A stretch of DNA of 64,000 nt from Candidatus Poribacteria bacterium. GTDB lineage: Bacteria > Poribacteria > WGA-4E > PCPOR2b. The notes under the pieces were generated by a model. That model did not search any database. It was not told the DNA's origin and saw nothing but the letters and a program-made list of their open reading frames with translations. Below are positions 1-64,000 of the stretch, one piece after another (within the stretch, counting starts at the first letter, position 1; the number at the start of each line of letters is the position of its first letter). The translations under genes and the position numbers were made by a program. The stretch is taken from positions 139,349 to 203,348 of the forward strand of contig JAJEAL010000134.1 in assembly GCA_022822785.1 (NCBI GenBank), given 5' to 3'.

Positions 1-2701
1 AAAGGTCCCTTTGTGAGATTGGAAAAATACGGTGTTCAGGTGTAGTGTGTCGTTTATCTGCCTCCTCGACTTCCTCGAAGATGACCGCGTCCAGAACGCC
101 CTCAAACGGAGTTTTGAAGGTGACAAACCGTGTCGTTTGTTCCAACCCCCATTGGCGCGTTTCATCGGGGGCGGAGAAGAGACAGATGACTGTGTTTACA
201 TCGGCAGAAGCGAAGGAGCGCCGCGCCTGATTGTCGATAATCTGCTTGATGTGGCAGTGCTTGAGGGCGAACTCTTGAAGGTCTTTTCCGTAGCCGACAT
301 CGAGCCATGAGTTAGAGGTGATAAAGCAGAACGCACCTTTCGGATTGAGGAGGGAAAGGCCGTGGAAATAGAAGTAGATGTATAGGTCGCTTTTGGCATC
401 TAATTTATGAGAGACCGCGGCGGCTGGATTGTCAATGTCGTTTGCACGTTTGTAGCGAAAGAAACCCGGAAAGGCTTGATACACCGAGCGGGCAAGTTTC
501 GCCTTGTACGCCTTTTTGTTTTCGGTTGTAACCCGTTCACGTGGGAGATTCGGATCGGCGATGTTCTCGTGTCGGACATACGGCGGGTTGCCGATTACGA
601 TATCAAACCCCTCCTTTTCACCTGTGAAGATTTCGACAAAGGCGATGTCCCAGACAAAAGGCACGTCCCTCGCGCTCCTAAGCGCGCTGCGAGCTGCTTT
701 GAGACTGTCGAGGTCTTCGGTCAACGTTTCGATCTGCTTTCGCCACTCCATTACTTGCAGCTCAAGTTGGTGATCGGTTCTCTCTTCAACAGTGTTATCA
801 ATCAATATCTGTCGTTCTTGGGGACCGTCAATTTGTTGTTGAAGTCTTTCAATTTGTTCTTCGATGTCTTGGGCACGGGCATCAATTAGTGCACGGAAAA
901 GCCGCAATTCTTCATGTTGTAGCTCTTCTTCAGACCGGTAGGGACAATCGGGGTCGTTGTTGAAAAACTGTAGTTTGGCGTTTTGCAGGCGGGTGATGCG
1001 AGCTCTTAACGCTCTTGATACACCGATAGACGCATCGCGGAGCGAGGCGAGGTTCATGCCACCAATCTCTTGGACGAGGCTATCGCCGCATCGGATATTG
1101 AACGAAAAGTGGGGTAGCAAGGGTTCATCCCGCACGTGAAGTTCTGCGGAGGAAAATTCTGCGTCGATGACCAGAGCGAGCCAGAGCCGTAACTCCGCCA
1201 CATGACACGCCCACTCCATCACATCCACACCGTAGAGATTTTGACCGATGATCCCCTTCTTGCGTTCAAAGCTGGATTCGTTCCGTCCAAGCCCTTGATT
1301 TACTCTATCGTGCAGGTCATTGAGGATGTGCAACATCCCGACGAGAAAAGAACCGGAACCGCAGGCGGGATCAACAACCGCGAGCTTTTTAAGGCTTGTG
1401 TCGAGGGATTCCCAAAGCTGTGCCTCTGCAAGTTTCCCATCCGCTTCTACTTTATCGTCCGGGCTAAAGGCGAAGATTAACTCGTAAAGGAGATTTTTAT
1501 GGTCTTCTCCCAGATGGTTTGTCAGGTTGTCCACTAAGGCGAGACGGCACATCAGATCGATCTCTGTGCGTTGGGTGTAGAAGATACCCGCATCTCCACG
1601 CTCGTCCGTTTCATCAGAGACATTAACAAGGCTTTCATAGACCTTGCCAATCATCTCTGGATCGACAGCGACCTCCTGATCAAGCGGACTATCCTCAGCG
1701 ATGGTGAAGTTGTAGTCTTCGAGAAATTCAAAAATTCCGCTGAAAAGCCAATCAGAAATCTGAAAATCATATTCCCTATCAAGGTCATTCTCTGTGAACA
1801 GGCCACCGTTGAGATAAGGGGCTAGCTGCATTGCTTCTCGGAGGTTGTCGGGGAAATGACGGTGTCCGCCGTGGAACGTGTTATTGAATGCCTCAAAGAA
1901 TAGGACGTTGAGCCAGCGGTCAACAAACGAATCAGCCTGTTCGTCTGTCCTTTGGTAACTCTCCCAAAATGACCGGAGAAAATCGGTATCCTCACCGAGC
2001 CAACGTTTGCGCTGAATGAAGTAGAGGAACATGCAACGGTTGAGAAACTGCAACGCATAATCGTGTGCCCACCGGTCGTCCCGGATTTGACTTGCCAAAT
2101 CCTCCTGAAGGGTTTTGAAAACGGATTTGTAATCTTCAAAGAATCGCCTTGTGACCGCTTCGACATCGAAGGCTTCTTCATGACGGGTCTGAATGTCGAG
2201 TGGCGACAACGCTTCTGGATCAGGAACGTCAATGGATGCCAAGTCAAGCATCGCAATCCGTTCGGATGCCGTGCGGAGTTTCTCGTAAGGGGTAACTGTG
2301 ATGCGGCGGAATAGGCGGCGTTTTTTGGAGTCCTCTGTATCGTATTTGACATTGACAAAGTGCCAGTCGGTTTGTTCTCGGTTGCTGAAGATGAATAGCG
2401 CGTAGGGATGGTCTTGTAGGAGACGGGAGATGACCGGACGTTCAGCGGTCAGCAGCAGGCGGTCTGCGTCGAGACGGGCATAGATGACATGGAAAGCGTC
2501 ATCTGTTCCGCCCGTTGCAAACAGCACGGGATCCTCGGCGAGGGCATTTTTAGCGGTGTCCGTCCAGTTCCGGCGGGAAAGTCCATCATTTTTACGGTCA
2601 TAATTTAGCTCTGTCCAGAATAGTTGCTTGAGGGGTTCTATTCCACGAAGGTTCTGGAGAATGTCGAGGATGTTTTCTTGGTGGTCGTGGTCTTGGGGCA
2701 T
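1..2701 (-). CDS. Eco57I-like N6-adenine DNA methylase (type IIG-like RM protein), C-terminus off the left edge
   Basis: Absent from the ORF track, but the minus strand reads open without a stop from an ATG at 2701 to base 2, about 900 codons. I translated it by hand. A GGAG lies 7 nt before the ATG. The N-terminal ~400 residues resemble the leader of large type IIG/Eco57I-family proteins. SAM-binding motif I, 'VVDPACGSGSFLVG', lies near residue 442, and the catalytic motif IV, 'FDIVIGNPPYVRHE', near residue 705, with a charged coiled-coil-like stretch between them. These motifs are diagnostic of gamma-class N6-adenine methylases. The family methylates adenine in host DNA and often carries its own restriction and specificity domains; the specificity part would lie past the edge. 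Whether it restricts, or belongs to a BREX-like set, cannot be told here. All track ORFs inside 1-2.4 kb are shadows of it. Confidence 0.88.
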   Translation of the reverse strand, partial: MPQDHDHQENILDILQNLRGIEPLKQLFWTELNYDRKNDGLSRRNWTDTAKNALAEDPVLFATGGTDDAFHVIYARLDADRLLLTAERPVISRLLQDHPYALFIFSNREQTDWHFVNVKYDTEDSKKRRLFRRITVTPYEKLRTASERIAMLDLASIDVPDPEALSPLDIQTRHEEAFDVEAVTRRFFEDYKSVFKTLQEDLASQIRDDRWAHDYALQFLNRCMFLYFIQRKRWLGEDTDFLRSFWESYQRTDEQADSFVDRWLNVLFFEAFNNTFHGGHRHFPDNLREAMQLAPYLNGGLFTENDLDREYDFQISDWLFSGIFEFLEDYNFTIAEDSPLDQEVAVDPEMIGKVYESLVNVSDETDERGDAGIFYTQRTEIDLMCRLALVDNLTNHLGEDHKNLLYELIFAFSPDDKVEADGKLAEAQLWESLDTSLKKLAVVDPACGSGSFLVGMLHILNDLHDRVNQGLGRNESSFERKKGIIGQNLYGVDVMEWACHVAELRLWLALVIDAEFSSAELHVRDEPLLPHFSFNIRCGDSLVQEIGGMNLASLRDASIGVSRALRARITRLQNAKLQFFNNDPDCPYRSEEELQHEELRLFRALIDARAQDIEEQIERLQQQIDGPQERQILIDNTVEERTDHQLELQVMEWRKQIETLTEDLDSLKAARSALRSARDVPFVWDIAFVEIFTGEKEGFDIVIGNPPYVRHENIADPNLPRERVTTENKKAYKAKLARSVYQAFPGFFRYKRANDIDNPAAAVSHKLDAKSDLYIYFYFHGLSLLNPKGAFCFITSNSWLDVGYGKDLQEFALKHCHIKQIIDNQARRSFASADVNTVICLFSAPDETRQWGLEQTTRFVTFKTPFEGVLDAVIFEEVEEADKRHTTPEHRIFPISQRDL

Positions 2702-2777
2702 AAGGTGTCTCCATGCGTGGGTTCATAATATTAGTGAGTGTTGGTCGAGGTAGGGCTACTGTGAGAGGGAAATCCTT

Positions 2778-2851
2778 TTCCCGATGGTCGAGGCAAGGAT
2801 GCCTCTCTCACAGGTTCCCGATGGTCGAGGCAGGGATGCTCCTCTTACAGG
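2778..2851. repeat. Two tandem copies of a 37-nt repeat
   Basis: 2778-2814 and 2815-2851 are adjacent near-identical 37-nt units beginning TTCCCGATGGTCGAGG. A partial third copy of the core (GGTCGAGG) lies at 2743-2750. The repeat fills the gap between the methylase start and the cupin stop and has no coding potential. Confidence 0.8.
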
Positions 2852-2863
2852 AGTATATCCTCT

Positions 2864-3235
2864 CTATTCCCACTTAGTCTGGACAGAGGTGCTGGTGTGC
2901 TCATTGTACTGGTCGATATAGTCCTCCCGCGGTGGGGTGAAGATATCGAGGACGCGTGCGGGCCCCTTCGTAACCACGCCTGAATGCACCACATTTGGCG
3001 GAACAATGAATGCTTCCCCCGGTTTTAGGATTCTTTCCTCTGAACCGATTCTGAACTGCAATTCCCCGGACAATACCAAGCCTGCTTGTTCGTGTGGGTG
3101 GCTGTGTTCCGGAACTTCGCTGCCTTCCGCCATCTCCAGAAAGGAGAGCATGAGGTTCTCTCCGGCGACGATACCACTGAGCGCGCCCGGAAATAGTTCC
3201 ATTTTTGGCAGTTCTTCGGCGGCGATAAACGGCAT
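2864..3235 (-). CDS. Small cupin-domain protein
   Basis: A single-domain beta-barrel cupin of 123 residues. The two cupin motifs are visible: 'PEHSHPHEQAGLVLSGELQF' (metal-ligand His cluster and Glu) and 'PGEAFIVPPNVVHSGV' (second His). Such small cupins bind a divalent metal and act as dioxygenases, isomerases or ligand sensors; the substrate is not readable. The track start (3253) is six codons too early: AAGGAG, the Shine-Dalgarno site, lies inside that extension, and the ATG at 3235 ('MPFIAAEELP') sits 7 nt after it. The gene stands alone between a repeat-filled gap and the NTF2-like gene. Confidence 0.85.
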   Translation of the reverse strand: MPFIAAEELPKMELFPGALSGIVAGENLMLSFLEMAEGSEVPEHSHPHEQAGLVLSGELQFRIGSEERILKPGEAFIVPPNVVHSGVVTKGPARVLDIFTPPREDYIDQYNEHTSTSVQTKWE

Positions 3236-3316
3236 ATTTTTTCTCCTTAACATACAAAGTGATTATATCATAGTGGTGGAAACAGTAACAACGAAAACTT
3301 CCTCAGCCTAGTTCTG

Positions 3317-3745
3317 CTAGTTCAACGATGGTGCCGCTGCGGTGCCGGAAAGCGCTACTTCCCTCGGCAAAGGCGAAGCGTGGTGATGCACCATCTTCCA
3401 ATCTTCTCCCTCGTACTTGAAAACATTCGTCGCTTGTGCGAAGGATATGCCCATCCTACCGCCGGCGAAGGTGTGGATAGATTCCACGCACGTTACCCAC
3501 GCGAACTGGCTATCGGTATGGACCACGACCTCGCTGGGTTGGATGTGCATTCGATGTGTGTTCTGGAAGATATTTACCCAACTCGCGCGAATCTCCTCCC
3601 AGCCGGTGATTGTTTCCCAATTTGGGTGAACACATTGCACCCAATCCGCTTGTAGCCATACGTTGTCCATCATGTCGATGCTCAGGTTTTGCATTGCCTG
3701 ATAAAAGTTAAGGTTTGCGTCCTCAACTCGTTCTTGCGGTGTCAT
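3317..3745 (-). CDS. SnoaL/NTF2-like fold protein
   Basis: 142 residues with the cone-shaped NTF2-like pattern: an N-terminal helix pair ('RVEDANLNFYQAMQNLSIDMMDNVW'), 'WEEIRASWVNIF', then strands ending 'ATNVFKYEGEDWKMVHHHASPLP', typical of SnoaL-like and ketosteroid-isomerase-like proteins. The family includes small hydrolases, isomerases and binding proteins; no specific reaction can be assigned. The ORF track's 177-aa version starts inside the upstream gene. The ATG at 3745 follows GGAG by 6 nt and lies 2 nt after the upstream stop, so the two genes are probably co-translated. Confidence 0.8.
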   Translation of the reverse strand: MTPQERVEDANLNFYQAMQNLSIDMMDNVWLQADWVQCVHPNWETITGWEEIRASWVNIFQNTHRMHIQPSEVVVHTDSQFAWVTCVESIHTFAGGRMGISFAQATNVFKYEGEDWKMVHHHASPLPREVALSGTAAAPSLN

Positions 3746-3747
3746 TT

Positions 3748-4392
3748 CTATCTCCGTCCGAGCCAACCATCGACGACTGCAAATCCCCAAAAGAGCATGA
3801 GTTGAATGAGTCCGGTAATCTTGAACTGCCAACGGGGTCGAAATCGCCATTGTGCGGTACTATAAATGTCTAGCCCATATTCGCTTTTCCGCACCGAATA
3901 TGTTTGGTAGTGGTCGCTTATCAGCCACCAACTGCCCTCCTTTTCGGTTGAAATTGTTGCTCCTTTATAAATTAGGACTTTATGCTCCTTAAATTGTTGT
4001 ATGAATTCTGCTGAGAGCTCTGCGTTGTCTATTAGATGATTCTCCAAATCTGCGGTAATCCGAAACATGAATTTCCTGTCAGAGGTGTACAAGGGGTAGC
4101 CGCGCCACTGTTTCTGCTCCTCATCTGCCACGGTAGGGTCATCCGTATCTGAATATGTGTCCATTTGTCCTGCGGCAGGTTGTTCATCTAACGATGTTTC
4201 AGGTCGATCGAGCCGGACCAGATCACGCCAACTGGTGACGGGTAATGAATTTGCGTAGATTAACAGTAGTGCGGAGATAACCCCTATAATTAGAATGATG
4301 CCCTTCAGCAGCTTACGCAGGTAGATCTGTCCGAGGCCGGGGATGATCATTGATAACAACATGGCACAGTAAGACCGCTCTGTTTTTGCCAT
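3748..4392 (-). CDS. Small membrane protein with a TM2/DUF5683-like N-terminus
   Basis: 214 residues. The N-terminus 'LLSMIIPGLGQIYLRKLLKGIILIIGVISALLLIYA' has the 'S.iiPGLGQiY..r..kG' signature of TM2/DUF5683-type membrane proteins, followed by a helix. A polar domain of about 130 residues comes next, and a C-terminal helix 'ITGLIQLMLFWGFAVVDGWLG' closes it, so both ends are membrane-anchored. AAGGAG precedes the ATG. Function is not known for this family. It is immediately upstream of the NTF2-like gene, with a 2-nt gap, which suggests one transcript. Confidence 0.72.
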   Translation of the reverse strand: MAKTERSYCAMLLSMIIPGLGQIYLRKLLKGIILIIGVISALLLIYANSLPVTSWRDLVRLDRPETSLDEQPAAGQMDTYSDTDDPTVADEEQKQWRGYPLYTSDRKFMFRITADLENHLIDNAELSAEFIQQFKEHKVLIYKGATISTEKEGSWWLISDHYQTYSVRKSEYGLDIYSTAQWRFRPRWQFKITGLIQLMLFWGFAVVDGWLGRR

Positions 4393-4462
4393 TGTGGTTT
4401 GTCTCCTTCTTACAAGTACGTGTTAAGGAACACAGGTTTGCGTTCCCTAGACTATTACACGT

Positions 4463-5779
4463 TCATTTTTTGGTTTTGTCCAAATATTCCCGGATGCGCT
4501 GTTCATCCCCAATGTCGGTGGGTTCATAGTATCGCACCCCGCACAAGGCGTCGGGGAGGTGGTCCTGTTGGACGATGTGGTCTTCAAAATCGTGAGCGTA
4601 TTTGTATTCTGTCCCGTAGCCGAGTTCTTTCATTAGCTGCGTGGACGCATTTCGCAGGTGGAGCGGTACAGGATAGGCGGGTTTTTCGCGCACATCTTCC
4701 TGTGCTGCAAGTAGGGCTAGATAGGCAGCGTTACTTTTTGGGGCGCAAGCGAGATAGACGGCGGCGTGTGCCAAATTCAGTTGTGCTTCTGGCAGCCCGA
4801 CAAACTCCACCGCACGAGCGGCTGCATCTGCGATTAGCAATCCCTGTGGATCTGCGTTTCCGATGTCTTCGGATGCGAGGACCACCATCCGCCGTGCGAT
4901 GAAACGGGCATCCTCACCCGCCTCCAACAGCCGTGCCAACCAATAGACGGTGGCATCGGGGTCAGACCCGCGCATACTCTTGATGAAGGCAGAAATCAGA
5001 TTATAATGTTCGTCGCCCGATTTGTCGTGGCGCAGCATCCGTTTCTGTACCGCGTTATGAATGGTTTCGGCATCGAGGTGGCGTACCTGTTCCTCATCGG
5101 GCTTGCGGGTCTGTACGGCGAGTTCCAGGGCGTTGAGGGCGAGACGCACGTCACCATCAGCTACCCGGATTAGAGCGTCTATGGCGTCTTCCGAAAGGGC
5201 AATTCGGTATTTTCCGAGACCATGTTCGGCATCGGTGAGGGCACGGTCTAGCAACTGACGGATATGAGATGACTCTAGGGGCTGGAATGGATACACCTGC
5301 ATCCGGGAGAGGAGTGGGGCATTAACTTCAAAGGAGGGATTTTCGGTCGTTGCGCCGATTAACACAAGCGTTCCATCTTCCACGAAGGAGAGTAAGAAAT
5401 CCTGTTGCGCTTTATTGAAGCGGTGGATTTCGTCTAAGAACAGGATGGTACGTTGACTGTGGAATTTAAGACGTTCTTCGGCTTGGGCGATTTGCGTGCG
5501 TAGCTCCGGCACCCCGGTTGTGCTGGCGTTGACATGCTCAAAGTGTGCCTTGGTGTGGTGAGCGATAATTCGCGCTAGGGTAGTTTTCCCACAGCCCGGT
5601 GGTCCCCAGAAGATGCAGGACATCACTGTATCCTCTGCAATGGCAAGATAGAGGGGCTGCTCGGGGGCTAATAGATGCTCCTGCCCCACAAACTCTTCGA
5701 GCGTGTCGGGACGCAGCCGGTGCGCTAGGGGACCAGATTGTTTCCGGTTCTGCTGCAGATTCTGGTCAAAAAGGTCCAT
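4463..5779 (-). CDS. rarA: Replication-associated recombination protein A, AAA+ ATPase
   Basis: A MgsA/RarA/WRNIP1-family clamp-loader-like ATPase that acts at stalled forks. In 438 residues the order is: '[35 protein letters not shown]' leader, Walker A 'GPPGCGKTT' (~59-67), Walker B '[16 protein letters not shown]' (~112-125), sensor 1 '[12 protein letters not shown]', sensor 2 region, and the family's C-terminal tetramerisation part ('[30 protein letters not shown]', '[19 protein letters not shown]'). Length is normal. The track start (5824) is a TTG. I prefer the ATG at 5779 because GAGGAGG lies 9 nt upstream and family members start with 'MDLF'. Confidence 0.97.
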
Positions 5780-5867
5780 GACTCTCTGCCTCCTCGCAAT
5801 AAATTGGGGTTTCGCTACCGTCAACCTGATGCACGTTAGCGGATAAATCTATCCGGCAATTTGACGA

Positions 5868-6170
5868 CTATTCTGCCAGCTGATGGACAACGCTGTTGAT
5901 TTTGTCGTCCATTGTTTGCGATCGGTCGGTGCGGGTGCCGAATTTAAGGGTCGTACTTATCCGAGGGGCGCCCATCTCATGAACAACCTGATGACACTGT
6001 TTAATTGCGGCAAAAACTGTATCCCAATCCCCTTCGATGTTGGTGCCGTAGGCGTGTAGTTTGATTTTCAGGCCAGCGTCCTTGAGAATACGTTCGCACT
6101 CAGCAACATACTTGGAGACCGACACGCCGACGCCAATCGGTACGACACATAAATCTGCGATAACATTCAT
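5868..6170 (-). CDS. MTH1187/YkoF-type thiamine-binding family protein (UPF0045)
   Basis: 100 residues of the UPF0045/DUF77 ferredoxin-like fold: 'MNVIADLCVVPIGVGVSVSKYVAECERILKDAGLKIKLHAYGTNIEGDWDTVFAAIKQCHQVVHEMGAPRISTTLKFGTR'. The 'P.G.G.SvS.YV' and 'GT.iEGdwd.v...i...h' elements are typical. Homologues bind thiamine or a related pyrimidine and may sense or buffer it. No thiamine genes lie nearby, so the ligand here is an inference from the family. Confidence 0.85.
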   Translation of the reverse strand: MNVIADLCVVPIGVGVSVSKYVAECERILKDAGLKIKLHAYGTNIEGDWDTVFAAIKQCHQVVHEMGAPRISTTLKFGTRTDRSQTMDDKINSVVHQLAE

Positions 6171-6303
6171 GTTGGGCAGCTCCTTTCGTCTAAAGTTACC
6201 AGTTTTTCTATTCCTGACCTAGGTTGCTAGGTTCTGTTGATATTTCATCGTAACCAGATAATAGAGAGACATAAATCAGTTCACTGACGTAAAATCCCAG
6301 AAA

Positions 6304-6337
6304 AGAAACCGAGTTTTGAAGAAAAAACTCGGTTTCT
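6304..6337. terminator. 14-bp perfect hairpin, possible terminator of the PLP-enzyme gene
   Basis: 6304-6317 (AGAAACCGAGTTTT) pairs perfectly with 6324-6337 across a 6-nt loop. On the minus strand the stem is followed by TTTCT, giving a short T-rich tail about 100 nt past the stop of the PLP-enzyme gene. It could equally be a dispersed palindromic repeat; the 65-aa track ORF across it is a shadow. Confidence 0.5.
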
Positions 6338-6417
6338 GGCAGCTTTTCCAGTGGCTTGAACGTTTCTCGCGACAGCAAAAGCAAAATGTCAGCACGCCCT
6401 AGCAACTTGCATTATTC

Positions 6418-7428
6418 CTATAAAATCTCATCCCCATAGGCGAACAGGGCAGGCGTACCGCCTGTGTGTACAAACACCACCGTTTGATCCGCCGTAAATT
6501 GCCCTTGTCGGATATGGTCGATTAACCCGCCAAACGTCTTGCCGGTGTAGACGGGATCCAACACTAACGCCTCTGTTTGTGCGGCTAAGACGACTACTTC
6601 TTTGCTAGCTGGTGTTACCACGCCGTAGGCTTCGCCGGCATAGTCCCCGTAGCTCTCAAAATCGGCTCCTGAAAAATCCAGATCCAGATCGAGTATCTGA
6701 GATACCTCGTTGGCGACCTTTGCGAGGTTGGCGTTCGCTGCTATGTTATCTTGTGGGCTAGGACTGATCCCTACAATCCTCAGTGGGATCCCCAACGCCC
6801 TTGCCCCGACCACTAGTCCGACGTGGGTGTGCACCCCTGAGCAGACATAGAGTGCATCGGGACGAATGTCTCGTTCTTGAAGCTGATCCCATAGTTCGAG
6901 GAAGCCGTCCACATAGGAGACACTTCGTAGGTAGTATCCGTCGCTGCTGGTGTTGTATACCCGGCGCCCTTCCGATCTTAGGCGTTCAAGAATTGCTTCC
7001 CTCTCTTCGGCGGTTTCCACGAGATTAACTTCCGCCCCAAACAGGTGGCTCAGCAGCAGGTTTCCGTTCACCGGCTCGGCGCGAGCATCCTTTTTGCCTA
7101 CCATCACCGCTTTCAGTCCTAGCCGTGCGGCGACCGCCGCCGTCAATCGTGACTGGTTGGACTGCGACGCGGCACCGTGCAGCAGGACATCGTATCCGCC
7201 CTCCACGGCGGGGGCAACGGAATACTCAAACTCTCGGACCTTATTTCCGCCAAATGCCATGCCGGTCTGATCCTCCCGTTTCACGAGGATATGGGGACCG
7301 TCTAAGACTTTGGATAGGCGTGGACAGTCGAGCAGCGGTGTTGGCAGGTCTGCCAAAGACAACCTCGGCAACCGGTCGAGCCGCGCTCGTAGTTCGTTAG
7401 CAGTAACAACAGTTTTGATATTCGACAT
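6418..7428 (-). CDS. D-cysteine desulfhydrase / ACC deaminase family PLP enzyme
   Basis: A fold-type II PLP enzyme of 336 residues, usual length for the family. The Schiff-base lysine is in 'GMAFGGNKVREFEY' (Lys63); the substrate loop 'LLHGAASQSNQSRLTAAVAARLGL' and the C-terminal 'VFVHTGGTPALFAY' are typical of the DcyD/ACC-deaminase group. Members cleave D-cysteine to pyruvate, sulfide and ammonia, or deaminate 1-aminocyclopropane-1-carboxylate. The two activities cannot be separated by eye, and D-cysteine desulfhydrase is the commoner one in bacteria. AAGGAG precedes the ATG. It is monocistronic by spacing. Confidence 0.9.
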   Translation of the reverse strand: MSNIKTVVTANELRARLDRLPRLSLADLPTPLLDCPRLSKVLDGPHILVKREDQTGMAFGGNKVREFEYSVAPAVEGGYDVLLHGAASQSNQSRLTAAVAARLGLKAVMVGKKDARAEPVNGNLLLSHLFGAEVNLVETAEEREAILERLRSEGRRVYNTSSDGYYLRSVSYVDGFLELWDQLQERDIRPDALYVCSGVHTHVGLVVGARALGIPLRIVGISPSPQDNIAANANLAKVANEVSQILDLDLDFSGADFESYGDYAGEAYGVVTPASKEVVVLAAQTEALVLDPVYTGKTFGGLIDHIRQGQFTADQTVVFVHTGGTPALFAYGDEIL

Positions 7429-7497
7429 AGGTATTCTCCTTCAAAAAGATATAAGACATACGCGGTAGGAGAGAATTCCGATTTCCAACAAGTTATT

Positions 7498-7516
7498 GCG
7501 GGGCAAGATGCCCCGC
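7498..7516. repeat. 8-bp GC-rich hairpin in the gap upstream of the PLP-enzyme gene
   Basis: GCGGGGCA / TGCCCCGC with a 3-nt loop, flanked by two copies of GAATTCCGATT (7473-7483 and 7540-7550). It lies between the RND pump stop and the desulfhydrase start. There is no T-run, so it reads more like an intergenic repeat unit than a terminator. Confidence 0.5.
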
Positions 7517-7595
7517 CTACGGCTGGTTTGGTAGAAAGGAATTCCGATTCCCGACTGAAGTGCGTAAGTCCCAAAGATGTATAGAAATTGAGATT

Positions 7596-10500
7596 TCAAT
7601 CGTCCGCACGTTCTGCGATGAGAGGTGCATTTTCAAATGCGGGTTGGGTCACCCGCTCGCGCTTGATGAACAGTTCACGTATATCCGCGGTTATGGCATA
7701 TAGTGCGGGCATGACGAACAACGTCAACAAGGTTGCTGCGAAGAGGCCGAAGATAATTGTGTACGCGATTGGCATCCAGATTGGGGATTTACCTCCCAAA
7801 CCGATTGCCATTGGAATCAAGCCGCAGATTGTGGTGACGGAGGTCAAGATAATGGGGCGTAATCGAACGCTTCCGCCTTTTAAGATTGCTCGCCACTTGT
7901 TATAACCGCGTGTCCGGTACTGGTTTATGAAGTCTATCATCACGATAGAGTCGTTAACAACGATTCCCGCCAATGCAACAGTACCGAACAGCGCGACCAT
8001 GCTCAGCGGCGCACCGATGATTAACAATCCAATCATTGACCCCATGAACCCAAAAGGTACGGCAAAGAGGATAATGACCGGCTGAATAAACGACTTAAAC
8101 TGTGCGCCTAATATAACATACATCATTAAGATCCCAACGACGAACAATCTGCTCAATTGACCAAATGATTCATTGATCTCATCGAAGACACCTCGGAAAT
8201 CGAGACGATAACCGGGATACAGCGATTCAATATCTTTGAAAGCTTGGATCAATACCTGGTTGACCGCGAAGGCACTGGTTTTATCGTTGTCTACAGCGGC
8301 GGACACAGTAATTGCCCGCTCATTCTCAAATCGACGGATTTCCGAGTAACCGCCCTCCTCGTGCGCTTCAGCGACCTCTCTGAGTGGCACCATCGTTCCG
8401 TTTAGGGTCGGAATTAGCAGCTCCTCGAGACTAGCAATTGATTGCAGATCATCAGAGTTATATTTCACAATAACATCAACCGATTCATCGGCATCGCGGT
8501 AGGTTGTCGTTATATTTCCTTCGAGGGCGTTGCGGACATTGTAAGCGATTTGGAAGATATTCAAGCCGTACTGATGTGCCCTATCTTCCTTAACACGCAG
8601 GCGGATTTCCGATTTCCCTGTTACAAAATCGTCCCGTATATCGTAGACACCGTCCATCTGATGTAATTTTTCTTTGAGCGAATTGGCAATTTTTTCTAAC
8701 GGGCCGAACTCTTCCCCTTTCACTTTTACTTCCACATCGGCTCCCTGTGGCGGTCCCCCTTGTTGTGCATCAAATGTGATTTTTTCGATGCCGCTGATTG
8801 CCTCGATCTGCCCACGGAGCCCATCGACAATTTCATCTGTACTTCGGGCGCGTTGATCTTTCGGGGTCAGCTCGACGAGCACTTCACCGACATTGGAGCG
8901 GACGCTTGAGCCTTCTTGCAGAGAGGTCGGCGTAATCAAGCCGATGTTTGTGACGACAGCGATGCGTTCATCAGCCGGCAGGGACATGGCAACTTCCTCG
9001 ACCTTCGCTAAAGCGGCGGAGGTCTCTTTTAGCCCAAACGAAGGTGGCATTTCTGCTTTGATGTAAAATTGTGGAAAATCTTCGCCGGGAAACAGCTGTC
9101 TTTCTAACTGGGAAAATGCGCCGATACTGACCAATATGCCAACGGCGAAGACCCCACAGACGACTGCGTAACGGCGCCGAATCGTACCTTTAAGCACATG
9201 GACATAACGTCTTCGGACTTGATCGAACCACACATGTCGGCGTTGCTGTCGACTTTGTGCTTTTCCCCATTCGGCGATATGGGATGGCAAAATCATAAAC
9301 ACCTCAAACAGCGATGCGAGTATCACCAAGATGGCGGTGATTGGCACGATTCGCATAAACTGCCCCGGGGTGCCGGACATAAACATGAGGGGGCCAAACG
9401 CAGCAATCGTGGTTAGACTTGCCGCTAGAACGGGCCAACCTACCTCTTGGGCGCCAGTGATAGCGGCTTCTTTGGGGGGCAGCCCCTCCTGAATCCGACG
9501 GAACACATTTTCAATGACAACGATTGCATCATCCACAACGATGCCAACAACGAGGATTAAACCGAATAATGTGACACCGCTGAGGGAATATCCGGACCAA
9601 TGCAGAAAGAAGAAAGTCGCCATAAATGCAACGGGGATGCCCAATGCGGCAAAGAACGCATTACGCCAGCCCATAAATAGGTAGAGTAGAATAACGACCA
9701 AAATTAGTCCAAAAATGGCATTGTTTTCTAAGATTCCTAACCGTTCTTTTAGGATGACGGAATAGTCATTCACCGCGGAGAGCTCAGCTCCGTCTGGCAG
9801 GTCACTTTTGCGCTGTTCGACCAGTTCTCGAAGCTGCTCGACCAGTTTGATAGTATTGCCCTCCGTCTTCTTTTGGACGGATAGGCTGATCGATGGCTTG
9901 CCGTTGATGTGTGATAGGGTGCGCGGTTTTTCATAGGTATCGGAGACGGTCGCCACATCGTGTACCCGCAGCGGTGTTCCGGCGGGTCGAGCACGTATAA
10001 TTGTATTTTCAATCTCTTGTAGGTTGCGAAACTCGCCCATTGTGCGCACTAGATACTCCGATGTACCCATCTCTAATGTGCCCGCAGGGAGGTTCAGATT
10101 ATGCGTTCTCAACGCGTTGATGACCGCTTCGATGGGAAGATTATACGCCTTTAACTGATCCGGATCGACTTCGACCCAAATTTCCCGTTCACGCACTCCC
10201 GCTAGTCGAACGGCAGAGACGTTTCTAATTTCAAGGATCTCATCTTTCAGATTCTCAGCAATTTCCTTCATCTGGTCTTCCGAAATCTCTCCCCCGACGA
10301 CAATGGTCAGCATCGGAAAACCGGTCGATATATCAACCTCCTGCACCTGGGGGTCGTCCAGAATCTCGGTCGGGAGATCGTTGACTCTATCCACAGCGGT
10401 CCGCAGGTTCTGGAATTCTTTGTCAAATTCGCGTTCACTAATTTCCTCGAACTGGACAGTGATTAATGACCTGCCTTCGGATGAGACTGATAGAACGATA

Positions 10501-10736
10501 TCGATTTTGTTTACGTTCTCTTCGATCGCCTCCTCAATCGGTGCAGTGACCAATTTTTCAACATCCTCGGAGGATGCACCGGGATAGAATGTGGTTACTG
10601 TCGCGGAATTGAAAGAGATTTCGGGGGTCAATTCTCTGGGCAGGACGATCCAGGCGTAGACACCGAAGATGATGATAATGATCATGAGTAAATTCGCTAG
10701 GACAGGATTACCCACAGATAGTTTCGGGATAGACAT
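7596..10736 (-). CDS. RND-family (HAE1/AcrB-like) inner-membrane efflux transporter
   Basis: 1046 residues, the expected length for a hydrophobe/amphiphile efflux RND permease. 'SVGNPVLANLLMIIIIIFGVYAWIVLPRELTPEISFNSATVTTFYPGASSEDVEKLVTAPIEEAI' is the TM1/porter-domain start. The proton-relay pair Asp-Asp is in 'LVVGIVVDDAIVVIENVFRR' (TM4). The repeat half carries 'LAGIVVNDSIVMIDFINQYR' and 'GGSVRLRPIILTSVTTICGLIPMAIG'. It would export small hydrophobic compounds or lipids using the proton motive force with a periplasmic adaptor and an outer-membrane channel. Neither partner is next to it here. A GGAG lies 11 nt before the ATG, and 28 nt separate it from the IMPase gene upstream, so the two may share a transcript. 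Confidence 0.95.
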   Translation of the reverse strand: MSIPKLSVGNPVLANLLMIIIIIFGVYAWIVLPRELTPEISFNSATVTTFYPGASSEDVEKLVTAPIEEAIEENVNKIDIVLSVSSEGRSLITVQFEEISEREFDKEFQNLRTAVDRVNDLPTEILDDPQVQEVDISTGFPMLTIVVGGEISEDQMKEIAENLKDEILEIRNVSAVRLAGVREREIWVEVDPDQLKAYNLPIEAVINALRTHNLNLPAGTLEMGTSEYLVRTMGEFRNLQEIENTIIRARPAGTPLRVHDVATVSDTYEKPRTLSHINGKPSISLSVQKKTEGNTIKLVEQLRELVEQRKSDLPDGAELSAVNDYSVILKERLGILENNAIFGLILVVILLYLFMGWRNAFFAALGIPVAFMATFFFLHWSGYSLSGVTLFGLILVVGIVVDDAIVVIENVFRRIQEGLPPKEAAITGAQEVGWPVLAASLTTIAAFGPLMFMSGTPGQFMRIVPITAILVILASLFEVFMILPSHIAEWGKAQSRQQRRHVWFDQVRRRYVHVLKGTIRRRYAVVCGVFAVGILVSIGAFSQLERQLFPGEDFPQFYIKAEMPPSFGLKETSAALAKVEEVAMSLPADERIAVVTNIGLITPTSLQEGSSVRSNVGEVLVELTPKDQRARSTDEIVDGLRGQIEAISGIEKITFDAQQGGPPQGADVEVKVKGEEFGPLEKIANSLKEKLHQMDGVYDIRDDFVTGKSEIRLRVKEDRAHQYGLNIFQIAYNVRNALEGNITTTYRDADESVDVIVKYNSDDLQSIASLEELLIPTLNGTMVPLREVAEAHEEGGYSEIRRFENERAITVSAAVDNDKTSAFAVNQVLIQAFKDIESLYPGYRLDFRGVFDEINESFGQLSRLFVVGILMMYVILGAQFKSFIQPVIILFAVPFGFMGSMIGLLIIGAPLSMVALFGTVALAGIVVNDSIVMIDFINQYRTRGYNKWRAILKGGSVRLRPIILTSVTTICGLIPMAIGLGGKSPIWMPIAYTIIFGLFAATLLTLFVMPALYAITADIRELFIKRERVTQPAFENAPLIAERADD

Positions 10737-10764
10737 GGAAGGTAAATCTCCTTATTGTTGCAGG

Positions 10765-11601
10765 TTAGATGTGTTCGTCTCCATATTCCGCGAGGGCGTT
10801 CACACATTCCTCATGTATCCGACCGTTGGTTGAGAGAAAAGGGATGTCATGTCCTTGATAGGCGGGGGCGTCCGGCGATAATGGAAACAGGGGGGCACCC
10901 GATGGATGGGTTGTGCAGCCACTAGCTTCTTGTAGAATGACTACCGGCGCAGCGATGTCCCAGAGCTTTGTGTAGAAGTCTAGACTTCCATCAAAGCAAC
11001 CGGTAGCGACTGAGCAGATATGGAGAGCCGCAGCGCCGAGGCTACGTGCTTTGCCACACTTCTGTATAAATGGATGAAGTGTTTCGAGGACCGGTGATCC
11101 AAATCCGAATAGGCCCACAGGGTCTAATTTTTCGTGGTCGTTGACATGAATAGGTTCCCCGTTTAACGTTGCGCTGCTGTCCTCGGCCGCGCTAAACATC
11201 CGATCGGCGTTAGGGTCAAAAACCACGCCGAGGACCGGTGCACCGTTATGCAGCAGCGCAATCACCACCGCAAAGATTGGACAACGCACCGCGTAATTTG
11301 CTGTGCCATCGAGTGGATCTATGACCCAGCAGTAATCCGATGTTACTGCTGATGCCGACGGGTCAGGCATCCTCGCCTTGCGGGACATACCAAATTCTTC
11401 GCCGAGGACAGCGTGGTCTGGAAAATAGGATTCTAGCCGTTCTGTGATGAGTTTTTCGGACGCTTTGTCCGCTTCTGTTACAATGTCACCAATACCTTTA
11501 TAATCAATATGGTGAATCTCTCCGTAATAGTGCATTAAAATATCACCGGCCTCTCGAGCGATGCTCTCGACCGATTGTAAGGTTTCCGCGGGTTCAGGCA
11601 T
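10765..11601 (-). CDS. Inositol monophosphatase-family phosphatase
   Basis: 278 residues with the complete Mg2+/Li+-sensitive phosphatase signature: 'DIVTEADKASEKLI', 'FPDHAVLGEEFG' (metal-binding Glu), 'YCWVIDPLDGTANYAV' (DPxDGT) and 'KLWDIAAPVVILQEASG' (WD.AA). Substrates in this family include inositol-1-phosphate, histidinol phosphate and 3'-phosphoadenosine phosphate; none is favoured by the neighbours. There is a ~19-residue hydrophilic insert after 'GEEFG' ('MSRKARMPDPSASAVTSDY') that most bacterial homologues lack or have shorter. Confidence 0.92.
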   Translation of the reverse strand: MPEPAETLQSVESIAREAGDILMHYYGEIHHIDYKGIGDIVTEADKASEKLITERLESYFPDHAVLGEEFGMSRKARMPDPSASAVTSDYCWVIDPLDGTANYAVRCPIFAVVIALLHNGAPVLGVVFDPNADRMFSAAEDSSATLNGEPIHVNDHEKLDPVGLFGFGSPVLETLHPFIQKCGKARSLGAAALHICSVATGCFDGSLDFYTKLWDIAAPVVILQEASGCTTHPSGAPLFPLSPDAPAYQGHDIPFLSTNGRIHEECVNALAEYGDEHI

Positions 11602-11707
11602 TCAGGCTGCTATTCCTTTCGTACATTACCTTATCTATGGCATCGGCATTTATCCCGATACAAAATTAAAATTAAGAAACATGCGTTGAGTCCAACAGGG
11701 CGGGTTT

Positions 11708-13687
11708 CTAATTCGAGGTCCCTGTCGCTTCAATCTGCTGTTTTAACATGCCCAACCGTTGACGCACGACACGATTACGGGAGTTATTCTTAAGGAATTC
11801 GGTCCACAGTGTCTCCGCATCATCGATATATCCTTGTGAGATATAGTATTCACCGAGGGCGATGGGTGCCGCATGAAACATCGGATCCTTTTCCATTGAT
11901 GCTTTGAACTCCGCGATAGCGGTATCGGCATCGCTTTTGAGGAGAGCTAGCTGCCCATTTCCGTAGGGTATCAATGGATGATCGGGGAATTCGACAGCAA
12001 GGGTGTCGAGTATCTCCTGTGCTTCATCTTCCATTCCATTTTTGTAAGATGCCATCGCCATATGCACCTGTGCGTAAACAATTTGGTTATCAGCGAGACG
12101 GTTTTCTAGTGGTGACACTGCCTCTGTTTTTTGACGTTCTGCGAAACGTATAGCGGCTCGATACTTAGTCCTTGCCCAGGTATAGTTTTCGTATTTGTAG
12201 CAAATTCGCCCTAGCTCTATTTCACTGTCGTAACTATTGCCTTGCCCTTTAGCGAGGTCATCAAAAATTGCTGCGCGATGTTTATCGTTCAGATGGCGGA
12301 AAAGCACATAAGCAAGGCTCTGGAGCGCGTCAACGTAGTCCGTTTTGGAAGCGATGGCGCGTTCACAAAATTCTGCCTCTTTTTGGTAGTTCCCCATCTT
12401 TTGGTAGACAAGCCCCAATTTCCAATAAATCTCCGGATCCTTGCTCCGGTTCATTCCCACAATAGAGCTGTAGGTCTCAATCGCTCGCTCGTACTCTTGA
12501 TCGAGGTACTGGTTATCACCTGTGATCATGACAGCCTCAAGGACGCGTATATCCCTCCTGACCGCTTCTCTGAGCACCTCCGCTGCGCGTTGGTACAGAC
12601 CAACTTTCCGGTAGCAGATGGATAAGCGGAGGAAGCTATATGGGTCTACCCGTGCCCTCTTACGTTTGGCGAGTTCGATGCCGTAAAAGAATAGGGCACC
12701 GGCATCTCTATATTCTTGAAACTGTAACTTCAAGACGGCAATTTTAAGCACGGTATCGTAATAAACTGTGTCCTCTAACCCCTCCCCGGCGCCTACCTGG
12801 TTGATTGTTTGTTTGTAGGGCCCCATAATCTCTTCGGGATTTACACCAAAGCCAGAGTCTGGAAAGTCACTCGGCAATCCTGTTGCTGGGCTAGGCTCGA
12901 ATCCTGCTGCATCACGTTCCGCACGGCGTCGCTCTTGATAGTTAAGTCTGCGGCTAAATTCTGAGGACAGCTCCTGCGCGTCCGGCTCGTCTGGTTTGGG
13001 GATGGTTGCGCCCATCGATTGGAGTGCCTTTTTCGCTTCCTCAACCGATTCTTCCGTGCCCTCGGCTGCCCCATACTGTTTAACGAGAGACTGATAGGTT
13101 TGCTTGGCGGCATTTTGGTCTTTGAGGTATTCTTGCTCAATTCTGGCTTTGCTAACTAACGCTTGTGTCGCACGTTTACCCTCCGGATGGCGATTTGCGA
13201 CGTTGTCGTAAATTTCTGCGGCTTTCTCATAATTGCTGGCTTCTTCGTAGCTTTTTGCCAACATCAGTTGGGCGTTATGGCTGCGCTCTGAAGACGGGAA
13301 TTTATTGACGATGGTATCAAAAGATTGTTGCGCCGATTGATAGTCTTTCGACTTGAATGCCTGGACCCCTAGGTGCCAGTGTGCTTCCACCGCTTCGTCG
13401 CTGTCAGGCGCTGCAGCGAGGATCTCTTGATACACTTTAACGCCCTGTTCAGGTTGGCTCATTTTTTCGAGATATAGCTTGGCGAGCCCCAATTGCGCCT
13501 GACGCGCGTCCGGTGTTCCGGGCTTGGTATCGACGACCGACTGATAGACATCGACCGCGCCGCGATAGTCCTTTTCTGCGATGAGTTGGTTTACCTGTGA
13601 GTCCATGCTCTTTGAGACGCAGCTGTATTGGGTTATCACTAGGGCGATAAGTAATAAAAAGAGGATACTATATCTAATGGATTTCAT
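11708..13687 (-). CDS. Exported TPR protein, lipoprotein-like (paralogue 3 of 3, short form)
   Basis: 659 residues. A signal sequence 'MKSIRYSILFLLLIALVITQYSC' ends in a Cys, but the lipobox is irregular (Gln at -3). From residue ~28 on it is tandem TPR. The N-terminal set ('YRGAVDVYQSVV', 'SAQQSFDTIVNKFPSSERSHNAQLMLAKSYEEASNYEKAAEIYDNVANRHPEGKRATQAL') resembles BamD/YbgF-type repeats. A linker rich in Arg/Glu follows, then a second TPR set to the C-terminus. It lacks the ~190-residue C-terminal domain of the two upstream paralogues. Probably a periplasmic or outer-membrane scaffold; no partner is identifiable. AAAGGAGCAGAG precedes the ATG. Last of three tandem copies. Confidence 0.85.
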   Translation of the reverse strand: MKSIRYSILFLLLIALVITQYSCVSKSMDSQVNQLIAEKDYRGAVDVYQSVVDTKPGTPDARQAQLGLAKLYLEKMSQPEQGVKVYQEILAAAPDSDEAVEAHWHLGVQAFKSKDYQSAQQSFDTIVNKFPSSERSHNAQLMLAKSYEEASNYEKAAEIYDNVANRHPEGKRATQALVSKARIEQEYLKDQNAAKQTYQSLVKQYGAAEGTEESVEEAKKALQSMGATIPKPDEPDAQELSSEFSRRLNYQERRRAERDAAGFEPSPATGLPSDFPDSGFGVNPEEIMGPYKQTINQVGAGEGLEDTVYYDTVLKIAVLKLQFQEYRDAGALFFYGIELAKRKRARVDPYSFLRLSICYRKVGLYQRAAEVLREAVRRDIRVLEAVMITGDNQYLDQEYERAIETYSSIVGMNRSKDPEIYWKLGLVYQKMGNYQKEAEFCERAIASKTDYVDALQSLAYVLFRHLNDKHRAAIFDDLAKGQGNSYDSEIELGRICYKYENYTWARTKYRAAIRFAERQKTEAVSPLENRLADNQIVYAQVHMAMASYKNGMEDEAQEILDTLAVEFPDHPLIPYGNGQLALLKSDADTAIAEFKASMEKDPMFHAAPIALGEYYISQGYIDDAETLWTEFLKNNSRNRVVRQRLGMLKQQIEATGTSN

Positions 13688-13721
13688 ATCTCTGCTCCTT
13701 TTCGGTGCTAACAGCGTGATT

Positions 13722-16361
13722 TTATTTTAGACTGATGTTAAAGGGGAGGTCCCGATCGATTACTAAAAGCTCCATGATGCGATAGTCTTTCAGTTTTGGC
13801 TTGTATTTATTGATGGACTGTTCTGATTTGCGTTCTTCGGCTGGATAGGTTGTGAACACTGTCGCTATCCAGCGTTCCGAATCGAGTTCCCAAACTATCT
13901 GTGCTTTTTGAACGATAAGGAAGTACTTGTTTGTATCAACAATTTCCTCATTGATAATGTGGCACAGCATTGAACTCAGTTCTTGCGGAATTTTACTGGT
14001 TAACGTGGGATACTCAACTGGACTGCCGACCACCGCGTTGATATCCCCGGAATAGATTTTACGGAATCCGAGCACTCCTTCTTCACCGAGAATGAACTCT
14101 GCGCCTTCACTGGTAGCGACATGCACGACGTTGTCTATCGGATCGCCGTAGGCAAATCGTTTTGTCGAATTTGGGAGGCTGACAAGAGCAGGCAGAATTT
14201 GGTTAGGTTCTCCGTGTTCATCTGTGACTTGGCTCTCACTCAATCCGACGAAAAACGCGGACGGTAGTTGTGATTTGGGGATGCGATTTCTTGGATAGAG
14301 TGTCCGTCGTTTGACAGGCAAAGTCCCACCTTTCGGCGAGGCAGACGCTGTCGTACTGTTGCTTTGAGACAGGCTTGCTGGTTTTGTAATCTCTTTTTTT
14401 GAATCGTCGGATCTGGAGCCAACCTGCTTTGTCAATTCGTGGAGCCGGTGACGTACTACACGATTCAGCGGATTGACTCTGAGTGATTTTTTCCACAACG
14501 CAATCGCTTCATCGATACGTCCTTGTGATAGGTGGTATTCACCAAGTGCGATGGATGCGGCGTAAAAGCTCGGATCTTGCTCTATCGACGCTTTGAAGGC
14601 GGCAATTGCAGTATCCGTGTCACCTTTGAGGGCAGTGAGTTGACCATGTCCGTAAGGTATCAGCGGATGGTTGGGATATTCGGCAGCAAGTGCCTCGATT
14701 ATCTCTTGTGCATTATCTTCCATTCCGCCCTTGTAAGCAGCCATCGCTGCATGTACCCTTGCGTAGATAACCCGGTTATCTATCCCTCTTCTCTGGAACG
14801 GGGTGGTTTCCGCGGTCTTTTCTGCCTTGGCAATTCGTGCTGCGATTTCATATTTCGATTTTGCCCACCCGTAGTTGCCGTATTTGTAGCATAGCTTTGC
14901 CAATTCTTTTTCACCGTCATAGGTCTTGCCTTTCTGATCGACAAGGTCTTGGAAAATCGCGGCTCTGTCGGTGTTTTTCAGTTGGTAATGGAGCACTTCA
15001 GCGAGGCTTTGGAGTGCTTCACTATACTCAGTTTTGATGGCTACCGCCTGTTCGAAGGACTCAACGGCTTTGTGTGGATCACCCATCTTCTTGTATGCCA
15101 ACCCCATTTTCCAGTAGATTTCCGGGTCTCTGGTTCGATTCAAACCCAAGATGGTGTTATAGGTATCAATGGCTTGTTCGTAATCCGCGTCAATGTATTG
15201 ATTGGCAGCGGTACTAATGACGGCATCAAGCACATCTCCATCTTTTTTGATTGCCTTTCTAATCATTTCTCTAGCGTGTTGGTGCATACCTAGCTTTCGA
15301 TAACAGAAGGAGAGGCGGAGGTAGCTATATGGATCAATCTGTGCTTGGCTGCGTTCCGCAAGTCCAATTGCGTGAAAGAACAGTGCTCCCGCATCACGAT
15401 AATTTCTAGAGTCCAAATTCAGTTGTGCAATTTTAAGGACTGTGTCGTGATAAACTGCCCCTTGAAGACCTTCCCCGCCCATTTCTTGGATGGTTGTCTT
15501 AAAGGGTCTCATAATCTCTTCGGGGTCTACACCGAAACCGGAGGCCGAATAGTCGGGCGCCTCTCCCATTGCGGGACTACGTTCCACCCTTCCCCGTGGA
15601 CGGTCTCTTTCACGGCGCTGCCGTTGACGCTCTAGTGCACGCTCTACTCGTGTGAGTGACTGATCGTCCGATTCGGGAATACTGGCTCCCATCATGCGGA
15701 GTTCTTGTTTTGCAGTATTGACTGATTCTTCCGTGCCTTCGATGTTTCCATACCGCTCGACAATGGATTGGTAGGTCCGCTTGGCAGCGGTTTCATCGCG
15801 GAGGCGCTCGTTCTGAATTCTGGCTTTACTAACCAACGCTTGCGTCGCGCGTTTGCCCTCCGGGTGGCGATTTGCCACATTGTCGTAGATTTCTACCGCT
15901 TTCCGATACTCACTAATTTCCTCATAGCATTTTGCTAGCATCAGCTGGGCGTTATGGCTGCGTTCCGACGACGGAAACTTGTTGACGATGGTGTCAAAGG
16001 ATTGTTGCGCCGATTGGTAGTCTTTCGACTTGAATGCCTCTAGCCCCAAGTTCCAATGTGCTTCCGCAGCTTCGTCGCTATCGGGTGCTGCAGCGATAAG
16101 ATCTTGATAGATCTGGATGCCCTGTTGAGGTTGATTCATTTTGTCGATGTATAATCTAGCGATACTTAGTTGTGCTTGGTGAGCCTCTGGTGTGCCGGGG
16201 CTAGAATCGACTACCGTCTGATATACTTCGACCGCACCACGATAGTCCTTTTCTTGTATATGTTTTCCGGCAGCTTGCTGCGGACTTGATGCAACGCAAG
16301 CGTATTGGGTCATGGCTATCCCGACGATAAGCGTCAAGATATTGTACCTAACGGCCTTCAT
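13722..16361 (-). CDS. Exported TPR protein, lipoprotein-like (paralogue 2 of 3, with C-terminal domain)
   Basis: 879 residues: signal sequence ending 'IAMTQYAC', TPR set 1, a basic 'RALERQRQRRERDRPRGR' linker, TPR set 2 to about residue 650, a Ser/Lys-rich spacer, then a separate C-terminal domain from 'RRTLYPRNRIPKSQLPSAFFVGLSESQVTDEHGEP' to the end. The 'GLs.sqV...hGeP' entry resembles the start of BamE/SmpA-like domains, a weak similarity. Some segments are identical to paralogue 3, for example the 34 residues around 'FDTIVNKFPSSERSHNAQL', while others differ freely. Its ATG overlaps the stop of paralogue 1 by 14 nt, so expression is coupled. Confidence 0.85.
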   Translation of the reverse strand: MKAVRYNILTLIVGIAMTQYACVASSPQQAAGKHIQEKDYRGAVEVYQTVVDSSPGTPEAHQAQLSIARLYIDKMNQPQQGIQIYQDLIAAAPDSDEAAEAHWNLGLEAFKSKDYQSAQQSFDTIVNKFPSSERSHNAQLMLAKCYEEISEYRKAVEIYDNVANRHPEGKRATQALVSKARIQNERLRDETAAKRTYQSIVERYGNIEGTEESVNTAKQELRMMGASIPESDDQSLTRVERALERQRQRRERDRPRGRVERSPAMGEAPDYSASGFGVDPEEIMRPFKTTIQEMGGEGLQGAVYHDTVLKIAQLNLDSRNYRDAGALFFHAIGLAERSQAQIDPYSYLRLSFCYRKLGMHQHAREMIRKAIKKDGDVLDAVISTAANQYIDADYEQAIDTYNTILGLNRTRDPEIYWKMGLAYKKMGDPHKAVESFEQAVAIKTEYSEALQSLAEVLHYQLKNTDRAAIFQDLVDQKGKTYDGEKELAKLCYKYGNYGWAKSKYEIAARIAKAEKTAETTPFQRRGIDNRVIYARVHAAMAAYKGGMEDNAQEIIEALAAEYPNHPLIPYGHGQLTALKGDTDTAIAAFKASIEQDPSFYAASIALGEYHLSQGRIDEAIALWKKSLRVNPLNRVVRHRLHELTKQVGSRSDDSKKEITKPASLSQSNSTTASASPKGGTLPVKRRTLYPRNRIPKSQLPSAFFVGLSESQVTDEHGEPNQILPALVSLPNSTKRFAYGDPIDNVVHVATSEGAEFILGEEGVLGFRKIYSGDINAVVGSPVEYPTLTSKIPQELSSMLCHIINEEIVDTNKYFLIVQKAQIVWELDSERWIATVFTTYPAEERKSEQSINKYKPKLKDYRIMELLVIDRDLPFNISLK

Positions 16362-19065
16362 AGGCTACCCCTTTGGGTTTTGTAAGGAATAGATCTGGGT
16401 GAAGATTGCGATCGGTCACTAACAGTTCCATGATGCGATAGTCGTTGAGTTTCGGTTTGTAGTTTTTTATTGACTTGTCTGACGTAAAATCCCGTGCTGG
16501 AAAGGTTGCATGCACCGTCGCCCACCATCTTTCATCGTTAAGTTCCCATACAACCTGCGCTTTTTGGACGATTAGATTATACTTCTTTGCTTCAAAAACC
16601 TCTTCGTTAATGATATCACAGAGTGTTGATGTCAACTCCTCAGGGATTTCATCGAGCAGCGCGGGGTACTCGCTGCCGCCGCCCACGAGTGCATTGACAT
16701 CCCCAAAATAGACTTTGCGGTATCCAAGAATACCGTCTTCACCGAAGACGAACTCCGAGCCTTCTACACTGAAGGTGCTGGATATACCCGGCACAAGTGC
16801 TCCGTAGGCGAACCGTTCTGTAGCGTTAGGAAGGTTCGGCGGCGGCACAAGGATTTCGATGGGCTCTCCATATTTTTCAATGACTCGATCTTTATTTAAT
16901 CCGACGAAGAATGCAGATGGTAGCTCTGATTTTCGGATACGGTTTCTCGGATAGATTGTCCGCCTCTTCGCAGGTAAGAACCGTTGTGGTTTTTTAGTCG
17001 CTACTGTAGCGGCTTGTTTCGATTGATTGGGGTTTGCATCTGCATCGACTGTTTGCTGCTGATTGGACCGCTTTTGTGCTTCACGCTGCTGTTGCAGCGC
17101 TCTGAGATGACGACGTACCCCACGGTTTTGCGGGTGAGTCTTGAGCAGCCCGTCCCATACTGCTATCGCCGCATCGGGATTTCCTTGTGAGAGGTAGTAT
17201 TCACCGAGTGCAATGGGGGCAACATCAGAGGTCGGGTCCTTTTCTATTGCTATTTTAAAAGCGTCAATTGCAGTGTCAACATCTCCCTTAATCAACGCTA
17301 TTTGTCCATAACCGTAGAATATCAGCGGATGGTTGGGGTGTTCGGTTGCAAGCGCATCTATCTGCTCTTGCGCTCGGACGACGTTGCCATTCTGATAATC
17401 TGCCATTACTGCATGTATCTTTGCGTATAAGATCTGGTTATCGAGCTTTAGTCTTTCAGATGAGGTAATATCACTGTTCTCTTTTTCTTGTTGAGCAATG
17501 CGGACCACTGTTTCATATTTTGATTTTGCGCGGAGGTAGTTACCGTATTTATAGCATATATCACCCAGCTCTTTCTCACCGATCCAGGTGTGACCTTGGG
17601 TATCGATGATGTCCTGAAAGATGATAGCCCTCTCCCTATCTCTAATTTGGTAGTTAAGCACTTCGGCGAGGCTTTGGATTGAATTGGTATAATCTGTATC
17701 ACTGGCGATACTACGCTCAAAGGACTCAACAGTCTTGGGTAGATTTTCCATCTGTCTGTAGGTTAATCCGAGCCGCCAGTAGATTTCCGGGTCTTTGGTC
17801 CGGTTCAGTCCTGCGATAGGGTGGAGTGTTTCAAGTACTCTTTCGTATTCTCCGTCTGCATATAGATTTGTGGACGAAGTAATAACGGCTTCCAACACTA
17901 CTATATTTTTGCTCGCGCCTTCCTTCAGTATCTCCACCGCTCGTTGATGCATTCCCACTTTGCGATAGCAGACCGATAGACGGACATAGTCATACGGATC
18001 GATTTTTTTACCGCTTTCTTTCGCCACTTCAATGGCGCGGAAGTACAGTGCCCCTGCATTCCGATATTTCTGGATAAGAAAATTGATGTCTGCGACTACT
18101 TTGATTATCGTCTGTGTTTCATCGTCTTTCTGCCCCGATCGGCCGTGTCCTGAACCTTCCCAAGGGTTTCCGAACTCCCTTATGACCTCTTCGGGGGTTA
18201 TACCGAAGCCGGCATCTTTGTATACGTCATAACCCATCGCAGGACTGAGTTCAGCACCACCGCGCGGTCGATCGCGCTCGCGGCGTTGCATCCGTCGCTC
18301 GTATGCGCGATCGTAGGCTGTTCCTGAGTCAATTTCGATCTTAGGAATGCGTGCCCCCATTGATTGAAGCGCTTGTATCGCGTCATCAACGGTTTCCTCT
18401 GCACCTTCGACATCGTTATACTGCGTGATGAGGGATTGGTAAGTTTGTTCTGCTGCGATTCTGTCTTTCAGATGTTCTTTTTGGATTCTCGCTTTGCTAG
18501 TTAAGGCTTGAGCGGCGCGGTCACTCTCCGGATGACGGTTCACCACATTGTCGTAGGTGGTGACCGCTTTCTGATAGGCGCCAGCTTCCTCATAACTTCT
18601 TGCTAACATCAGCTGGGCATTGTGGCTCAGGTTCGTGAGGTTAGGAAATTTGTTAACGATGGCGTCAAAAGACTGTTGTGCCACTTCATAATCCTTCATT
18701 TTGAAGTGGTGGATTCCGAGGCGGTAGTGTGCTTCAGCGGCTTCGCCGCTATCAGGCGCAGCGGCGATGAGGTCTTGATACGCTTTAACACCGAGCTGGG
18801 GTTGATTCATTTTGTCGATGTATAGTCTAGCGATGCCTAATTGGGCGCGGTACGCTTCTAGCGTCCCAGGTTTAGAATTGATAACCTCCTGATAGGTATC
18901 AATTGCACCTTGATAATTCTGTTCATGGGCGAGTTTTTCTGCCTGTCTCTGCGTACTTGTTGAAATACACGCGTATTGGAGCAGTGTTGTGATGATAGTC
19001 ATCATCACGAAAATGATTATGCGAATAATGGGTGAAGCGGCAATATAAAATTTAACAGTTTTCAT
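16348..19065 (-). CDS. Exported TPR protein, lipoprotein-like (paralogue 1 of 3, with C-terminal domain)
   Basis: 905 residues. N-terminal hydrophobic segment 'IIRIIIFVMMTIITTLLQYAC' then TPR set 1 ('YQGAIDTYQEVINSKPGTLEAYRAQLGIARLYIDKMNQPQLGVKAYQDL'), the 'RRMQRRERDRPRG' linker, TPR set 2, and the same C-terminal domain as paralogue 2 ('RRTIYPRNRIRKSELPSAFFVGLNKDRVIEKYGEP' onward). The preserved order of modules shows tandem duplication of one ancestral gene. First gene of the trio, and the most divergent one. It probably acts in the envelope as a protein-protein scaffold; the cargo is unknown. Confidence 0.85.
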   Translation of the reverse strand: MKTVKFYIAASPIIRIIIFVMMTIITTLLQYACISTSTQRQAEKLAHEQNYQGAIDTYQEVINSKPGTLEAYRAQLGIARLYIDKMNQPQLGVKAYQDLIAAAPDSGEAAEAHYRLGIHHFKMKDYEVAQQSFDAIVNKFPNLTNLSHNAQLMLARSYEEAGAYQKAVTTYDNVVNRHPESDRAAQALTSKARIQKEHLKDRIAAEQTYQSLITQYNDVEGAEETVDDAIQALQSMGARIPKIEIDSGTAYDRAYERRMQRRERDRPRGGAELSPAMGYDVYKDAGFGITPEEVIREFGNPWEGSGHGRSGQKDDETQTIIKVVADINFLIQKYRNAGALYFRAIEVAKESGKKIDPYDYVRLSVCYRKVGMHQRAVEILKEGASKNIVVLEAVITSSTNLYADGEYERVLETLHPIAGLNRTKDPEIYWRLGLTYRQMENLPKTVESFERSIASDTDYTNSIQSLAEVLNYQIRDRERAIIFQDIIDTQGHTWIGEKELGDICYKYGNYLRAKSKYETVVRIAQQEKENSDITSSERLKLDNQILYAKIHAVMADYQNGNVVRAQEQIDALATEHPNHPLIFYGYGQIALIKGDVDTAIDAFKIAIEKDPTSDVAPIALGEYYLSQGNPDAAIAVWDGLLKTHPQNRGVRRHLRALQQQREAQKRSNQQQTVDADANPNQSKQAATVATKKPQRFLPAKRRTIYPRNRIRKSELPSAFFVGLNKDRVIEKYGEPIEILVPPPNLPNATERFAYGALVPGISSTFSVEGSEFVFGEDGILGYRKVYFGDVNALVGGGSEYPALLDEIPEELTSTLCDIINEEVFEAKKYNLIVQKAQVVWELNDERWWATVHATFPARDFTSDKSIKNYKPKLNDYRIMELLVTDRNLHPDLFLTKPKGVAYEGR

Positions 19066-19181
19066 AGCCTATCCTCTTCCTCATTATAACGTGAAACTGA
19101 GATTTTTACTGACAAAGAGCAACCGTCATCGGTGTATTATCAGCGCTGATGTAAATTTCCCGTTTTCCCTCAGATAATTAT

Positions 19182-20315
19182 CTAGTACATCCGTTTTGAA
19201 GCGCATTCATCAATGAGGTCTAACACAAACTGACGGTTATATCCCTCTTTTTCAAGAATCGTATCGCAGCTAATCAAGCGACCTTCTTCTAGCTGCTTTC
19301 CCGCTTCAAGAATTGAGTTGGTCAGCCAACTGGTACGGATGCCGTTGATTCCGGAGGTATAGTTTATGTCATATTCCCCCTTGACTAAACCGACAAGCTG
19401 ATCGACTTTGCTTTGTGGATAGCCTTCGGGACGCTGGAATTCTAATGGTTGAGGCTCGCCCCCTTTTGGTGTGAATTGGATGCCGCCTTTAATTTCCAAC
19501 CTTCCCTCATCACCTTCCAGAATAACCCATTCTTCAAAGCCTGTACGCGTATTGCCGCGGATGGTCACTGTGCCACTTGCGCCGTTGTCCATTGAGACAT
19601 CGGTGTTAGAATTAATTTCGACAGACTTCAGCACAAGTTGACCTGTTTCATCCTCAAAATTCATATCCGTTGTGCCGTGTGCTTCCTTTGGCAATAGACC
19701 TGTCATCCAGAGGAAGATATCCTGTAGATGACTGCCGGAATCGTTAGGTTGACCGCCCCCGGAGAACCGTGGATCGCCCCGCCAACCAGCCCCGCCCCAG
19801 CGTTGGGCGAGATAGACATCAAACTTCTGGATGGTTCCAATTAAGCCTTGGGAGATTGCCTGTTTTCCAGCCATGTAGGTGTTTTCATAATGTCGCTGGT
19901 AGCCACCAACCAGATGCAAACCGCGGCCCATTGCAATCTTGGTGATTGCGATGGCATCGCCAACGAGGTTTGCCATCGGCTTCTCTACCAGCACATGGCA
20001 TCCTGATCGCAGCGCATACTTAACATGAATATCGTGGAGAGAATGTGGTGAGAACACCCCAACAATGTCGAGGTCTTCTCGATTCAACATCTCGATGAAT
20101 TCATATTCACCGATGTAGCGTTTGAAACTGTCTTCATGATAACCTTCTACCCGCTCTCGTAATCCCTTTTCTAAAGCGTTGAGACTTTGCTCGCTGTTAT
20201 CGGCTGCAGCAACAATCTCAACATCGTCTCGCGTGGCAAAGGCGAGCGTGTTTCCACGTCCCGCGCCGCCTGGTCCTATAACACCAACTCTGACAACGCT
20301 GTTTTTGTCTGCCAT
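19182..20315 (-). CDS. Gfo/Idh/MocA-family NAD(P)-dependent oxidoreductase
   Basis: 377 residues. Rossmann start 'VRVGVIGPGGAGRGNTLAFATRDDVEIVAAADNSEQSL', cofactor-side lysine in 'HVLVEKPMANLVGDAIAI' (EKP motif), then the substrate-domain core 'RWGGAGWRGDPRFSGGGQPNDSGSHLQDIFLWMTG' with the Asp/His pair common in the family. Members oxidise or isomerise sugars, inositols and related polyols. The substrate is not inferable; neighbours give no sugar pathway apart from the SDR epimerase 4 kb away. AAGGAGATATCTG precedes the ATG. Confidence 0.92.
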   Translation of the reverse strand: MADKNSVVRVGVIGPGGAGRGNTLAFATRDDVEIVAAADNSEQSLNALEKGLRERVEGYHEDSFKRYIGEYEFIEMLNREDLDIVGVFSPHSLHDIHVKYALRSGCHVLVEKPMANLVGDAIAITKIAMGRGLHLVGGYQRHYENTYMAGKQAISQGLIGTIQKFDVYLAQRWGGAGWRGDPRFSGGGQPNDSGSHLQDIFLWMTGLLPKEAHGTTDMNFEDETGQLVLKSVEINSNTDVSMDNGASGTVTIRGNTRTGFEEWVILEGDEGRLEIKGGIQFTPKGGEPQPLEFQRPEGYPQSKVDQLVGLVKGEYDINYTSGINGIRTSWLTNSILEAGKQLEEGRLISCDTILEKEGYNRQFVLDLIDECASKRMY

Positions 20316-20485
20316 GATTTTCAGATATCTCCTTGATTCGACAATTTATCTATTCATTCATGTGGATGATGACTCGTAATCTCTAGGTAGGGTTTAGTTG
20401 TCTATCCAAAAAATGGGGAAACGGTGTATTCCGTCTACTCTTTTTTTTATTCTCCACCTGTAATTATCGATTGTTCTATAATCCC

Positions 20486-20640
20486 AATTATGGTGAATTT
20501 TAGAATTACTTGGACACTCTATACCGGCGCAGTTGGAAACAGCGCCTACCAAATGGGAGACTGGACGGCGCAGTTGGAAACAGCGCCTACCAAACATGTG
20601 AATCGAAAGTGTCTACATATTTATATTGTTCACCATAATT
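20486..20640. mobile_element. 155-bp MITE-like palindromic element with perfect 12-bp terminal inverted repeats
   Basis: AATTATGGTGAA (20486-20497) is exactly inverted at 20629-20640. Inside are two copies of the hairpin unit GGCGCAGTTGGAAACAGCGCC (20526-20546 and 20567-20587), and ACACTC/AGTGTC arms also face each other. Related sequence occurs near 44.8-45.1 kb and 47.2-47.3 kb. No ORF. The remainder of this gap, to 20988, holds only a CCGGGAAATCCCGG palindrome near 20884 and nothing else I can name. Confidence 0.75.
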
Positions 20641-20988
20641 TGCCGTCTACATGAGTAGAAATGTCGGCTCTTTGTCCAAAAAATATCTCGCAGTAGGAAG
20701 ATCCGCACATTCTGTCCTCGCAATCTACAAAACCCATGCGAGTGTATATATGGCTGACCGTAACTGATTCCAAAGCGAGTTAGTCAGAAATCCAAATTCT
20801 AGGATAGAGAGGAATTGAGAGATGTTCGATCCAAATCGGTGAAACAATAGATTCATTTTACCATAGTTGGTAAGACCTTGCAACCGGGAAATCCCGGCGT
20901 TGTCTAGGTTTTGTTGCGAGGCGTTTTGATGTGGGGTATAGGTTACCGGTAGCTGCGCTATTACATCTGCGGAAGAAGGAAATGCCTA

Positions 20989-23721
20989 TCATTGGAGTGG
21001 CGAGGGAATTACATACGGTTCGTGCCCAAAAATTATTTGTCCGTTCAACATCACCGGTTGGTTTTTTGAAGCGTCCTTGGTAATCTGCCAGAGTTGACCG
21101 TTGGTCTCGTAAAGGAGTGCTGAACCGTTAGGGAGCCAAACCGGTTTTTCGCCGCCGTAGTGGGTCAGTTGTCTTGTATGTGGGTCCCCCTCTGGGCTCA
21201 GCTCAACGAGCCAAAGCTGGCGATGCTGCCCTTCTGCCCGGGAAAAAGCGAGGAGATTCGGATCTGACGGGGACCACACAGGCTCTGCATCGTCTTCGGG
21301 CCCAACACTGATAGGCTCAACACGTCCGTTTATGTGGGTGTAGCTATAGATATTTCTGTCCGTGCCGGCTTCTGGGTTTTCGATACTTCCCCGTGTGCTA
21401 TACGCCAACAGTTCTCCGGTCAAATTCCATGCGGGCGTAAACATTTCTAGGGCTGTCGAGGGTATTGGGATTTCTTCTCCACTTGCGATATGTTGGATAT
21501 AGATGTGCTGCCGTCCCATCTCCTGTCTTGCAAACGCGAGGTATGCTCCATCCGGCGAGATGGTTACATCTGTTGCAAGCTCACGGTTATCAAGCAGTAA
21601 CCTGCCCTGTGAAGCCTCTGAATCGTGAAGGATGACATTGCCCTCAAAGTCTATATAGGTCAATCTGCCATCTAGCGAAGCGGTCGGCCGGCTGCCGGCT
21701 GCCAACGGTTGTTGGATGCCAGCTGCCGGCATACATTGCCAGATGATGTCGTCGAAAGTGTAGTAGAGTAGCGCGTTTAGCGGCGTTGTTTCGGGTGCAT
21801 TGGGGCTCGTTTGTTGCGACTGCTCCAGCTGTTTCAGTTGTGCGAGTGCTTCAGTGGTCGGCTCAAAATCTTTCCGTGTTTGCAATTTCCAACCGGCACC
21901 AACAGCTTCAAAGCGGAAGCGCACTCCTTGGGTCCAATAGCACCATTCCTCGATTTGGCGCCCGAAGCGGGTAAATTGAAAAACATCTTCAGGGGTCCCA
22001 TATTGGAGCTTGATTTCGGACCGACCGCCATCTTCGATCTCAGCGATATTTCCTTCGGTGTCGATGTACATAGCAAGGATTTCGATGTCGATATGTGGCG
22101 TGATGTAATCTGAAAATACAGAGACCCGCTGTAGTGTTTTGCTGCGGACCGGGTGGCGTGTGCCGTAAATACCAACGCCATCCCGCAAGCCCGATTTCCG
22201 ATCTCCATCCAGATCGACAACTGCCATGACATAGTAATCGCCCGGTGGTATCGAAACTTCATAGCGCGCATTGTCCTCTAGGTTTAAGGAGATTGCGACG
22301 GGCGATCGGAAGTCAGGCGTTTCTGAAATCGAGAGAATCCCTTCCTTAAATGCTTTCCCATCCCACCGAATTTGACCAGAAATGCCGCCGCTGTTATTTC
22401 GACTCAAGTCAATGGCACCTTTAGCGATCGCTTCAAGTTGTCCATCCGCGTTATATTGAGCGCTCACAAAAATTGTGATTTCAGGGTTGGTTCCCGTCAC
22501 CAAGGTCAACGCAGATGGCGGCGCGGTTGTAATATCCGCAGTGCCGTACCCGCCAAGTCCATCTCCGGCACTATATTTGCCATTGTTGTCTGCATCAACG
22601 TTGACGATGAGATAATAATCCCCCGGCAGAAGTTGAAGACTGAAATTGCCCGCCTCGTCTACCTCGACCTGATGTATCTCTTTGAGCAGTATCGGTTCTC
22701 GGAAAACTTGAATAACCGCTCCTTTTAGCGGCTTCCCGGTCCATCTTACCTTACCTGCGGCCTGCGCCGTTACAATATCCGCTAAATCTACCTGCGCTGC
22801 GGATTCAAGGGTCGGAATGATTTTTCCACTCTCTATCTGCTGTCCTGTGATTGTAATCCGGAGGTCCGGGACAAATTGGTTAGAGCGGACTAATACGGGT
22901 TGGGGAGACACTTGGGATTCGTGTAAATCTTGAATGCCGTAGATTCCGAGCGCATCTCCGGAATCAAAGAGATTGGTGTTATTTTTATCAATAATTGCCA
23001 TTAAATAATACTTCCCCGGCGGTAGGTTGAGTGTAAAACTGCCATCCGCTGCAACCTGTGTTTCTCCCACACGATATTTCCATGAGAGGTCGGTATAGGC
23101 AAAGACGAGTGCGTTTGTCAATGGTTCTTGTCCCTCATGGATTAGCTGCCCCTGAATACCGGACGCAATCGTCTCTAACGCCGATTTAAATTGTTCAAAC
23201 GGATCTTCTTGGTAGTCAGATAAGGAGACGATTTGTGCTTGTCCGTTCATCTCTTGCATTCTTGCCGTGATAGCTATATCAATCCCTCTAATCATCTGCT
23301 GACCTGCAACCTTGACAATCTGCTTCCGTTGGTTGGCGTCATTCCAATTGGTGATGCCGAAAATCCCCATGCCATCGCCGGCATCAAATTTGCCGGAACG
23401 GTTCAAATCCACAAAAGCAACGAGGTAGTAGCTACCCGGCTCAACACGAACTTCAAATTCACCGCTGTTTAACTGTGTGACACCGGTATAGAGGTTCTGT
23501 AGGGTTTGATCCTTATAAACCTGTACGGTTGTCTGTGATAGGTCTTGTCCGTCCCAAATTACCTTTCCTTTCAACCCGCTCGTTGCGCGTTCTGCAAAGT
23601 CCTCTATCATTTTTTCGTCGGCTTCGGTTGAGGGGGGGGATTGCGCCCAGATCCGAACGGTGAAAAGCGCAGCGAATATGACAATGACGGCAAGGATGAG
23701 CCAACTTCGACTCAGTTGCAT
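20989..23721 (-). CDS. Secreted protein: four regulatory-like beta-sandwich modules plus a TolB-like propeller
   Basis: 910 residues with a signal peptide ('SWLILAVIVIFAALFTVRIWAQS'). Four modules of about 110-140 residues follow, each of the form 'G.vrWdGkpl..a.v.v....' then '..PG.YYL.a.vD.n.nGk.daGDg.GiYG'. These look like carboxypeptidase-regulatory/SdrD-B-type sandwiches. Each module's loop ('DLNRSGKFDAGD', 'DKNNTNLFDSGD', 'DADNNGKYSAGD', 'DLDGDRKSGLRD') matches a Ca2+-binding D-x-[DN]-x-[SNT]-x pattern. After a 100-residue linker the C-terminal third has TolB/PD40 strands ('LAFARQEMGRQHIYIQ', 'EPVWSPSDPNLLAFSRAEGQHRQLWLVEL'). Probably periplasmic or surface-exposed; function unknown. Confidence 0.8.
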   Translation of the reverse strand: MQLSRSWLILAVIVIFAALFTVRIWAQSPPSTEADEKMIEDFAERATSGLKGKVIWDGQDLSQTTVQVYKDQTLQNLYTGVTQLNSGEFEVRVEPGSYYLVAFVDLNRSGKFDAGDGMGIFGITNWNDANQRKQIVKVAGQQMIRGIDIAITARMQEMNGQAQIVSLSDYQEDPFEQFKSALETIASGIQGQLIHEGQEPLTNALVFAYTDLSWKYRVGETQVAADGSFTLNLPPGKYYLMAIIDKNNTNLFDSGDALGIYGIQDLHESQVSPQPVLVRSNQFVPDLRITITGQQIESGKIIPTLESAAQVDLADIVTAQAAGKVRWTGKPLKGAVIQVFREPILLKEIHQVEVDEAGNFSLQLLPGDYYLIVNVDADNNGKYSAGDGLGGYGTADITTAPPSALTLVTGTNPEITIFVSAQYNADGQLEAIAKGAIDLSRNNSGGISGQIRWDGKAFKEGILSISETPDFRSPVAISLNLEDNARYEVSIPPGDYYVMAVVDLDGDRKSGLRDGVGIYGTRHPVRSKTLQRVSVFSDYITPHIDIEILAMYIDTEGNIAEIEDGGRSEIKLQYGTPEDVFQFTRFGRQIEEWCYWTQGVRFRFEAVGAGWKLQTRKDFEPTTEALAQLKQLEQSQQTSPNAPETTPLNALLYYTFDDIIWQCMPAAGIQQPLAAGSRPTASLDGRLTYIDFEGNVILHDSEASQGRLLLDNRELATDVTISPDGAYLAFARQEMGRQHIYIQHIASGEEIPIPSTALEMFTPAWNLTGELLAYSTRGSIENPEAGTDRNIYSYTHINGRVEPISVGPEDDAEPVWSPSDPNLLAFSRAEGQHRQLWLVELSPEGDPHTRQLTHYGGEKPVWLPNGSALLYETNGQLWQITKDASKNQPVMLNGQIIFGHEPYVIPSPLQ

Positions 23722-23796
23722 TTTTTTTCTCCTATTAATGCGATTGTGGAAGGAATGTGTGACTCATCTGCATGAAAGATGTAATTAATTCGGCTT

Positions 23797-24738
23797 TCAT
23801 AGATTACAACGTTGGACAAACCAGTCAATGGTGTGACGCAAACCTGCTTTGAGTTCGACTTTCGGTTTATAACCGAGCAGTCGCTGCGCTTTTTGGATGT
23901 CCGCGCGGGAATGTCGCACATCGCCGGGGCGTGCCGATATATAGACCGGTTTGGCGTCAACTTGCATCATCTCTCCGATGAGGTTTGCAAGCGTGTTGAT
24001 TGATGTTTGCTGACCGCAGCCGATGTTAAAGACCTCCCCTGCGACCCCTTCCGCGTGACATGCGAGCAGATTGGCGTGGACAGCGTTTGCGATGTAAGTA
24101 AAATCTCTCGACTGCTCACCGTCTCCCTCGATTATCGGAGCGCTGCCGTTCAGGTAAGCGTGAATAAACTTAGGAATAACCGCTGAGTATTGAGAGGTCG
24201 GATCCTGGCGAGGACCAAAGATGTTGAAATATCGCAATGCGACCGTCTCTAAACCGAAAACTTGTGTAAAAACTCGGCAGTAACATTCGCCAACATATTT
24301 GGTGATGGCGTAGGGAGATGCAGGCTGCGGTGAGAGTGTTTCAGACCTTGGAAGTGTCGGCATATTTCCGTAGGCTGAGGAAGAGGCTGCATAGACAACA
24401 CGCTTTACCTCTGCATCTCTTGCAGCAACAAGGAGGTTCAAAGTTCCATTGATATTTACGTTGTTACTCAAAATGGGGTCTGCAACAGATCTGGCGACTG
24501 AAGGTCGAGCCCCTTGGTGGAAAACATAGTCAACCCCTGCAACCGCCTGATGTACGGCATCAAGTTCTCGCAGGTCCCCATCTACGAGTTCAATTTCAGC
24601 TTTGAGGTGCGCGATGTTCTCGGCTTTACCTGTTGAGCGGTTATCGAACACGCGTACGCGCGCTCCTTTCTGCACGAGCGCTTCAACAAGGTGGGATCCA
24701 ACGAACCCACAGCCGCCTGTAACCAAGTAGTGCGCCAT
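23797..24738 (-). CDS. NAD-dependent epimerase/dehydratase (UDP-glucose 4-epimerase-like, extended SDR)
   Basis: 313 residues. Extended SDR: 'YLVTGGCGFVGSHLVEALVQKGARVRVFDNRSTGK' (TGxxGxxG NAD site), 'VYAASSSAYG' (catalytic Ser), 'PYAITKYVGECYCRVF' (YxxxK), 'LRYFNIFGPRQDPTSQYSAVIPKF' and 'EGDGEQSRDFTYIANAVHANLLAC'. These fit the GalE/WbpP group acting on UDP-hexoses for envelope polysaccharide. GGAG lies 7 nt before the ATG. No partner glycosyltransferase is adjacent, so the exact sugar is open. Confidence 0.92.
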   Translation of the reverse strand: MAHYLVTGGCGFVGSHLVEALVQKGARVRVFDNRSTGKAENIAHLKAEIELVDGDLRELDAVHQAVAGVDYVFHQGARPSVARSVADPILSNNVNINGTLNLLVAARDAEVKRVVYAASSSAYGNMPTLPRSETLSPQPASPYAITKYVGECYCRVFTQVFGLETVALRYFNIFGPRQDPTSQYSAVIPKFIHAYLNGSAPIIEGDGEQSRDFTYIANAVHANLLACHAEGVAGEVFNIGCGQQTSINTLANLIGEMMQVDAKPVYISARPGDVRHSRADIQKAQRLLGYKPKVELKAGLRHTIDWFVQRCNL

Positions 24739-24857
24739 TAAAATTCTCCGGATTTAACGTCTTACTGTTCCTACTCCGCCGTGGGATTGGTAAGGGGATG
24801 ATGTTGCCAATTAAGTGGGACATCCTCCTAATCCATCAATGATTTCGATGCAAGGGT

Positions 24858-25454
24858 TTACTCGGCACCCGTCTGATTCAGAATTTCTTCGATCTCCTCC
24901 AGTGAGGGGAGTGCTGATAGATCTTTCAAGCCGAACTGTTCTAGAAATTCATCGGTGGTTGCAAGAAGGAGTGAGCGCCCGGGGCCGGGCTTCCGTCCAG
25001 CGATGCGAACCATCCGCTTTTCGATTAGCGAGCCCAAGACGCTATCGCTGTTGACACCGCGAATCTCCTCGACTTCGGATCGGGTTACGGGCTGTTTGTA
25101 AGCGACAATCGCGAGGGCTTCTAAGGCAGAAGGCGAGAGCTTAACGCGGATTTGGCGCGTATAGAATTTCTCTATCCACTGATGATATGCGGGATCTGAA
25201 CAGATTTGAAACCCGTTAGCAATCTCAATGAGCTGGAAGCTGCGATTGGTTTCCTGATATTCGTCTTTTAGTCGCATGAGTTGCTGACGGATTTGCCGGG
25301 AAGATACGTCGTCGAACAGTTGGCTGAGCTGCTCCAACGAGATTGGTTCGCTGGCAGCAAACAGAATGGCTTCAAGGACTGATTTGACCTCGTCTAGGTT
25401 AGGCGGTAGCGTATCCGTTGCGTCTGTAGTGAATAGATGTTCGGTGTCAGACAT
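24858..25454 (-). CDS. scpB: Segregation and condensation protein B
   Basis: ScpB, the paired winged-helix subunit of the SMC-ScpAB condensin that compacts and segregates chromosomes. 198 residues with 'LDEVKSVLEAILFAASEPISLEQLSQLF' (first WH), 'LSPSALEALAIVAYKQPVTRSEVEEIRGVNSDSVLGSLIEKRMVRIAGRKPGPGRSLLLATTDEFLEQFGLKDLSALP' (second WH, highly conserved). The track start is a TTG at 25487; the ATG at 25454 has GGGAG 8 nt upstream and gives the usual length. scpA lies upstream in the same direction, separated by about 240 nt. Confidence 0.96.
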   Translation of the reverse strand: MSDTEHLFTTDATDTLPPNLDEVKSVLEAILFAASEPISLEQLSQLFDDVSSRQIRQQLMRLKDEYQETNRSFQLIEIANGFQICSDPAYHQWIEKFYTRQIRVKLSPSALEALAIVAYKQPVTRSEVEEIRGVNSDSVLGSLIEKRMVRIAGRKPGPGRSLLLATTDEFLEQFGLKDLSALPSLEEIEEILNQTGAE

Positions 25455-25483
25455 GGGCAAGGCTCCCTTAGACTGATTGGTTT

Positions 25484-25678
25484 TCAAGATGTGGTTCCGG
25501 CCGAGTTAAACTTGACGATTTCTTCCCAAAGTATATTGCCGTCAATATCGCAAAATTTCTCAATAAATTCAAAGGTAAACCTGTTGACGACTTTAGCATA
25601 CTCGTGCATAAAATGCTCATTTTTTTGTTTCGCTTGATGTCCTAAAGGCTCAATTATAATTGAACAATTTGCCCTCAA
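25484..25678 (-). CDS. Possible small ORF between scpA and scpB (doubtful)
   Basis: 64 codons from a TTG, or 41 from the internal ATG ('MHEYAKVVNRFTFEFIEKFCDIDGNILWEEIVKF'). The composition is more AT-rich than the neighbours, the Shine-Dalgarno is weak and I recognise no family. scpA and scpB are normally adjacent or overlapping, so the extra 240 nt here is unusual and may hold either this peptide or non-coding DNA. Confidence 0.3.
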   Translation of the reverse strand: MRANCSIIIEPLGHQAKQKNEHFMHEYAKVVNRFTFEFIEKFCDIDGNILWEEIVKFNSAGTTS

Positions 25679-25695
25679 TTGATAAATGCTGCGTT

Positions 25696-26454
25696 TTATG
25701 CGTCACGCTTCACAAGATAGATGTTATCGAAATGCCCCGATTGAATAGCGACGATTCGGCGGAGACGTATCAACTCCAAGATTGCTAAAAATGTAACGAT
25801 TCGCTCAAGTTTGCTGGCAAACTCTGAAAACAGTTCATCGAAGCGTATCTGCTCACCGGCGTTAAGTCTACGCTCTAGAAAATCCATCTTCTCTTCAACG
25901 GTGATTTGTTCTTCTTGGATTTCTTCGTAAGAGTCATCAACTGCAAATTGCCGCTCGGTTACCCCGTTGAATGCGGAAAGGAGATCAAAGAGGGTTGCTT
26001 TAATCTGTACCTCCCGCAGGTCGTGATTGTCTGCGGCTGGATCTACGTTGCGGCCATGGACTTTCTCACGGTTTATTGCGTAATAATCCAGCGTCTGTGC
26101 AGCTTCCTTAAACTGTTTGTACTCGATAAGCTGTCTGACCAATTCTTCCCGGTCTTTGAAGGTATGAGATTCGTCGGAGCTCGGCGATGGGAGGATACTC
26201 TGGGACTTGAGGTGAAGCAGTGTAACTGCCATGACTAGGAATTCCGATGCGACATCGAGATCTAGCATCTCCATAAGGTTGAGATATTCTAGATACTGTT
26301 CCGTAATTTCTGCAATCGGGATGTCCGTAATCTCCATCTCGTTTTTTTGGATTAGATGGAGCAGTAAATCCAACGGACCTTCAAAGACATCTAGTTTAAT
26401 TGCATAAATCGGTTTTAGTGGTTGAGGAGTATCAGTGAAGGGTGCAGATCCCAT
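25696..26454 (-). CDS. scpA: Segregation and condensation protein A
   Basis: The kleisin subunit bridging the two SMC heads and binding an ScpB dimer. 252 residues, normal length. N-terminal 'IKLDVFEGPLDLLLHLIQKNEMEITDIPIAEITEQYLEYL' and 'DLDVASEFLVMAVTLLHLKSQSILP' are the strongly conserved kleisin N-domain. The acidic middle and the C-terminal winged helix ('RFDELFSEFASKLERIVTFLAILELIRLRRIVAIQ') follow. First of the scpA-scpB pair and downstream of trpS. Confidence 0.96.
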   Translation of the reverse strand: MGSAPFTDTPQPLKPIYAIKLDVFEGPLDLLLHLIQKNEMEITDIPIAEITEQYLEYLNLMEMLDLDVASEFLVMAVTLLHLKSQSILPSPSSDESHTFKDREELVRQLIEYKQFKEAAQTLDYYAINREKVHGRNVDPAADNHDLREVQIKATLFDLLSAFNGVTERQFAVDDSYEEIQEEQITVEEKMDFLERRLNAGEQIRFDELFSEFASKLERIVTFLAILELIRLRRIVAIQSGHFDNIYLVKRDA

Positions 26455-26522
26455 ACGGATTACCTTATTCCTTTTCTATGGCGCGAATATTTCGGCTAAT
26501 ACCTCTGCTTCGGCGTCAAGTT

Positions 26523-27503
26523 TTACGCTAATTTCATTGCGGATCGAACCTCTGCCATCGTCGCTTGAGCCACCGTTTTCGCCCGCCTTGCCCCTTCAGC
26601 GAGGAGCTCCAGGACGCTTTTTGGCTTGGACGCCCACTCCGACCGTCGTTCATAAAACGGTGTCAATTTAGTGGTTAGTTTTTCGCTGAGATTCCGTTTG
26701 CAGTCAACACATCCGATCGCAGCGGCGCGACAATCGTTATCAATCTGCGGTACTTCGTCGGGGTTATAAATTTGATGATATGCGAAGACGGGGCAGACAT
26801 CGGGGTTGCCGGGGTCGTTACGACGTACCCTTCCGGGGTCCGTTACCATCTTCATAAGGTTTTGCTGTGTTGTCTGAGGGGGATCTGATAGCTGAATTGC
26901 GTTACCGTAGCTCTTACTCATCTTGCGACCATCGAGTCCTGGCAATCCGGGGGCTTCGCTCAACATCGGCTTCGGTTCTGGAAACACCTCGCCGTAGATA
27001 TGGTTAAATCGGCGAACGATTTCCCTCGAAATTTCTAGGTGGGCAACCTGATCTGCCCCGACCGGTACCATTTCCGCCTTGTAGATGATAATGTCTGCTG
27101 TCATCAACACCGGATATTCGAGCAAGCCGGTGGAAGGGCCCTCGCGTTGCGTGATGTCTTGAACTTTATCTTTATAGGTCGGGCACCGTTCAAGCCAAGA
27201 TACCGGTGTAATCATTGTGAGCAAGGTGGAGAGTTCGGCATGTTCAGGAACGTGCGATTGAACGAAGAGGGTGCTCTTGTCCGGATCGATTCCCGCGCTC
27301 AACCAATCGATCGCTGCTTGTAACGTGTATTCGGGCAGGTTTGAGGTGTCAGCCACATCGGTGAGCGAATGCCAGTCCGCGATAAATGGGTAACACTCGT
27401 ATTTGTCTTGTAGACTTACTGTGTTTGTCAACATGCCTTCGAGATGTCCAATATGTAGCGGTCCCGTTGGACGAATTCCTGTCACTAGTCGCGTTTTCTG
27501 CAT
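26523..27503 (-). CDS. trpS: Tryptophan--tRNA ligase
   Basis: Class I aminoacyl-tRNA synthetase charging tRNA-Trp. 326 residues from the ATG at 27503: 'VTGIRPTGPLHIGHLEGMLTN' (HIGH at 17-20), 'LMTADIIIYKAEMVPVGADQVAHLEISREIVRRFN', and 'LDGRKMSKSYGNAIQLSD' (KMSKS). 'CRAAAIGCVDCKRNLSEKL' adds a CxxC not seen in the shortest homologues. The track start (27707) adds 68 residues that lie inside the upstream protease gene and have no family likeness. An alternative ATG at 27539 forms an ATGA overlap with the upstream stop and would add 12 residues. Confidence 0.95.
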   Translation of the reverse strand: MQKTRLVTGIRPTGPLHIGHLEGMLTNTVSLQDKYECYPFIADWHSLTDVADTSNLPEYTLQAAIDWLSAGIDPDKSTLFVQSHVPEHAELSTLLTMITPVSWLERCPTYKDKVQDITQREGPSTGLLEYPVLMTADIIIYKAEMVPVGADQVAHLEISREIVRRFNHIYGEVFPEPKPMLSEAPGLPGLDGRKMSKSYGNAIQLSDPPQTTQQNLMKMVTDPGRVRRNDPGNPDVCPVFAYHQIYNPDEVPQIDNDCRAAAIGCVDCKRNLSEKLTTKLTPFYERRSEWASKPKSVLELLAEGARRAKTVAQATMAEVRSAMKLA

Positions 27504-27535
27504 TTTTGTTGTTGTCTCCAAATTTTTTCTCAGGC

Positions 27536-28222
27536 TCATCTCAAACCGACGAGGGTTGCGATTAGATCGAAAATGCCGTAGGAAGCTGTCCCGATAAACC
27601 AGAAGACCGGGTTCGGGAGATGTAGCAGTTCGGGCACGAAAATAATACACATCAGAATAATCATCCCGTAGGGACGTAACCTTGCAAATGCTTGCGCTTG
27701 TCGCCACGGTAGCAACCCATATACGACACTAAATCCATCGAGCGGAAACAGAGGCAGCATATTGAATACTGCCAAAAAAATACTAATAAGTCCACTCTGG
27801 AGCAGCAAAATTCTGTAAATCTGATACTGTGCGGCAGAGCCACTTTCGGGAAATCCAATTGTCACCTTTAGCAGTTGAGTGACACCGAGGATAACAATCG
27901 TGCAGAGGATATTCATGATGGGGCCCGCTGCGGCAATAATCATCAGGTCGCGCTTGGGGTTTTTCAGGTTATACGGATTCACCGGGACGGGTTTCGCCCA
28001 ACCGAAAAATGCCCCACCAAATAGGGTGCCAAGCAGGGGCAGAATGATTGTTCCGATTATGTCGATATGTACCGCGGGATTGAATGACATTCTGCCTTCA
28101 TCTTCAGCGGTTGGATCGCCGAGCATATTAGCGGACTTTGCATGTCCCCACTCATGGAAGGTGAGCAAAACAATAAACTGACAGACGCGGAGAATTGCCA
28201 TATAAGGGTCAATGTTAAACAT
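27536..28222 (-). CDS. Site-2 protease family (M50) membrane metalloprotease
   Basis: 228 residues, multipass. Zinc ligands in 'LLTFHEWGHAKSANMLGD' (HExxH) and 'NMLPLFPLDGFSVVYGL' (the NxxPxxPLDG motif supplying the Asp ligand). Hydrophobic segments separate them, as in the short YwhC-like bacterial M50 proteins with no PDZ domain. These cut transmembrane substrates in the plane of the membrane; the target is unknown. Its ATG overlaps the stop of the cca gene by one base (TAATG), and its stop region touches trpS, so the three form a translationally coupled run. Confidence 0.93.
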   Translation of the reverse strand: MFNIDPYMAILRVCQFIVLLTFHEWGHAKSANMLGDPTAEDEGRMSFNPAVHIDIIGTIILPLLGTLFGGAFFGWAKPVPVNPYNLKNPKRDLMIIAAAGPIMNILCTIVILGVTQLLKVTIGFPESGSAAQYQIYRILLLQSGLISIFLAVFNMLPLFPLDGFSVVYGLLPWRQAQAFARLRPYGMIILMCIIFVPELLHLPNPVFWFIGTASYGIFDLIATLVGLR

Positions 28223-29481
28223 TATTTTTCGTCATCCAAAAACTGGTAGATCTCCTGTGTGGTCGGTACTTTTCCGTCTAACTGTGCGGCAAGCGCCTGC
28301 CACAGCAAATCTGAGAATGCCCGCCCCGGTTTTAGGCCTCGCTGAATGAGGTCATCACCGGTAATTAAAGGTTGAACGTCCTTCAGGTGTGTCAGATAAT
28401 TGGCAATCTGTTCCCCACGCCAATTCGGTTGGTTCGGTTGCATCAGCGCGAAGACGAGCGGCTCTAGCGGATAAAGATGTAACAGCTGATAAACTTCACT
28501 CGGTTTGGAAGATGCCGAGAGCGTATTCAAGTCATGTTCGAGTTGTGCTTGAACGCTAAGTTTGGTGCACAACTGGCTTTCCAGTGCCAATCGACTGCTA
28601 ACCGTCTTAATTGCCTCCGGAGTATTTAGCAACGTCATCCACAATATCGCTTTTGTGTTAATCGGATCATGTGGAAGAGATGTCGTTCCCCATTCAATTG
28701 CTTGGCGGGCAGCCCTCCAGAGCACGTTAAAATTTGGTGAGATTTTCCACGTTGGGTGGAGGGCGCTGAAGATATTAAATTGGTCTATCCGACGAACCAT
28801 CTGCGGCGCGGATGCTTCCGACAATATGTGGTCAATTTCGTTTCGGAGGCGCTGTCCGCTAATCAGATTTAGTACACCCCGGTTAATTGCATTACGTATT
28901 CGCTGTTGATCGCTTTCGACGATCTGGAATCTGTACCGCGCTTCATACCGTATCGCCCGGAAAATTCGGGTTGGGTCATCAATGAAGCTCTGCTCATGCA
29001 GGGCCCGGATGCGTCCAGCACGCAAATCGTGCAGGCCATCCGTACAATCGACGATTTCGCCAAAGGTGTCAGGCTGAAGTTGCACGGCGAGAGCGTTGAT
29101 TGAAAAATCGCGCCGACGAAGGTCCTCAGCGATTGTACCATATTCAACCGATGGTAACGCACCGGGGCTCAGATAAGTTTCGTTGCGTGCACTGACGAAG
29201 TCGAGTTTCAACCCATCAAGCCGAGTGACGGTAGCGGTTTTGAACTTCTGATGTATCTGTACTTCTCCGTCCCATATTGTGGCAAGCTGATAGGCAAAAT
29301 CAATCGCGTCCCCTTCCACAACAATGTCAATGTCCAAATTCTCGCGTCCGAGGAGAAGGTCCCGGACAAAACCGCCAACCACATAAACCGACTGGGCGTT
29401 CTCCTTCCCAACCCGTCCAATCTCTTGCAATAGGTGGCAAATGCGGGGTGATATCTTGGAAAGCCCTAAAAACTCGCGCAT
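28222..29481 (-). CDS. CCA tRNA nucleotidyltransferase / poly(A) polymerase family
   Basis: 419 residues of the class II nucleotidyltransferase family that adds or repairs the 3' CCA of tRNAs. 'VYVVGGFVRDLLLGRENLDIDIVVEGDAIDFA' holds the GG and DxD catalytic elements. 'RRRDFSINALAVQL' and 'DLRAGRIRALHEQSFIDDPTRIFRAIRYEARYRFQI' are the base-recognition and neck motifs. The C-terminal body is variable, as usual. Some family members add only A or only CC, so the exact specificity is open. The track start is TTG; the ATG three codons on (29481) is preferred. Confidence 0.9.
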   Translation of the reverse strand: MREFLGLSKISPRICHLLQEIGRVGKENAQSVYVVGGFVRDLLLGRENLDIDIVVEGDAIDFAYQLATIWDGEVQIHQKFKTATVTRLDGLKLDFVSARNETYLSPGALPSVEYGTIAEDLRRRDFSINALAVQLQPDTFGEIVDCTDGLHDLRAGRIRALHEQSFIDDPTRIFRAIRYEARYRFQIVESDQQRIRNAINRGVLNLISGQRLRNEIDHILSEASAPQMVRRIDQFNIFSALHPTWKISPNFNVLWRAARQAIEWGTTSLPHDPINTKAILWMTLLNTPEAIKTVSSRLALESQLCTKLSVQAQLEHDLNTLSASSKPSEVYQLLHLYPLEPLVFALMQPNQPNWRGEQIANYLTHLKDVQPLITGDDLIQRGLKPGRAFSDLLWQALAAQLDGKVPTTQEIYQFLDDEK

Positions 29482-29534
29482 TTTTGGCAATCTCTGCTTT
29501 CAACGGCGCACAACCTTTGAAAGGATTCGGTCAG

Positions 29535-30332
29535 CTACCTCATCTGTTCTGTAAAGCCCACAACGACATACGTCCCACTACGCGGATTTTTTTCTAGCGT
29601 GATAAACCCTCTACGTTCCGCATCTTCTAAGAGTTCACTAAAGGATTTGAATCCATACGACGATTCGCTGAAAGAGGGACGTTTCCGCTTCATTGTATCT
29701 TTAATCATCGAAGACCATAGGACTTCATGGTTTTCACGGATAAGTCCCCGGATGGTGCTGAAGAGCAGGTCGAAGATATCTCGCAGCTCCCGTGGGATAT
29801 TCCTTTCAGTCCGCCGATCTGTGGTTTCGTCCTGCTCAAGTTCCTCATAGTAAATGAACTCATCGCAATTTTCGCTCAAAAGGCTTGAGGTGGATTCTTT
29901 CAGTCCCATCCCAATGACATACTTGCCGTTCTCTTTGAGCTTAGCAACAAGTGGGGCGAAGTCGCTATCGCCTGAAATCACGACGAAGGTGTCGATATGT
30001 TCTTTCGAGTAGCACAAATCAATAGCGTCAACGCACAAGCGAATATCCGCGGAATTCTTGCCAGTCCGCGAGCGTCTTGGAATCTCGATTAACTCAATAC
30101 CAGCTTCGTGAAGTGGTTGCCGATGCTTAAAGAAGCGGTGCCAATCGGCGTAAGCGGTTTTGACCACGACGTTTCCCTTTTCAACGAGGCGGCCCAAAAC
30201 TTTTTGAACATCAAAAGCGATGTGTCCGTTGCGCCCTTTTTTCTCCTTTCGTTTTTCCTCAAATCCGATTGCGAGATTTTCAAAGTCGATAAACATCGCT
30301 AGGATTCGTTCTTCTTGGTGTCCTTCGGGCAT
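29535..30332 (-). CDS. NYN-domain ribonuclease-like protein with C-terminal OST-HTH/LOTUS domain
   Basis: 265 residues. Residues 10-165 are a PIN-like NYN (LabA/DUF88) domain: 'AMFIDFENLAIGFEE' (Asp16), 'GKNSADIRLCVDAIDLCYS' and 'TFVVISGDSDFAPLVAKLKENGKYVIGMG' hold the acidic metal-binding residues. Residues ~185-262 ('FDLLFSTIRGLIRENHEVLWSSMIKDTMKRKRPSFSESSYGFKSFSELLEDAERRGFITLEKN') match the OST-HTH/LOTUS winged helix that binds RNA, including G-quadruplexes in some members. The protein is likely an RNA-directed nuclease or RNA-binding regulator; the target is unknown. ~50 nt upstream of cca. Confidence 0.9.
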   Translation of the reverse strand: MPEGHQEERILAMFIDFENLAIGFEEKRKEKKGRNGHIAFDVQKVLGRLVEKGNVVVKTAYADWHRFFKHRQPLHEAGIELIEIPRRSRTGKNSADIRLCVDAIDLCYSKEHIDTFVVISGDSDFAPLVAKLKENGKYVIGMGLKESTSSLLSENCDEFIYYEELEQDETTDRRTERNIPRELRDIFDLLFSTIRGLIRENHEVLWSSMIKDTMKRKRPSFSESSYGFKSFSELLEDAERRGFITLEKNPRSGTYVVVGFTEQMR

Positions 30333-30695
30333 TTATCTCATCTCCTTTTATGGAACGAAACGTCGCAGTCATTCGGTGAAACGTGTGCTTTGCCAGATGA
30401 AAAAGTAGAATAACTTATCCAGCACTTCTATATTGATGAGATATTTTGACAGGGAAGCGGTGGACGAGATAGGCATTGCAGCGTCGAGCGTATTTTCGTT
30501 TGCAGTTATGAGATTAAACTAAACCTGTAACGGAGCGGATCTGTCTAATTCCGCAGGGCGTAAGTAGGTATAGCGCATCAATACTATCAAAGTGTATCAG
30601 AAAGTTCGGTCAGAGGCAAGCGATTTTTCGTGCGGATTCCGAGGCGTAAGGGACGCGTCGCTGTGCAGTAAAAGAAAAAGATAAGGGCTCATACA
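30333..30695. other. Divergent intergenic region
   Basis: 363 nt between the minus-strand NYN gene and the plus-strand kinase gene, so it must hold both promoters. A TTGACA hexamer at 30446-30451 could be a -35 box, but no good -10 follows at 16-18 nt. I see no repeat, RNA or coding signal. Confidence 0.4.
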
Positions 30696-32735
30696 ATGGC
30701 AAAACGGATACTGATTGTTGAGGATGATAGTGATGTTGTTGGGTACATTGAACATCTATTGAAAAGTTTGGGATATAGTGTTTGTGGTGTTGTTTCGTCG
30801 GGAAAAGCCGCGATACGGAAGGCGGCAGAAACACAGCCAGATTTGGCGTTGATAGATATGATGTTGACAGGCGATATCGATGGGATAGCTGTTGCTGAAC
30901 AGATGCGGACCCGTTTCAATATTCCTGTGGTGTATCTGACCGCTTATGTGGATCAACGCTTACTGAAACGGGCGCAGATAGCCGAGCCTTTTGGCTATGT
31001 GCTCAAACCGTTCGCTGAAAGGAGATTGCACCTTAACATCGAGATTGCGCTTTACCGGCATGAGATGGAACGCAAATTTAGAGAGAGCGAACAGTGGCTT
31101 TCAACCATTCTCAGAAGTATCGGTGATGCGGTGATTGCTACCGATAAGAATGGGCAGGTCCAATTTATAAATTCCGTTGCTGAAACGCTGACGGGCTGGC
31201 GGCTGGAGGAGGCTTTTGGTAAGGATTTGGGTGAGGTTTTTAATGTCATTAGTGAGGAGACAGATGTTCCTATCAAGACACAGATTATGAAAGCGCTCCG
31301 GAGGAGAATCGTTGTTAGTTTGGCAGAGCCAAACATACTCGCTGCTCGTGACGGCAAAAAGACGCCGATTGATTATAGCGCTGCCCCCATCAGGGATGAG
31401 AAACAAAATACGACCGGTGTGGTTCTGGTCTTCCGTGACATCACTAGACGTAAGGAGGCCGAGGAGGCGCTGAGATTGACAGCGGATGCCTTAGAGAGTC
31501 AGACCCGAATCTTGCAATCTATTCTGGACAGTATGGGCGACGGTGTGATTGTCGCAGATGAGACGGGAAAATTTCTGTTTTTCAATCCGGAAGCGGAAGG
31601 GCTTATTGATATTGCCAGGGATACAACGATGAGTGAATTACCTGAAAAATACGGTCTGTTTCTGCCTGACACGATTACCCCTTTTCCGGCGGAGGAATTT
31701 CCGCTCACACGCGCTATCCACGGTGAGTTTTCAGACAACGTTGAGATGTTTATACGTAATGAGAATGTGCCACAGGGCGTTTACATTGAAGTTGCTGGGA
31801 GACCGTTACAAGACGAATTGGGTAAGCAAAGAGGCGGAGTTATCGTTTTTCGGGATGTGACCGAACGCAAACGCGCGGAAGAAGCGCTTGCTCGTGCTTA
31901 CACGCAGGGCAGGTTGGAGATTGTCGATACATTACTCCACAATATTGGGAATGCTATCAATAGTGTGACGATAGGGATTGGGACGGTTTACGAGAATCTA
32001 GTGAAGAATCGACTGACACGTCGTCTTAGGGCGCTGGCAGACGCAATTGAAGGGCATCAGGAAGATTTTGGTGATTATGTGACAAATCATCCACAAGGAC
32101 AAAAGGTTGCCCCTTTTATTATGCGGCTCGCAGATGATTTTACGATTCAAGAGAAAAAGTTGGCAGAGATAGTCAGTCGCGTGCAGGATAGAGCTGAGCA
32201 TGTGGCTGATATCGTCAGAATGCAGAAGTCACTCGGCAAGAGCAGTATGTATCGTAAAGATATCAACCTGCGGCAGGCGATAGACGATGCCATCACAGTA
32301 TTGGCGGAGTCTCTCAGGAAAAGAGATATTGAAGTTCATATTGATTGTAATAATACCCCAGCAGAGATTCGGACGCAAGAGAGTCAATTCCATCAAATGC
32401 TAGTTAATCTGATTAAAAATTCGGTTGAAGCGATAGATGAACTTGCCGGCTCAATGGATCTCAATAGCCCTCCTTTCATCAAGGTCCGGTGTTATGTTAA
32501 ATTGAACTCTTTTATTCTTGAGATAACTGATAACGGTATCGGTATTGAAAAGGATAAATTCGCAGTCATTTTTGAGGGGGATTATACAACCAAGGAGTCG
32601 GGCAGTGGACTTGGGCTTCATTCGATAGCGAACTTCGTTGATGGATGGGATGGGAAGGTTTATCCATTAAGCGATGGCATTGGCAAGGGGGCAACCATAC
32701 GAGTCCTGCTCCCGCTTTCTTCGGTCACCCCGTAA
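30696..32735 (+). CDS. Hybrid sensor histidine kinase (REC-PAS-PAS-HisKA-like-HATPase)
   Basis: 679 residues, soluble. An N-terminal receiver ('RILIVEDDSDVVGYIEHLL', acceptor Asp54 in 'LALIDMM', 'YLTAY', Lys in 'VLKPF') precedes two PAS domains ('ILRSIGDAVIATDKNGQVQFIN', ~130-255; 'ILDSMGDGVIVADETGKFLFFN', ~270-390). The dimerisation helix carries the likely phospho-His415 in 'LLHNIGNAINSV'. The ATPase domain has an N box 'NLIKNSVEAIDE', G1 'ITDNGIGIEK' and G2 'SGSGLGLHSIANF'. The receiver at the N-terminus means it is itself controlled by another phosphodonor. It is followed 136 nt later by a sigma-54 response regulator, its probable partner. No membrane segment, so the signal is cytosolic. 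Confidence 0.93.
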   Translation: MAKRILIVEDDSDVVGYIEHLLKSLGYSVCGVVSSGKAAIRKAAETQPDLALIDMMLTGDIDGIAVAEQMRTRFNIPVVYLTAYVDQRLLKRAQIAEPFGYVLKPFAERRLHLNIEIALYRHEMERKFRESEQWLSTILRSIGDAVIATDKNGQVQFINSVAETLTGWRLEEAFGKDLGEVFNVISEETDVPIKTQIMKALRRRIVVSLAEPNILAARDGKKTPIDYSAAPIRDEKQNTTGVVLVFRDITRRKEAEEALRLTADALESQTRILQSILDSMGDGVIVADETGKFLFFNPEAEGLIDIARDTTMSELPEKYGLFLPDTITPFPAEEFPLTRAIHGEFSDNVEMFIRNENVPQGVYIEVAGRPLQDELGKQRGGVIVFRDVTERKRAEEALARAYTQGRLEIVDTLLHNIGNAINSVTIGIGTVYENLVKNRLTRRLRALADAIEGHQEDFGDYVTNHPQGQKVAPFIMRLADDFTIQEKKLAEIVSRVQDRAEHVADIVRMQKSLGKSSMYRKDINLRQAIDDAITVLAESLRKRDIEVHIDCNNTPAEIRTQESQFHQMLVNLIKNSVEAIDELAGSMDLNSPPFIKVRCYVKLNSFILEITDNGIGIEKDKFAVIFEGDYTTKESGSGLGLHSIANFVDGWDGKVYPLSDGIGKGATIRVLLPLSSVTP

Positions 32736-32745
32736 TGAAATGTGA

Positions 32746-32846
32746 AACGCAGGGACAGGCGGAACGGAGCCATCTTTGCGGAGGCACAGTGGATTGACAA
32801 ATCCACAGCGAGCAGGTCCATTAACATTTATCTGACAATGTGCTAG
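32746..32846. repeat. Repeat copy A, left of the sigma-54 regulator (inverted relative to 34808-34985)
   Basis: Contains GGACAGGCGGAACGGAGCC, then the near-palindrome GTGGATTGACAAATCCAC, then ...ATCTGACAATGTGCTAG at its right end. The last ~65 nt recur inverted at 34808-34870. It fills the kinase-regulator gap, so their common leader runs through it. Confidence 0.7.
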
Positions 32847-32871
32847 TGTTAGCGGTTAATAGGTACATATT

Positions 32872-34800
32872 ATGGAATTCAAAAAGGACTGGAACTATCG
32901 TGTCTTGGTCGTTGACGATCAGCGCGAAATACATCAGGATTTTGAGGAGATGCTTACGCCCGGTTTAGCGGACGCATCGACAGATGACTTGGCAGCAGCG
33001 TTTACTTCAGAAGTTGATGAGAGTTTTCTCCCGAAATTCACACTCCTCCACGCACGAAGTGGGGCCGAAGCGTATGATATCATCCAAGCAGCAATCGAAA
33101 CGGACGATCCAATTGCTGTGGCGTACATAGATATAAGAATGCCGCCCGGTATGGACGGGATTGAGGCTACACGACGTATCCGAGCTGTTGACGAAAATAT
33201 TGAGATTGTCCTCATGACCGCGTATACCGATAAATCGCTCGGCGAGATTGTCCGCGAGATGGAGCTGCTCCACAAACTGCTCTATATCCGAAAACCGTTT
33301 GCCCGTGAGGAGATACAGCAGATAACGCTTGCCCTTGCGGAGAAATGGAATGTTGAAAGCGAATTGGGCGAGAAACGCCGGCAGCTCGAAATTAGCAATC
33401 AAAGACTTGAAGCCGTGCTTGATTCAACCGGAGATGCGATTGCGATGTTTGATATCAAGGGGCGTTTGCTGTTTGCTAATCGCGGGTATGAAGAAATGTT
33501 TGAGTTGACGGCGGCTGCAATGAAACAGATGTCATCTGAGCAGCTAGGTGAGCATATCAAACAATACTTCCATGAACCGGGGCGTTTTGGTGAGACGGAA
33601 ACTTTACTGCTCGCACCCCCCACTAAGGAGTTTGGAGAGGTCACGGAGGTTAGCCGCCCGGAACACAAAATGCTCTACCGTTTCACAGCACCGGTGCACG
33701 ATATTCAACAAAATGTCATTGGGCGTATTATCGTTTTTCGGGATATGTCCAAAGAGATTGAAATCAGCCAGATGAAGGTTGAAGTCTCGCGTTTACGCAC
33801 TGAACTCGAAATGAAATATGCGTTTGATAAAATTATCGGCAAGAGCGAAACGATGAGGGCGGTCTACGCCCTGATGCAACAGGCGATCGAAAGCAATATT
33901 ACCGTTCTGATTCAGGGAGAAAGTGGCACAGGTAAGGAGCTTGTCGCAAGAGCCATTCATGTTAACAGCCCACGCAAAGAGGGCCCATTTGTGGCGGTCA
34001 ACTGCGCTGCCATTCCTGAGTCCCTTATTGAGAGCGAACTTTTTGGTCACGAGCGCGGCGCGTTCACCGGCGCGACGGTGCAAAGAATTGGGAAATTCGA
34101 GAGTGCGGATGGGGGGACTATCTTCCTTGATGAAATCGCTGATATGCAGCCGCTGGTTCAAGCCAAATTGTTGCGTGTGCTGCAGGAACGGGAAATTCAA
34201 CGTGTCGGTGGCACAGGTAACATTTCCATCAATGTCCGGGTGATCGCAGCGACGAATAAGGATCTTGAAGCTGCGGTGGAAGCGGGTGAATTCCGCGAAG
34301 ATCTCTTTTATCGGATTGCCGGTTTCCCAATACCGATTCCACGTCTCAAAGAACGGCATGAAGACATTTCGCTGTTAGGACACCATTTTTTGAAAGAATA
34401 CGCTGAATCCGCGGATAAACCGATCGCCGGGTTTTCCACCGGCGCGTTACAATTATTGATGAGCTACGATTGGCCCGGCAACGTCCGAGAATTAGAGAAT
34501 ACCATTGAGCGGGCTGTGCTTTTGGAGACATCAGATGTGCTACAAGCGGGCAATCCTGCTCTGAGCGGTCTGCACTCGACGAGCAGGGGGAATTCCCTTG
34601 ATAGCGATAGCGAGAGTCTGCTCTCCCACCCTTCAACCTCAACCGAGATCCTATCCCTTGAAGAGATTGAGAAGCAAGCGCTTATCCATGCCCTTGAAGT
34701 GACCGACAATAACATTACGAAAGCTGCACAGGCTTTGGGGATCAGTCGGGTTACTATTCATCGGAAATTGAAGAAATATAAGCTGCTTGGCAAAAAGTAG
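32872..34800 (+). CDS. Sigma-54-dependent response regulator (REC-PAS-AAA+-Fis HTH)
   Basis: 642 residues. The receiver ('[20 protein letters not shown]', Asp87 in '[13 protein letters not shown]', 'MTAYTD', 'IRKPF') has an extra ~35-residue insert after the first strand. A PAS domain follows (~180-300, '[29 protein letters not shown]'). The AAA+ domain shows Walker A 'GESGTGKE' (~349), the sigma-54 contact loop 'GAFTGA' (~396), Walker B '[12 protein letters not shown]' and an arginine-finger region. A Fis-type HTH ends it ('[26 protein letters not shown]'). It opens sigma-54 holoenzyme promoters when phosphorylated, presumably by the kinase just upstream. Targets are unknown. It is bracketed by inverted repeats. 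Confidence 0.95.
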
Positions 34801-34807
34801 TCAGTAC

Positions 34808-34985
34808 CTAGTACATTGTCAGATAATTGTTAATGCTCCTGCTCGTTGTGGATTGACAAATCCACAACACCGCCGCAAATCGGGCTTGGATATGGCTATC
34901 CAAGTCTTGGACTCTCCCCGATAAATCGGGACAGGCGGAACGGAGCCGTGAGGCAATTATCATGATTTATTTGACAGAGCACTAG
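34808..34985. mobile_element. 178-bp MITE-like element, inverted relative to copy A
   Basis: Begins CTAGTACATTGTCAGATAA and ends TTATTTGACAGAGCACTAG, imperfect terminal inverted repeats with CTAG tips. Inside are the near-palindrome GTGGATTGACAAATCCAC and the unit CCCGATAAATCGGG (34917-34930) followed by GGACAGGCGGAACGGAGCC. It starts 8 nt after the regulator's stop codon. No ORF. Confidence 0.7.
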
Positions 34986-35076
34986 TCGTAACCAAAATAA
35001 CCACCCCACCGAAACGCAAGAATCCAAAACAGCGCGTTGCCACCTTACCAAGCCGGCAGCAGACACATCAATACCC

Positions 35077-35874
35077 TTACTTTTTCTTCCTAGCCTCGAC
35101 CAGCACTGATACATTAAATACATCAATATTGGCGCGGGAAGAATCTTTGGCATCCTGACGGAGATTGGCGGTCAGTAAATACTTGCCGGGAGCCGGAAAG
35201 ATTAATTCACATTCACCGTCGGCGTTGGTAACTGCCGCTAACATTGTATCATGTCCGCTATCCATCTCCGAGTAAACCTGGACCTCTTGGCCCGGAACTG
35301 ATTGACCTCTCGACAGAACGCGAACTACAAACCCCTTTCCCACGAAGATCTTGTTTGGATGTGTGACTGGCACGATTTCTAAAAATGCGCCGGCAGGTTC
35401 CAGAACGCGTTTCGTATATTTCTTCACCGTCACGAAAGTGGTGGTCTGCGACCATCGATGTGCCGATTGGATAATCTTTTTGCCGGGGAGTTGGTCTTTC
35501 GATTTGCTAGCCCACCTCTTCTTACCATCTACCTCAAATTCCGTCACATAGTGGGCTGGGCGATCGGTTTCGATTCGATAGGTGCCCGGCTCTTGCAGTT
35601 CTATCTCCCCGACAGTCCTCGTCTGACCAACAAAAATAGATGATGGTCGTCCCATACGCCAGCCTTTCGGATGGATAATCGTTAAAAGGGTTCCTGACCC
35701 CCGTCCAGAGATAAACCGTTGGTCGCCCCATGTGTGCTCTATACCCAACCAAGGGGATTCACGCTTTGTATAGAAAAAGTTGGGTAGTATCCACTGCTGA
35801 TGCCCAAAGACCGGTGTAATCACGGCAGTAAAAAAAGTTACAACAAGAATACAGGTTGCCACATGTTTTAACAT
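35077..35874 (-). CDS. Exported DUF4198-like protein
   Basis: 265 residues with a signal peptide 'MLKHVATCILVVTFFTAVITPVFGH' and, directly after it, 'HQQWILPNFF', the mature-end pattern of DUF4198-type periplasmic proteins. Two beta domains follow; the second ('VGKGFVVRVLSRGQSVPGQEVQVYSEMDSGHDTMLAAVTNADGECELIFPAPGKYLLTANLR') is the usual carboxypeptidase-regulatory-like/GlpM-type sandwich. Homologues are often near metal transport genes, but none are here. The track start (35928) is 18 codons early; GGAGGATAACT precedes the ATG at 35874. It stands alone on the minus strand. Confidence 0.82.
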   Translation of the reverse strand: MLKHVATCILVVTFFTAVITPVFGHQQWILPNFFYTKRESPWLGIEHTWGDQRFISGRGSGTLLTIIHPKGWRMGRPSSIFVGQTRTVGEIELQEPGTYRIETDRPAHYVTEFEVDGKKRWASKSKDQLPGKKIIQSAHRWSQTTTFVTVKKYTKRVLEPAGAFLEIVPVTHPNKIFVGKGFVVRVLSRGQSVPGQEVQVYSEMDSGHDTMLAAVTNADGECELIFPAPGKYLLTANLRQDAKDSSRANIDVFNVSVLVEARKKK

Positions 35875-36020
35875 AGTTATCCTCCTATGTAGCTCATTCT
35901 TCGGACTTGTGCATTGGTAATTCACCACTGGCAGTACGATTCACAATGCTCGACCAATCGGGCAACTACAGTCAATCTGTAGATGTGTAGTAGGTCTCGG
36001 ACTCTTGCTCGTAGATCGGG

Positions 36021-36136
36021 GACGATTTATCGAATACTCGTTGTGTCGCGCGGTGGTGTGTGGTGAATTGAGCGGGATACTTTAGCGCGATATCGTTGGT
36101 ATTTGACGCGCAATGAATTGCGCTACTACAAATTGC
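36021..36136. repeat. Long inverted repeat, left copy (partner 37991-38109)
   Basis: About 116 nt that recur, inverted and roughly 80-85% identical by eye, at 37991-38109. Landmarks: ATTTATCGAATAC, GGTGAATTGAGC and AATGAATTGCGCTA in both. The similarity weakly continues outward (GGGCAACTA near 35958). A hairpin CAACCCCG-CGGGGTTG follows at 36140-36162. The rest of 35875-36367 has no gene. Confidence 0.8.
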
Positions 36137-36367
36137 TTTCAACCCCGATAAGACCGGGGTTGAAGTACATAACTCCTAAATAAGAGATATATTTATCCAC
36201 CCCCTCATTTTAATTGGAAAGGAATTGCCAACACCAGCTGCCCTGTATCCACCCCAAAAAATAAAAAACCGGTTTGGGAACAGAGGAAGAATGCTCATCT
36301 AAGGTCATTTGTAAATAGGTTGGTGCATACTCCACTTAGAACCAAACAGCCAGCGAAGCAGATGGGG

Positions 36368-36407
36368 CGTTATGCTAAAAGCCTATGATGAGACTTTTAG
36401 CATAACG
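36368..36407. repeat. 17-bp hairpin downstream of small peptide gene 1
   Basis: CGTTATGCTAAAAGCCT (36368-36384) pairs with 36391-36407 at 16 of 17 positions, 6-nt loop. It lies 26 nt past the stop of the peptide gene and recurs after its paralogue at 42691-42730. There is no T-run, so it is not a classic intrinsic terminator; it may protect the mRNA 3' end. Confidence 0.75.
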
Positions 36408-36433
36408 AAAGGGGCTGATTTTACCACTGAAGT

Positions 36434-36646
36434 CTATTCTCCAGTAACAAACTCATGGTCATGGTCGATCCATGTGCAATCCCAGCCGGCTATAGGGCTG
36501 TTGACAATCTTTACTGTGCCGTTCTTCTCGCACCGCCACTGGTCGTGTGCCTGTGCTTCATAGGTAAAGCATGTGATCATTGACACTGCCAACAAGCTTA
36601 GTGCTAAAACGAAGACCATTCCTAGGGTTAATGTTTTTCGTAACAT
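36434..36646 (-). CDS. Small secreted peptide, paralogue 1
   Basis: 70 residues. The leader 'MLRKTLTLGMVFVLALSLLAVSMITCFTYEAQA' is a Sec-type signal peptide with an A-x-A site, leaving a mature peptide of about 37 residues ('HDQWRCEKNGTVKIVNSPIAGWDCTWIDHDHEFVTGE') with two Cys and several Trp, His and Asp. AAGGAG lies 9 nt before the ATG; the track start (36817) is far too early. Leader, Shine-Dalgarno region, 5' hairpin and 3' hairpin are shared with the gene at 42744-42965, while the mature parts barely align. I know no family for it. A lipoprotein reading (Cys of 'MITC') is possible but less likely. Confidence 0.75.
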   Translation of the reverse strand: MLRKTLTLGMVFVLALSLLAVSMITCFTYEAQAHDQWRCEKNGTVKIVNSPIAGWDCTWIDHDHEFVTGE

Positions 36647-36669
36647 TATAGTCAACTCCTTTCGGATTT

Positions 36670-36690
36670 GCAGAAGCAATTGACTTCTGC
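36670..36690 (-). promoter_or_regulatory. Conserved 5'-leader hairpin of small peptide gene 1
   Basis: GCAGAAG/CTTCTGC, 7-bp stem and 7-nt loop, ending 24 nt before the ATG at 36646, just upstream of the Shine-Dalgarno site. The same stem precedes the paralogue at 42988-43014 while loop bases differ. Confidence 0.55.
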
Positions 36691-36884
36691 TGTTAGAGAT
36701 AGAACCCTTTTGAATCTTCCAATTTCGAGACAGGCATGAACAAATTTTACGGTTCACGAATTTATCTGTCCCGTTGCGATTATAAAATACCAGCCAACCG
36801 ATAACAATTCCAGTCACTTTTGGGAGAGTGTTGACGTAATATGTCCAGACCTCTTAAAGTTGGATAACATTTTGAGATTATTGG

Positions 36885-36903
36885 TTGATATACTTTATAT
36901 CAA
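36885..36903. promoter_or_regulatory. Perfect 8-bp inverted repeat upstream of the first propeller gene
   Basis: TTGATATA-CTT-TATATCAA, ending 46 nt before the ATG at 36950 and lying between the divergent peptide and propeller genes. The spacing and symmetry fit a repressor operator; no matching site was found before the second propeller gene. Confidence 0.4.
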
Positions 36904-36949
36904 GCTCAAAGAAGAATAAACTGATTTGAGAGCAGAGGAGGAAAGACAG

Positions 36950-37915
36950 ATGCAACGGAGATACGATCTCGCACATTTGATTGTAGCTAGTGTTGTCGTC
37001 TTGGATCTAATGCTATTGATGGTATGCGTTGAAGCACAGGCACAGATTGCCTTCATGTCTGATAGGGATTGGCACTGGGAAATCTATGTGATGGACGACG
37101 ATGGTGGTAACCAGCGAAACCTTTCTAATAGTCCTGGTGATGACAAGCATCCCTCATGGTCTCCTGACGGTAAGCGGATTGCTTTTACGGCTGATAGGAG
37201 TGATAAGGATTGGAACCGGCAAATCTACGTGATGGACGCCGATGGGGGTAATCAGCGAAACCTTTCTAACAATGACTTTGATGACATGGAACCCTCATGG
37301 TCTCCTGACGGTAAACACATTGTCTTTGTTTCCATTAGGGATGGAAACAGGGAAATCTACGTGATGAATGCCGATGGGGGCAAGCCTAAAAACCTGTCTA
37401 ACAATCCATTTCCTGATCTGAACCCCTCGTGGTCACCTGACGGTAAACGCATTATCTTTATTTCCATTGGAAATGGAGACTTTGACATCTTCGTTATGGA
37501 CGCCGATGGAGGGGATCGGCGAAACCTCACCAATAGTGACCGTAGTGACGAGGATCCTGCATGGTCGCCGGACGGTAAACGGATTGCTTTTACTTCCTTG
37601 AGGGCTGGGGGAAACCGGGACATCTATGTGATGGACGCCGATGGAGGAAATCAGCGAAATCTCACCAATCATCCCGATGTTGACTTCCACCCCTCATGGT
37701 CGCCCGATGGTAAAAGCATTGCCTTTGTGTCGAATAGGAACAGGGATTTGAATCGAGACATCTACGTGATGGATGCCGATGGTGGTAATCTACGAAATCT
37801 CACCAATCATCCCGATGATGACGAAGTTCCTGCGTGGCTTAACCCTGTTCTTTCAGTTTCTCGCGCCGGCAAAAAGTTTACAATATGGGGACGGCTCAAA
37901 CAGGTCGACCGATAG
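36950..37915 (+). CDS. Secreted six-bladed TolB-like beta-propeller, paralogue 1
   Basis: 321 residues from the ATG at 36950, which follows GGAGG; the track start is a TTG eight codons earlier. Signal peptide 'LIVASVVVLDLMLLMVCVEAQA', then six repeats of 'IAF.SDRdg..eIYVMDADGGN.RNLtNnp.dD..PsWSPDGKr' (PD40/WD40-like, as in TolB), enough for one closed propeller. It ends in a separate tail 'SVSRAGKKFTIWGRLKQVDR' shared with paralogue 2. Propellers of this type bind proteins or ligands in the periplasm. No Tol-Pal genes are nearby, so it is not TolB itself. Confidence 0.9.
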   Translation: MQRRYDLAHLIVASVVVLDLMLLMVCVEAQAQIAFMSDRDWHWEIYVMDDDGGNQRNLSNSPGDDKHPSWSPDGKRIAFTADRSDKDWNRQIYVMDADGGNQRNLSNNDFDDMEPSWSPDGKHIVFVSIRDGNREIYVMNADGGKPKNLSNNPFPDLNPSWSPDGKRIIFISIGNGDFDIFVMDADGGDRRNLTNSDRSDEDPAWSPDGKRIAFTSLRAGGNRDIYVMDADGGNQRNLTNHPDVDFHPSWSPDGKSIAFVSNRNRDLNRDIYVMDADGGNLRNLTNHPDDDEVPAWLNPVLSVSRAGKKFTIWGRLKQVDR

Positions 37916-37990
37916 CTGCAAACAGTGTTTGCTGAGGTTGGCATAAACGCCAAGGAAAGGACAAAGACTTCATGCGATTAGGAGTTACGT

Positions 37991-38109
37991 GCTTGCGTTT
38001 GTAATAGCGCAATTCATTACGCGTCAGATACCAATAACATCGCGCTGAAGTATCTGGCTCAATTCACCAAACACTACCTCGCGACACAATGGGTATTCGA
38101 TAAATCGCC
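37991..38109. repeat. Long inverted repeat, right copy (partner 36021-36136)
   Basis: Reverse complement of the left copy with scattered substitutions; with it the pair encloses the small-peptide and propeller genes. The following 38110-38299 contains a diverged CCCGGTTTATCGGAG unit and the Shine-Dalgarno site of the next gene, but no gene. Confidence 0.8.
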
Positions 38110-38299
38110 TGACGACAAACCTAAGATCTTACTCTAGTTGCCCGTTTCTTAATCCCGGTTTATCGGAGATTCATCGAGCGTTGGAAAGAATATCCCGCAA
38201 CGTTGATTCACTGAAGGGCAAGTCGAAGACTCTCGGAGCGGAGGCTTTAAGTGTTCAACAAAGAGTAAAATCACTTTGAAAACACAGGAGGAATAACAA

Positions 38300-39334
38300 A
38301 TGCAACGAAAGGACAAGCTCACATATATGATTTTAGCTAGCGTTGTCGTGTTAGGGTTGATGCTGCTGATGGTAGTCGGTGAAGTACAGGCACGGATTGC
38401 CTTTATGTCTGATAGGGATGGGAACGCAGAAATCTACGTTATGGCTGCCGATGGTGGCAATCAACTAAACCTCACCAATCATCCCGATGGAGACGTTAAT
38501 CCTGCATGGTCCCCTGACGGTAAACGGATTGCCTTCATGTCCGATAGGGATGGGCACGTTGACATACACGATTTTCCTAATTATGAAATCTACGTTATGG
38601 CTGCCGATGGTGGCAATCAACTAAACCTCACTAATGATCTTGGTGATGACAGGTCTCCCTCATGGTCCCCCGACGGTAAACACATCGTATTTTCGTCTAA
38701 TCGGGATATGGATAGGTTTGAGGCTCATAACATTGAAATCTACGTGATAGACGCCGATGGTGCGAACCTACGAAGACTCACTAACAATCTCACTGAGGAT
38801 GAGTATCCCTCATGGTCCCCCGACGGTAAACGGATTGCCTTCAGTGCCCGTAGGGACGGACACTTTGAAAACGATTTTGGAATTACTTATGAAATTTATG
38901 TGATGGACGCTGATGGTGGTAATGAACAGAGGCTCACTGAAAATCGCAATAATGACTGGAATCCCTCATGGTCCCCTGACGGCAAACGGATTGCCTTCAG
39001 TTCTGATAGGAAGGGGGATGTTGTAAACTGGGACATCTACGTTATGGACGCCGATGGTGGTAATCCTCAAAACCTCACTGAAAATCGCGTTTATGACTCT
39101 TCACCTTCATGGTCTCCTGATGGTGAACGGATTGTATTTTCCTCTAATAGGGATAGGGATAGGATCTTTAACTCTGATATCTATGTGATGGACGCCGATG
39201 GGGGGAATCTTCAAAATATTACCAATAGTCTCCATAGTGACGGTAGTCCTGCATGGCTGAACTCACCTTTTTCCGTTTCTCCTGCGGGCAAGCAGTTTAC
39301 GATGTGGGGACGACTCAAACAGGTTGATCAATAA
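38300..39334 (+). CDS. Secreted six-bladed TolB-like beta-propeller, paralogue 2
   Basis: 344 residues. Signal peptide 'MILASVVVLGLMLLMVVGEVQA' and six 'IYVM.ADGGN..nLT' blades, several with longer inter-strand loops than paralogue 1 (for example 'DGHVDIHDFPNYEIYVM'). It ends 'SVSPAGKQFTMWGRLKQVDQ'. GGAGGAATAACAA precedes the ATG. The blades within the gene are more alike than expected from a single old propeller, a sign of recent repeat expansion or exchange. It lies 384 nt after paralogue 1 in the same direction but outside the inverted-repeat bracket. Confidence 0.9.
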   Translation: MQRKDKLTYMILASVVVLGLMLLMVVGEVQARIAFMSDRDGNAEIYVMAADGGNQLNLTNHPDGDVNPAWSPDGKRIAFMSDRDGHVDIHDFPNYEIYVMAADGGNQLNLTNDLGDDRSPSWSPDGKHIVFSSNRDMDRFEAHNIEIYVIDADGANLRRLTNNLTEDEYPSWSPDGKRIAFSARRDGHFENDFGITYEIYVMDADGGNEQRLTENRNNDWNPSWSPDGKRIAFSSDRKGDVVNWDIYVMDADGGNPQNLTENRVYDSSPSWSPDGERIVFSSNRDRDRIFNSDIYVMDADGGNLQNITNSLHSDGSPAWLNSPFSVSPAGKQFTMWGRLKQVDQ

Positions 39335-39572
39335 CTCCCGTGAGAGAGGGAAGGCAGGGCCAACTGTGAGCAAGCAGCATTCTGACACAGAGTCCGTAAG
39401 ATTAAGGTAACGGGAGCTGCCGCTTGGTGTCTCCCCCTGAAAATTATACAGATTCAAAACTGTGCCTAACGGAGGCTAATACGTAGTGAGTAAGGATAGA
39501 TGGAACAGAGATCTCCGTTCCCCACGAATTAGCCTCGTTGAGGCAAGTTTGGGATCGGTTATTGCCTTTACA

Positions 39573-40355
39573 TCAACTATCGACTGTTTCTCCCCTACAT
39601 CGGTGCGGCTTTTGAAAATAAACACCGTGTAGATCCACCTGTTTCAATACTACCCCTTGAATCTGATGTTCTTTGAGATAATCTGTTACAGCCTCGCGGC
39701 ATCCGGGCCATCTCCAATAATCATCCAGAACAACAAACCCGCCTTCAACCACTTTATCATATAAGGTCTCTAAAACTACCTTGACCGACGCATACCAATC
39801 GGCGTCAATATGCAAGAGAGCGATAGTTTGAAGGTCTGCTGTCCCCAATGTATCATCAAACCACCCGGGGATAATATTGACATGCTGTAACGAGAGTCGA
39901 AATCGCCGGAAAATTCGCTCAACCTTCCCTGTCTCACCGTGACACCAGCCTTGAAAATAGGTCTCCCTTGCCTGTTTTCCGTCTCTGTTGCTTGGCCGCG
40001 GCAGCCCACGAAACGAATCAAAGAGCCATAGCTTTCTGGCTTTACCGGAGGCTTCATCGTCTCGATCCGCAACCCCCATCATGGCGGCAGATCCGCCATT
40101 CCACACCCCACACTCGACTATATCTCCGGGTAGATTCAGCCTGTTTGCCTTTTGTACTAAGCGATGGAGGTTTATCAGTCGCTTCACCGACACCTTTGTA
40201 TATCTGGGGATCAGCTGCAGGGTGAGCGCAGCGAGCCTGAGAGACTTTTTTCGGGGGTTGCGGACGAGAAACCATAGGCTATCGAGCAATCCCTTTCCTG
40301 AGAAGAGGATTTGACCGGTAAAAAAATCGGTAGATAGGAGTTTAATCAGATTCAT
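39573..40355 (-). CDS. TylF/MycF-type SAM-dependent O-methyltransferase
   Basis: 260 residues. SAM-binding 'GDIVECGVWNGGSAAMMGVAD', 'LWLFDSFRGLPRPSNRDG', 'LHIDADWYASVKVVLETLYDKVVEGGFVVLDDYWRWPGCREAV' match the macrocin O-methyltransferase (TylF) family, whose Asp pairs bind Mg2+ and the sugar hydroxyl. In genomic settings like this one such enzymes usually methylate sugars of surface glycans. The GT39-like gene 0.5 kb away supports that inference. Confidence 0.9.
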   Translation of the reverse strand: MNLIKLLSTDFFTGQILFSGKGLLDSLWFLVRNPRKKSLRLAALTLQLIPRYTKVSVKRLINLHRLVQKANRLNLPGDIVECGVWNGGSAAMMGVADRDDEASGKARKLWLFDSFRGLPRPSNRDGKQARETYFQGWCHGETGKVERIFRRFRLSLQHVNIIPGWFDDTLGTADLQTIALLHIDADWYASVKVVLETLYDKVVEGGFVVLDDYWRWPGCREAVTDYLKEHQIQGVVLKQVDLHGVYFQKPHRCRGETVDS

Positions 40356-40843
40356 GGTGGATTTTTAGGTATTTGAGGGAATTATTGTCCCGATTTTATC
40401 GGGATTCAGAGCAATCTGAATCAGGATTTTCAGGTTTCTTAATCCCGATTTATCGGGGATTAAAGGATTTTCGGGATAGAACACGGAACGTCAAATCCCG
40501 CAAGTTCCGATTTTATCGGAATGCTCCCTGATAGGTCGGGACAGGCTGGAACGGCACGAGGATCCTTGATGTATCGGGACGTGATAGGGGGTTGGGTGCA
40601 TTTAGCCCCAGAGGGGCGACAGGTCTATAGCCGGGCGATAAGGCCCTCCTTCCAAGCCCCAGAGGGGCGACATGTGTATGGCAACGAAATGCTGTGCCGC
40701 TGTGAGGCGGTTTGCTTTGAATATCGATTTTATTGGGGCAATAATCCGTGCAATCCGCGTCCTCTGTTTAATCTGTGGTTCAGACGTTTCACGCATCATG
40801 TTTCCCGTTATATCGCTTCTATGACATAACACTCCGCTAGCAA
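40356..40843. repeat. Repeat-dense intergenic region with REP-like palindromes
   Basis: No gene in 488 nt. It contains CCCGATTTTATCGGG followed by ATTCAGAGCAATCTGAAT (40389-40420), CCCGATTTATCGGG (40444-40457), a diverged third unit near 40507, two copies of AGCCCCAGAGGGGCGACA (from about 40604 and 40656), and an inverted copy of the TTGCTTTGAAT..CGATTTTAT unit at about 40711-40739. Several repeat families have piled up here. The 102-aa and 76-aa track ORFs are shadows. Confidence 0.75.
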
Positions 40844-42565
40844 CTATGGTATCCTATAAATCCAAACATAGTCAATCCCGTTGAGGGTTATCACATGTTC
40901 CAATTCGCCGTTGAGCGTTCCCATTTGCGGGACCCATCCCGCTTGGGATTCGCGGATATGGACCACCTCATAATCTGGGACGTCCTCTTCACCTGCGTCA
41001 GTCCAATACATATGACCGGTAAAGTAGGGAAGAAAGAATTGGGCACTTTGTGGAAAGGTTTGAACATATAGCTCTCGTGCATTTGTTTTTTTATTCAGGT
41101 ATTTTGCCGCGAGATCATACCCCGCGCCTGCAGGAACCGTGATAATTTTCCTGATATCAGTGAGTTTGAACCCGAGGTTGTAGTAGGTGCCGTAGTAGGG
41201 GTGAAGCCGTAGGACCGGCAGGATTTGGATCAGGGCGAGACAGAGGATAGTCACGATAGAAAAGGTGAGTTTTTGGGCGTTTGCTCCGGTCCCAAAGCGG
41301 GAGTCAATATAGGAGTAACCCCATTTAAGAAACTCAAAGAGACCGATAGCGGCAAGTATCTCTATGATTGGGAAAGCGGGTAGCAGATACCGACTAAACT
41401 TTTTGCTCGTCAGCGAGAGACAGAGGGTGAACAGCAGGACAACCGCCACCAACGCGAGTGCTGTCCGAAACTGTCGCGCATATCCTTCCTGTCCGTTCCG
41501 TGACCAGGCATGGCGTCTCCTCCACAGAAAGAGACATCCGCCGAATGCTAAGGGAAGCGCCAACGGCGCGGTATTTATACAGAGCACCAACGGGTAGAAG
41601 AGCCAGCCGGGGTCATATAACGCCTGTCCGAGGAAGAAGTGCTGAAGGTTATGCGGCGTAGCAATCGCCCACGCAACGCCATCGAATACACTCCATACGG
41701 TTCGGACCATATAGCCGGATACCACACCTACCACCACCACCGATGCCAAATATAGCCACAGTCGTTGATATGCCCCTTTCTGTAACTCCCGATACGCAAG
41801 CAGCGTGACCGCTAAAAGACACAACCCGCCTATCAAAAAGGTGGGGTTCCAAAAGAAGGGCCACAGTGCGAACACGGTGAGTAGTGTGCAGCTCAGGAAA
41901 CAGAGACCCGTTCCAAGCCCCCGGAGAAAGAACTGCCGCCACGTCTCCTCTCGATTCCGAAACAGGAGGAAGCAGATAGGGACCCACAAGAGAAGAATAA
42001 GGGAGTTGCTTTTGGCAAGACAGGCTAAACCGTAAGCAATTCCAGAACCGACGAGGTAACGGCGTTTTTGAGCTTCCCCACAACAATAGAGCAGGAGGGA
42101 CAGAACTGTTAACAGGACAAAAATCGCCGCCAACGCATCGGTGTGGACGCGACGGGATTGGGCTAAAAAGAGTGGAGAGAAGGATAGAAACGCCGCACCG
42201 ATGACCGCAACCCAACGCCCAAATAACCGATAAAGCAGCACCATTGCTACACCAATCCCAATTAAAAGCGCAACTCCGATGAACCACCGGGCTAACGCTA
42301 AGTCTTGAACACTTATATGGGGTTCAGTAAAAAGGGTGCGGAGGGCAGCGAGCCACATCGTTATAACACCGGGGTGGAAAGTGACGAGGGTTTCTGAAAA
42401 GGCGCCCATCTCGACTGCGGTCATAAACACTGTACTATGGTCCAGCCAACCAGCTTCATCAGATGTCCAGTGGGCACCCAAAGAGAACAGCCGAGGCACA
42501 CTCGCAGCCAGAAATAAACACAGGCCAAAAAAGAGTGAGGAAGTTTTCTGGGAGAATGGTTTCAT
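40844..42565 (-). CDS. GT39/ArnT-like membrane glycosyltransferase
   Basis: 573 residues with about a dozen hydrophobic segments. After the first helix comes 'HWTSDEAGWLDHSTVF', the acidic DE motif in the first periplasmic loop that is catalytic in PMT/ArnT-type enzymes using polyprenyl-phosphate sugars. 'SRRVHTDALAAIFVLLTVLSLLLY' and a C-terminal periplasmic domain follow. The donor and acceptor are unknown; the adjacent TylF-like methyltransferase suggests surface-glycan or protein glycosylation. The 212-aa antisense-frame ORF in the track lies wholly inside it and is a shadow. Confidence 0.85.
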   Translation of the reverse strand: MKPFSQKTSSLFFGLCLFLAASVPRLFSLGAHWTSDEAGWLDHSTVFMTAVEMGAFSETLVTFHPGVITMWLAALRTLFTEPHISVQDLALARWFIGVALLIGIGVAMVLLYRLFGRWVAVIGAAFLSFSPLFLAQSRRVHTDALAAIFVLLTVLSLLLYCCGEAQKRRYLVGSGIAYGLACLAKSNSLILLLWVPICFLLFRNREETWRQFFLRGLGTGLCFLSCTLLTVFALWPFFWNPTFLIGGLCLLAVTLLAYRELQKGAYQRLWLYLASVVVVGVVSGYMVRTVWSVFDGVAWAIATPHNLQHFFLGQALYDPGWLFYPLVLCINTAPLALPLAFGGCLFLWRRRHAWSRNGQEGYARQFRTALALVAVVLLFTLCLSLTSKKFSRYLLPAFPIIEILAAIGLFEFLKWGYSYIDSRFGTGANAQKLTFSIVTILCLALIQILPVLRLHPYYGTYYNLGFKLTDIRKIITVPAGAGYDLAAKYLNKKTNARELYVQTFPQSAQFFLPYFTGHMYWTDAGEEDVPDYEVVHIRESQAGWVPQMGTLNGELEHVITLNGIDYVWIYRIP

Positions 42566-42690
42566 TGGGAAGAGGATTGTGCAACGATAGAGACTAGATT
42601 TGGTTGTTTTTCTCGTTCAAGAATCTGTTATATTTGCTTTGCCAATATCCGCTTTATATTAGAACCAAACAGCCAGCTAAACAAATCGGT

Positions 42691-42730
42691 CGTTATGCTA
42701 AAAGTCTATGGCAAGACTTTTAGCATAACG
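42691..42730. repeat. 17-bp perfect hairpin downstream of small peptide gene 2
   Basis: CGTTATGCTAAAAGTCT pairs perfectly with its inverse across a 6-nt loop, 13 nt past the stop of the peptide gene. About 30 nt on the far side (AGAACCAAACAGCCAGC) are also shared with the region at 36338. Confidence 0.78.
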
Positions 42731-42743
42731 AAGATGTCTGATT

Positions 42744-42965
42744 TTACTGTGTATACCAACAACAATGGAGACCGTCTTGATCCGTGTGGAAACCTTCCCC
42801 CGCAAAAAAGTTATGTCCCGCGTCATGCCAGCAACGCCAGTGACCGTGACCGTCGTTCCCGACGTTTGCCTCAGCTTCATAGGTAAAACATGTAATCATT
42901 GACACAGCTAACAGACTTAGTGCGAAAATAAAAACCATTCCGAGGATCAATGCTTTCCGTAACAT
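42744..42965 (-). CDS. Small secreted peptide, paralogue 2
   Basis: 73 residues. Leader 'MLRKALILGMVFIFALSLLAVSMITCFTYEAEA' is nearly identical to paralogue 1; the mature part 'NVGNDGHGHWRCWHDAGHNFFAGEGFHTDQDGLHCCWYTQ' is rich in His, Gly, Trp and Cys and hardly resembles paralogue 1 apart from '(H)WRC'. AAAGGAGTTAACC precedes the ATG. The His/Cys content would suit metal binding or an extracytoplasmic peptide held by disulfides. It lies alone between the GT39-like and SgrR-like genes. No family recognised. Confidence 0.75.
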   Translation of the reverse strand: MLRKALILGMVFIFALSLLAVSMITCFTYEAEANVGNDGHGHWRCWHDAGHNFFAGEGFHTDQDGLHCCWYTQ

Positions 42966-42987
42966 TACGGTTAACTCCTTTCAGATT

Positions 42988-43014
42988 TGCAGAAGCAAAC
43001 AATCCACTTCTGCA
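42988..43014 (-). promoter_or_regulatory. Conserved 5'-leader hairpin of small peptide gene 2
   Basis: TGCAGAAG/CTTCTGCA, 8-bp stem and 11-nt loop, 23 nt before the ATG. The counterpart before paralogue 1 is at 36670-36690. Confidence 0.55.
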
Positions 43015-43171
43015 GCTAAAGAAAAATAGAACTTTTCAAAATCTCCCGAATTCGGGGCAATCTAATGTGTGCAATTGCCATGCCAAAGAAAGTACTTATG
43101 CCCCAAAGTCAATCGGTATAAGGGTTTCAGCGATAAATGTCAAAAAAGTCATTGAACGGATTAGCCCGATT

Positions 43172-43203
43172 GTTAGTAAATGTTGCTAGCAACATTTACT
43201 AAC
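43172..43203. repeat. 32-bp perfect palindrome over the stop codon of the SgrR-like gene
   Basis: GTTAGTAAATGTTGCT is followed directly by its reverse complement with no loop. The TAG stop (43199-43201) lies in its right arm. It could fold as a transcript end hairpin or be a dimeric protein-binding site; there is no T-run. The rest of 42966-43198 is featureless. Confidence 0.8.
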
Positions 43204-44803
43204 CGGACTGGCGACGTTCCACGGTGAGTTGGCTCATATTTTGAATCAGATCGATTAGGTCGGTGAGGTTATCGTCGAACTGGATTTCTAACGGCGAGAG
43301 TGTATATTGGAAGCAGGGCGCCAACAGGATTACCGCGAAATCTTCCTGCACGAGAGATAATACCTGCCGCCCAAGCCTACTTCTTGCGGTCGGGTTCGTC
43401 ATTTCGTCCAGTTGAGGGAGCAGCTCGTCAACTTGGGGATTAGAGTAGCCGAAAAAGTTGTGTTCTCCATCGGAATGGAAGAATTGCGACAGATTGCTGT
43501 ACCCTAAACCAAAAAAGAATTGGGTTAAAAAAGCATCTGCCTCCTCCCACATCTCCCCTTTGACAGAGATAGGATTCACCACAGAGGAACCCGCTGACTT
43601 TCCGATCAGATAAGCCAGGTAGCGAAACACACCGCCCGAGCAGGCAATCCGAATGTCAAAGGGGGAGTGAGGATGCGATGGGAGATTTTCTTCTTCAGTA
43701 ACCTGCCCCATACGCAGATAGAGGTTGACTGCCTGATAATTGATGGCACCTTTAAGCAGACTACAGTTCCTTTCGTCCGATAGGAGCCCGCGATGGCGGT
43801 TGAGGAATAGGGCGTAGTAGTTATCTTCAAAAAAGGGCCACTGTTGGCAGGGCACCTTTGTTGGGAATTGGTGGAGAGACTGCATTGCATAGAAAGGGAC
43901 AAAAAGCAGATCCAGTACACCATTCTCGATTGCCTTAACCGCATTGGCGGGCAGTGTGAAACGCCTCAAGGTCAACCAGTCGATGTGGGGATTCCCGCCA
44001 CGATAGTAATCGGGATTTGGCTCGAAACGGAAGGTCATGGCATCCGGACGGAAACCCTTTAATCGATAGGGACCGGAGGTCACGCGGTAGGGTTGGGATA
44101 CGTGAGAAGGGAGTGGAGAGATAACGCGCAGATGGAGGGGGAAAAGTGGTTCTTCTTGAGAAAGTTGAACCCGAAGTTGATTTTTGCCATCCGGTTTAAT
44201 CTCTGCGATAATCGGTGCGATGCGGCTCTCGGAAAACGCCGTGATGACCTCTTCGAGGGTAATTGGCTTTCCATCGCTCCAACGGAGATCTTCCCTTAAC
44301 GTCAGCTGCCACTGCGAATTCCCTTGCACCGCCTCGCAACCGGTTGCTAGCCGTTCTTCAATTTCCCCATTTCGGCGGTACACAAGAAGCGGATCATAGC
44401 AGAGGTTCTGCATCCAGAAACTCAGTGCAGGGTGTGGTCGGTCTAAAAAACCCATTTCGGGTGGAATCAACTCGCCGATTTCGAGCCAGCCAATAGGTGC
44501 CTTCTCGTTGGACTGGAGGCCGCGTAGACTTCCGGTGTAGGAGACCCCCATCTGTTGTTGAAGCTGCTGGGCGATTTCCTTCTGATCCGGTTCCCGTCGG
44601 TTCAGCAGTGACAGCATAAATTGGATCTGCTCCGGTTGCAAGACTGGTTCAGCCAACTGATTTTTGAGAAGGTTGACCTCTTTTCTGCACCGACTGACAT
44701 GTCGTGGCGACATTCCGATCCCTTGGGCAATTTCTTCGTCGCTGGCGTGGGGGTGTTGCTTTTGATAGGCGATGAGTTTGAGGAGGGTATCGACTTTTGA
44801 CAT
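43199..44803 (-). CDS. SgrR-like regulator: N-terminal HTH fused to a solute-binding-protein domain
   Basis: 534 residues without a signal peptide. Residues 1-50 form a helix-turn-helix ('ASDEEIAQGIGMSPRHVSRCRKEVNLL'). The remainder is an SBP_bac_5/OppA-type ligand-binding domain ('GWLEIGELIPPEMGFLDRPHPALSFWMQNLCYDPLLVYRRNGEIEERLA', 'WQLTLREDLRWSDGKPITLEEVITAF', 'GPYRLKGF'). That is the SgrR architecture, a cytoplasmic transcription factor that senses a small ligand through a recruited binding-protein fold. No transporter is adjacent, so the target is open. The Shine-Dalgarno is weak, and a MITE-like repeat begins about 30 nt upstream of the ATG. Confidence 0.87.
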   Translation of the reverse strand: MSKVDTLLKLIAYQKQHPHASDEEIAQGIGMSPRHVSRCRKEVNLLKNQLAEPVLQPEQIQFMLSLLNRREPDQKEIAQQLQQQMGVSYTGSLRGLQSNEKAPIGWLEIGELIPPEMGFLDRPHPALSFWMQNLCYDPLLVYRRNGEIEERLATGCEAVQGNSQWQLTLREDLRWSDGKPITLEEVITAFSESRIAPIIAEIKPDGKNQLRVQLSQEEPLFPLHLRVISPLPSHVSQPYRVTSGPYRLKGFRPDAMTFRFEPNPDYYRGGNPHIDWLTLRRFTLPANAVKAIENGVLDLLFVPFYAMQSLHQFPTKVPCQQWPFFEDNYYALFLNRHRGLLSDERNCSLLKGAINYQAVNLYLRMGQVTEEENLPSHPHSPFDIRIACSGGVFRYLAYLIGKSAGSSVVNPISVKGEMWEEADAFLTQFFFGLGYSNLSQFFHSDGEHNFFGYSNPQVDELLPQLDEMTNPTARSRLGRQVLSLVQEDFAVILLAPCFQYTLSPLEIQFDDNLTDLIDLIQNMSQLTVERRQSG

Positions 44804-44830
44804 TTGTGTAAGTTAGGCGGACCTTTCGTA

Positions 44831-45127
44831 TCATGGTAGATTTTAGAATTACTTAGACGTGATGAGCGAACCAAGTCACGAACCTTGCTCGCCGAGTTAC
44901 GGCACACGGCGCCCCGATGAATCGGGATTCAAAGCAATGTGCCTACTACTATTAATGTCTACTTATTTCTATAATTCACTATAATTGGGCACTCTGTACC
45001 GGGGATAGGAAAACCCGGGCTATCACCCCGGTAGGTGCGGTTTCTAACCGCATCGGCGCAGTTGGAAACAGCGCCTACCAAACATGGGGAGCGAAAGTGT
45101 CTATCTGTTTTTAGAATCCACTATAGT
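44831..45127. mobile_element. Composite MITE-like repeat region
   Basis: Its ends (TCATGGTAGATTTTAGAA and TTTTTAGAATCCACTATAG) are imperfect inverted repeats related to the 20486-20640 element. Inside are CCCGATGAATCGGG plus ATTCAAAGCAATGTG (44913-44941), an internal end-like AATTCACTATAATT near 44981, GGTAGGTGCGGTTTCTAACCGCA (45031-45053) and GGCGCAGTTGGAAACAGCGCC (45055-45075). It looks like one element inserted beside or into another. Its right end overlaps the 3' end of the radical-SAM remnant. Confidence 0.65.
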
Positions 45128-45480
45128 CTTGGAAGATTGATAGTGCGCCTTGACTAGCAGAGGCACAATACTATCGTAGACCTCTTCCTTTGAATTTGCC
45201 TCGGTAATCTCTCCGGTCTGGTAGAGGGCATCGGCGCGGCAATCGGCGCAGATAGGGAGGTACGAGCAAGAGAGACACTGCTCTGAACGGACGTACTGCT
45301 CCTTGAGAACCAGATCAATCCCACCAATCTCCCCTGAGATATGCCCCGCCTCATATTTTTTGTCCCGACCGATAAACGTCGGGCAGGTATAGATCTTTCC
45401 AGAGGGATCCAAGGTGATATTCCGTCCTCGGTGGGTGTATCGTTTGCTAGATTTTGTAACACCTCCCAGCCCACTTTGTC
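45101..45480 (-). pseudogene. Radical SAM protein remnant (SPASM C-terminus only), 5'-truncated
   Basis: The 103-aa ORF (45101-45412) reads 'LDPSGKIYTCPTFIGRDKKYEAGHISGEIGGI' and 'CLSCSYLPICADCRADAL', the Cys pattern of a SPASM auxiliary iron-sulfur domain. The same frame continues to about 45465 ('SKRYTHRGRNIT'), then hits a stop, while another frame ('EVDKVGWEVLQNLAND') looks coding up to ~45480. The radical SAM core with CxxxCxxC is absent. So it is a 5'-truncated, probably frameshifted remnant of a SPASM maturase-type protein; it cannot be catalytic as it stands. It ends where the next remnant begins. Confidence 0.75.
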
Positions 45481-45491
45481 AACTTCAATAA

Positions 45492-46007
45492 GTGCGCGAG
45501 ACAGGGTATGGTACAGCAGGTGATGGTTGGTTTTCGGATAATCGTCTGCTATTCCACTGTTTAGATGAAATTATTGAAAGAGACCTCCGTACCCACAACG
45601 AATATCAGTTGACAGACGGGTTACAGTTGATGCTACAATATGGCGAGCAGATGAAGGTTGAGTTCATTAACTCGCTACATTGCGGTACGCCAGACCAACT
45701 GTTGGAAGCGAATCGATCCATTTTACAAAAACGGGGGGCGCGGAATTATTGTTTTCCCAATAGTGTGATTATCCCGCCGGTCTTTATCGGAGAGGGTGCA
45801 GTCATTGAGCGTGCTGTTATCGGCCCCTATGCTTCGATTGGTAGTGGATCCCGGGTCGTCAATGCACTTATCAAAGACGCGATTATCCACCCAAATGCGG
45901 AGATACAAAATGCCCTAATCAACCGTTCGCTCATTGGTCCCGATGCGCGGGTGTCTGGACGTTTTCACCAATTCAACGTTAGCAGTTCATCGCAGATTGA
46001 TCTCTAA
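45492..46007 (+). pseudogene. Sugar-phosphate nucleotidyltransferase remnant (C-terminal part), 5'-truncated
   Basis: 171 codons. 'LLFHCLDEIIERDLRTHNEYQLTDGLQLMLQYGEQMKVEFINSLHCGTPDQLLEANRSILQ' is the C-terminal half of the catalytic domain of RfbA/GlmU-like nucleotidyltransferases. It is followed by hexapeptide repeats of a left-handed beta-helix ('VIERAVIGPYASIGSGSRVVNALIKDAIIHPNAEIQNALI'). The nucleotide-binding N-terminus (GGxGTRL), about 200 residues, is missing; the reading frame closes at a TAA just upstream (45489-45491). The GTG start has no good Shine-Dalgarno site. Inactive as a nucleotidyltransferase by this reading. Confidence 0.78.
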
Positions 46008-46093
46008 AAAACTTCTGATGACTAGGAAACAAAAGCAATATTGATTACACGAATCAATCCATAGTGAGTGAAGATAACTCAGGGAGAATATCA

Positions 46094-47155
46094 ATGAAAA
46101 TTTTAGTCACAGGTGGCACCGGCAGGATTGGCGCGAATCTCGTGAAACGTCTGCTTGACAGAGGGCACGACATCCGTAGTTTTGTTTATCCCGGCGACTC
46201 AAGCCGTGCTGACAAGCTCGACGGTTATGATCGGGTCGAGACGGTTGTCGGAGATCTACGAAACTTTGACAATGTGAAACGAGCGGTCGAGGGAGTGGAT
46301 GCAATTTATCACCTTGCTGCTGCGTTTGGCGGTCCCTTTGATAACCTGCAATATCTGAACATCAATGGGATGGGAACACTCAATATCTTGGAGTGTATCC
46401 GAGAGGGGTTGCCAAATCTGCATCGCTTCGTCTATGCGTGTACAGAGGCGATTTATTGGCGCCTGGGAGAAAAAGGGCGTTTTTTCGAGGAACCGATTGC
46501 TGAAGAGATGGTGAGTCGCTATAAGCACATGCCGTACTTTTTGACCAAATGGATCGGTGAAGAACTGTCCATGACCTATCACTATCAGTACGGGGTGCCA
46601 ACGACGGTCTTCCGTTTTGCCACAGTTATCGAACCCGGCGAATTTCTCAATGAAGATGGACTGCCTCGCCTATTCCTCTTTAACCCTGTGTATGAGCGGT
46701 ATAAGGATGAAACCGGCGACGATGAAGATGAGCAGGAGATGATTGACACCATAAAATCGCTCTGGACCGGCGAGGAGAAATTCCTCATCAGTCTAAATCC
46801 GAATGGGCGTCCTTACAAACAGGAATTTACAGATGTCCGGGATATTGCTCAGGGATTGGTTTTGGGAATTGAAAAGGAGGAAGCAGTTGGAGAGGAGTTT
46901 ACGCTTGGCGGCGCGGCGTTATTCCGCTGGGAAGAGGCTGTTCCCTATCTTGCCGAGCGGTATAATATGGATTACGTCGAAGCGAGGGTGCCTTCGTCGA
47001 ACTATTTTGAGTTCAATCTGGACAAGATCAAAAGTCTGCTGGGATATGAGCCGCAGCATGACCTCCGCAGCGTTCTTGATACAGCAGAAGCGATGCGACG
47101 TGGTGAGAGTACCGATGTGATTCCAACGGGGGTTCGATTTGATGGCAAGGTGTAG
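46094..47155 (+). CDS. NAD-dependent epimerase/dehydratase (extended SDR)
   Basis: 353 residues. 'MKILVTGGTGRIGANLVKRLLDRGHDIRSFVYPGDSSRADKL' is the NAD-binding start (TGGxGxxG). 'GVDAIYHLAAAFGG', 'MPYFLTKWIGEELSM' (YxxxK) and 'EFTDVRDIAQGLVLGIEKEEAVGEEFTLGG' are SDR landmarks. The usual active-site Ser position reads 'YACTEAIYW', with Thr instead. Substrate unknown; UDP-sugar or hydroxysteroid-like. The track's GTG start at 46064 is replaced by the ATG at 46094, 7 nt after AGGGAG. Confidence 0.9.
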   Translation: MKILVTGGTGRIGANLVKRLLDRGHDIRSFVYPGDSSRADKLDGYDRVETVVGDLRNFDNVKRAVEGVDAIYHLAAAFGGPFDNLQYLNINGMGTLNILECIREGLPNLHRFVYACTEAIYWRLGEKGRFFEEPIAEEMVSRYKHMPYFLTKWIGEELSMTYHYQYGVPTTVFRFATVIEPGEFLNEDGLPRLFLFNPVYERYKDETGDDEDEQEMIDTIKSLWTGEEKFLISLNPNGRPYKQEFTDVRDIAQGLVLGIEKEEAVGEEFTLGGAALFRWEEAVPYLAERYNMDYVEARVPSSNYFEFNLDKIKSLLGYEPQHDLRSVLDTAEAMRRGESTDVIPTGVRFDGKV

Positions 47156-47170
47156 GACGAGAGGAGATCG

Positions 47171-47330
47171 TACCGATAAAATCCCCGATTGCATCGGGGC
47201 AGGCAGAACGGCACGGGAGACCGGTAGGTGCGGTTTCTAACCGCACCGCATCGGCGCAGTTGGAAACAGCGCCTACCATACACGGGGAACGAAAGCGTCT
47301 ATTCGTTTTTTAGGATTTACTATGATTTAC
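47171..47330. repeat. Repeat cluster, third locus of the palindromic family
   Basis: Holds CCCCGATTGCATCGGGG, GGTAGGTGCGGTTTCTAACCGCA (47223-47245), GGCGCAGTTGGAAACAGCGCC (47253-47273) and one element end (TTTTTTAGGATTTACTATGATTTA). Only one end resembles the 20.5-kb element. It separates the epimerase from the converging Eis-like gene. Confidence 0.65.
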
Positions 47331-47350
47331 CGCTGCTTACCCCAAAACAC

Positions 47351-48598
47351 CTAAAAATAATCGCAGATCCAGTGGGTCGGTTCGTCTTTGGGGAAGAGTG
47401 TAGAGAGCAGGGCGATTTCGTCGGGTTGCAGATTGAGCCCTTTGATGCGATGCAGTTCGTCTAACTGCCCAAATGTGACATCCCCGAAAAGCACCTTTAG
47501 GAAACTGTAAGTATCCAGTGCGACCTTTGTGACTCCGCTATCGTCCGCAACGACGGTAACCTTTCCTTTATTGACGTCTAGTGTGCAGCTGTGATCGCCG
47601 ACAGTAAAGCAGAATGAACCCGTCCGATCCGCCATAGCACTGCTTGTCAATTCCGCCTCGAATTTAGGGATCAGCTTTTGGAAGAGTCTCCTCAGCGAGA
47701 TAACACGATACATCATCCTTTCGTGGATTGAGAAGGATAGTGGGCTGCCGCTTTCTTCACTCAACAGCAGGGTCATTGGGTGATGTCGGGTCAAACGGCC
47801 TGAAATGCTTTCAACGTTCCTTTCATAAGCTGCCTCTAGAATTGCGTGACAGAGGGCGAGGAGACTGTCAGGGGCTGCATTACGGTAGCCGACTTCTCGC
47901 AGATTCGGGTAATATGTCGCCAAATATGCATCAATCCCTTGATCATCGTCAGGAAACGCGAGATTGGCGTAGGCACCGATTTGCCCCTCCTTTTCGACGA
48001 CAAGTGACGGCAACATACCGACTTGCTGCGAATAGCCATCTCTCCACAATCTCTCCGGGCGCAGAATTGTTTCAGTGCGTCCTCCGTTGTGCTCATCATA
48101 GATCTGGCTGATCTGCGTTAAATCCCTCTCTAAGTCAAACGGTCGGGTTTTCCACCCCGATGGAGCAAAGGTCTTTTTGTCGAGGAGTTCCAGCTCGAAA
48201 TTTGTCTGTGGAAAGGGTGCCCAGCCAAATGGCATGTAAAACGGTTGGATAGTGGTGAACAGGAGGCTGAGGTCGTAGTTCTGCGCTTCCATATAGGCAA
48301 TCGCATCCCGCAGCAGTGCCGACGCATAACCCCGCCCGCGATATTCCGGTGAAGTAACAACCATGCCAATCCCGCCGAGTTTCATGACCGCCTCCCCAAG
48401 ATACATTGATCGGTCTGAGACGCGAACATAGCTGACAATCTTGCCATCGACAACGCAGACACGTGACTGATCCAGTTCGTAGGTGGAGTCCTGATAGTGT
48501 TGATTGGCATATCTCGGTCTACATTTTTCGACGAATACCGCGGAGATGAGATCGACGATTTCGTCCCGTTCATGCGCTTTCGCTGTGCGAATTTCCAT
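47351..48598 (-). CDS. Eis-like GNAT N-acetyltransferase
   Basis: 415 residues. A GNAT domain ('GGIGMVVTSPEYRGRGYASALLRDAIAYMEAQNYDLSLLFTTIQPFYMPFGW' with the acetyl-CoA loop RGRGYA) is followed by a second acetyltransferase-like domain and a C-terminal sterol-carrier-protein-like domain ('FCFTVGDHSCTLDVNKGKVTVVADDSGVTKVALDTYSFLKVLFGDVTFGQLDELHRIKGLN'). This order is that of the Eis family, which acetylates amines of aminoglycosides or proteins. The physiological substrate here is unknown. It is the last gene of the minus-strand run, 54 nt beyond ccmD. Confidence 0.9.
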   Translation of the reverse strand: MEIRTAKAHERDEIVDLISAVFVEKCRPRYANQHYQDSTYELDQSRVCVVDGKIVSYVRVSDRSMYLGEAVMKLGGIGMVVTSPEYRGRGYASALLRDAIAYMEAQNYDLSLLFTTIQPFYMPFGWAPFPQTNFELELLDKKTFAPSGWKTRPFDLERDLTQISQIYDEHNGGRTETILRPERLWRDGYSQQVGMLPSLVVEKEGQIGAYANLAFPDDDQGIDAYLATYYPNLREVGYRNAAPDSLLALCHAILEAAYERNVESISGRLTRHHPMTLLLSEESGSPLSFSIHERMMYRVISLRRLFQKLIPKFEAELTSSAMADRTGSFCFTVGDHSCTLDVNKGKVTVVADDSGVTKVALDTYSFLKVLFGDVTFGQLDELHRIKGLNLQPDEIALLSTLFPKDEPTHWICDYF

Positions 48599-48609
48599 AC
48601 CTACCCCTC

Positions 48610-48639
48610 CCCGATAAAATCGAGATTCAAAGCAACTTG
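48610..48639. repeat. REP-like unit upstream of the Eis-like gene
   Basis: CCCGATAAAATCGAG followed by ATTCAAAGCAACTTG, the same unit found inside hemC. It separates the ccmD stop from the Eis-like start. Confidence 0.7.
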
Positions 48640-48652
48640 GGCGAAGTAACGC

Positions 48653-49006
48653 CTATTCCTTCCGCTGCAAACCGTCATGCAGTTGCTCAAGCCGCTTGTG
48701 CAACTGGTTTTGCATTTTTGCGAGGTGTAACGCGTAGAGACTGAAGATTAGCCAGATGATAAAATAGGCAGAAACGAGGAATTTCAGTCGCCTTTTCTGT
48801 CGAGCCTCCAACTTTTCTGCCGCTTTTTCAGCCACGAGCTGTTCGACCTCTACTTCATCGACCTGTGCGTTTGTTTCGGCGATAGCATCGCTGACGGCGG
48901 TGGACACCTCATCTTGTGTGATGGCCACCGGAATCTGGCTAAGCAAAAATAACCCAAAAAAGAGCGCGAAAGCGATGAGAACCGTTATCCATAAACCTTT
49001 GTGCAT
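48653..49006 (-). CDS. ccmD: CcmD-like heme-export accessory protein with an extended N-terminus
   Basis: 117 residues from the ATG at 49006 (CAGGAG 7 nt upstream; the track start is 14 codons early). The last ~45 residues, 'LKFLVSAYFIIWLIFSLYALHLAKMQNQLHKRLEQLHDGL', match CcmD: a single helix and a charged tail that releases holo-CcmE from CcmABC. Before it are another hydrophobic segment ('LWITVLIAFALFFGLFLLSQI') and a ~45-residue acidic helical stretch ('VDEVEVEQLVAEKAAEKLEARQK'). CcmD proteins are usually about half this length. The placement directly after ccmC supports the call. Confidence 0.75.
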   Translation of the reverse strand: MHKGLWITVLIAFALFFGLFLLSQIPVAITQDEVSTAVSDAIAETNAQVDEVEVEQLVAEKAAEKLEARQKRRLKFLVSAYFIIWLIFSLYALHLAKMQNQLHKRLEQLHDGLQRKE

Positions 49007-49037
49007 TGAATTTCTCCTGGGATGGGATGTCTCTATT

Positions 49038-49706
49038 CTACAACTCACCCATCTGTTGATGTTGAAGCGTTTCTAACTCTAACTTCATCTGTTCACCGTG
49101 ATACCGTAACATCAGCAAGAATAGGTAGAGAAGGGTTAGTGCAAGCCATGAGATTAGCCACGCCGTTTGCATAGTCGGAGGCAGGTTCATCTTGGTGGAC
49201 GTGTCGGGGTGCAAGCCGCCCTGCCATAGTTCGACCGAAAAGTAAACGATGGGCACATTCAGGAAGCCGAGGATTCCCAAGACTGCGGAATAAACCCGTT
49301 TTTTGTCTTCCGCGAGGGTTGACCTGAGAATAAGGTAACCGATATATATCAGCCACATTATAAGTGCGCTTGTCAATCTCGGTTCCCAGTTCCACCACGT
49401 GTTCCATGCAAATCTTGCCCAGATGGGTCCTGTGGTGAACACGACTATCCCAAAAACGATTCCGATTTCCGTGGAAACATACGCTATGGTATCGTACTTG
49501 TCCGTCCGTTTGATTAGATAGAGAATGCTAGAGATGAAGGTCACGCCGAAAGCGAGGAATAAAGTGAACGCTGAAGAAATATGGAAATAAAAAATCTTCT
49601 GTACTTCTAGCATCGTCATTTCAATCTCGGCGAAGCTAAAAACGCAATAGATAGCCACGAATAGGAAGATGGCTGAAAGCAGCCCGACTAGTTGAGTGCG
49701 TGTCAT
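49038..49706 (-). CDS. ccmC: Heme exporter protein CcmC
   Basis: 222 residues, six hydrophobic segments. The WWD-domain heme-handling motif reads 'WNTWWNWEPRLTSALIMWLIYIGYL', with conserved His in 'IFYFHISSAFT' and 'LHPD'. CcmC presents heme to CcmE at the outer face of the inner membrane. AAAGGAG precedes the ATG. Between ccmB and this gene lies a REP-like palindrome. Confidence 0.94.
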   Translation of the reverse strand: MTRTQLVGLLSAIFLFVAIYCVFSFAEIEMTMLEVQKIFYFHISSAFTLFLAFGVTFISSILYLIKRTDKYDTIAYVSTEIGIVFGIVVFTTGPIWARFAWNTWWNWEPRLTSALIMWLIYIGYLILRSTLAEDKKRVYSAVLGILGFLNVPIVYFSVELWQGGLHPDTSTKMNLPPTMQTAWLISWLALTLLYLFLLMLRYHGEQMKLELETLQHQQMGEL

Positions 49707-49720
49707 TTTTCTCCTTTCTT

Positions 49721-49735
49721 CCCGATAGGATCGGG
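49721..49735. repeat. REP-like palindrome between ccmB and ccmC
   Basis: CCCGAT-AGG-ATCGGG, 15 nt, in the 44-nt gap just upstream of the ccmC Shine-Dalgarno site. It could modulate translation or mRNA stability between the two cistrons. Confidence 0.7.
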
Positions 49736-49750
49736 ATTTTGTAGGGGAGC

Positions 49751-50467
49751 TTATCCCTCAACAACAAACTCGAAGAGGAGATATGAGCTTGCTAGGAATA
49801 CAAGGCTGTAGACAACCAAAACTGAAATCCAAAAGTTCCCTCCAAGTCCACCGGTTGTCAGCAGAGAGACGGTGCATTTTGCGCCCGCCATAATCACCGG
49901 AAAGGTCAACGGCAGTAAGATGACAGAGAGTAGACTTTCCTTTCCGTGCGTATGGGTAGAAATACCCGATACGATGACGCCCACCGCACAGAAACCGAGC
50001 GTTCCAATCGCGAGCACACCGATGAGTTTAAGCAGGAGCCAAGGGAGTTGGTCTTGTAATGCGACAGGTAAAACAGCGAGCACATCCAAGAATTGAAGGG
50101 TGATTGGTGTGACAATAATCTCCAGCAATATGAGAAAAACGAAGATACTGGCAACCTTTGAGAGGTAAAAGTAACTCGCATCTATCCCTGTCAATCTCAG
50201 TCCATGCAGTGCGCCATTGGCGCGTTCAATATCGAAGGACCTATTCAGGGTGATGACCCCCGCGAACAGGAAGGTCGCCCACAATACGCTGGCAGCCAAT
50301 TTCCCGCGTTCCTCCATCTGTTCGGGGAATATTGGTCCGAACGCGAAGCAGAAGATTAACACGACTAACACGCTGAACACGATGACTAAAGCTAGAGTGT
50401 CCTTTGTGCGAAATTGGAGTGCGAGATCCTTGCGAATTAACCAACCGATTTGGCGGAATACTTCCAT
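49751..50467 (-). CDS. ccmB: Heme exporter permease CcmB
   Basis: 238 residues, six hydrophobic segments. 'IRKDLALQFRTKDTLALVIVFSVLVVLIFCFAFGP' and 'GVITLNRSFDIERANGALHGLRLTGIDASYFYLSKVASIF' are the CcmB landmarks. It is the membrane subunit working with the CcmA ATPase; the complex frees holo-CcmE from CcmC. It lies 23 nt downstream of ccmA. Confidence 0.94.
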   Translation of the reverse strand: MEVFRQIGWLIRKDLALQFRTKDTLALVIVFSVLVVLIFCFAFGPIFPEQMEERGKLAASVLWATFLFAGVITLNRSFDIERANGALHGLRLTGIDASYFYLSKVASIFVFLILLEIIVTPITLQFLDVLAVLPVALQDQLPWLLLKLIGVLAIGTLGFCAVGVIVSGISTHTHGKESLLSVILLPLTFPVIMAGAKCTVSLLTTGGLGGNFWISVLVVYSLVFLASSYLLFEFVVEG

Positions 50468-50490
50468 TGATTAAATTATACCCTACCTAT

Positions 50491-51198
50491 CTATCCTTTC
50501 AACCTCGCCTCATACTCACGCGACAACGCTTCCAATCCGATATCTTCCTTCTCGGCGACCGTTTCAATTTGACCGTTCAACAGAAAGTGGAAGCGAGAAC
50601 CGGCGCGGTAGCCCAATTCCGTATCGTGTGTCGTGAGGATAATCCCTTTGCCGCGATCACGTTCCTGATCGATGCGTTTCAACACAAGTTGCTTCGCAGC
50701 GAGGTCGAGTCCTGAAAACGGTTCGTCGAAGAGTAGCACCGTCGGATCATGGATTAGTGCCTTGGCAATCATGAATCGCTGGATCATGCCGCGTGAGAAG
50801 ATTTTGACAGGGTCGTGTGCATAGGGGGTCAGTTGGACCTCGTCGAGTAAATCCGCGATGCGTTGCTCCAACCTATCAAGTTTGTAAAGCTGTCCGAAAA
50901 ATTGTAAGTTCTCATAGGGGCTAAATTCAAGATAAGCGTGCGGTTCGTGGACAATCAACCCCAATGACGGGCGGACCCGTAATGTTTCTGCGAGGGCGTC
51001 AATCCCTCCAATTTGGAGCGTGCCGGCTGTCGGTTTAATCAGTGTTGAGAGGATTTGAATTAGTGTCGTTTTGCCAGCCCCGTTAGGTCCAAAAATCGTA
51101 ACGACTTCACCGGGCTGGAGGTCAAGGTCGAGCCCGTTCAACACGGTTCGGTGACCGAAGCGTTTCGTGATTTGCGAGGCGTGGAGGAGCATCATCAT
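50491..51198 (-). CDS. ccmA: Heme exporter ATP-binding protein CcmA
   Basis: 235 residues. Walker A 'GPNGAGKTT' (37-45), signature 'FSRGMIQRFMIAKALI' (a variant of LSxGQ), Walker B 'PTVLLFDEPFSGLD' and H-loop 'ILTTHD'. Placement directly before ccmB identifies it within the large ABC family. Several Met codons are available at the start and the Shine-Dalgarno is poor; the exact start is uncertain by a few codons. Confidence 0.93.
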   Translation of the reverse strand: MMMLLHASQITKRFGHRTVLNGLDLDLQPGEVVTIFGPNGAGKTTLIQILSTLIKPTAGTLQIGGIDALAETLRVRPSLGLIVHEPHAYLEFSPYENLQFFGQLYKLDRLEQRIADLLDEVQLTPYAHDPVKIFSRGMIQRFMIAKALIHDPTVLLFDEPFSGLDLAAKQLVLKRIDQERDRGKGIILTTHDTELGYRAGSRFHFLLNGQIETVAEKEDIGLEALSREYEARLKG

Positions 51199-51237
51199 TA
51201 GAAAGTTGCGGCTAGGAGGTTTGAATACAGTTCCTCT

Positions 51238-52536
51238 TTAAGATTCACGATTCATGCGCGCCAAGACAGCAGCAAGTCGATCCGCTTGTTCTTTCCGTAA
51301 CCGCTGATAAACCCGATCGGAGATTTCGCGCTTTTCGTGCAATTCCTCCAAACGCGTGATTATCTCAAGCCGGGCAACCCGTGTCCGCTCAAGGTCGGCG
51401 ACATCCAACTTACCGAGCCAGCTTGCATCAGGTGCTGTTGGCGGCTGCTGGGGGTCATCAGGCGTTTTCGGTCTAGGGGTTCGGATCTTGAAAATTGCCG
51501 CAACTAGAAAACCACCTGCAAGTGCTGCCGAGATTGCGATTAGGGCAATCATCTTTGGGTCAGATGGTTTGCTAGCGGTTTCACCTGCGCTGCTTGCAGC
51601 GGAAGTGACTTTGAAGCGTAGATCTGCACTTTGCCCCATTGACAGCGGTTGCGCTGGTTCCGTCGCATAAATAGTATATACGAGACCGTGAATCTGCTCC
51701 CGCCGACCTGCGCCTAGAATGCTTGATTGTGGTACGAAGGGCATTCCGTCTGAGATGAACACATAGAGTTGAGCGGTATCAAACGTCAATTTTCGGGACA
51801 GGACTAAATCTGAATCGACGGTGTGCATCAAGTAGGAATATCCGACCTGATGTGTTCCCGGCGGTAACGGTTGGTTGGCAATTAGCTGGTTTGCCGCAAC
51901 TGCGAGTTCTTGCTTGGCGCTCTGATCAATCTGAACGTTCTCGTAGCCGTTTGGCAGATTGAAATACACTCCCACCGATTGATTGGCTATTGACGTTTGA
52001 AAGGTCGATTCACCGGTATTTTCGACTTGAATGAGCTCTAGCACAGAAACCGCACCGTCAGGCGCATGGTCGGCTGGCGGAGGACCGATGATAACCGTAT
52101 GTTGCCGAATTTTTACCTGTGATGGATCATCTGTAAATGCTGCAATCTCGATATTGACCGTGAGATTAGGCAGCCACTCCGACAGAACAATATCCCGTTC
52201 GATATATTCCTCTCCTTCATAAGTGGTTGAAACCGTATAGTGCACGTCGAAAGTTGTTGAGAGGTTGTCGAAGGTATAAGTCCCCGTGTCATCTGTCACC
52301 GTCTCACGGCGTTGAGCATTTTCACCTGGCCGGTGGATTTGTAAAACCACTAGCTGTTGAGGCAGTGATGCATTTTGCTTCTTATCTATAACCTGTCCCT
52401 TGATTTTGCCGATGTTACTTTGTCCAATGGCGACAGGGAGACAAATTGAAGCCGTGAATATAAGGAATGAAACGTAAAACGTGAAATATAAAAAATACTT
52501 GTTTTCTGGCTGTGCGGCGTTACAGTTATCGCGCAT
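51238..52536 (-). CDS. Secreted/anchored protein with a carboxypeptidase-regulatory-like domain, inside the ccm cluster
   Basis: 432 residues. Signal peptide 'YFLYFTFYVSFLIFTASICLPVAIGQ'. Then a CarboxypepD_reg-like sandwich ('GKIKGQVIDKKQNASLPQQLVVLQIHRP', 'TDDTGTYTFDNLSTTFDVHYTV'), a second beta domain, a transmembrane helix at about 330-350 ('MIALIAISAALAGGFLVAAIFKI') and a cytoplasmic helical tail ('LEIITRLEELHEKREISDRVYQRLRKEQADRL'). The tail resembles the coiled part of the CcmI-like neighbour. The DNA for the signal peptide contains the tandem motif ACGTTT(T/C)ACGTTTCA found in intergenic repeats. It sits 8 nt after the ccmI-like gene, so it may be a Ccm accessory factor. Confidence 0.7.
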   Translation of the reverse strand: MRDNCNAAQPENKYFLYFTFYVSFLIFTASICLPVAIGQSNIGKIKGQVIDKKQNASLPQQLVVLQIHRPGENAQRRETVTDDTGTYTFDNLSTTFDVHYTVSTTYEGEEYIERDIVLSEWLPNLTVNIEIAAFTDDPSQVKIRQHTVIIGPPPADHAPDGAVSVLELIQVENTGESTFQTSIANQSVGVYFNLPNGYENVQIDQSAKQELAVAANQLIANQPLPPGTHQVGYSYLMHTVDSDLVLSRKLTFDTAQLYVFISDGMPFVPQSSILGAGRREQIHGLVYTIYATEPAQPLSMGQSADLRFKVTSAASSAGETASKPSDPKMIALIAISAALAGGFLVAAIFKIRTPRPKTPDDPQQPPTAPDASWLGKLDVADLERTRVARLEIITRLEELHEKREISDRVYQRLRKEQADRLAAVLARMNRES

Positions 52537-52544
52537 ATTTTATC

Positions 52545-52883
52545 CTAACCTCGTGACCCCTTCTCTTGTTTATATCTTTCGATTTCTTCTTCCACAGACG
52601 CCATGCCAGCTGTTTCAATCTGGGTTAATACTGCTGCTGTCTCTTGTAACAGCTGCTCCCTTAAAGCCTGATAATCTCCTTGGGATAGCTTACCTGTTTC
52701 GTAGTCTTCTTCCAAATCTATGAGTGCGGAATAGCTACGTTCACGCTCAAGATACAACGTTTGCATTCGGGTTTCAACCGCATCCATTTCTGGAGACGGG
52801 TGCGGCTTCGACCATAGCGGCAAACCCAGATAGACCAGAAGGGGAAGTCCAAGTAGTAAAATCCATAGGAATACAAAAAACAT
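52545..52883 (-). CDS. CcmI N-terminal-like membrane protein
   Basis: 112 residues. One N-terminal transmembrane segment ('VFLWILLLGLPLLVYLGLPLW') followed by a coiled coil ('ERERSYSALIDLEEDYETGKLSQGDYQALREQLLQETAAVLTQIE'). The 'A..DLEeDy..GKls..Dy..LR..L' pattern is the cytoplasmic loop of CcmI, here without the TPR domain that binds apocytochrome in Proteobacteria. It probably works with CcmH and CcmF in the ligation step. Confidence 0.82.
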   Translation of the reverse strand: MFFVFLWILLLGLPLLVYLGLPLWSKPHPSPEMDAVETRMQTLYLERERSYSALIDLEEDYETGKLSQGDYQALREQLLQETAAVLTQIETAGMASVEEEIERYKQEKGSRG

Positions 52884-52906
52884 AAGCGAAACTCCTAGTA
52901 TTATAA

Positions 52907-53413
52907 CTATCTTTGCCGTTTATGGCGTTCAAGCTCGTCCTCTATTTGCTGGTATTGATCCGCCGATGCTGAATCCTGTGGTTCTGTTGTAACAGGTGAT
53001 TTCGCCAATACTGCCTTCCGTTTTGACCTAAGCACAAGAAAGACGATAACACCGAGCAGCACGATGATAACGGCAGGCATGGCGTAGGCGACGATATTAA
53101 ATCCTTTGGCGGGCATAAGGGCTGAAAACTGGGTGCCGTGACTGGCAAGATAATCGGCTTGAATCTGTTGAACCGTTTCTCCAGCGATGAGACGCGTGCG
53201 AAAGTCTGTTTCAATCCCTTGGGCAACACCACAGACGCACTGTTTAATTGTCTCTCGAACACAGCCGCAGTAACAGTATACGCTGGTCATCAATTGATCC
53301 AAATTTGATTCAAGCGATGGATTGGTGGTGGGCGTTTGCTCTTGAGCAGCCGCAACTGCTATAAAGAAACTGAAACATATTAAGATAATGAGGACAATAT
53401 AACAATTTTTCAT
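52907..53413 (-). CDS. ccmH: CcmH-like thiol-disulfide protein
   Basis: 168 residues from the ATG at 53413 (GGGGAGG just upstream; the track start lies inside ccmF). Signal peptide, then 'LDQLMTSVYCYCGCVRETIKQCVCGVAQGIETDFRTRLIAGETVQQIQADYLASHGTQFSAL', then a transmembrane helix and a charged tail. CcmH reduces apocytochrome CxxCH thiols. The usual LRCxxC is replaced by YCYCGC plus a downstream CVC, a pattern I associate with CcmH of non-proteobacterial phyla. The stop of ccmF is immediately upstream. Confidence 0.85.
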   Translation of the reverse strand: MKNCYIVLIILICFSFFIAVAAAQEQTPTTNPSLESNLDQLMTSVYCYCGCVRETIKQCVCGVAQGIETDFRTRLIAGETVQQIQADYLASHGTQFSALMPAKGFNIVAYAMPAVIIVLLGVIVFLVLRSKRKAVLAKSPVTTEPQDSASADQYQQIEDELERHKRQR

Positions 53414-53414
53414 T

Positions 53415-55427
53415 TCATACCTCCCCTTTGACAGGCTTCTCACAGATTGCGACCAGTCCGCCAATCATCATGATGGCGACGCCAAACCAGACAACATTGA
53501 CAAGCGGATTGTGATAAACTTGAACGGAGACGATTCCACCCGAATCCACATGGGCGGGCACGTTTTGTGGCAGGGGACCTAATGCAATATAGAGGTCGTT
53601 TAAGCCGAGATGGCGTATAGACGATTCAATGGTATCTTGTTCGCCTTGACCGGCTTTATGATAAAATCCACGCGCTGGACGCATGGTCCCCATTGACTTT
53701 CCATCTTTTTCAACAGCGAAAACAACGCCGCCGAGCGAAAAATTGGGGTGTTCCTCCTGAAACGCATCTTGCATCGTGAGCGTGTAGTTATCAATCTCCA
53801 TTGACTCCCCAAGCTGTAGCCCCTTCGATTCTAACAGGAAATAACCCTTAGATCCCAGGATTCCAACGTATACGATTACGATACCGATATGGACAATGTA
53901 ACCGCCGTATCGCCGTTTATTGCGTTGGATGAGTTGCCCGAGCCCATCAAAGAGTGAAGTTTCGCTTCGTTTGGCTCGTAGCTTCGATCCACGATAAAAT
54001 TCATCGAAGATGGCGACAAGGACAAAAACGCTGGCGAACACACAGAGCGTGGAGTAGATTGGCGTGGTGTGCCCTTTCCACGCGAGGTATGCCCATGTAA
54101 GTATGCCACCGATTACCCCACACACAATCGGTTTGGCAAACATCCTTTTGAAGTTACTCGGCGTCAATTTTTTCCATGAGATAATTGGACCGGCTCCGGT
54201 GAGCAGTAGGAGCAGCAGACCGGGGATGATGACTACCTGATTGAAAAACTCCTCTGGGACCGCTGCTTTTTCTCCGGTGACCTGTTCTGTGATGATGGGC
54301 CACAGCGTTCCCCAAAGGATAATCAGTGTTAGCCCCACAAGCATCCAGTTGTTTAGGAGGAAAGCACTTTCGCGAGAGAGGAGAGATTCGAGGCGATTGG
54401 GGCTTTTTAGGTCGTTCCAACGATAAGCGAGAAGTCCAAGGACACCAAGTGTGGAGAGGCAGATGAACCCTAGGAAATATCCCCCGATGTCGGATTGTGC
54501 AAATGCGTGAACGGAGGTGATTATCCCGCTGCGGGTGATGAAAGTGCCCAAGAGCGTGAACTCAAACGCAAGCGTAATCAGGATGAGGTTCCAGAGCTTG
54601 AGCATGTTCCGCTTCTCTTGAATCATCACCGAGTGGAGATAAGCTGTGCCGAGCAGCCACGGCATGAAAGAGGCGTTTTCAACGGGATCCCATGCCCAAT
54701 AGCCGCCCCATCCGAGTTCACGATATGCCCAATTTCCGCCGAGGGTAATGCCAACCGTCAACACCAGCCAAGATGCCATCATCCAGCGCCGGGATCTATT
54801 AATCCATTCGCTTCCAATCTTTCCAGCAGCAAGTGCACCGACAGCGAAAGCGAACGGCACGGTTAGACTGACGAAGCCAACATACAGTGCTGGGGGATGA
54901 AAAACCATGCTCGGTGTTTGGAGCAGCGGATTCATGCCTGCACCGTCCCGAGCCACTGCACCATTTGGCAAGCGGTCAAGTGGATTATAGACGCCTTCGA
55001 CTAATCCCGTTACAAGGATGATAAAGAAGAGTTGTACAATTGCCATGGGGATGAGCGCATAATCTGCCAGGTGATCCGTTGCCCGTCGGTTTGTCCATAC
55101 GACTAAGGCGCCAAAAAGGGTCACGAGCCAAAGCCAAAACAGGAGAGAGCCGGACATCCGTCCCCACAACGCAGTGACTTTGTACATTAAGGGTTGATCA
55201 TAGCTAGAAACCTCGACGACATACCGCATCGAGAAATCGTTTGTCACAAAACCGTAGATTAGGGCGCCCGTTGCAAGCGTTATTAAAGCGAAGGTCGCAA
55301 GGATCCCTTTTCTGCCACTGATGACGGCGTTGTAGTTGCTATGGTGCACCCCCATCCAGAGCATCATCAGTGCCCACAGACAGGAGAACACTGAAAGCCA
55401 TATTGCTGCCTGTCCTAATTCTGCCAT
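53415..55427 (-). CDS. ccmF: Cytochrome c heme lyase CcmF
   Basis: 670 residues with a dozen or more hydrophobic segments. The WWD motif reads 'WGGYWAWDPVENASFMPWLLGTAYLHSVM', with 'FHPPALYVGFVSLTVPFA' and 'TFITRSGIITSVHAFA' as further hallmarks. The C-terminal third carries the large periplasmic domain. CcmF with CcmH transfers heme from CcmE to apocytochrome c. The ATG at 55427 follows GGAGAGACAG; the track start is 17 codons early. Confidence 0.95.
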   Translation of the reverse strand: MAELGQAAIWLSVFSCLWALMMLWMGVHHSNYNAVISGRKGILATFALITLATGALIYGFVTNDFSMRYVVEVSSYDQPLMYKVTALWGRMSGSLLFWLWLVTLFGALVVWTNRRATDHLADYALIPMAIVQLFFIILVTGLVEGVYNPLDRLPNGAVARDGAGMNPLLQTPSMVFHPPALYVGFVSLTVPFAFAVGALAAGKIGSEWINRSRRWMMASWLVLTVGITLGGNWAYRELGWGGYWAWDPVENASFMPWLLGTAYLHSVMIQEKRNMLKLWNLILITLAFEFTLLGTFITRSGIITSVHAFAQSDIGGYFLGFICLSTLGVLGLLAYRWNDLKSPNRLESLLSRESAFLLNNWMLVGLTLIILWGTLWPIITEQVTGEKAAVPEEFFNQVVIIPGLLLLLLTGAGPIISWKKLTPSNFKRMFAKPIVCGVIGGILTWAYLAWKGHTTPIYSTLCVFASVFVLVAIFDEFYRGSKLRAKRSETSLFDGLGQLIQRNKRRYGGYIVHIGIVIVYVGILGSKGYFLLESKGLQLGESMEIDNYTLTMQDAFQEEHPNFSLGGVVFAVEKDGKSMGTMRPARGFYHKAGQGEQDTIESSIRHLGLNDLYIALGPLPQNVPAHVDSGGIVSVQVYHNPLVNVVWFGVAIMMIGGLVAICEKPVKGEV

Positions 55428-55452
55428 AACATCTGTCTCTCCTTCGAGGGGC

Positions 55453-55899
55453 TCAATAATCGCTTGTATCGGCTCCACCGGTTTGTGCTGTCATTCCGTC
55501 AGCTGCTTCATATTTCGATGCACATTTCGTTTGAAGTTTGGTCGCGACGATTAGATTTTCGGAGGCGTTATATTTGCCTTGGACAAAAACGTTTCCACCG
55601 TCCTTGAAGTTGTCGGGTCTGAGTTTATTCGCATAGATTACATTAACCTTTGCTTTTCCATCACGATCTCGAACCGCAAAAGCGAGCTTAAACGCTGTTG
55701 GATCCCATTGGGTGGTCCCTTCCGCAATCAACCCATCCACTTGGATGCTTCTATTGTGAACTTCTTGTGCGTGTGCAACGAGCGCGTCGGGCGTGAAGTG
55801 TCTCATGCTCGTTTGTTGTACCCCTGCGACAACGAGGAATGTCATCGCAGCCGCTAAAATGAAGCTCGCGATGATAATTTTGACTCTTCTTCGATTCAT
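55453..55899 (-). CDS. ccmE: Heme chaperone CcmE, Cys (CxxxY) type
   Basis: 148 residues: N-terminal membrane anchor 'IIIASFILAAAMTFLVVAGV', an OB-fold beta-barrel ('SIQVDGLIAEGTTQWDPTAFKLAFAVRD.DGKAKVNVIYANKLRPDNFKDGGNVFVQGKYNASENLIVATKL'), and a heme-binding tail 'QTKCASKYEAADG'. Position 126 is Cys, four before Tyr130, where proteobacterial CcmE has His (HxxxY). The CxxxY form is known from Desulfovibrio and archaea. It overlaps the cobA-hemD stop by 4 nt (ATGA), so heme-precursor and cytochrome genes are translationally joined here. Confidence 0.93.
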   Translation of the reverse strand: MNRRRVKIIIASFILAAAMTFLVVAGVQQTSMRHFTPDALVAHAQEVHNRSIQVDGLIAEGTTQWDPTAFKLAFAVRDRDGKAKVNVIYANKLRPDNFKDGGNVFVQGKYNASENLIVATKLQTKCASKYEAADGMTAQTGGADTSDY

Positions 55900-57434
55900 G
55901 TTTGCTTCTCCTTTGATGTATAGAACTTGACAATTTCTTCCGCGAGCGATTCGACAGATGCCTTTTTCGCAACGATGTCTACCGTTAGTCCATGTGCTTT
56001 CACGGTTGCGGCGGTCGAGGGGCCAATGACCGCAATGTGGGTACTGGCGAGTAGAACGGGGGGTGGATGTGAGTTGAACATCTCAAGGAAGTTAGTAACA
56101 GTTGACGAGCTGGTAAATGTTACCATGTCAATGCGCCCGCTGTGTAGGTCCCCTTCGATTGTCTCACGTCCTTCCGCCCCGGCTTTCATCGTTTCGTAGA
56201 GTGGAATTGCCTCAACGATGGCGCCCCTATCTTGTAAACCGTTTGGTAAATCATCAGCCGCAATCGAAGCGCGCGGTAGCAGAATCTTTTGTCCTTCCAC
56301 CCCTTCTAATTCCGCTGCAAGGACCGCACCGCGATATTGCGACGGAACGTAATCCGCGCGAATCCCAATCTGATCCAATGCCGCTACAGTTTTTTGTCCT
56401 ACCGCACAAATACGAGCGTTACCCAACGACCGTGCATCTTTGCCCTTTTCTCGCAGGTAGCGATAGAAATAATCTACAGCGTTGACGCTAGTAAAAATAA
56501 TCCATTTGTACGTTGCAAGCTGAGCGATTGCCCGATCCAATACGACGTTGTTGGGAATTGGCAGCGTTTCAATCGTCGGGAATTGGATGACTTCAGCGCC
56601 GTAAGATTCAAGGCATTCCGCGAAGTCGCTGGCTTGTGCCCGAGCGCGGGTGACGGTAATCCGCCGACCGAAGAGCGGTTTTCGATCAAACCAACGCAGC
56701 TGTTCGCGCAAGGCGTTGACATCGCCAATGACGATTGCCGCGGGATTGCGAAAATTAACAGCTGCTGCCCTTTGGGCGATATTCACGAGAGGCCCCTCAA
56801 CAGTTTTTTGTTGTGGGGTTGTCCCCCAATGAACAAGGGCAGTCGGCGTATCAGGTGGGCGTCCATGTTGAATCAGACGCGCTGCGATTTCCCGTAAGTG
56901 TCCGACCCCCATAAGAATAACTAGCGTATCCACGCCTGTGGCGAGCTGTTCCCAACGGATTGGTGAATTGGCTTTCAATGCCGCCGAATGCCCTGTGACA
57001 AACGCGATGGACGATGAATAGTGTCGATGCGTCAAGGGGATACCTGCATACGCTGGTGCAGCGATTGCCGAGGTGATGCCAGGCACGACCTCAAAATCAA
57101 TACCCGCTTCCACAAGTGTTAGCGCCTCTTCTCCGCCTCTCCCAAATATAAACGGGTCCCCCCCTTTAAGTCGGACAACCGTTTTGCCTGTCCGCGCGTG
57201 CTGAATCATTAGGCGATCGATTTCCGCTTGACGTTGTTGCTGCTCGCCTATCATTTTTCCGCCATAGATCTTTTTCGTATGGGGCGGGCAGTGTTCAAGG
57301 AGTTTGACGTTAATAAGCAGGTCATAGATTACGACATCCGCGCTTTGCAGACACTCAATCCCTTTAAGCGTAATCAGTTTTGGATCGCCCGGTCCCGCTC
57401 CAACAAGATAGACTTTACCATTTATGACAGCCAT
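55896..57434 (-). CDS. Fused uroporphyrinogen-III C-methyltransferase / uroporphyrinogen-III synthase
   Basis: 512 residues. The N-terminal ~250 are SUMT/CobA ('[35 protein letters not shown]', '[22 protein letters not shown]', '[22 protein letters not shown]'), which methylates uroporphyrinogen III to precorrin-2 for siroheme or B12. The rest is HemD ('[35 protein letters not shown]', '[17 protein letters not shown]', '[16 protein letters not shown]'), which cyclises hydroxymethylbilane. This fusion is common in anaerobes and several phyla. It follows hemC with a 10-nt gap, so pathway order is kept. Confidence 0.96.
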
Positions 57435-57444
57435 TACTCACGCT

Positions 57445-58386
57445 TTATGTTCCACTTTGAAGTTTATGTGCCCCATTCTGAATCAACTTTGTTGCAAGGT
57501 TGACCGCTAACTCGTGGGCACCCGCCAAATCATCCCGATAAGATTGGGATTCAAGGCAACCTGATAGCCGCTCTAGCAGTCGATGCTTTCCGTCAGGGCT
57601 GCACACAGTAGCGGTCAGATGAAGTGCCTTATCGTTCAGCTGTGCGTTTACGCCAATCGGAACTTGACATCCACCACCCAATTCACCCAATACGGTCCTC
57701 TCGATAAGCACTTCAGTTTCGCTATGGCTATCGTTAATTGCGTCTAACAGCGTCTTAATTTCCGAGTCATCTTCGCGTGTTTCTACCCCCAATGCGCCTT
57801 GTCCAGCGGCGGGGACCATCTGATTAATCTCAAAATACGCTGCAATAATTTCTTCGCCGATCAGTCGTTTAATCCCCGCCGCAGCGAGGATGATCCCATC
57901 AAGGTCCGTTTCATGCAGTTTGCGAAGGCGTGTGTCGAGATTGCCGCGAACATCCACAACCTGCAAATCGGGACGCAGGTGTAAAAGTTGACATTTACGG
58001 CGTGGACTTGTCGTTCCAATTTTTGCTCCTTTTGGGAGTTGATCGAGAAGCAAATCAGATTTTGTAACTAGCACGTCGCGAGGATCTTCACGGGCAGGGA
58101 TAGCGGCGATACAAAGTCCATCGGGCAGATCTGTCGGCAGGTCTTTCATGCTGTGGACGGCGAGGTCAATGGTGCCATCCAAAAGGGCGTTTTCGATTTC
58201 CTTGGTAAAGACCCCTTTACCGAGACCAACGAGGGAGCGATCTAGAATTTTGTCCCCGGTCGTCTTGATGACTTTGCATTCGATTGAGCGGTCGGGAAAG
58301 TGACGGTGCAGACATTTCCTCACATATTCCGTTTGCCAGAGAGCGAGTTGGCTACCGCGTGTGCCGATGGTGATAGTTTGTTTCAT
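57445..58386 (-). CDS. hemC: Hydroxymethylbilane synthase with a repeat-derived 9-residue insertion
   Basis: 313 residues from the ATG at 58386 (GGGAG 5 nt upstream); the track start is 30 codons early. 'KQTITIGTRGSQLALWQ', 'HSMKDLPTDLPDGL', 'GTTSPRRKCQLLHLRPDL' and 'RGNLDTRLRKL' are HemC signatures. Cys240 in 'LGGGCQVPIGV' carries the dipyrromethane cofactor. It polymerises four porphobilinogens. Residues 277-285 (CLESQSYRD) are extra: without them the stretch from 'PDG' to 'NGA' has the same length as E. coli HemC as I recall it. Those nine codons are the palindromic repeat (see the separate entry). Confidence 0.96.
   Translation of the reverse strand: MKQTITIGTRGSQLALWQTEYVRKCLHRHFPDRSIECKVIKTTGDKILDRSLVGLGKGVFTKEIENALLDGTIDLAVHSMKDLPTDLPDGLCIAAIPAREDPRDVLVTKSDLLLDQLPKGAKIGTTSPRRKCQLLHLRPDLQVVDVRGNLDTRLRKLHETDLDGIILAAAGIKRLIGEEIIAAYFEINQMVPAAGQGALGVETREDDSEIKTLLDAINDSHSETEVLIERTVLGELGGGCQVPIGVNAQLNDKALHLTATVCSPDGKHRLLERLSGCLESQSYRDDLAGAHELAVNLATKLIQNGAHKLQSGT
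57532..57558 (-). repeat. 27-nt REP-like unit inserted in frame in hemC
   Basis: CCCGATAAGATTGGG followed by ATTCAAGGCA, the same unit as the intergenic ones at 40389, 44913 and 48610. The boundary falls exactly on codons 277-285, in the surface C-terminal domain. Confidence 0.75.
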
Positions 58387-58510
58387 ATGGGCTCCCGTTC
58401 CGCATAGCGGAATCCTCGCCTTGTGGGACAAATCTCCCGACAGTTCAGTCGTGACCGCCTCATGTAGACACTGCAACTGCGTTGTTTCGGTTGAAGGCGG
58501 TCAAGTGATG

Positions 58511-58651
58511 CTATTTAGTCTTCAATTCCTGAAGATCAGATTCCAGCTGTTCTATCCGTTTTTGGAACCTCGCTGTATGAACGAAAGCGAGGAGACCATA
58601 GATGAAGCCAGTTGCGCCAAGCACCATTCCAATAATTCCGAATGCCTCCAT
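58511..58651 (-). CDS. 46-residue membrane peptide between hemA and hemC
   Basis: Too short for the ORF track. Translation: 'MEAFGIIGMVLGATGFIYGL' then 'LAFVHTARFQKRIEQLESDL' then 'QELKTK'. A single hydrophobic helix (~4-24) is followed by a basic turn and an amphipathic coiled coil. AAGGA lies 7 nt before the ATG, and the gene begins 20 nt after the hemA stop. The layout of helix plus coiled coil resembles small CcmD/HemX-like membrane partners, but no family is certain. It may anchor or regulate HemA or HemC. Confidence 0.72.
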   Translation of the reverse strand: MEAFGIIGMVLGATGFIYGLLAFVHTARFQKRIEQLESDLQELKTK

Positions 58652-58671
58652 TGTGGATTCCTTTATCAGCT

Positions 58672-59982
58672 TTATTCGGTCGTGTCTGTCTCTTCCAAAC
58701 CGAACAGTTCCTGCAGTGTACGGACATACTGTAGATGGTCGCCATCACTATCGTCGGTCGCCTCAATAAGGTCCGGATTCAAAGCAATCTGACGTAAATT
58801 TTTTGTCGGTTGATGCAACAATTTTTTGATAATCGATTGTGTCATAGCTTCGACCATTTTCTGCTGTTTGGAGGTCAGCTGTGCTTTGTCAAGACAGGTT
58901 CCTAACTCTCTTGAAGCTACCCCCTGAAACTGCTGATGGAGCGCTTTAATCGTTGGATTGACTTCAAAGGTCTGTAGCCGTGACTGAAATTTTGCGACCT
59001 CCTCTTTGACAATCTGCGTTGCGATTTCCGCTTCCTGCTCCCGGTCTTCGAGGTTGGCAGCGACCACCGCCTCAAGGTCATCGATGTTATACAGGAAAGC
59101 ATTGTCCACTTTGCTGACTTCAGGGTCGATATCACGGGGGACAGCGATGTCGATCAGGAACATATAGCGATGCTTCCGCTGTTTCATAATTTCTGCAAGT
59201 GCAGGGCGATCGATCAGGTAATGCGGAGCGTCAGTTGAGCTGATTACGATGTCCGCTTCGACGAGGAAGCTCAGATCGGCGTCGTATGCTAAGGGGATTC
59301 CGTTAAATTTTTTGGCGATGTCAACTGCCCGTTGATAGGTTCGGTTCGCCACGATGACTTGGGAAACGTTGTTCTTCACAAGGTGTCGCGCGGTTAATTC
59401 GCTCATCTCGCCGGCACCGATGATAGCAACCGTTTTATCTTCTAAACTCTGAAAGATTTTCTTGGCAAGTTCAACCGCAGCATAACTGATGGACACCGCA
59501 CCGGCAGCGATATTGGTCTCGGTCCGGACTCGCTTGCCGACGCTTATCGCTTTGGCAAACAGGCGGTTGAGTATATCGCTGGTCGCTCCAGCAGCAAGTG
59601 ATTGGGCATACGCCTCTTTGATCTGACCGAGAATCTGGGGTTCGCCGACTACCATAGAATCGAGGCTTGCAGTCACATTGAAGAGATGACGAACCGCATC
59701 AACGTCTTGATGGCTATATGTAAACTTCTTCAGCTCTTGCGGTTCGATTCGATGGTAATTTGATAAAAATTCAGAAAGCACGGCACCGCCATCTTTGCTG
59801 TGGATCACGGCGTAGATTTCGACGCGATTGCAGGTTGAGAGAATTGTGGCTTCCCTAACGTCGGGCTGTTCGGTTAAAAGTTGGAGAGCTTCGGTAAGCT
59901 GGCTTTCAGAAAACGACAACTTTTCTCGAAAATCGAGCGGTGCAATATGATGACTGGTACCGACAGTGATAATTTGGTTCAT
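58672..59982 (-). CDS. hemA: Glutamyl-tRNA reductase
   Basis: 436 residues. First step of the C5 pathway: reduces glutamyl-tRNA to glutamate-1-semialdehyde. The catalytic Cys51 is in 'ATILSTCNRVEIYAV'; 'FNVTASLDSMVVGEPQILGQIKEAYAQS' and 'SISYAAVELAKKIF' follow; the NADPH domain is 'TVAIIGAGEMSELTARHLVKNNVSQVIVANRTY'. The C-terminal dimerisation domain ends 'LRQIALNPDLIEATDDSDGDHLQYVRTLQELFGLEE', longer than usual; part of it is encoded by a repeat-like stretch. No clear Shine-Dalgarno; 10 nt after the CcsA/HemX-like gene. Confidence 0.96.
   Translation of the reverse strand: MNQIITVGTSHHIAPLDFREKLSFSESQLTEALQLLTEQPDVREATILSTCNRVEIYAVIHSKDGGAVLSEFLSNYHRIEPQELKKFTYSHQDVDAVRHLFNVTASLDSMVVGEPQILGQIKEAYAQSLAAGATSDILNRLFAKAISVGKRVRTETNIAAGAVSISYAAVELAKKIFQSLEDKTVAIIGAGEMSELTARHLVKNNVSQVIVANRTYQRAVDIAKKFNGIPLAYDADLSFLVEADIVISSTDAPHYLIDRPALAEIMKQRKHRYMFLIDIAVPRDIDPEVSKVDNAFLYNIDDLEAVVAANLEDREQEAEIATQIVKEEVAKFQSRLQTFEVNPTIKALHQQFQGVASRELGTCLDKAQLTSKQQKMVEAMTQSIIKKLLHQPTKNLRQIALNPDLIEATDDSDGDHLQYVRTLQELFGLEETDTTE
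58766..58792 (-). repeat. Probable REP-like unit inside hemA
   Basis: TCCGGATTCAAAGCAATCTGA matches the right half of the unit, but the palindromic left half is diverged. Read in a different frame from hemC it encodes 'RQIALNPDLIE' near the C-terminus. It could be an old insertion or chance. Confidence 0.5.
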
Positions 59983-59992
59983 TTGTTAAATA

Positions 59993-60808
59993 TTAAAATG
60001 CGTGTATACTTGGTAAAAAGAGATTAACGCCTACATAGGTAAACAGCACAGCAGCCAAACCGATAATTGCTGAATAGGCGGTTTTGCGACCGCGCCACCC
60101 GAAAACTTGACGAATGCTGAGCTGTAACACATAGACAAGCCAGGTGGCGATTGTGAAGATTACCTTTGAATCGACCCATGTCCATTTGACCTCTTTAACA
60201 TATTGAGTCCAAAGTGCTCCAATAAGAATGCCCATCGTCATCAGAATTACGCCGACGAGAATACACTTGTGTCCGAGTTCATCGGATCTGCCAAGCGCGG
60301 GCAGAAGATTGTAGATAAGCGTGTGCTGCTTCTCACGAATTTTCCTCTCTTCAATCAGGTACATTAGTCCAAAGCCAAACGCGGCGACGAATGCGGCGTA
60401 AGACAAAAAAATAACAGCAGAATGGGCGATAAGCCAGTAGTTTTGCAAATAAGCGGGAATTGCAGTATTCTCTTGAGTCTGTAACGTATAAGCGACCAAG
60501 GTGGCTATGAACGCAGCGGGAACGACAAAGACCCCAATCGTGCGTAGATGAGTCAGATGTGCGATACACAGATAAATCAAAATGATCGCCCACGCGAGGA
60601 AGGAGGTTGAGTCATACCAGTGTGCCATCAGGTGTCCCGCGTGCTGCCAACGCAGAAGAATAAAAGCTGAGTGCAGCACAAAACCGCCTATCGTTACCCA
60701 ATAGCCGTACTTTGCGACCCTTTGATTCCCGGTGCTCAGAAAAAGAATATGAAGTATGCATCCCGCCAAATAGACGAGCAAAAGCGTGTGAAAAAATAGT
60801 GAGTTCAT
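59993..60808 (-). CDS. CcsA/HemX-like membrane protein
   Basis: 271 residues, about eight hydrophobic segments. 'YWLIAHSAVIFLSYAAFVAAFGFGLMYLIEERKIR' and 'GALWTQYVKEVKWTWVDSKVIFTIATWLVYVLQLSIRQVFGWRGRK' match the CcsA/CcmC/HemX superfamily. The WWD-like loop ('VKWTWVDSK') and the conserved His residues suggest heme or precursor handling. Immediately before hemA this is usually HemX, which lowers GluTR levels in Bacillus. Its cytochrome-assembly relatives are also in this cluster, so a role in either process is possible. Confidence 0.88.
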   Translation of the reverse strand: MNSLFFHTLLLVYLAGCILHILFLSTGNQRVAKYGYWVTIGGFVLHSAFILLRWQHAGHLMAHWYDSTSFLAWAIILIYLCIAHLTHLRTIGVFVVPAAFIATLVAYTLQTQENTAIPAYLQNYWLIAHSAVIFLSYAAFVAAFGFGLMYLIEERKIREKQHTLIYNLLPALGRSDELGHKCILVGVILMTMGILIGALWTQYVKEVKWTWVDSKVIFTIATWLVYVLQLSIRQVFGWRGRKTAYSAIIGLAAVLFTYVGVNLFLPSIHAF

Positions 60809-60846
60809 TGCGATATTAGATGTAAGCAGCGCACCTATTCAAAAAT

Positions 60847-62019
60847 TTACCCGCAGATTTGCTGAAGAGCATATTGACGCGCGGCGTCGGTTTGCCCGCT
60901 ACGAATCATATTGAAAGTGCATTTAACTGCACAGTTAGGGTCGTCAAAACCTAAGCAGCATTTTTGCACTTCACTTTCAGGAACCTGATCGATAAGATGA
61001 TCGAAGTATCGCTGACGAGCTTTCTGAGTCGGAATAGATTCCATCACCGTAGGTCGTAGCGATCCGAGAAAATCGATAAACTCCCCATAACCGTTGTTTT
61101 CAAACTGATGGGCAAGCTGGGTTTGTACAGATTCGATGCTACATCCTCCGACTACACCTACGTCACTCTCCTGAGTGTGATTGGTAGCAATACTGATAAT
61201 CAGATCGCCGTCTCTTACCAAAGGCGGCGTGGTAAATGTTCCCAATTCTGGGGCATTGATGAATTCAATTAGCTGACACTGATCGCGAGCAGCGAAGGCA
61301 AAATTTTCGGAACCGACATCGTCAACTAACACAAAAAATGTACCTGATATGCGTTCCAAACTGTTAGGGGTCGGGGCGATTCGCTCGACAGTCGCACCGC
61401 AACGCAGTAGCAGATCGAGTCTTTGCGCGAGGGATTCACTCATCTTCTCCGAATCGCTGATTGCGATACAGTGTCGATTTTCCAACAAAAAATAGACCGG
61501 ATACGGAAGACCGTGCCCTTGGAGAGACGGGGCGAAATTGGTCTCAGATGGTTCATCGTAAAGGGATATCGCGCTGAACTTCGATTCGAGGTATTCCCGG
61601 ATACGTCTGGACAGCGCTGGGCTTTTGCCGCTTGTGGAGATACTGATTGTTAGGTCGTCATGCGTGATCACGGACGCTGCTGCAAAAGTGCATTCAGGAA
61701 TTACGTCAACCACATTGACAAGATTGATTCCGCCCCCTTCGTGTGCTTCCTTGAAGACCTGTGTGTTAATCTCCGGCAAATCGGTTGCCGCACAGACGAG
61801 AAACATCCCTTCTGTATCACCGGACCGGAACTGGCGTTTATGCCATGTTATCTGATTGCTCCGTGCCCAGTTAGTATTGGTTTCCGTCGCTTCAGGGCTG
61901 ATTAACGTTACATCTCCGCCGCTGCGTAGCAGAGAGAGCACCTTTCGTTCGGCGACAATCCCTGCACCCACAACGAGGCACTTGCGGTTCTGGAGGTTCA
62001 GATATGCTGGATAGAACAT
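60847..62019 (-). CDS. Met8-like precorrin-2 dehydrogenase with a degenerate second copy and a Cys-rich tail
   Basis: 390 residues. The first half is a CysG-N/Met8 domain: 'YPAYLNLQNRKCLVVGAGIVAERKVLSLLRSGGDVTLISP', 'FLVCAATDLPEINTQVFKEA', 'NVVDVIPECTFAAASVITHDDLTISISTSGKSPALSRRIREYLE'. It oxidises precorrin-2 to sirohydrochlorin with NAD. The second half (from ~170) repeats the plan ('YPVYFLLENRHCIAIS', 'TPPLVRDGDLIISIATN'), but the GxGxxA loop is lost. The tail has four Cys ('KCCLGFDDPNCAVKC', 354-367). It lies between the prenyl synthase and HemX-like genes; with the cobA-hemD fusion it would make siroheme precursors. Confidence 0.86.
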   Translation of the reverse strand: MFYPAYLNLQNRKCLVVGAGIVAERKVLSLLRSGGDVTLISPEATETNTNWARSNQITWHKRQFRSGDTEGMFLVCAATDLPEINTQVFKEAHEGGGINLVNVVDVIPECTFAAASVITHDDLTISISTSGKSPALSRRIREYLESKFSAISLYDEPSETNFAPSLQGHGLPYPVYFLLENRHCIAISDSEKMSESLAQRLDLLLRCGATVERIAPTPNSLERISGTFFVLVDDVGSENFAFAARDQCQLIEFINAPELGTFTTPPLVRDGDLIISIATNHTQESDVGVVGGCSIESVQTQLAHQFENNGYGEFIDFLGSLRPTVMESIPTQKARQRYFDHLIDQVPESEVQKCCLGFDDPNCAVKCTFNMIRSGQTDAARQYALQQICG

Positions 62020-62092
62020 AATGTAGAAGATAACGCAAGAAGAATAATACGTAAGGTCCCAATTTTACGCATTACTCGTTACGCACTGTTTT

Positions 62093-63079
62093 TTACCAAT
62101 CTCTCGATACACCGTAGTCCGCAAGTTGTGCGAGGGCGTTTCTCGCAGGCGTTTCAGGAAGCACGTTCAAAGCAGATTTCGCGTGGTCGGCATACTCTTG
62201 AGCGACCCCACGGCAATGTGCCTGGATCTGATAACGTTCAAGTAGGGATTCAATCCATTCGATTGCCCCAGCCTCGTCCATTTGTAGACTGAAAATCCGT
62301 TCCAGTTCTGTTCTGTCTTCGGTCGTACAGACTTCGCGTGCATAAATCATCGGAAATGTCAGTTTTCCATCGCGCAGATCGTTGAACGGTTCTTTCCCCA
62401 GCGTTTCTCCATCTGCTACAAGGTCGAGGAGATCATCGATAATCTGAAATGCTGCACCGATGGCTTCTCCATACTCTGTCAAGGCGTGGAGGGTTTGCGG
62501 TTCCTGTGTGCCAAGTACCGCTCCCATTGCACACGAAGCGGTGATAAGTTTGCCCGTTTTCAGGTCGATGATTTTTAGATAGTCGTCCTGCGAAATGTTG
62601 AAATCCCCATTTTTGTAGGCGTGAATGACTTCCCCTTCACACATCGAATGTGTCGCATCCGAAAGCAGTGCCATCGCAGCGTCATCGGCGCGTCGACCGA
62701 CAAGCATTGACAGCACGCGGGCATGGAGGTAATCCCCAACGAGCACCGCCACTTTATTGCCCCATTTCGAGTGTAACGTTTCACGTCCCCGTCGGATCGG
62801 GGCTTCATCAAGCACATCATCGTGGACGAGTGATGCGACGTGAATCAGCTCGACAGTTGCTGCAAGAGTATGGGCATCCTTGCCTTCGTATCCACATGCT
62901 TTCGCGGAAAGCAGCAGCAAGATTGGACGTAGCCGCTTCCCACCGCCTTCGACTACATGCTGGACAGCAAGGTCAACGAAATCGTAATGACTCGTGGTTT
63001 TCTCGCTGAGTTTTTTTTCAACGGCTTGCAGATCGTCTGTAATAAAATGGCAAATTTCGCTAAGACTTGGCGTTGACAT
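62093..63079 (-). CDS. Long-chain trans-polyprenyl diphosphate synthase (IspB/HepT-like)
   Basis: 328 residues. First aspartate-rich motif 'LVHDDVLDEAPIRRGRETLHSKWGN' and second 'FQIIDDLLDLVADGETLGKEPFNDLRDGKLTFPMIYA', both complete. 'GGGKRLRPILLLLSAKACGY' is the substrate-binding FARM-preceding region. The length and the small residues before the first motif fit C35-C45 products, the side chain of quinones. Its presence at the head of a heme/cytochrome cluster fits respiratory-chain supply. Confidence 0.92.
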   Translation of the reverse strand: MSTPSLSEICHFITDDLQAVEKKLSEKTTSHYDFVDLAVQHVVEGGGKRLRPILLLLSAKACGYEGKDAHTLAATVELIHVASLVHDDVLDEAPIRRGRETLHSKWGNKVAVLVGDYLHARVLSMLVGRRADDAAMALLSDATHSMCEGEVIHAYKNGDFNISQDDYLKIIDLKTGKLITASCAMGAVLGTQEPQTLHALTEYGEAIGAAFQIIDDLLDLVADGETLGKEPFNDLRDGKLTFPMIYAREVCTTEDRTELERIFSLQMDEAGAIEWIESLLERYQIQAHCRGVAQEYADHAKSALNVLPETPARNALAQLADYGVSRDW

Positions 63080-63085
63080 CGGATA

Positions 63086-63112
63086 TGAAACGTGAAACGT
63101 GAAACGTGAACG
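63086..63112. repeat. Short tandem GAAACGT repeat
   Basis: Three to four copies of GAAACGT in the hemL-prenyl synthase gap. The reverse complement appears inside the signal-peptide codons of the 51238-52536 gene. Confidence 0.55.
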
Positions 63113-63182
63113 TTGATTCTCTCGCGTACAACTTTCACGTTATGCCCCTTTTTGTTTCTCCGTTTATACTCCCTTTCATACG

Positions 63183-64000
63183 TTAAAGTTTTGACAATAC
63201 TTCATCGGCTGCCCGGATTGTTTGATCTATATCCGCCTCAGAATGTGCCAGTGAAACGAAGCCTGTCTCAAACTGAGATGGGGCGACATAAACACCTTTC
63301 TCAAGCAATCCCCAGAAATAAGATGCGTAACGTTCAGTATCTGCGGTCTGTACGCCTTCGTAATCGGTCACTGTTTCATTCGTGAAATAGAACATCAACA
63401 TTGAGCCGACTCGGCTGTGCCAGGCGTCGAGTCCGTGCCGTTTCGTGGCTGCTTGCAATCCGTCTGCAAGGGCAGCGGCGCGCGCCTCAAGCTGATCATA
63501 GACATTGGGTTCGGACAGGGCAGTCAACATTGCGATCCCAGCGGACACCGCAAGCGGATTGCCCGATAGTGTTCCTGCTTGGTAGACATCGCCGAGCGGA
63601 GCGACGCTTTCCATAATCTCTTTTCTCCCTCCATACGCCCCGACCGGCATTCCTCCGCCGATGATTTTACCGAGACAGGTCATATCGGGTGTGACGTCAT
63701 AGAGAGACTGTGCCCCACCGTACGCCACGCGGAATCCGGTAATTACCTCATCAAAAATAAGAAGGATGCCATGTTCAGCGGTAATTTCGCGTAATTCTTG
63801 GAGGTAGCCATCGTGGGGCGGGATTACGCCCATATTGCCGGCAATTGGTTCAAGAATCAGACAGGCAATCTGATCGGGGTTTGCCTCGATCACAGTGCGT
63901 ACAGCATCGGCATCGTTGAACGGTACAACGAGGGTGTGCCGCGTAAAATCGTCTGGAATGCCGATACACTCAGGAACGCTGAAGGTTGCGACCCCGGATC
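63183..64000 (-). CDS. hemL: Glutamate-1-semialdehyde 2,1-aminomutase, N-terminus off the right edge
   Basis: The track begins at an internal start codon (63893), but the frame stays open to the window edge ('SGVATFSVPECIGIPDDFTRHTLVVPFNDADAV'), adding about 35 residues. Class III PLP aminotransferase fold: 'CLILEPIAGNMGVIPPHDGYLQELREITAEHGILLIFDEVITGFRVAYGG', Schiff-base lysine in 'MTCLGKIIGGGMPVGAYGG', 'YQAGTLSGNPLAVSAG'. It makes 5-aminolevulinate, the step after HemA. About 270 of ~430 residues are visible. With hemA, hemC and cobA-hemD in the same direction it heads the tetrapyrrole run. Confidence 0.96.
   Translation of the reverse strand, partial: SGVATFSVPECIGIPDDFTRHTLVVPFNDADAVRTVIEANPDQIACLILEPIAGNMGVIPPHDGYLQELREITAEHGILLIFDEVITGFRVAYGGAQSLYDVTPDMTCLGKIIGGGMPVGAYGGRKEIMESVAPLGDVYQAGTLSGNPLAVSAGIAMLTALSEPNVYDQLEARAAALADGLQAATKRHGLDAWHSRVGSMLMFYFTNETVTDYEGVQTADTERYASYFWGLLEKGVYVAPSQFETGFVSLAHSEADIDQTIRAADEVLSKL

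Follow-up and report, generated by a model that had tools for sequence, protein, structure and literature searches.

A nine-residue segment in the HemC protein of this uncultured Poribacteria bacterium, represented by a metagenome-assembled genome, is, with a probability that we place at roughly 0.9, one copy of a mobile palindromic element that is non-autonomous, belongs to one genus of the phylum and survives in genes when it is frame-neutral. The unit has spread through the genomes of this genus of uncultured Poribacteria, and copies sit in essential enzymes, among them RNA polymerase and enzymes of haem synthesis, where each adds nine residues and leaves the gene unbroken.

The hemC gene (porphobilinogen deaminase, or hydroxymethylbilane synthase) lies on the minus strand at positions 57445-58386 of the window, by which we mean the whole stretch of 64,000 nucleotides that was analysed. 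It has an ATG start, and its product matched the Pfam domains Porphobil_deam (PF01379) and Porphobil_deamC (PF03900) as well as entries in the PDB. The 27-nt palindromic element occupies positions 57533-57559 on the minus strand (the equivalent codon-wise placement is 57532-57558), where it stands 3' of CAGG and reads TTGCCTTGAATCCCAATCTTATCGGGA in the coding-strand sense and TCCCGATAAGATTGGGATTCAAGGCAA on the plus strand. It adds the residues CLESQSYRD at HemC codons 277-285, the peptide across the insert being LERLSGCLESQSYRDDLAGAHELAVN. The original prediction, made from the letters of the window, was that homologues would show a clean gap of nine residues here. We aligned 30 HemC sequences, from the same genus through other genera, families and orders, and the nine residues were missing from G001, a member of the same genus, and from all 26 more distant genomes, empty sites being found in G001, G006, G008 and others. 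A HMMER comparison with the solved PBGD structure 5h6o placed a 9-residue gap at the same position, and the main claim was therefore borne out. HemC of G002 and G003 contains 19 extra residues, encoded by a 57-nt form inserted at the same base as the 27-nt element. This form comprises two hairpins (TTGCTTTGAATC-TCCCGATAAATCGGGATTCTCGGAACGGAA-CCAATCTGATCGGGG in the letters of G003) and starts with TTGCTTTGAATC in both genomes. The hemC copy matched the repeat model with E=4.6e-7, having itself belonged to the training set of the model, and its stem pairs have decayed (z=-0.3 in a single-sequence DNA fold).

Comparison of filled and empty sites set the bounds of the unit at 27 nt, TTGCTTTGAATCCCGATNNNATCGGGN in the coding-strand sense. 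It consists of TTGCTTTGAAT, then a 6-bp hairpin, CCCGAT-NNN-ATCGGG, and then one more base, and lies directly 3' of a tetranucleotide, so that the consensus runs C-A-A/G-G, TTGCTTTGAAT, hairpin (target joined to unit, CAAG-TTGCTTTGAATCCCGATCTTATCGGGG). The tetranucleotide is CAAG, CAGG, CCAG or CAAA in half of the 134 collected copies, with C at position -4 in 104/134 and G at position -1 in 91/134. Target-site duplication was absent from alignments of filled and empty sites, and there are no terminal inverted repeats spanning the whole unit. The consensus unit folded into a hairpin (z=-3.3, single-sequence DNA fold); RNAalifold returned zero pairs on the repeat alignment, a result that probably reflects misalignment between two-base and three-base loops. 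An RNA function was also considered, and no Rfam match was found at window positions 55000-60500. The 26-nt pattern CCCGATNNNATCGGGATTCAAAGCAA, allowing up to three mismatches, gave 36 matches in the organism's own whole genome as opposed to 0 in the reversed control. The repeat family lies far beyond chance expectation.

The segment in hemC had been equated with three intergenic sequences beginning at 40389, 44913 and 48610. All three are copies, on the minus strand at 40388-40414 (27 nt), 44912-44937 and 48609-48635 (27 nt, just 5' of an open reading frame), but the second is 26 nt long rather than 27, has a 2-nt loop and lies within an outer hairpin, GGCACA/TGTGCC. A diverged intergenic copy is present on the plus strand at 40712-40737 (model match, E=1.1e-4). 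A second intragenic copy, overlooked in the original prediction, lies at 58761-58787 on the minus strand. It encodes IALNPDLIE within hemA, the neighbour of hemC (glutamyl-tRNA reductase, 58672-59982, minus strand; Pfam GlutR_N, Shikimate_DH and GlutR_dimer). A SnoaL-like gene at 3413-3871 (minus strand) has an empty site here, and its orthologues in G002 and G003 hold a 27-nt insert. Other repeats were seen in the window. Another dispersed family, CCGGTAGGTGCGGTTTCTAACCGCACCG with CGGCGCAGTTGGAAACAGCGCCTACCA, occurs at 20525-20637, 45028-45125 and 47221-47323, with copies 71-100% alike. Two blocks 6.3 kb apart are about 85% identical (36336-36424 and 42659-42747, and also 36544-36679 and 42863-42998); they contain an internal hairpin, TCGTTATGCTAAAAG...CTTTTAGCATAACGA, and are possibly a duplicated insertion element. 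Positions 37046-39256 hold about twelve repeats of 130-156 nt that encode the WD40/TolB-like propeller motif IYVMDADGGN.

The flanks of pattern and model hits were scored by codon usage, and with hemC, hemA and the long forms added this gave a partial census of 18 intragenic sites. Empty orthologues exist for 13 of the 18, an insertion at L076 being left out of the 13 as its gap was not clean. At eleven of these 13 sites, filled and empty genes differ by exactly 27 nt: hemC (27 nt here, 57 in G002 and G003), hemA, rpoC (RNA_pol_Rpb1_5; peptide across the insert VRFIERPRSDQDSNQPVEAN), genes with the domains BNR_2, SnoaL_3, Peptidase_S58 and NAD_binding_2, an Eco57I-type methylase, a protein judged NHL-like by eye, and two proteins with no Pfam match. 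In the remaining two, an NTP_transferase gene and L136, the genomes differ: the site is empty in some, holds 27 nt in others, or has grown to 57 or 87 nt. The expectation that the same unit would be found inside other coding sequences as insertions of a multiple of three was thus confirmed, with lengths of 27, 57 and 87 nt and with empty orthologues. In-frame 57-nt forms also occur in an orthologous gene of G004 and G002 (L244:1500 and L249:1500), near the C-terminus at position 358 of 391. The hemA site is filled in G001, G003 and G005, decayed in G006, and empty in G002, G008 and G012. This copy is old, being decayed in G006, a genome that has no recognisable copies. It is exactly absent from G002 and present in the close sister G003 (91% protein identity), which suggests that the copy was precisely lost or that an empty allele replaced it.

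All intragenic copies have lengths that are multiples of three. Copies of 26 nt, with the 2-nt loop, made up 0/15 of those in genes against 32/106 elsewhere (Fisher p=0.011), and the longer copies measured 57 or 87 nt in genes against 46, 46, 47, 56 and 67 nt in intergenic DNA. The intergenic copies of 26, 46, 47, 56 and 67 nt rule out an intrinsic length of a multiple of three, indicating that selection, and not the design of the unit, preserves the frame. Of the six frames of the unit, one is closed by TGA (LL*IPILSG), and certain loop sequences close another. The frame that reads VALNPDxIG was used at 12 of 17 intragenic sites, where roughly 0.30 was expected from the target codon phase (p about 7e-4); as this expectation is rough, the excess is only suggestive of selection for a harmless peptide. 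Judging from the conservation of the host genes, the inserted peptides are probably tolerated rather than selected for.

Outside genes, copies often occupy the loops of other hairpin repeats. When the flanks of intergenic copies were joined, stems of at least 5 bp formed in 32/106 cases against 5.6 expected from re-paired flanks; the corresponding figure for copies in genes was 0/15. Uninterrupted versions of several of these hairpins exist in the DNA that was searched. Counted with up to three mismatches, for example, GGCGGGGCAAG^ATGCCCCGCCTAC occurred at 21 empty and 7 filled sites, and CGCTCCAG^CGGAGCG at 12 empty and 9 filled sites. Together with the junction stems, these uninterrupted versions indicate that the unit inserts into the loops of other repeats, although the count of hairpin targets is inflated where composite hairpins themselves spread afterwards. 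At four loci (L285, L268, L280 and L281, near 1200), intergenic copies hold a second hairpin, CCTGTCCCGATTTATCGGG, inside the first, showing growth by hairpin within hairpin.

The distribution of the family was followed with R1, a 35-position sequence model of the repeat. The six genus members, G000 to G005, gave 71, 121, 84, 84, 71 and 74 matches; five of these genomes are draft assemblies in many contigs and one (G001) is complete, with a single chromosome of 5.16 Mb. Two sister genera gave 16 (G008) and 4 (G007) matches; G006 and the sampled members of other families gave none. When 85 genomes from across the phylum were searched, matches were confined to the family of the organism, with zero in the other 77 genomes beyond the genus and its two sister genera. 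A search of named genomes found exact matches in 40 stretches, all from Candidatus Poribacteria, and full-text literature searches found no paper on the family.

These observations describe a unit that inserts 3' of a CAAG-like tetranucleotide with no duplication of the target. Most insertions fall between genes, frequently into the loops of existing hairpin repeats, and some into genes, where a copy persists if it adds a multiple of three bases overall and is read in an open frame; each such copy thereby adds nine residues (19 or 29 for the expanded forms). Movement would proceed via single-stranded DNA, with a transposase supplied in trans. The fixed border, the lack of duplication, the hairpin and the liking for hairpin loops point to the handling of single-stranded DNA, as in IS200/IS605 and REP systems. 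Our tentative best guess is that the mobilising enzyme is of the Y1/HUH type (IS200/IS605 or RAYT-like). Two results weigh against the overall reading: an autonomous partner was not found, copies being no denser near Y1_Tnp genes than elsewhere, and when the complete chromosome was halved at dnaA the copies showed no replication-strand bias (21/12 versus 26/14), although the GC skew was too weak to place the origin.

The unit may be a non-autonomous derivative that an IS200/IS605-type TnpA, or some other single-strand nuclease, mobilises in trans, a reading that is plausible at somewhat less than even odds. Insertion 3' of a short fixed sequence with no duplication, the subterminal hairpin and the preference for hairpin loops are all consistent with it. 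However, no IS with the ends of the unit was found among the Y1_Tnp loci examined, a subset of the IS of the genus, and the strongest Y1 hits (>120 bits) are absent from G002, G003 and G005, all of which are rich in the unit. One locus of G001 (L101), with three hairpins around a TnpA gene, resembled an IS with matching ends and was rejected, as two of the copies proved to be inside adjacent genes.

Copies could instead arise with no transposase, if replicating hairpins exchanged sequence through template switching or gene conversion. Nested hairpins and the stepwise growth of 27, 57 and 87 nt at the same sites would be expected from such a process, and the search for a partner enzyme yielded none; yet the defined ends and the fixed 4-nt target at scattered, dissimilar sites fit enzymatic insertion better, and we consider template switching rather unlikely.

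The original prediction had called the unit REP-like, a fair label for its form only, as no RAYT link emerged. That the unit is a REP in the strict sense, mobilised by a resident RAYT (TnpA-REP), appears improbable. Y1_Tnp genes, including RAYT-like ones, do occur in genomes of the genus, and the unit bears a hairpin and a border tetranucleotide and causes no target duplication. Against this, its density near 30 Y1_Tnp loci equalled the background (about 1 per 7 kb in both), with no enrichment at RAYT-like genes; the hairpins that flank RAYT genes form a separate family, GCCCCAGCGGGGCGACATGT / CGCTCCAGCGGAGCG; and the unit has neither the GTAG nor the CGTC tag of described REPs (PMC3733652). 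The RAYT-like Y1 genes at L106, L119, L120, L111, L105 and L107 (around 1300-2000) have inverted REP-like hairpins on both sides, GCCCCAGCGGGGCGACATGTNTATAGA or CGCTCCAGCGGAGCGCAATGTG, and these loci probably represent a REPtron outside the GTAG/CGTC classes. Finally, the segment in HemC might be a common lineage-specific linker whose likeness to the repeat is accidental, or a fault of assembly. Nothing was found in favour of this idea, and it is refuted to the point of being negligible by the model match, by the two-hairpin version that G002 and G003 carry at this base, and by 12 more genes alike in several independent assemblies, the complete chromosome included.

Rickettsia provides the best-known case of protein-coding palindromes. 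The Rickettsia palindromic elements (RPEs) are mobile palindromes found both between genes and in frame within unrelated housekeeping genes (PMC10969869, PMC3733652), and the Poribacteria unit likewise occurs between genes and in frame in 13 unrelated genes with empty orthologues. An analogy with RPEs had been proposed at the outset; it stands as regards selfish palindromes that survive in frame, but the unit is not a member of that family, being 27 nt long, from Poribacteria and unrelated in sequence, whereas the first RPE families measure about 100-150 bp and come from Rickettsia. The unit also differs in its CAAG-like target and its insertion into other hairpins. REPs are hairpin repeats of 20-40 nt in high copy number, mostly intergenic and sometimes intragenic (PMC3733652). 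The unit resembles the GTAG/CGTC REPs in being short, hairpin-forming, of high copy number and mostly intergenic with some copies in genes; it differs in the lack of the terminal tag and of a RAYT link, and dominant inverted dimers were not seen. It shares with IS200/IS605 derivatives the duplication-free insertion 3' of a short fixed target and the hairpin near the end, but is far shorter, with one hairpin, and a parent with matching ends was not found among the loci examined. Like DDE MITEs it is short, non-autonomous and of high copy number; unlike them it has neither terminal inverted repeats of the whole unit nor target-site duplication. The unit thus stands apart in its host phylum, its sequence and size, its tag and target, and its nesting, and the comparisons place it outside RPEs, GTAG/CGTC REPs and DDE MITEs; it works like an RPE but is not one. 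It represents an unrelated, shorter family with the same outcome as RPEs and intragenic REPs.

One genus thus offers the ends, the target, exact empty sites and several insertion ages of such an element, including copies in rpoC and in two adjacent haem genes, and therefore allows a direct test of how selfish repeats join conserved enzymes. The unit is also a handle for seeking the enzyme that moves REP-sized DNA. A more specific possibility, which we regard as doubtful, is a dedicated single-strand system that inserts the 27-nt hairpin 3' of a CAAG-like target, favours hairpin loops, removes the unit exactly and lets it grow in 30-nt steps in genes. If such a system exists, proteins of this genus would gain and lose nine-residue modules as a routine type of mutation.

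Follow-up and report, generated by a model that had tools for sequence, protein, structure and literature searches.

In siroheme synthesis, CobA-HemD produces uroporphyrinogen III and converts it by methylation to precorrin-2, on which Met8-type enzymes act (PMC7242693; also established pathway knowledge). The best studied relative, CysG, is a domain-swapped homodimer. Each of its active sites is a cavity formed between one chain's Rossmann fold and its partner's helical domain, and residues D104 and P133 matter in the enzyme (PMC7018833). The SirC enzymes are related to Met8 and act as dehydrogenases only, and for the yeast enzyme Met8p, how chelation is catalysed is stated to be unclear (PMC7242693). 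Among the [2Fe-2S] haem ferrochelatases, internal insertions often carry adjacent cysteines, both of which are cluster ligands (PMC8529089). In the literature searched, we found no description of a tandem or pseudodimeric form of Met8 or CysG.

Here, we describe a poribacterial gene that specifies two Met8 units in a single chain, encoded in a window of 64,000 nucleotides (the whole stretch of DNA that was analysed). The best reading of the protein is a single-chain pseudodimer siroheme synthase that has a single active site and a loop that is a candidate for metal or Fe-S binding, that is, a variant architecture of a known enzyme family.

A tandem Met8 gene within a tetrapyrrole cluster

The gene and its neighbors on the same strand are arranged as follows.

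60847..62019, (-) strand: complete gene for a 390-aa tandem Met8, a candidate single-chain siroheme synthase (ORF; coordinates unchanged from the initial annotation)
59993..60808, (-) strand: HemX/CcsB-like membrane protein, next gene (PF01578; TIGR03144 below cut-off)
58672..59982, (-) strand: hemA (TIGR01035 above cut-off)
57445..58386, (-) strand: hemC, start inferred (ORF; syntenic in relatives)
55896..57434, (-) strand: cobA-hemD fusion (TIGR01469 and PF02602 above cut-off)

Synteny in relatives reveals a conserved cluster, in transcription order hemL-PPS-Met8x2-hemX-hemA-hemC-cobA/hemD. The genes that we take to be hemL, PPS (polyprenyl synthase), and hemC are named from sequence and family knowledge. 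The initial annotation pointed to the nearby hemX-like gene and hemA as a place where feedback would be useful; the arrangement reflects this conserved set of tetrapyrrole genes and is not evidence of feedback. In family f4 (loci L060 and L071), and also at L047, no HemX/CcsB-like gene was detected between Met8 and hemA, because it is either absent or highly diverged.

Within the protein, the following parts are distinguished.

61681..62019, (-) strand: Rossmann/NAD domain of copy A, aa 1-113, bearing GxGxxAER and the catalytic-type Asp105 (PF13241, E 8.5e-30; motif 68/68; D105 68/68)
61570..61680, (-) strand: central (dimerisation) region of copy A, aa 114-150, bearing SGxSP (PF14824; SGxSP 67/68)
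61510..61569, (-) strand: linker, aa 151-170, replacing the copy A helical domain (pLDDT <50 at 159-165; single Met8s have a helical domain here)
61234..61509, (-) strand: degenerate Rossmann domain of copy B, aa 171-262, NAD glycines absent (copy A matched to copy B at 97.6-98.1% by hhalign; GxG 0/68)
61096..61233, (-) strand: central region of copy B, aa 263-308, which has lost the substrate loop SGxSP (alignment; SGxSP 0/68)
60985..61095, (-) strand: the only helical domain of the protein (CysG_dimeriser), aa 309-345 (PF10414; hhalign of single Met8 against the tail)
60919..60984, (-) strand: Cys loop, aa 346-367, with Cys354, Cys355, Cys363, and Cys367 (68/68 invariant; absent from single Met8s)
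60850..60918, (-) strand: final helix in the helical domain, aa 368-390 (corresponds in alignment to the last helix of single Met8; the model shows a helix at 377-389)

The protein belongs to the Met8/CysG-B/SirC family. Copy A carries a Rossmann motif of the GxGxxAxRK type, a central region and a helical domain are present, and the protein scores 139.9 bits against cysG_Nterm (TIGR01470), for which the curated cut-off is 62.3. Pfam places NAD_binding_7 at residues 6-113 (E 8.5e-30), Sirohm_synth_M at 122-146, and CysG_dimeriser at 310-344, and matches no family on residues 165-300. PF14824 and PF10414 both score above cut-off, but copy B stands between them. Asp105 aligns with CysG D104, so that the catalytic Asp of a class III chelatase is present in all 68 homologues, and copy A Pro134 is the counterpart of CysG Pro133. 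One chain comprises two protomer units rather than the ordinary single copy, which makes the architecture a variant one.

The repeat and its asymmetric losses

The initial annotation proposed that the Met8 unit is duplicated and that the second copy is degenerate. Both points hold. In profile-profile comparisons (hhalign, 68 homologues), copy A matched copy B at 97.6-98.1%, and copy B together with the tail matched the single Met8 of class relatives at 99.1-99.5% over approximately 185 columns. As controls, the Rossmann domain of the HemA encoded in this gene cluster reached 0.8% against copy B, and column-shuffled copy B reached at most 0.2%; these two controls show that the repeat signal does not come from a likeness shared by Rossmann folds in general. 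Modelled alone, the second half gave a pLDDT of 79 and a pTM of 0.68. Its 25 best PDB matches were all CysG, SirC, and Met8p, and the next fold was far weaker. By structure prediction and profile comparison, the second half has the complete fold of a Met8 protomer, ordinary helical domain included, and the repeat stands: the second half is not simply the usual dimerisation/CysG_C part. The full-length model is confident (pLDDT 86.9, pTM 0.85). The first strand of copy B (aa 173-177) is ordered in that model and disordered when copy B is modelled alone, which suggests packing against copy A.

The two copies have lost different parts. GxGxxAER is present in copy A in 68/68 homologues and SGxSP in 67/68; in copy B, each of GxG and SGxSP is absent from all 68, bearing out the proposal that the NAD glycines have disappeared from the second half. 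Copy A, for its part, has no helical domain of its own, and at that place a short, poorly ordered linker is followed by copy B. Thus, the Rossmann fold of copy A and the helical domain of copy B, which correspond to the two halves of one CysG-type site, have been kept, while the halves of the other site, the Rossmann fold of copy B and the helical domain of copy A, have decayed or been lost. This pattern is our main reason for inferring a single-chain pseudodimer with one active site.

In the mechanism that we propose, copy A would contribute the Rossmann fold that binds NAD, together with the catalytic-type Asp and the platform for the substrate. The dimerisation sheet would be completed by the central strands of copy B, whose C-terminal helical domain, as we would place it, would close over the copy A Rossmann fold to form the one site. 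The second site of the normal dimer would be gone, its components, the Rossmann fold of copy B and the helical domain of copy A, having decayed or been lost. The tandem protein would oxidise precorrin-2, delivered by the CobA-HemD fusion, to sirohydrochlorin, and Fe2+ insertion by the same protein is probable. Overall, we consider it probable that the protein works in siroheme synthesis as an enzyme of the Met8/CysG-B kind: a domain-swapped homodimer rebuilt in one chain with one site that oxidises precorrin-2, probably inserts Fe2+, and most likely uses its Cys loop to hold a metal or a [2Fe-2S] cluster.

A conventional intermolecular dimer would account for the same domains differently. Copy A would pair with copy A, or with copy B of another chain, to give two cross-chain sites per dimer, and copy B would serve as extra scaffold. 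The precedent is CysG, the best studied relative and a homodimer (PMC7018833). Nonetheless, one chain already has a complete set of site halves, and the monomer pTM of 0.85 suggests a well-packed single chain, and we judge the intermolecular arrangement to be quite improbable.

Distribution, divergence, and iron insertion

The tandem form occurs in 70 of the 73 genomes of the order, some of which are assembled as one to four contigs. The three genomes without the tandem gene also have no neighboring hemX (in one, there is a marginal hemX match only), as expected for assembly gaps. In the public collection, the named close relatives of the source genome are all Poribacteria and all metagenome-assembled, which raises the possibility of an assembly or binning artefact. 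We assign this idea a negligible chance: the distribution and the synteny rule it out, given that 70/73 genomes, several of them in one to four contigs, share the architecture and the gene order and that the three exceptions fit assembly gaps. A scan of public genomes for exact peptides returned four matches, in Poribacteria only. Viral contigs gave no match, and no plasmid matched with the second half.

Seven class relatives match through copy A only and carry single Met8s. The catalytic Asp is replaced in two of six such single Met8s (L042 and L045). One of these, L042 (G067, 5854-6438, (-) strand), is a 195-aa single Met8 with a partly absent helical domain and His in place of the catalytic Asp, in a genome that has CbiX. 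In another of the seven class relatives, Met8 is fused to HemA in one 553-aa frame (L046 in G062, 4721-6400, (-) strand).

In a tree, 16 sampled copy B sequences form one clade (100/100) on long branches, outside copy A and the single Met8s. Mean pairwise identity over the Rossmann parts is 0.50 for copy B versus 0.76 for copy A, showing that copy B evolves faster. A single, separate clade of faster divergence indicates that the tandem form predates the radiation of the order and that copy B, instead of disappearing, has persisted under a constraint of a different and weaker kind. Copy B may have arisen by tandem duplication or by fusion of two paralogues.

The rapid divergence of copy B, its four invariant cysteines, and the location of the gene in a tetrapyrrole cluster could be taken to favor the role suggested by the initial annotation, that of a decayed copy turned into a tetrapyrrole- or metal-binding regulatory domain for pathway feedback. 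This reading is not supported, and we regard it as very unlikely. Copy B holds the only helical domain, which provides half of the active site in the CysG structure and is a catalytic half in the Met8/CysG family, and a role for copy B as a partner in structure and catalysis therefore fits better than one as a regulator. No regulatory family in Pfam or NCBIfam matched. Moreover, a hemX neighbor is not general, because in f4 the tandem gene directly precedes hemA with no detectable hemX between them.

A separate sirohydrochlorin chelatase, CbiX/SirB, was found in none of the 24 order genomes tested and in eight of the 10 class relatives tested; CbiK was found in none of 13 order genomes. Siroheme-type reductases (NIR_SIR) are present in 13/13 order genomes tested and in seven class relatives as well. 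By elimination, the absence of a recognisable CbiX or CbiK alongside siroheme enzymes argues that iron insertion is probably a further activity of the tandem protein. The absence of CbiX coincides with the tandem form once in the tree, and the coincidence thus represents a single evolutionary event, not statistical proof. CbiH scored above cut-off in only two of 18 genomes, both from class relatives (G062 and G063). Five other class relatives (G066-G070) have a single Met8 and strong CbiX matches with no CbiH above cut-off, and for these genomes B12 synthesis fails as an explanation of CbiX.

A monofunctional, SirC-like precorrin-2 dehydrogenase in pseudodimer form would leave iron insertion to an unrecognised enzyme or to HemH. 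SirC relatives do act only as dehydrogenases (PMC7242693), and HemH is present in 11/13 genomes. Against this possibility, which we rate as rather unlikely, the separate SirB/CbiX that accompanies SirC was found in no order genome tested (CbiX 0/24, CbiK 0/13), and D105 is invariant in 68/68 homologues. The bifunctional pseudodimer is the favored reading.

The cysteine loop and comparison with known systems

The initial annotation described a four-Cys tail added to the protein. Its Cys cluster is real: Cys354, Cys355, Cys363, and Cys367 are at the positions given there and, when checked for conservation, proved invariant in 68/68 homologues with the fixed spacing CC-x7-C-x3-C. The tail, by contrast, has not been added to the protein: it consists of the Met8 helical domain, with an insertion of approximately 20 aa that contains the four cysteines and lies ahead of the last helix. 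In the alignment, the insertion is not found in the single Met8s of class relatives, and the stretch preceding the cysteines varies in length and sequence among homologues. In copy B, Cys184 (68/68) and Cys207 (66/68) are likewise conserved.

As a motif only, CC-x7-C-x3-C fits the [2Fe-2S] chelatase consensus CX(1,11)CX(1,11)C with adjacent cysteines in 68/68 homologues; the resemblance to haem ferrochelatases is one of motif, not of family. From its sequence, the putative Cys site plausibly binds a metal or an Fe-S cluster, with Zn or a thiol switch as possible alternatives. Situated beside the presumed active site, the loop would most likely bind a metal or [2Fe-2S] and could stabilise or gate the site. 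The loop is not required for chelation as such, because Met8p and CysG chelate metal without one. Separately, poribacterial HemH has an N-terminal PTPG-CC-x5-C-x5-C loop that fits the [2Fe-2S] ferrochelatase consensus in 3/3 cases (L086, G000:C57:41900-43300; L082; L083).

More tentatively, we can imagine a one-site pseudodimer siroheme synthase whose helical lid holds an Fe-S cluster. It would be a chelatase of class III (Met8-type) that gained an Fe-S loop like that of the unrelated class II haem ferrochelatases, and the iron or redox state might then control iron insertion. We hold this more specific version to be possible rather than probable. The Cys loop would then place the Met8 fold among the chelatases suspected of Fe-S clusters; to our knowledge, the role of such clusters in chelatases is still unknown. 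More broadly, if the single-site pseudodimer is correct, the protein would show how a domain-swapped enzyme with two sites has been reduced in nature to one site, and would offer a clean system for separating dehydrogenase from chelatase chemistry.

Among known systems, CysG of E. coli and Salmonella, through its CysG-B module, is the best match in fold and sequence. It has the same Rossmann, central, and helical domains, and its Asp104 and Pro133 have counterparts in copy A. CysG, however, is a homodimer with two sites and is fused to SUMT, whereas the tandem protein combines two Met8 units, one degenerate, with a Cys loop, and has its SUMT on the separate CobA-HemD protein. Met8p, the bifunctional dehydrogenase/ferrochelatase of yeast, belongs to the same fold family, and we propose the same two activities for the tandem protein; Met8p is single copy, and no Cys loop is described for it in the literature searched. 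To SirC, the Bacillus precorrin-2 dehydrogenase, the fold of copy A corresponds at 2.0 A over 142 columns (3dfz). SirC has a single copy of the unit and relies on SirB as a separate chelatase, whereas no CbiX/SirB was found in the order with the tandem form. Finally, the [2Fe-2S] haem ferrochelatases of the Myxococcus xanthus type have an inserted loop with adjacent cysteines and two more, CX(1,11)CX(1,11)C (PMC8529089). These are class II chelatases of unrelated fold, and their likeness to the tandem Met8 is confined to the motif.
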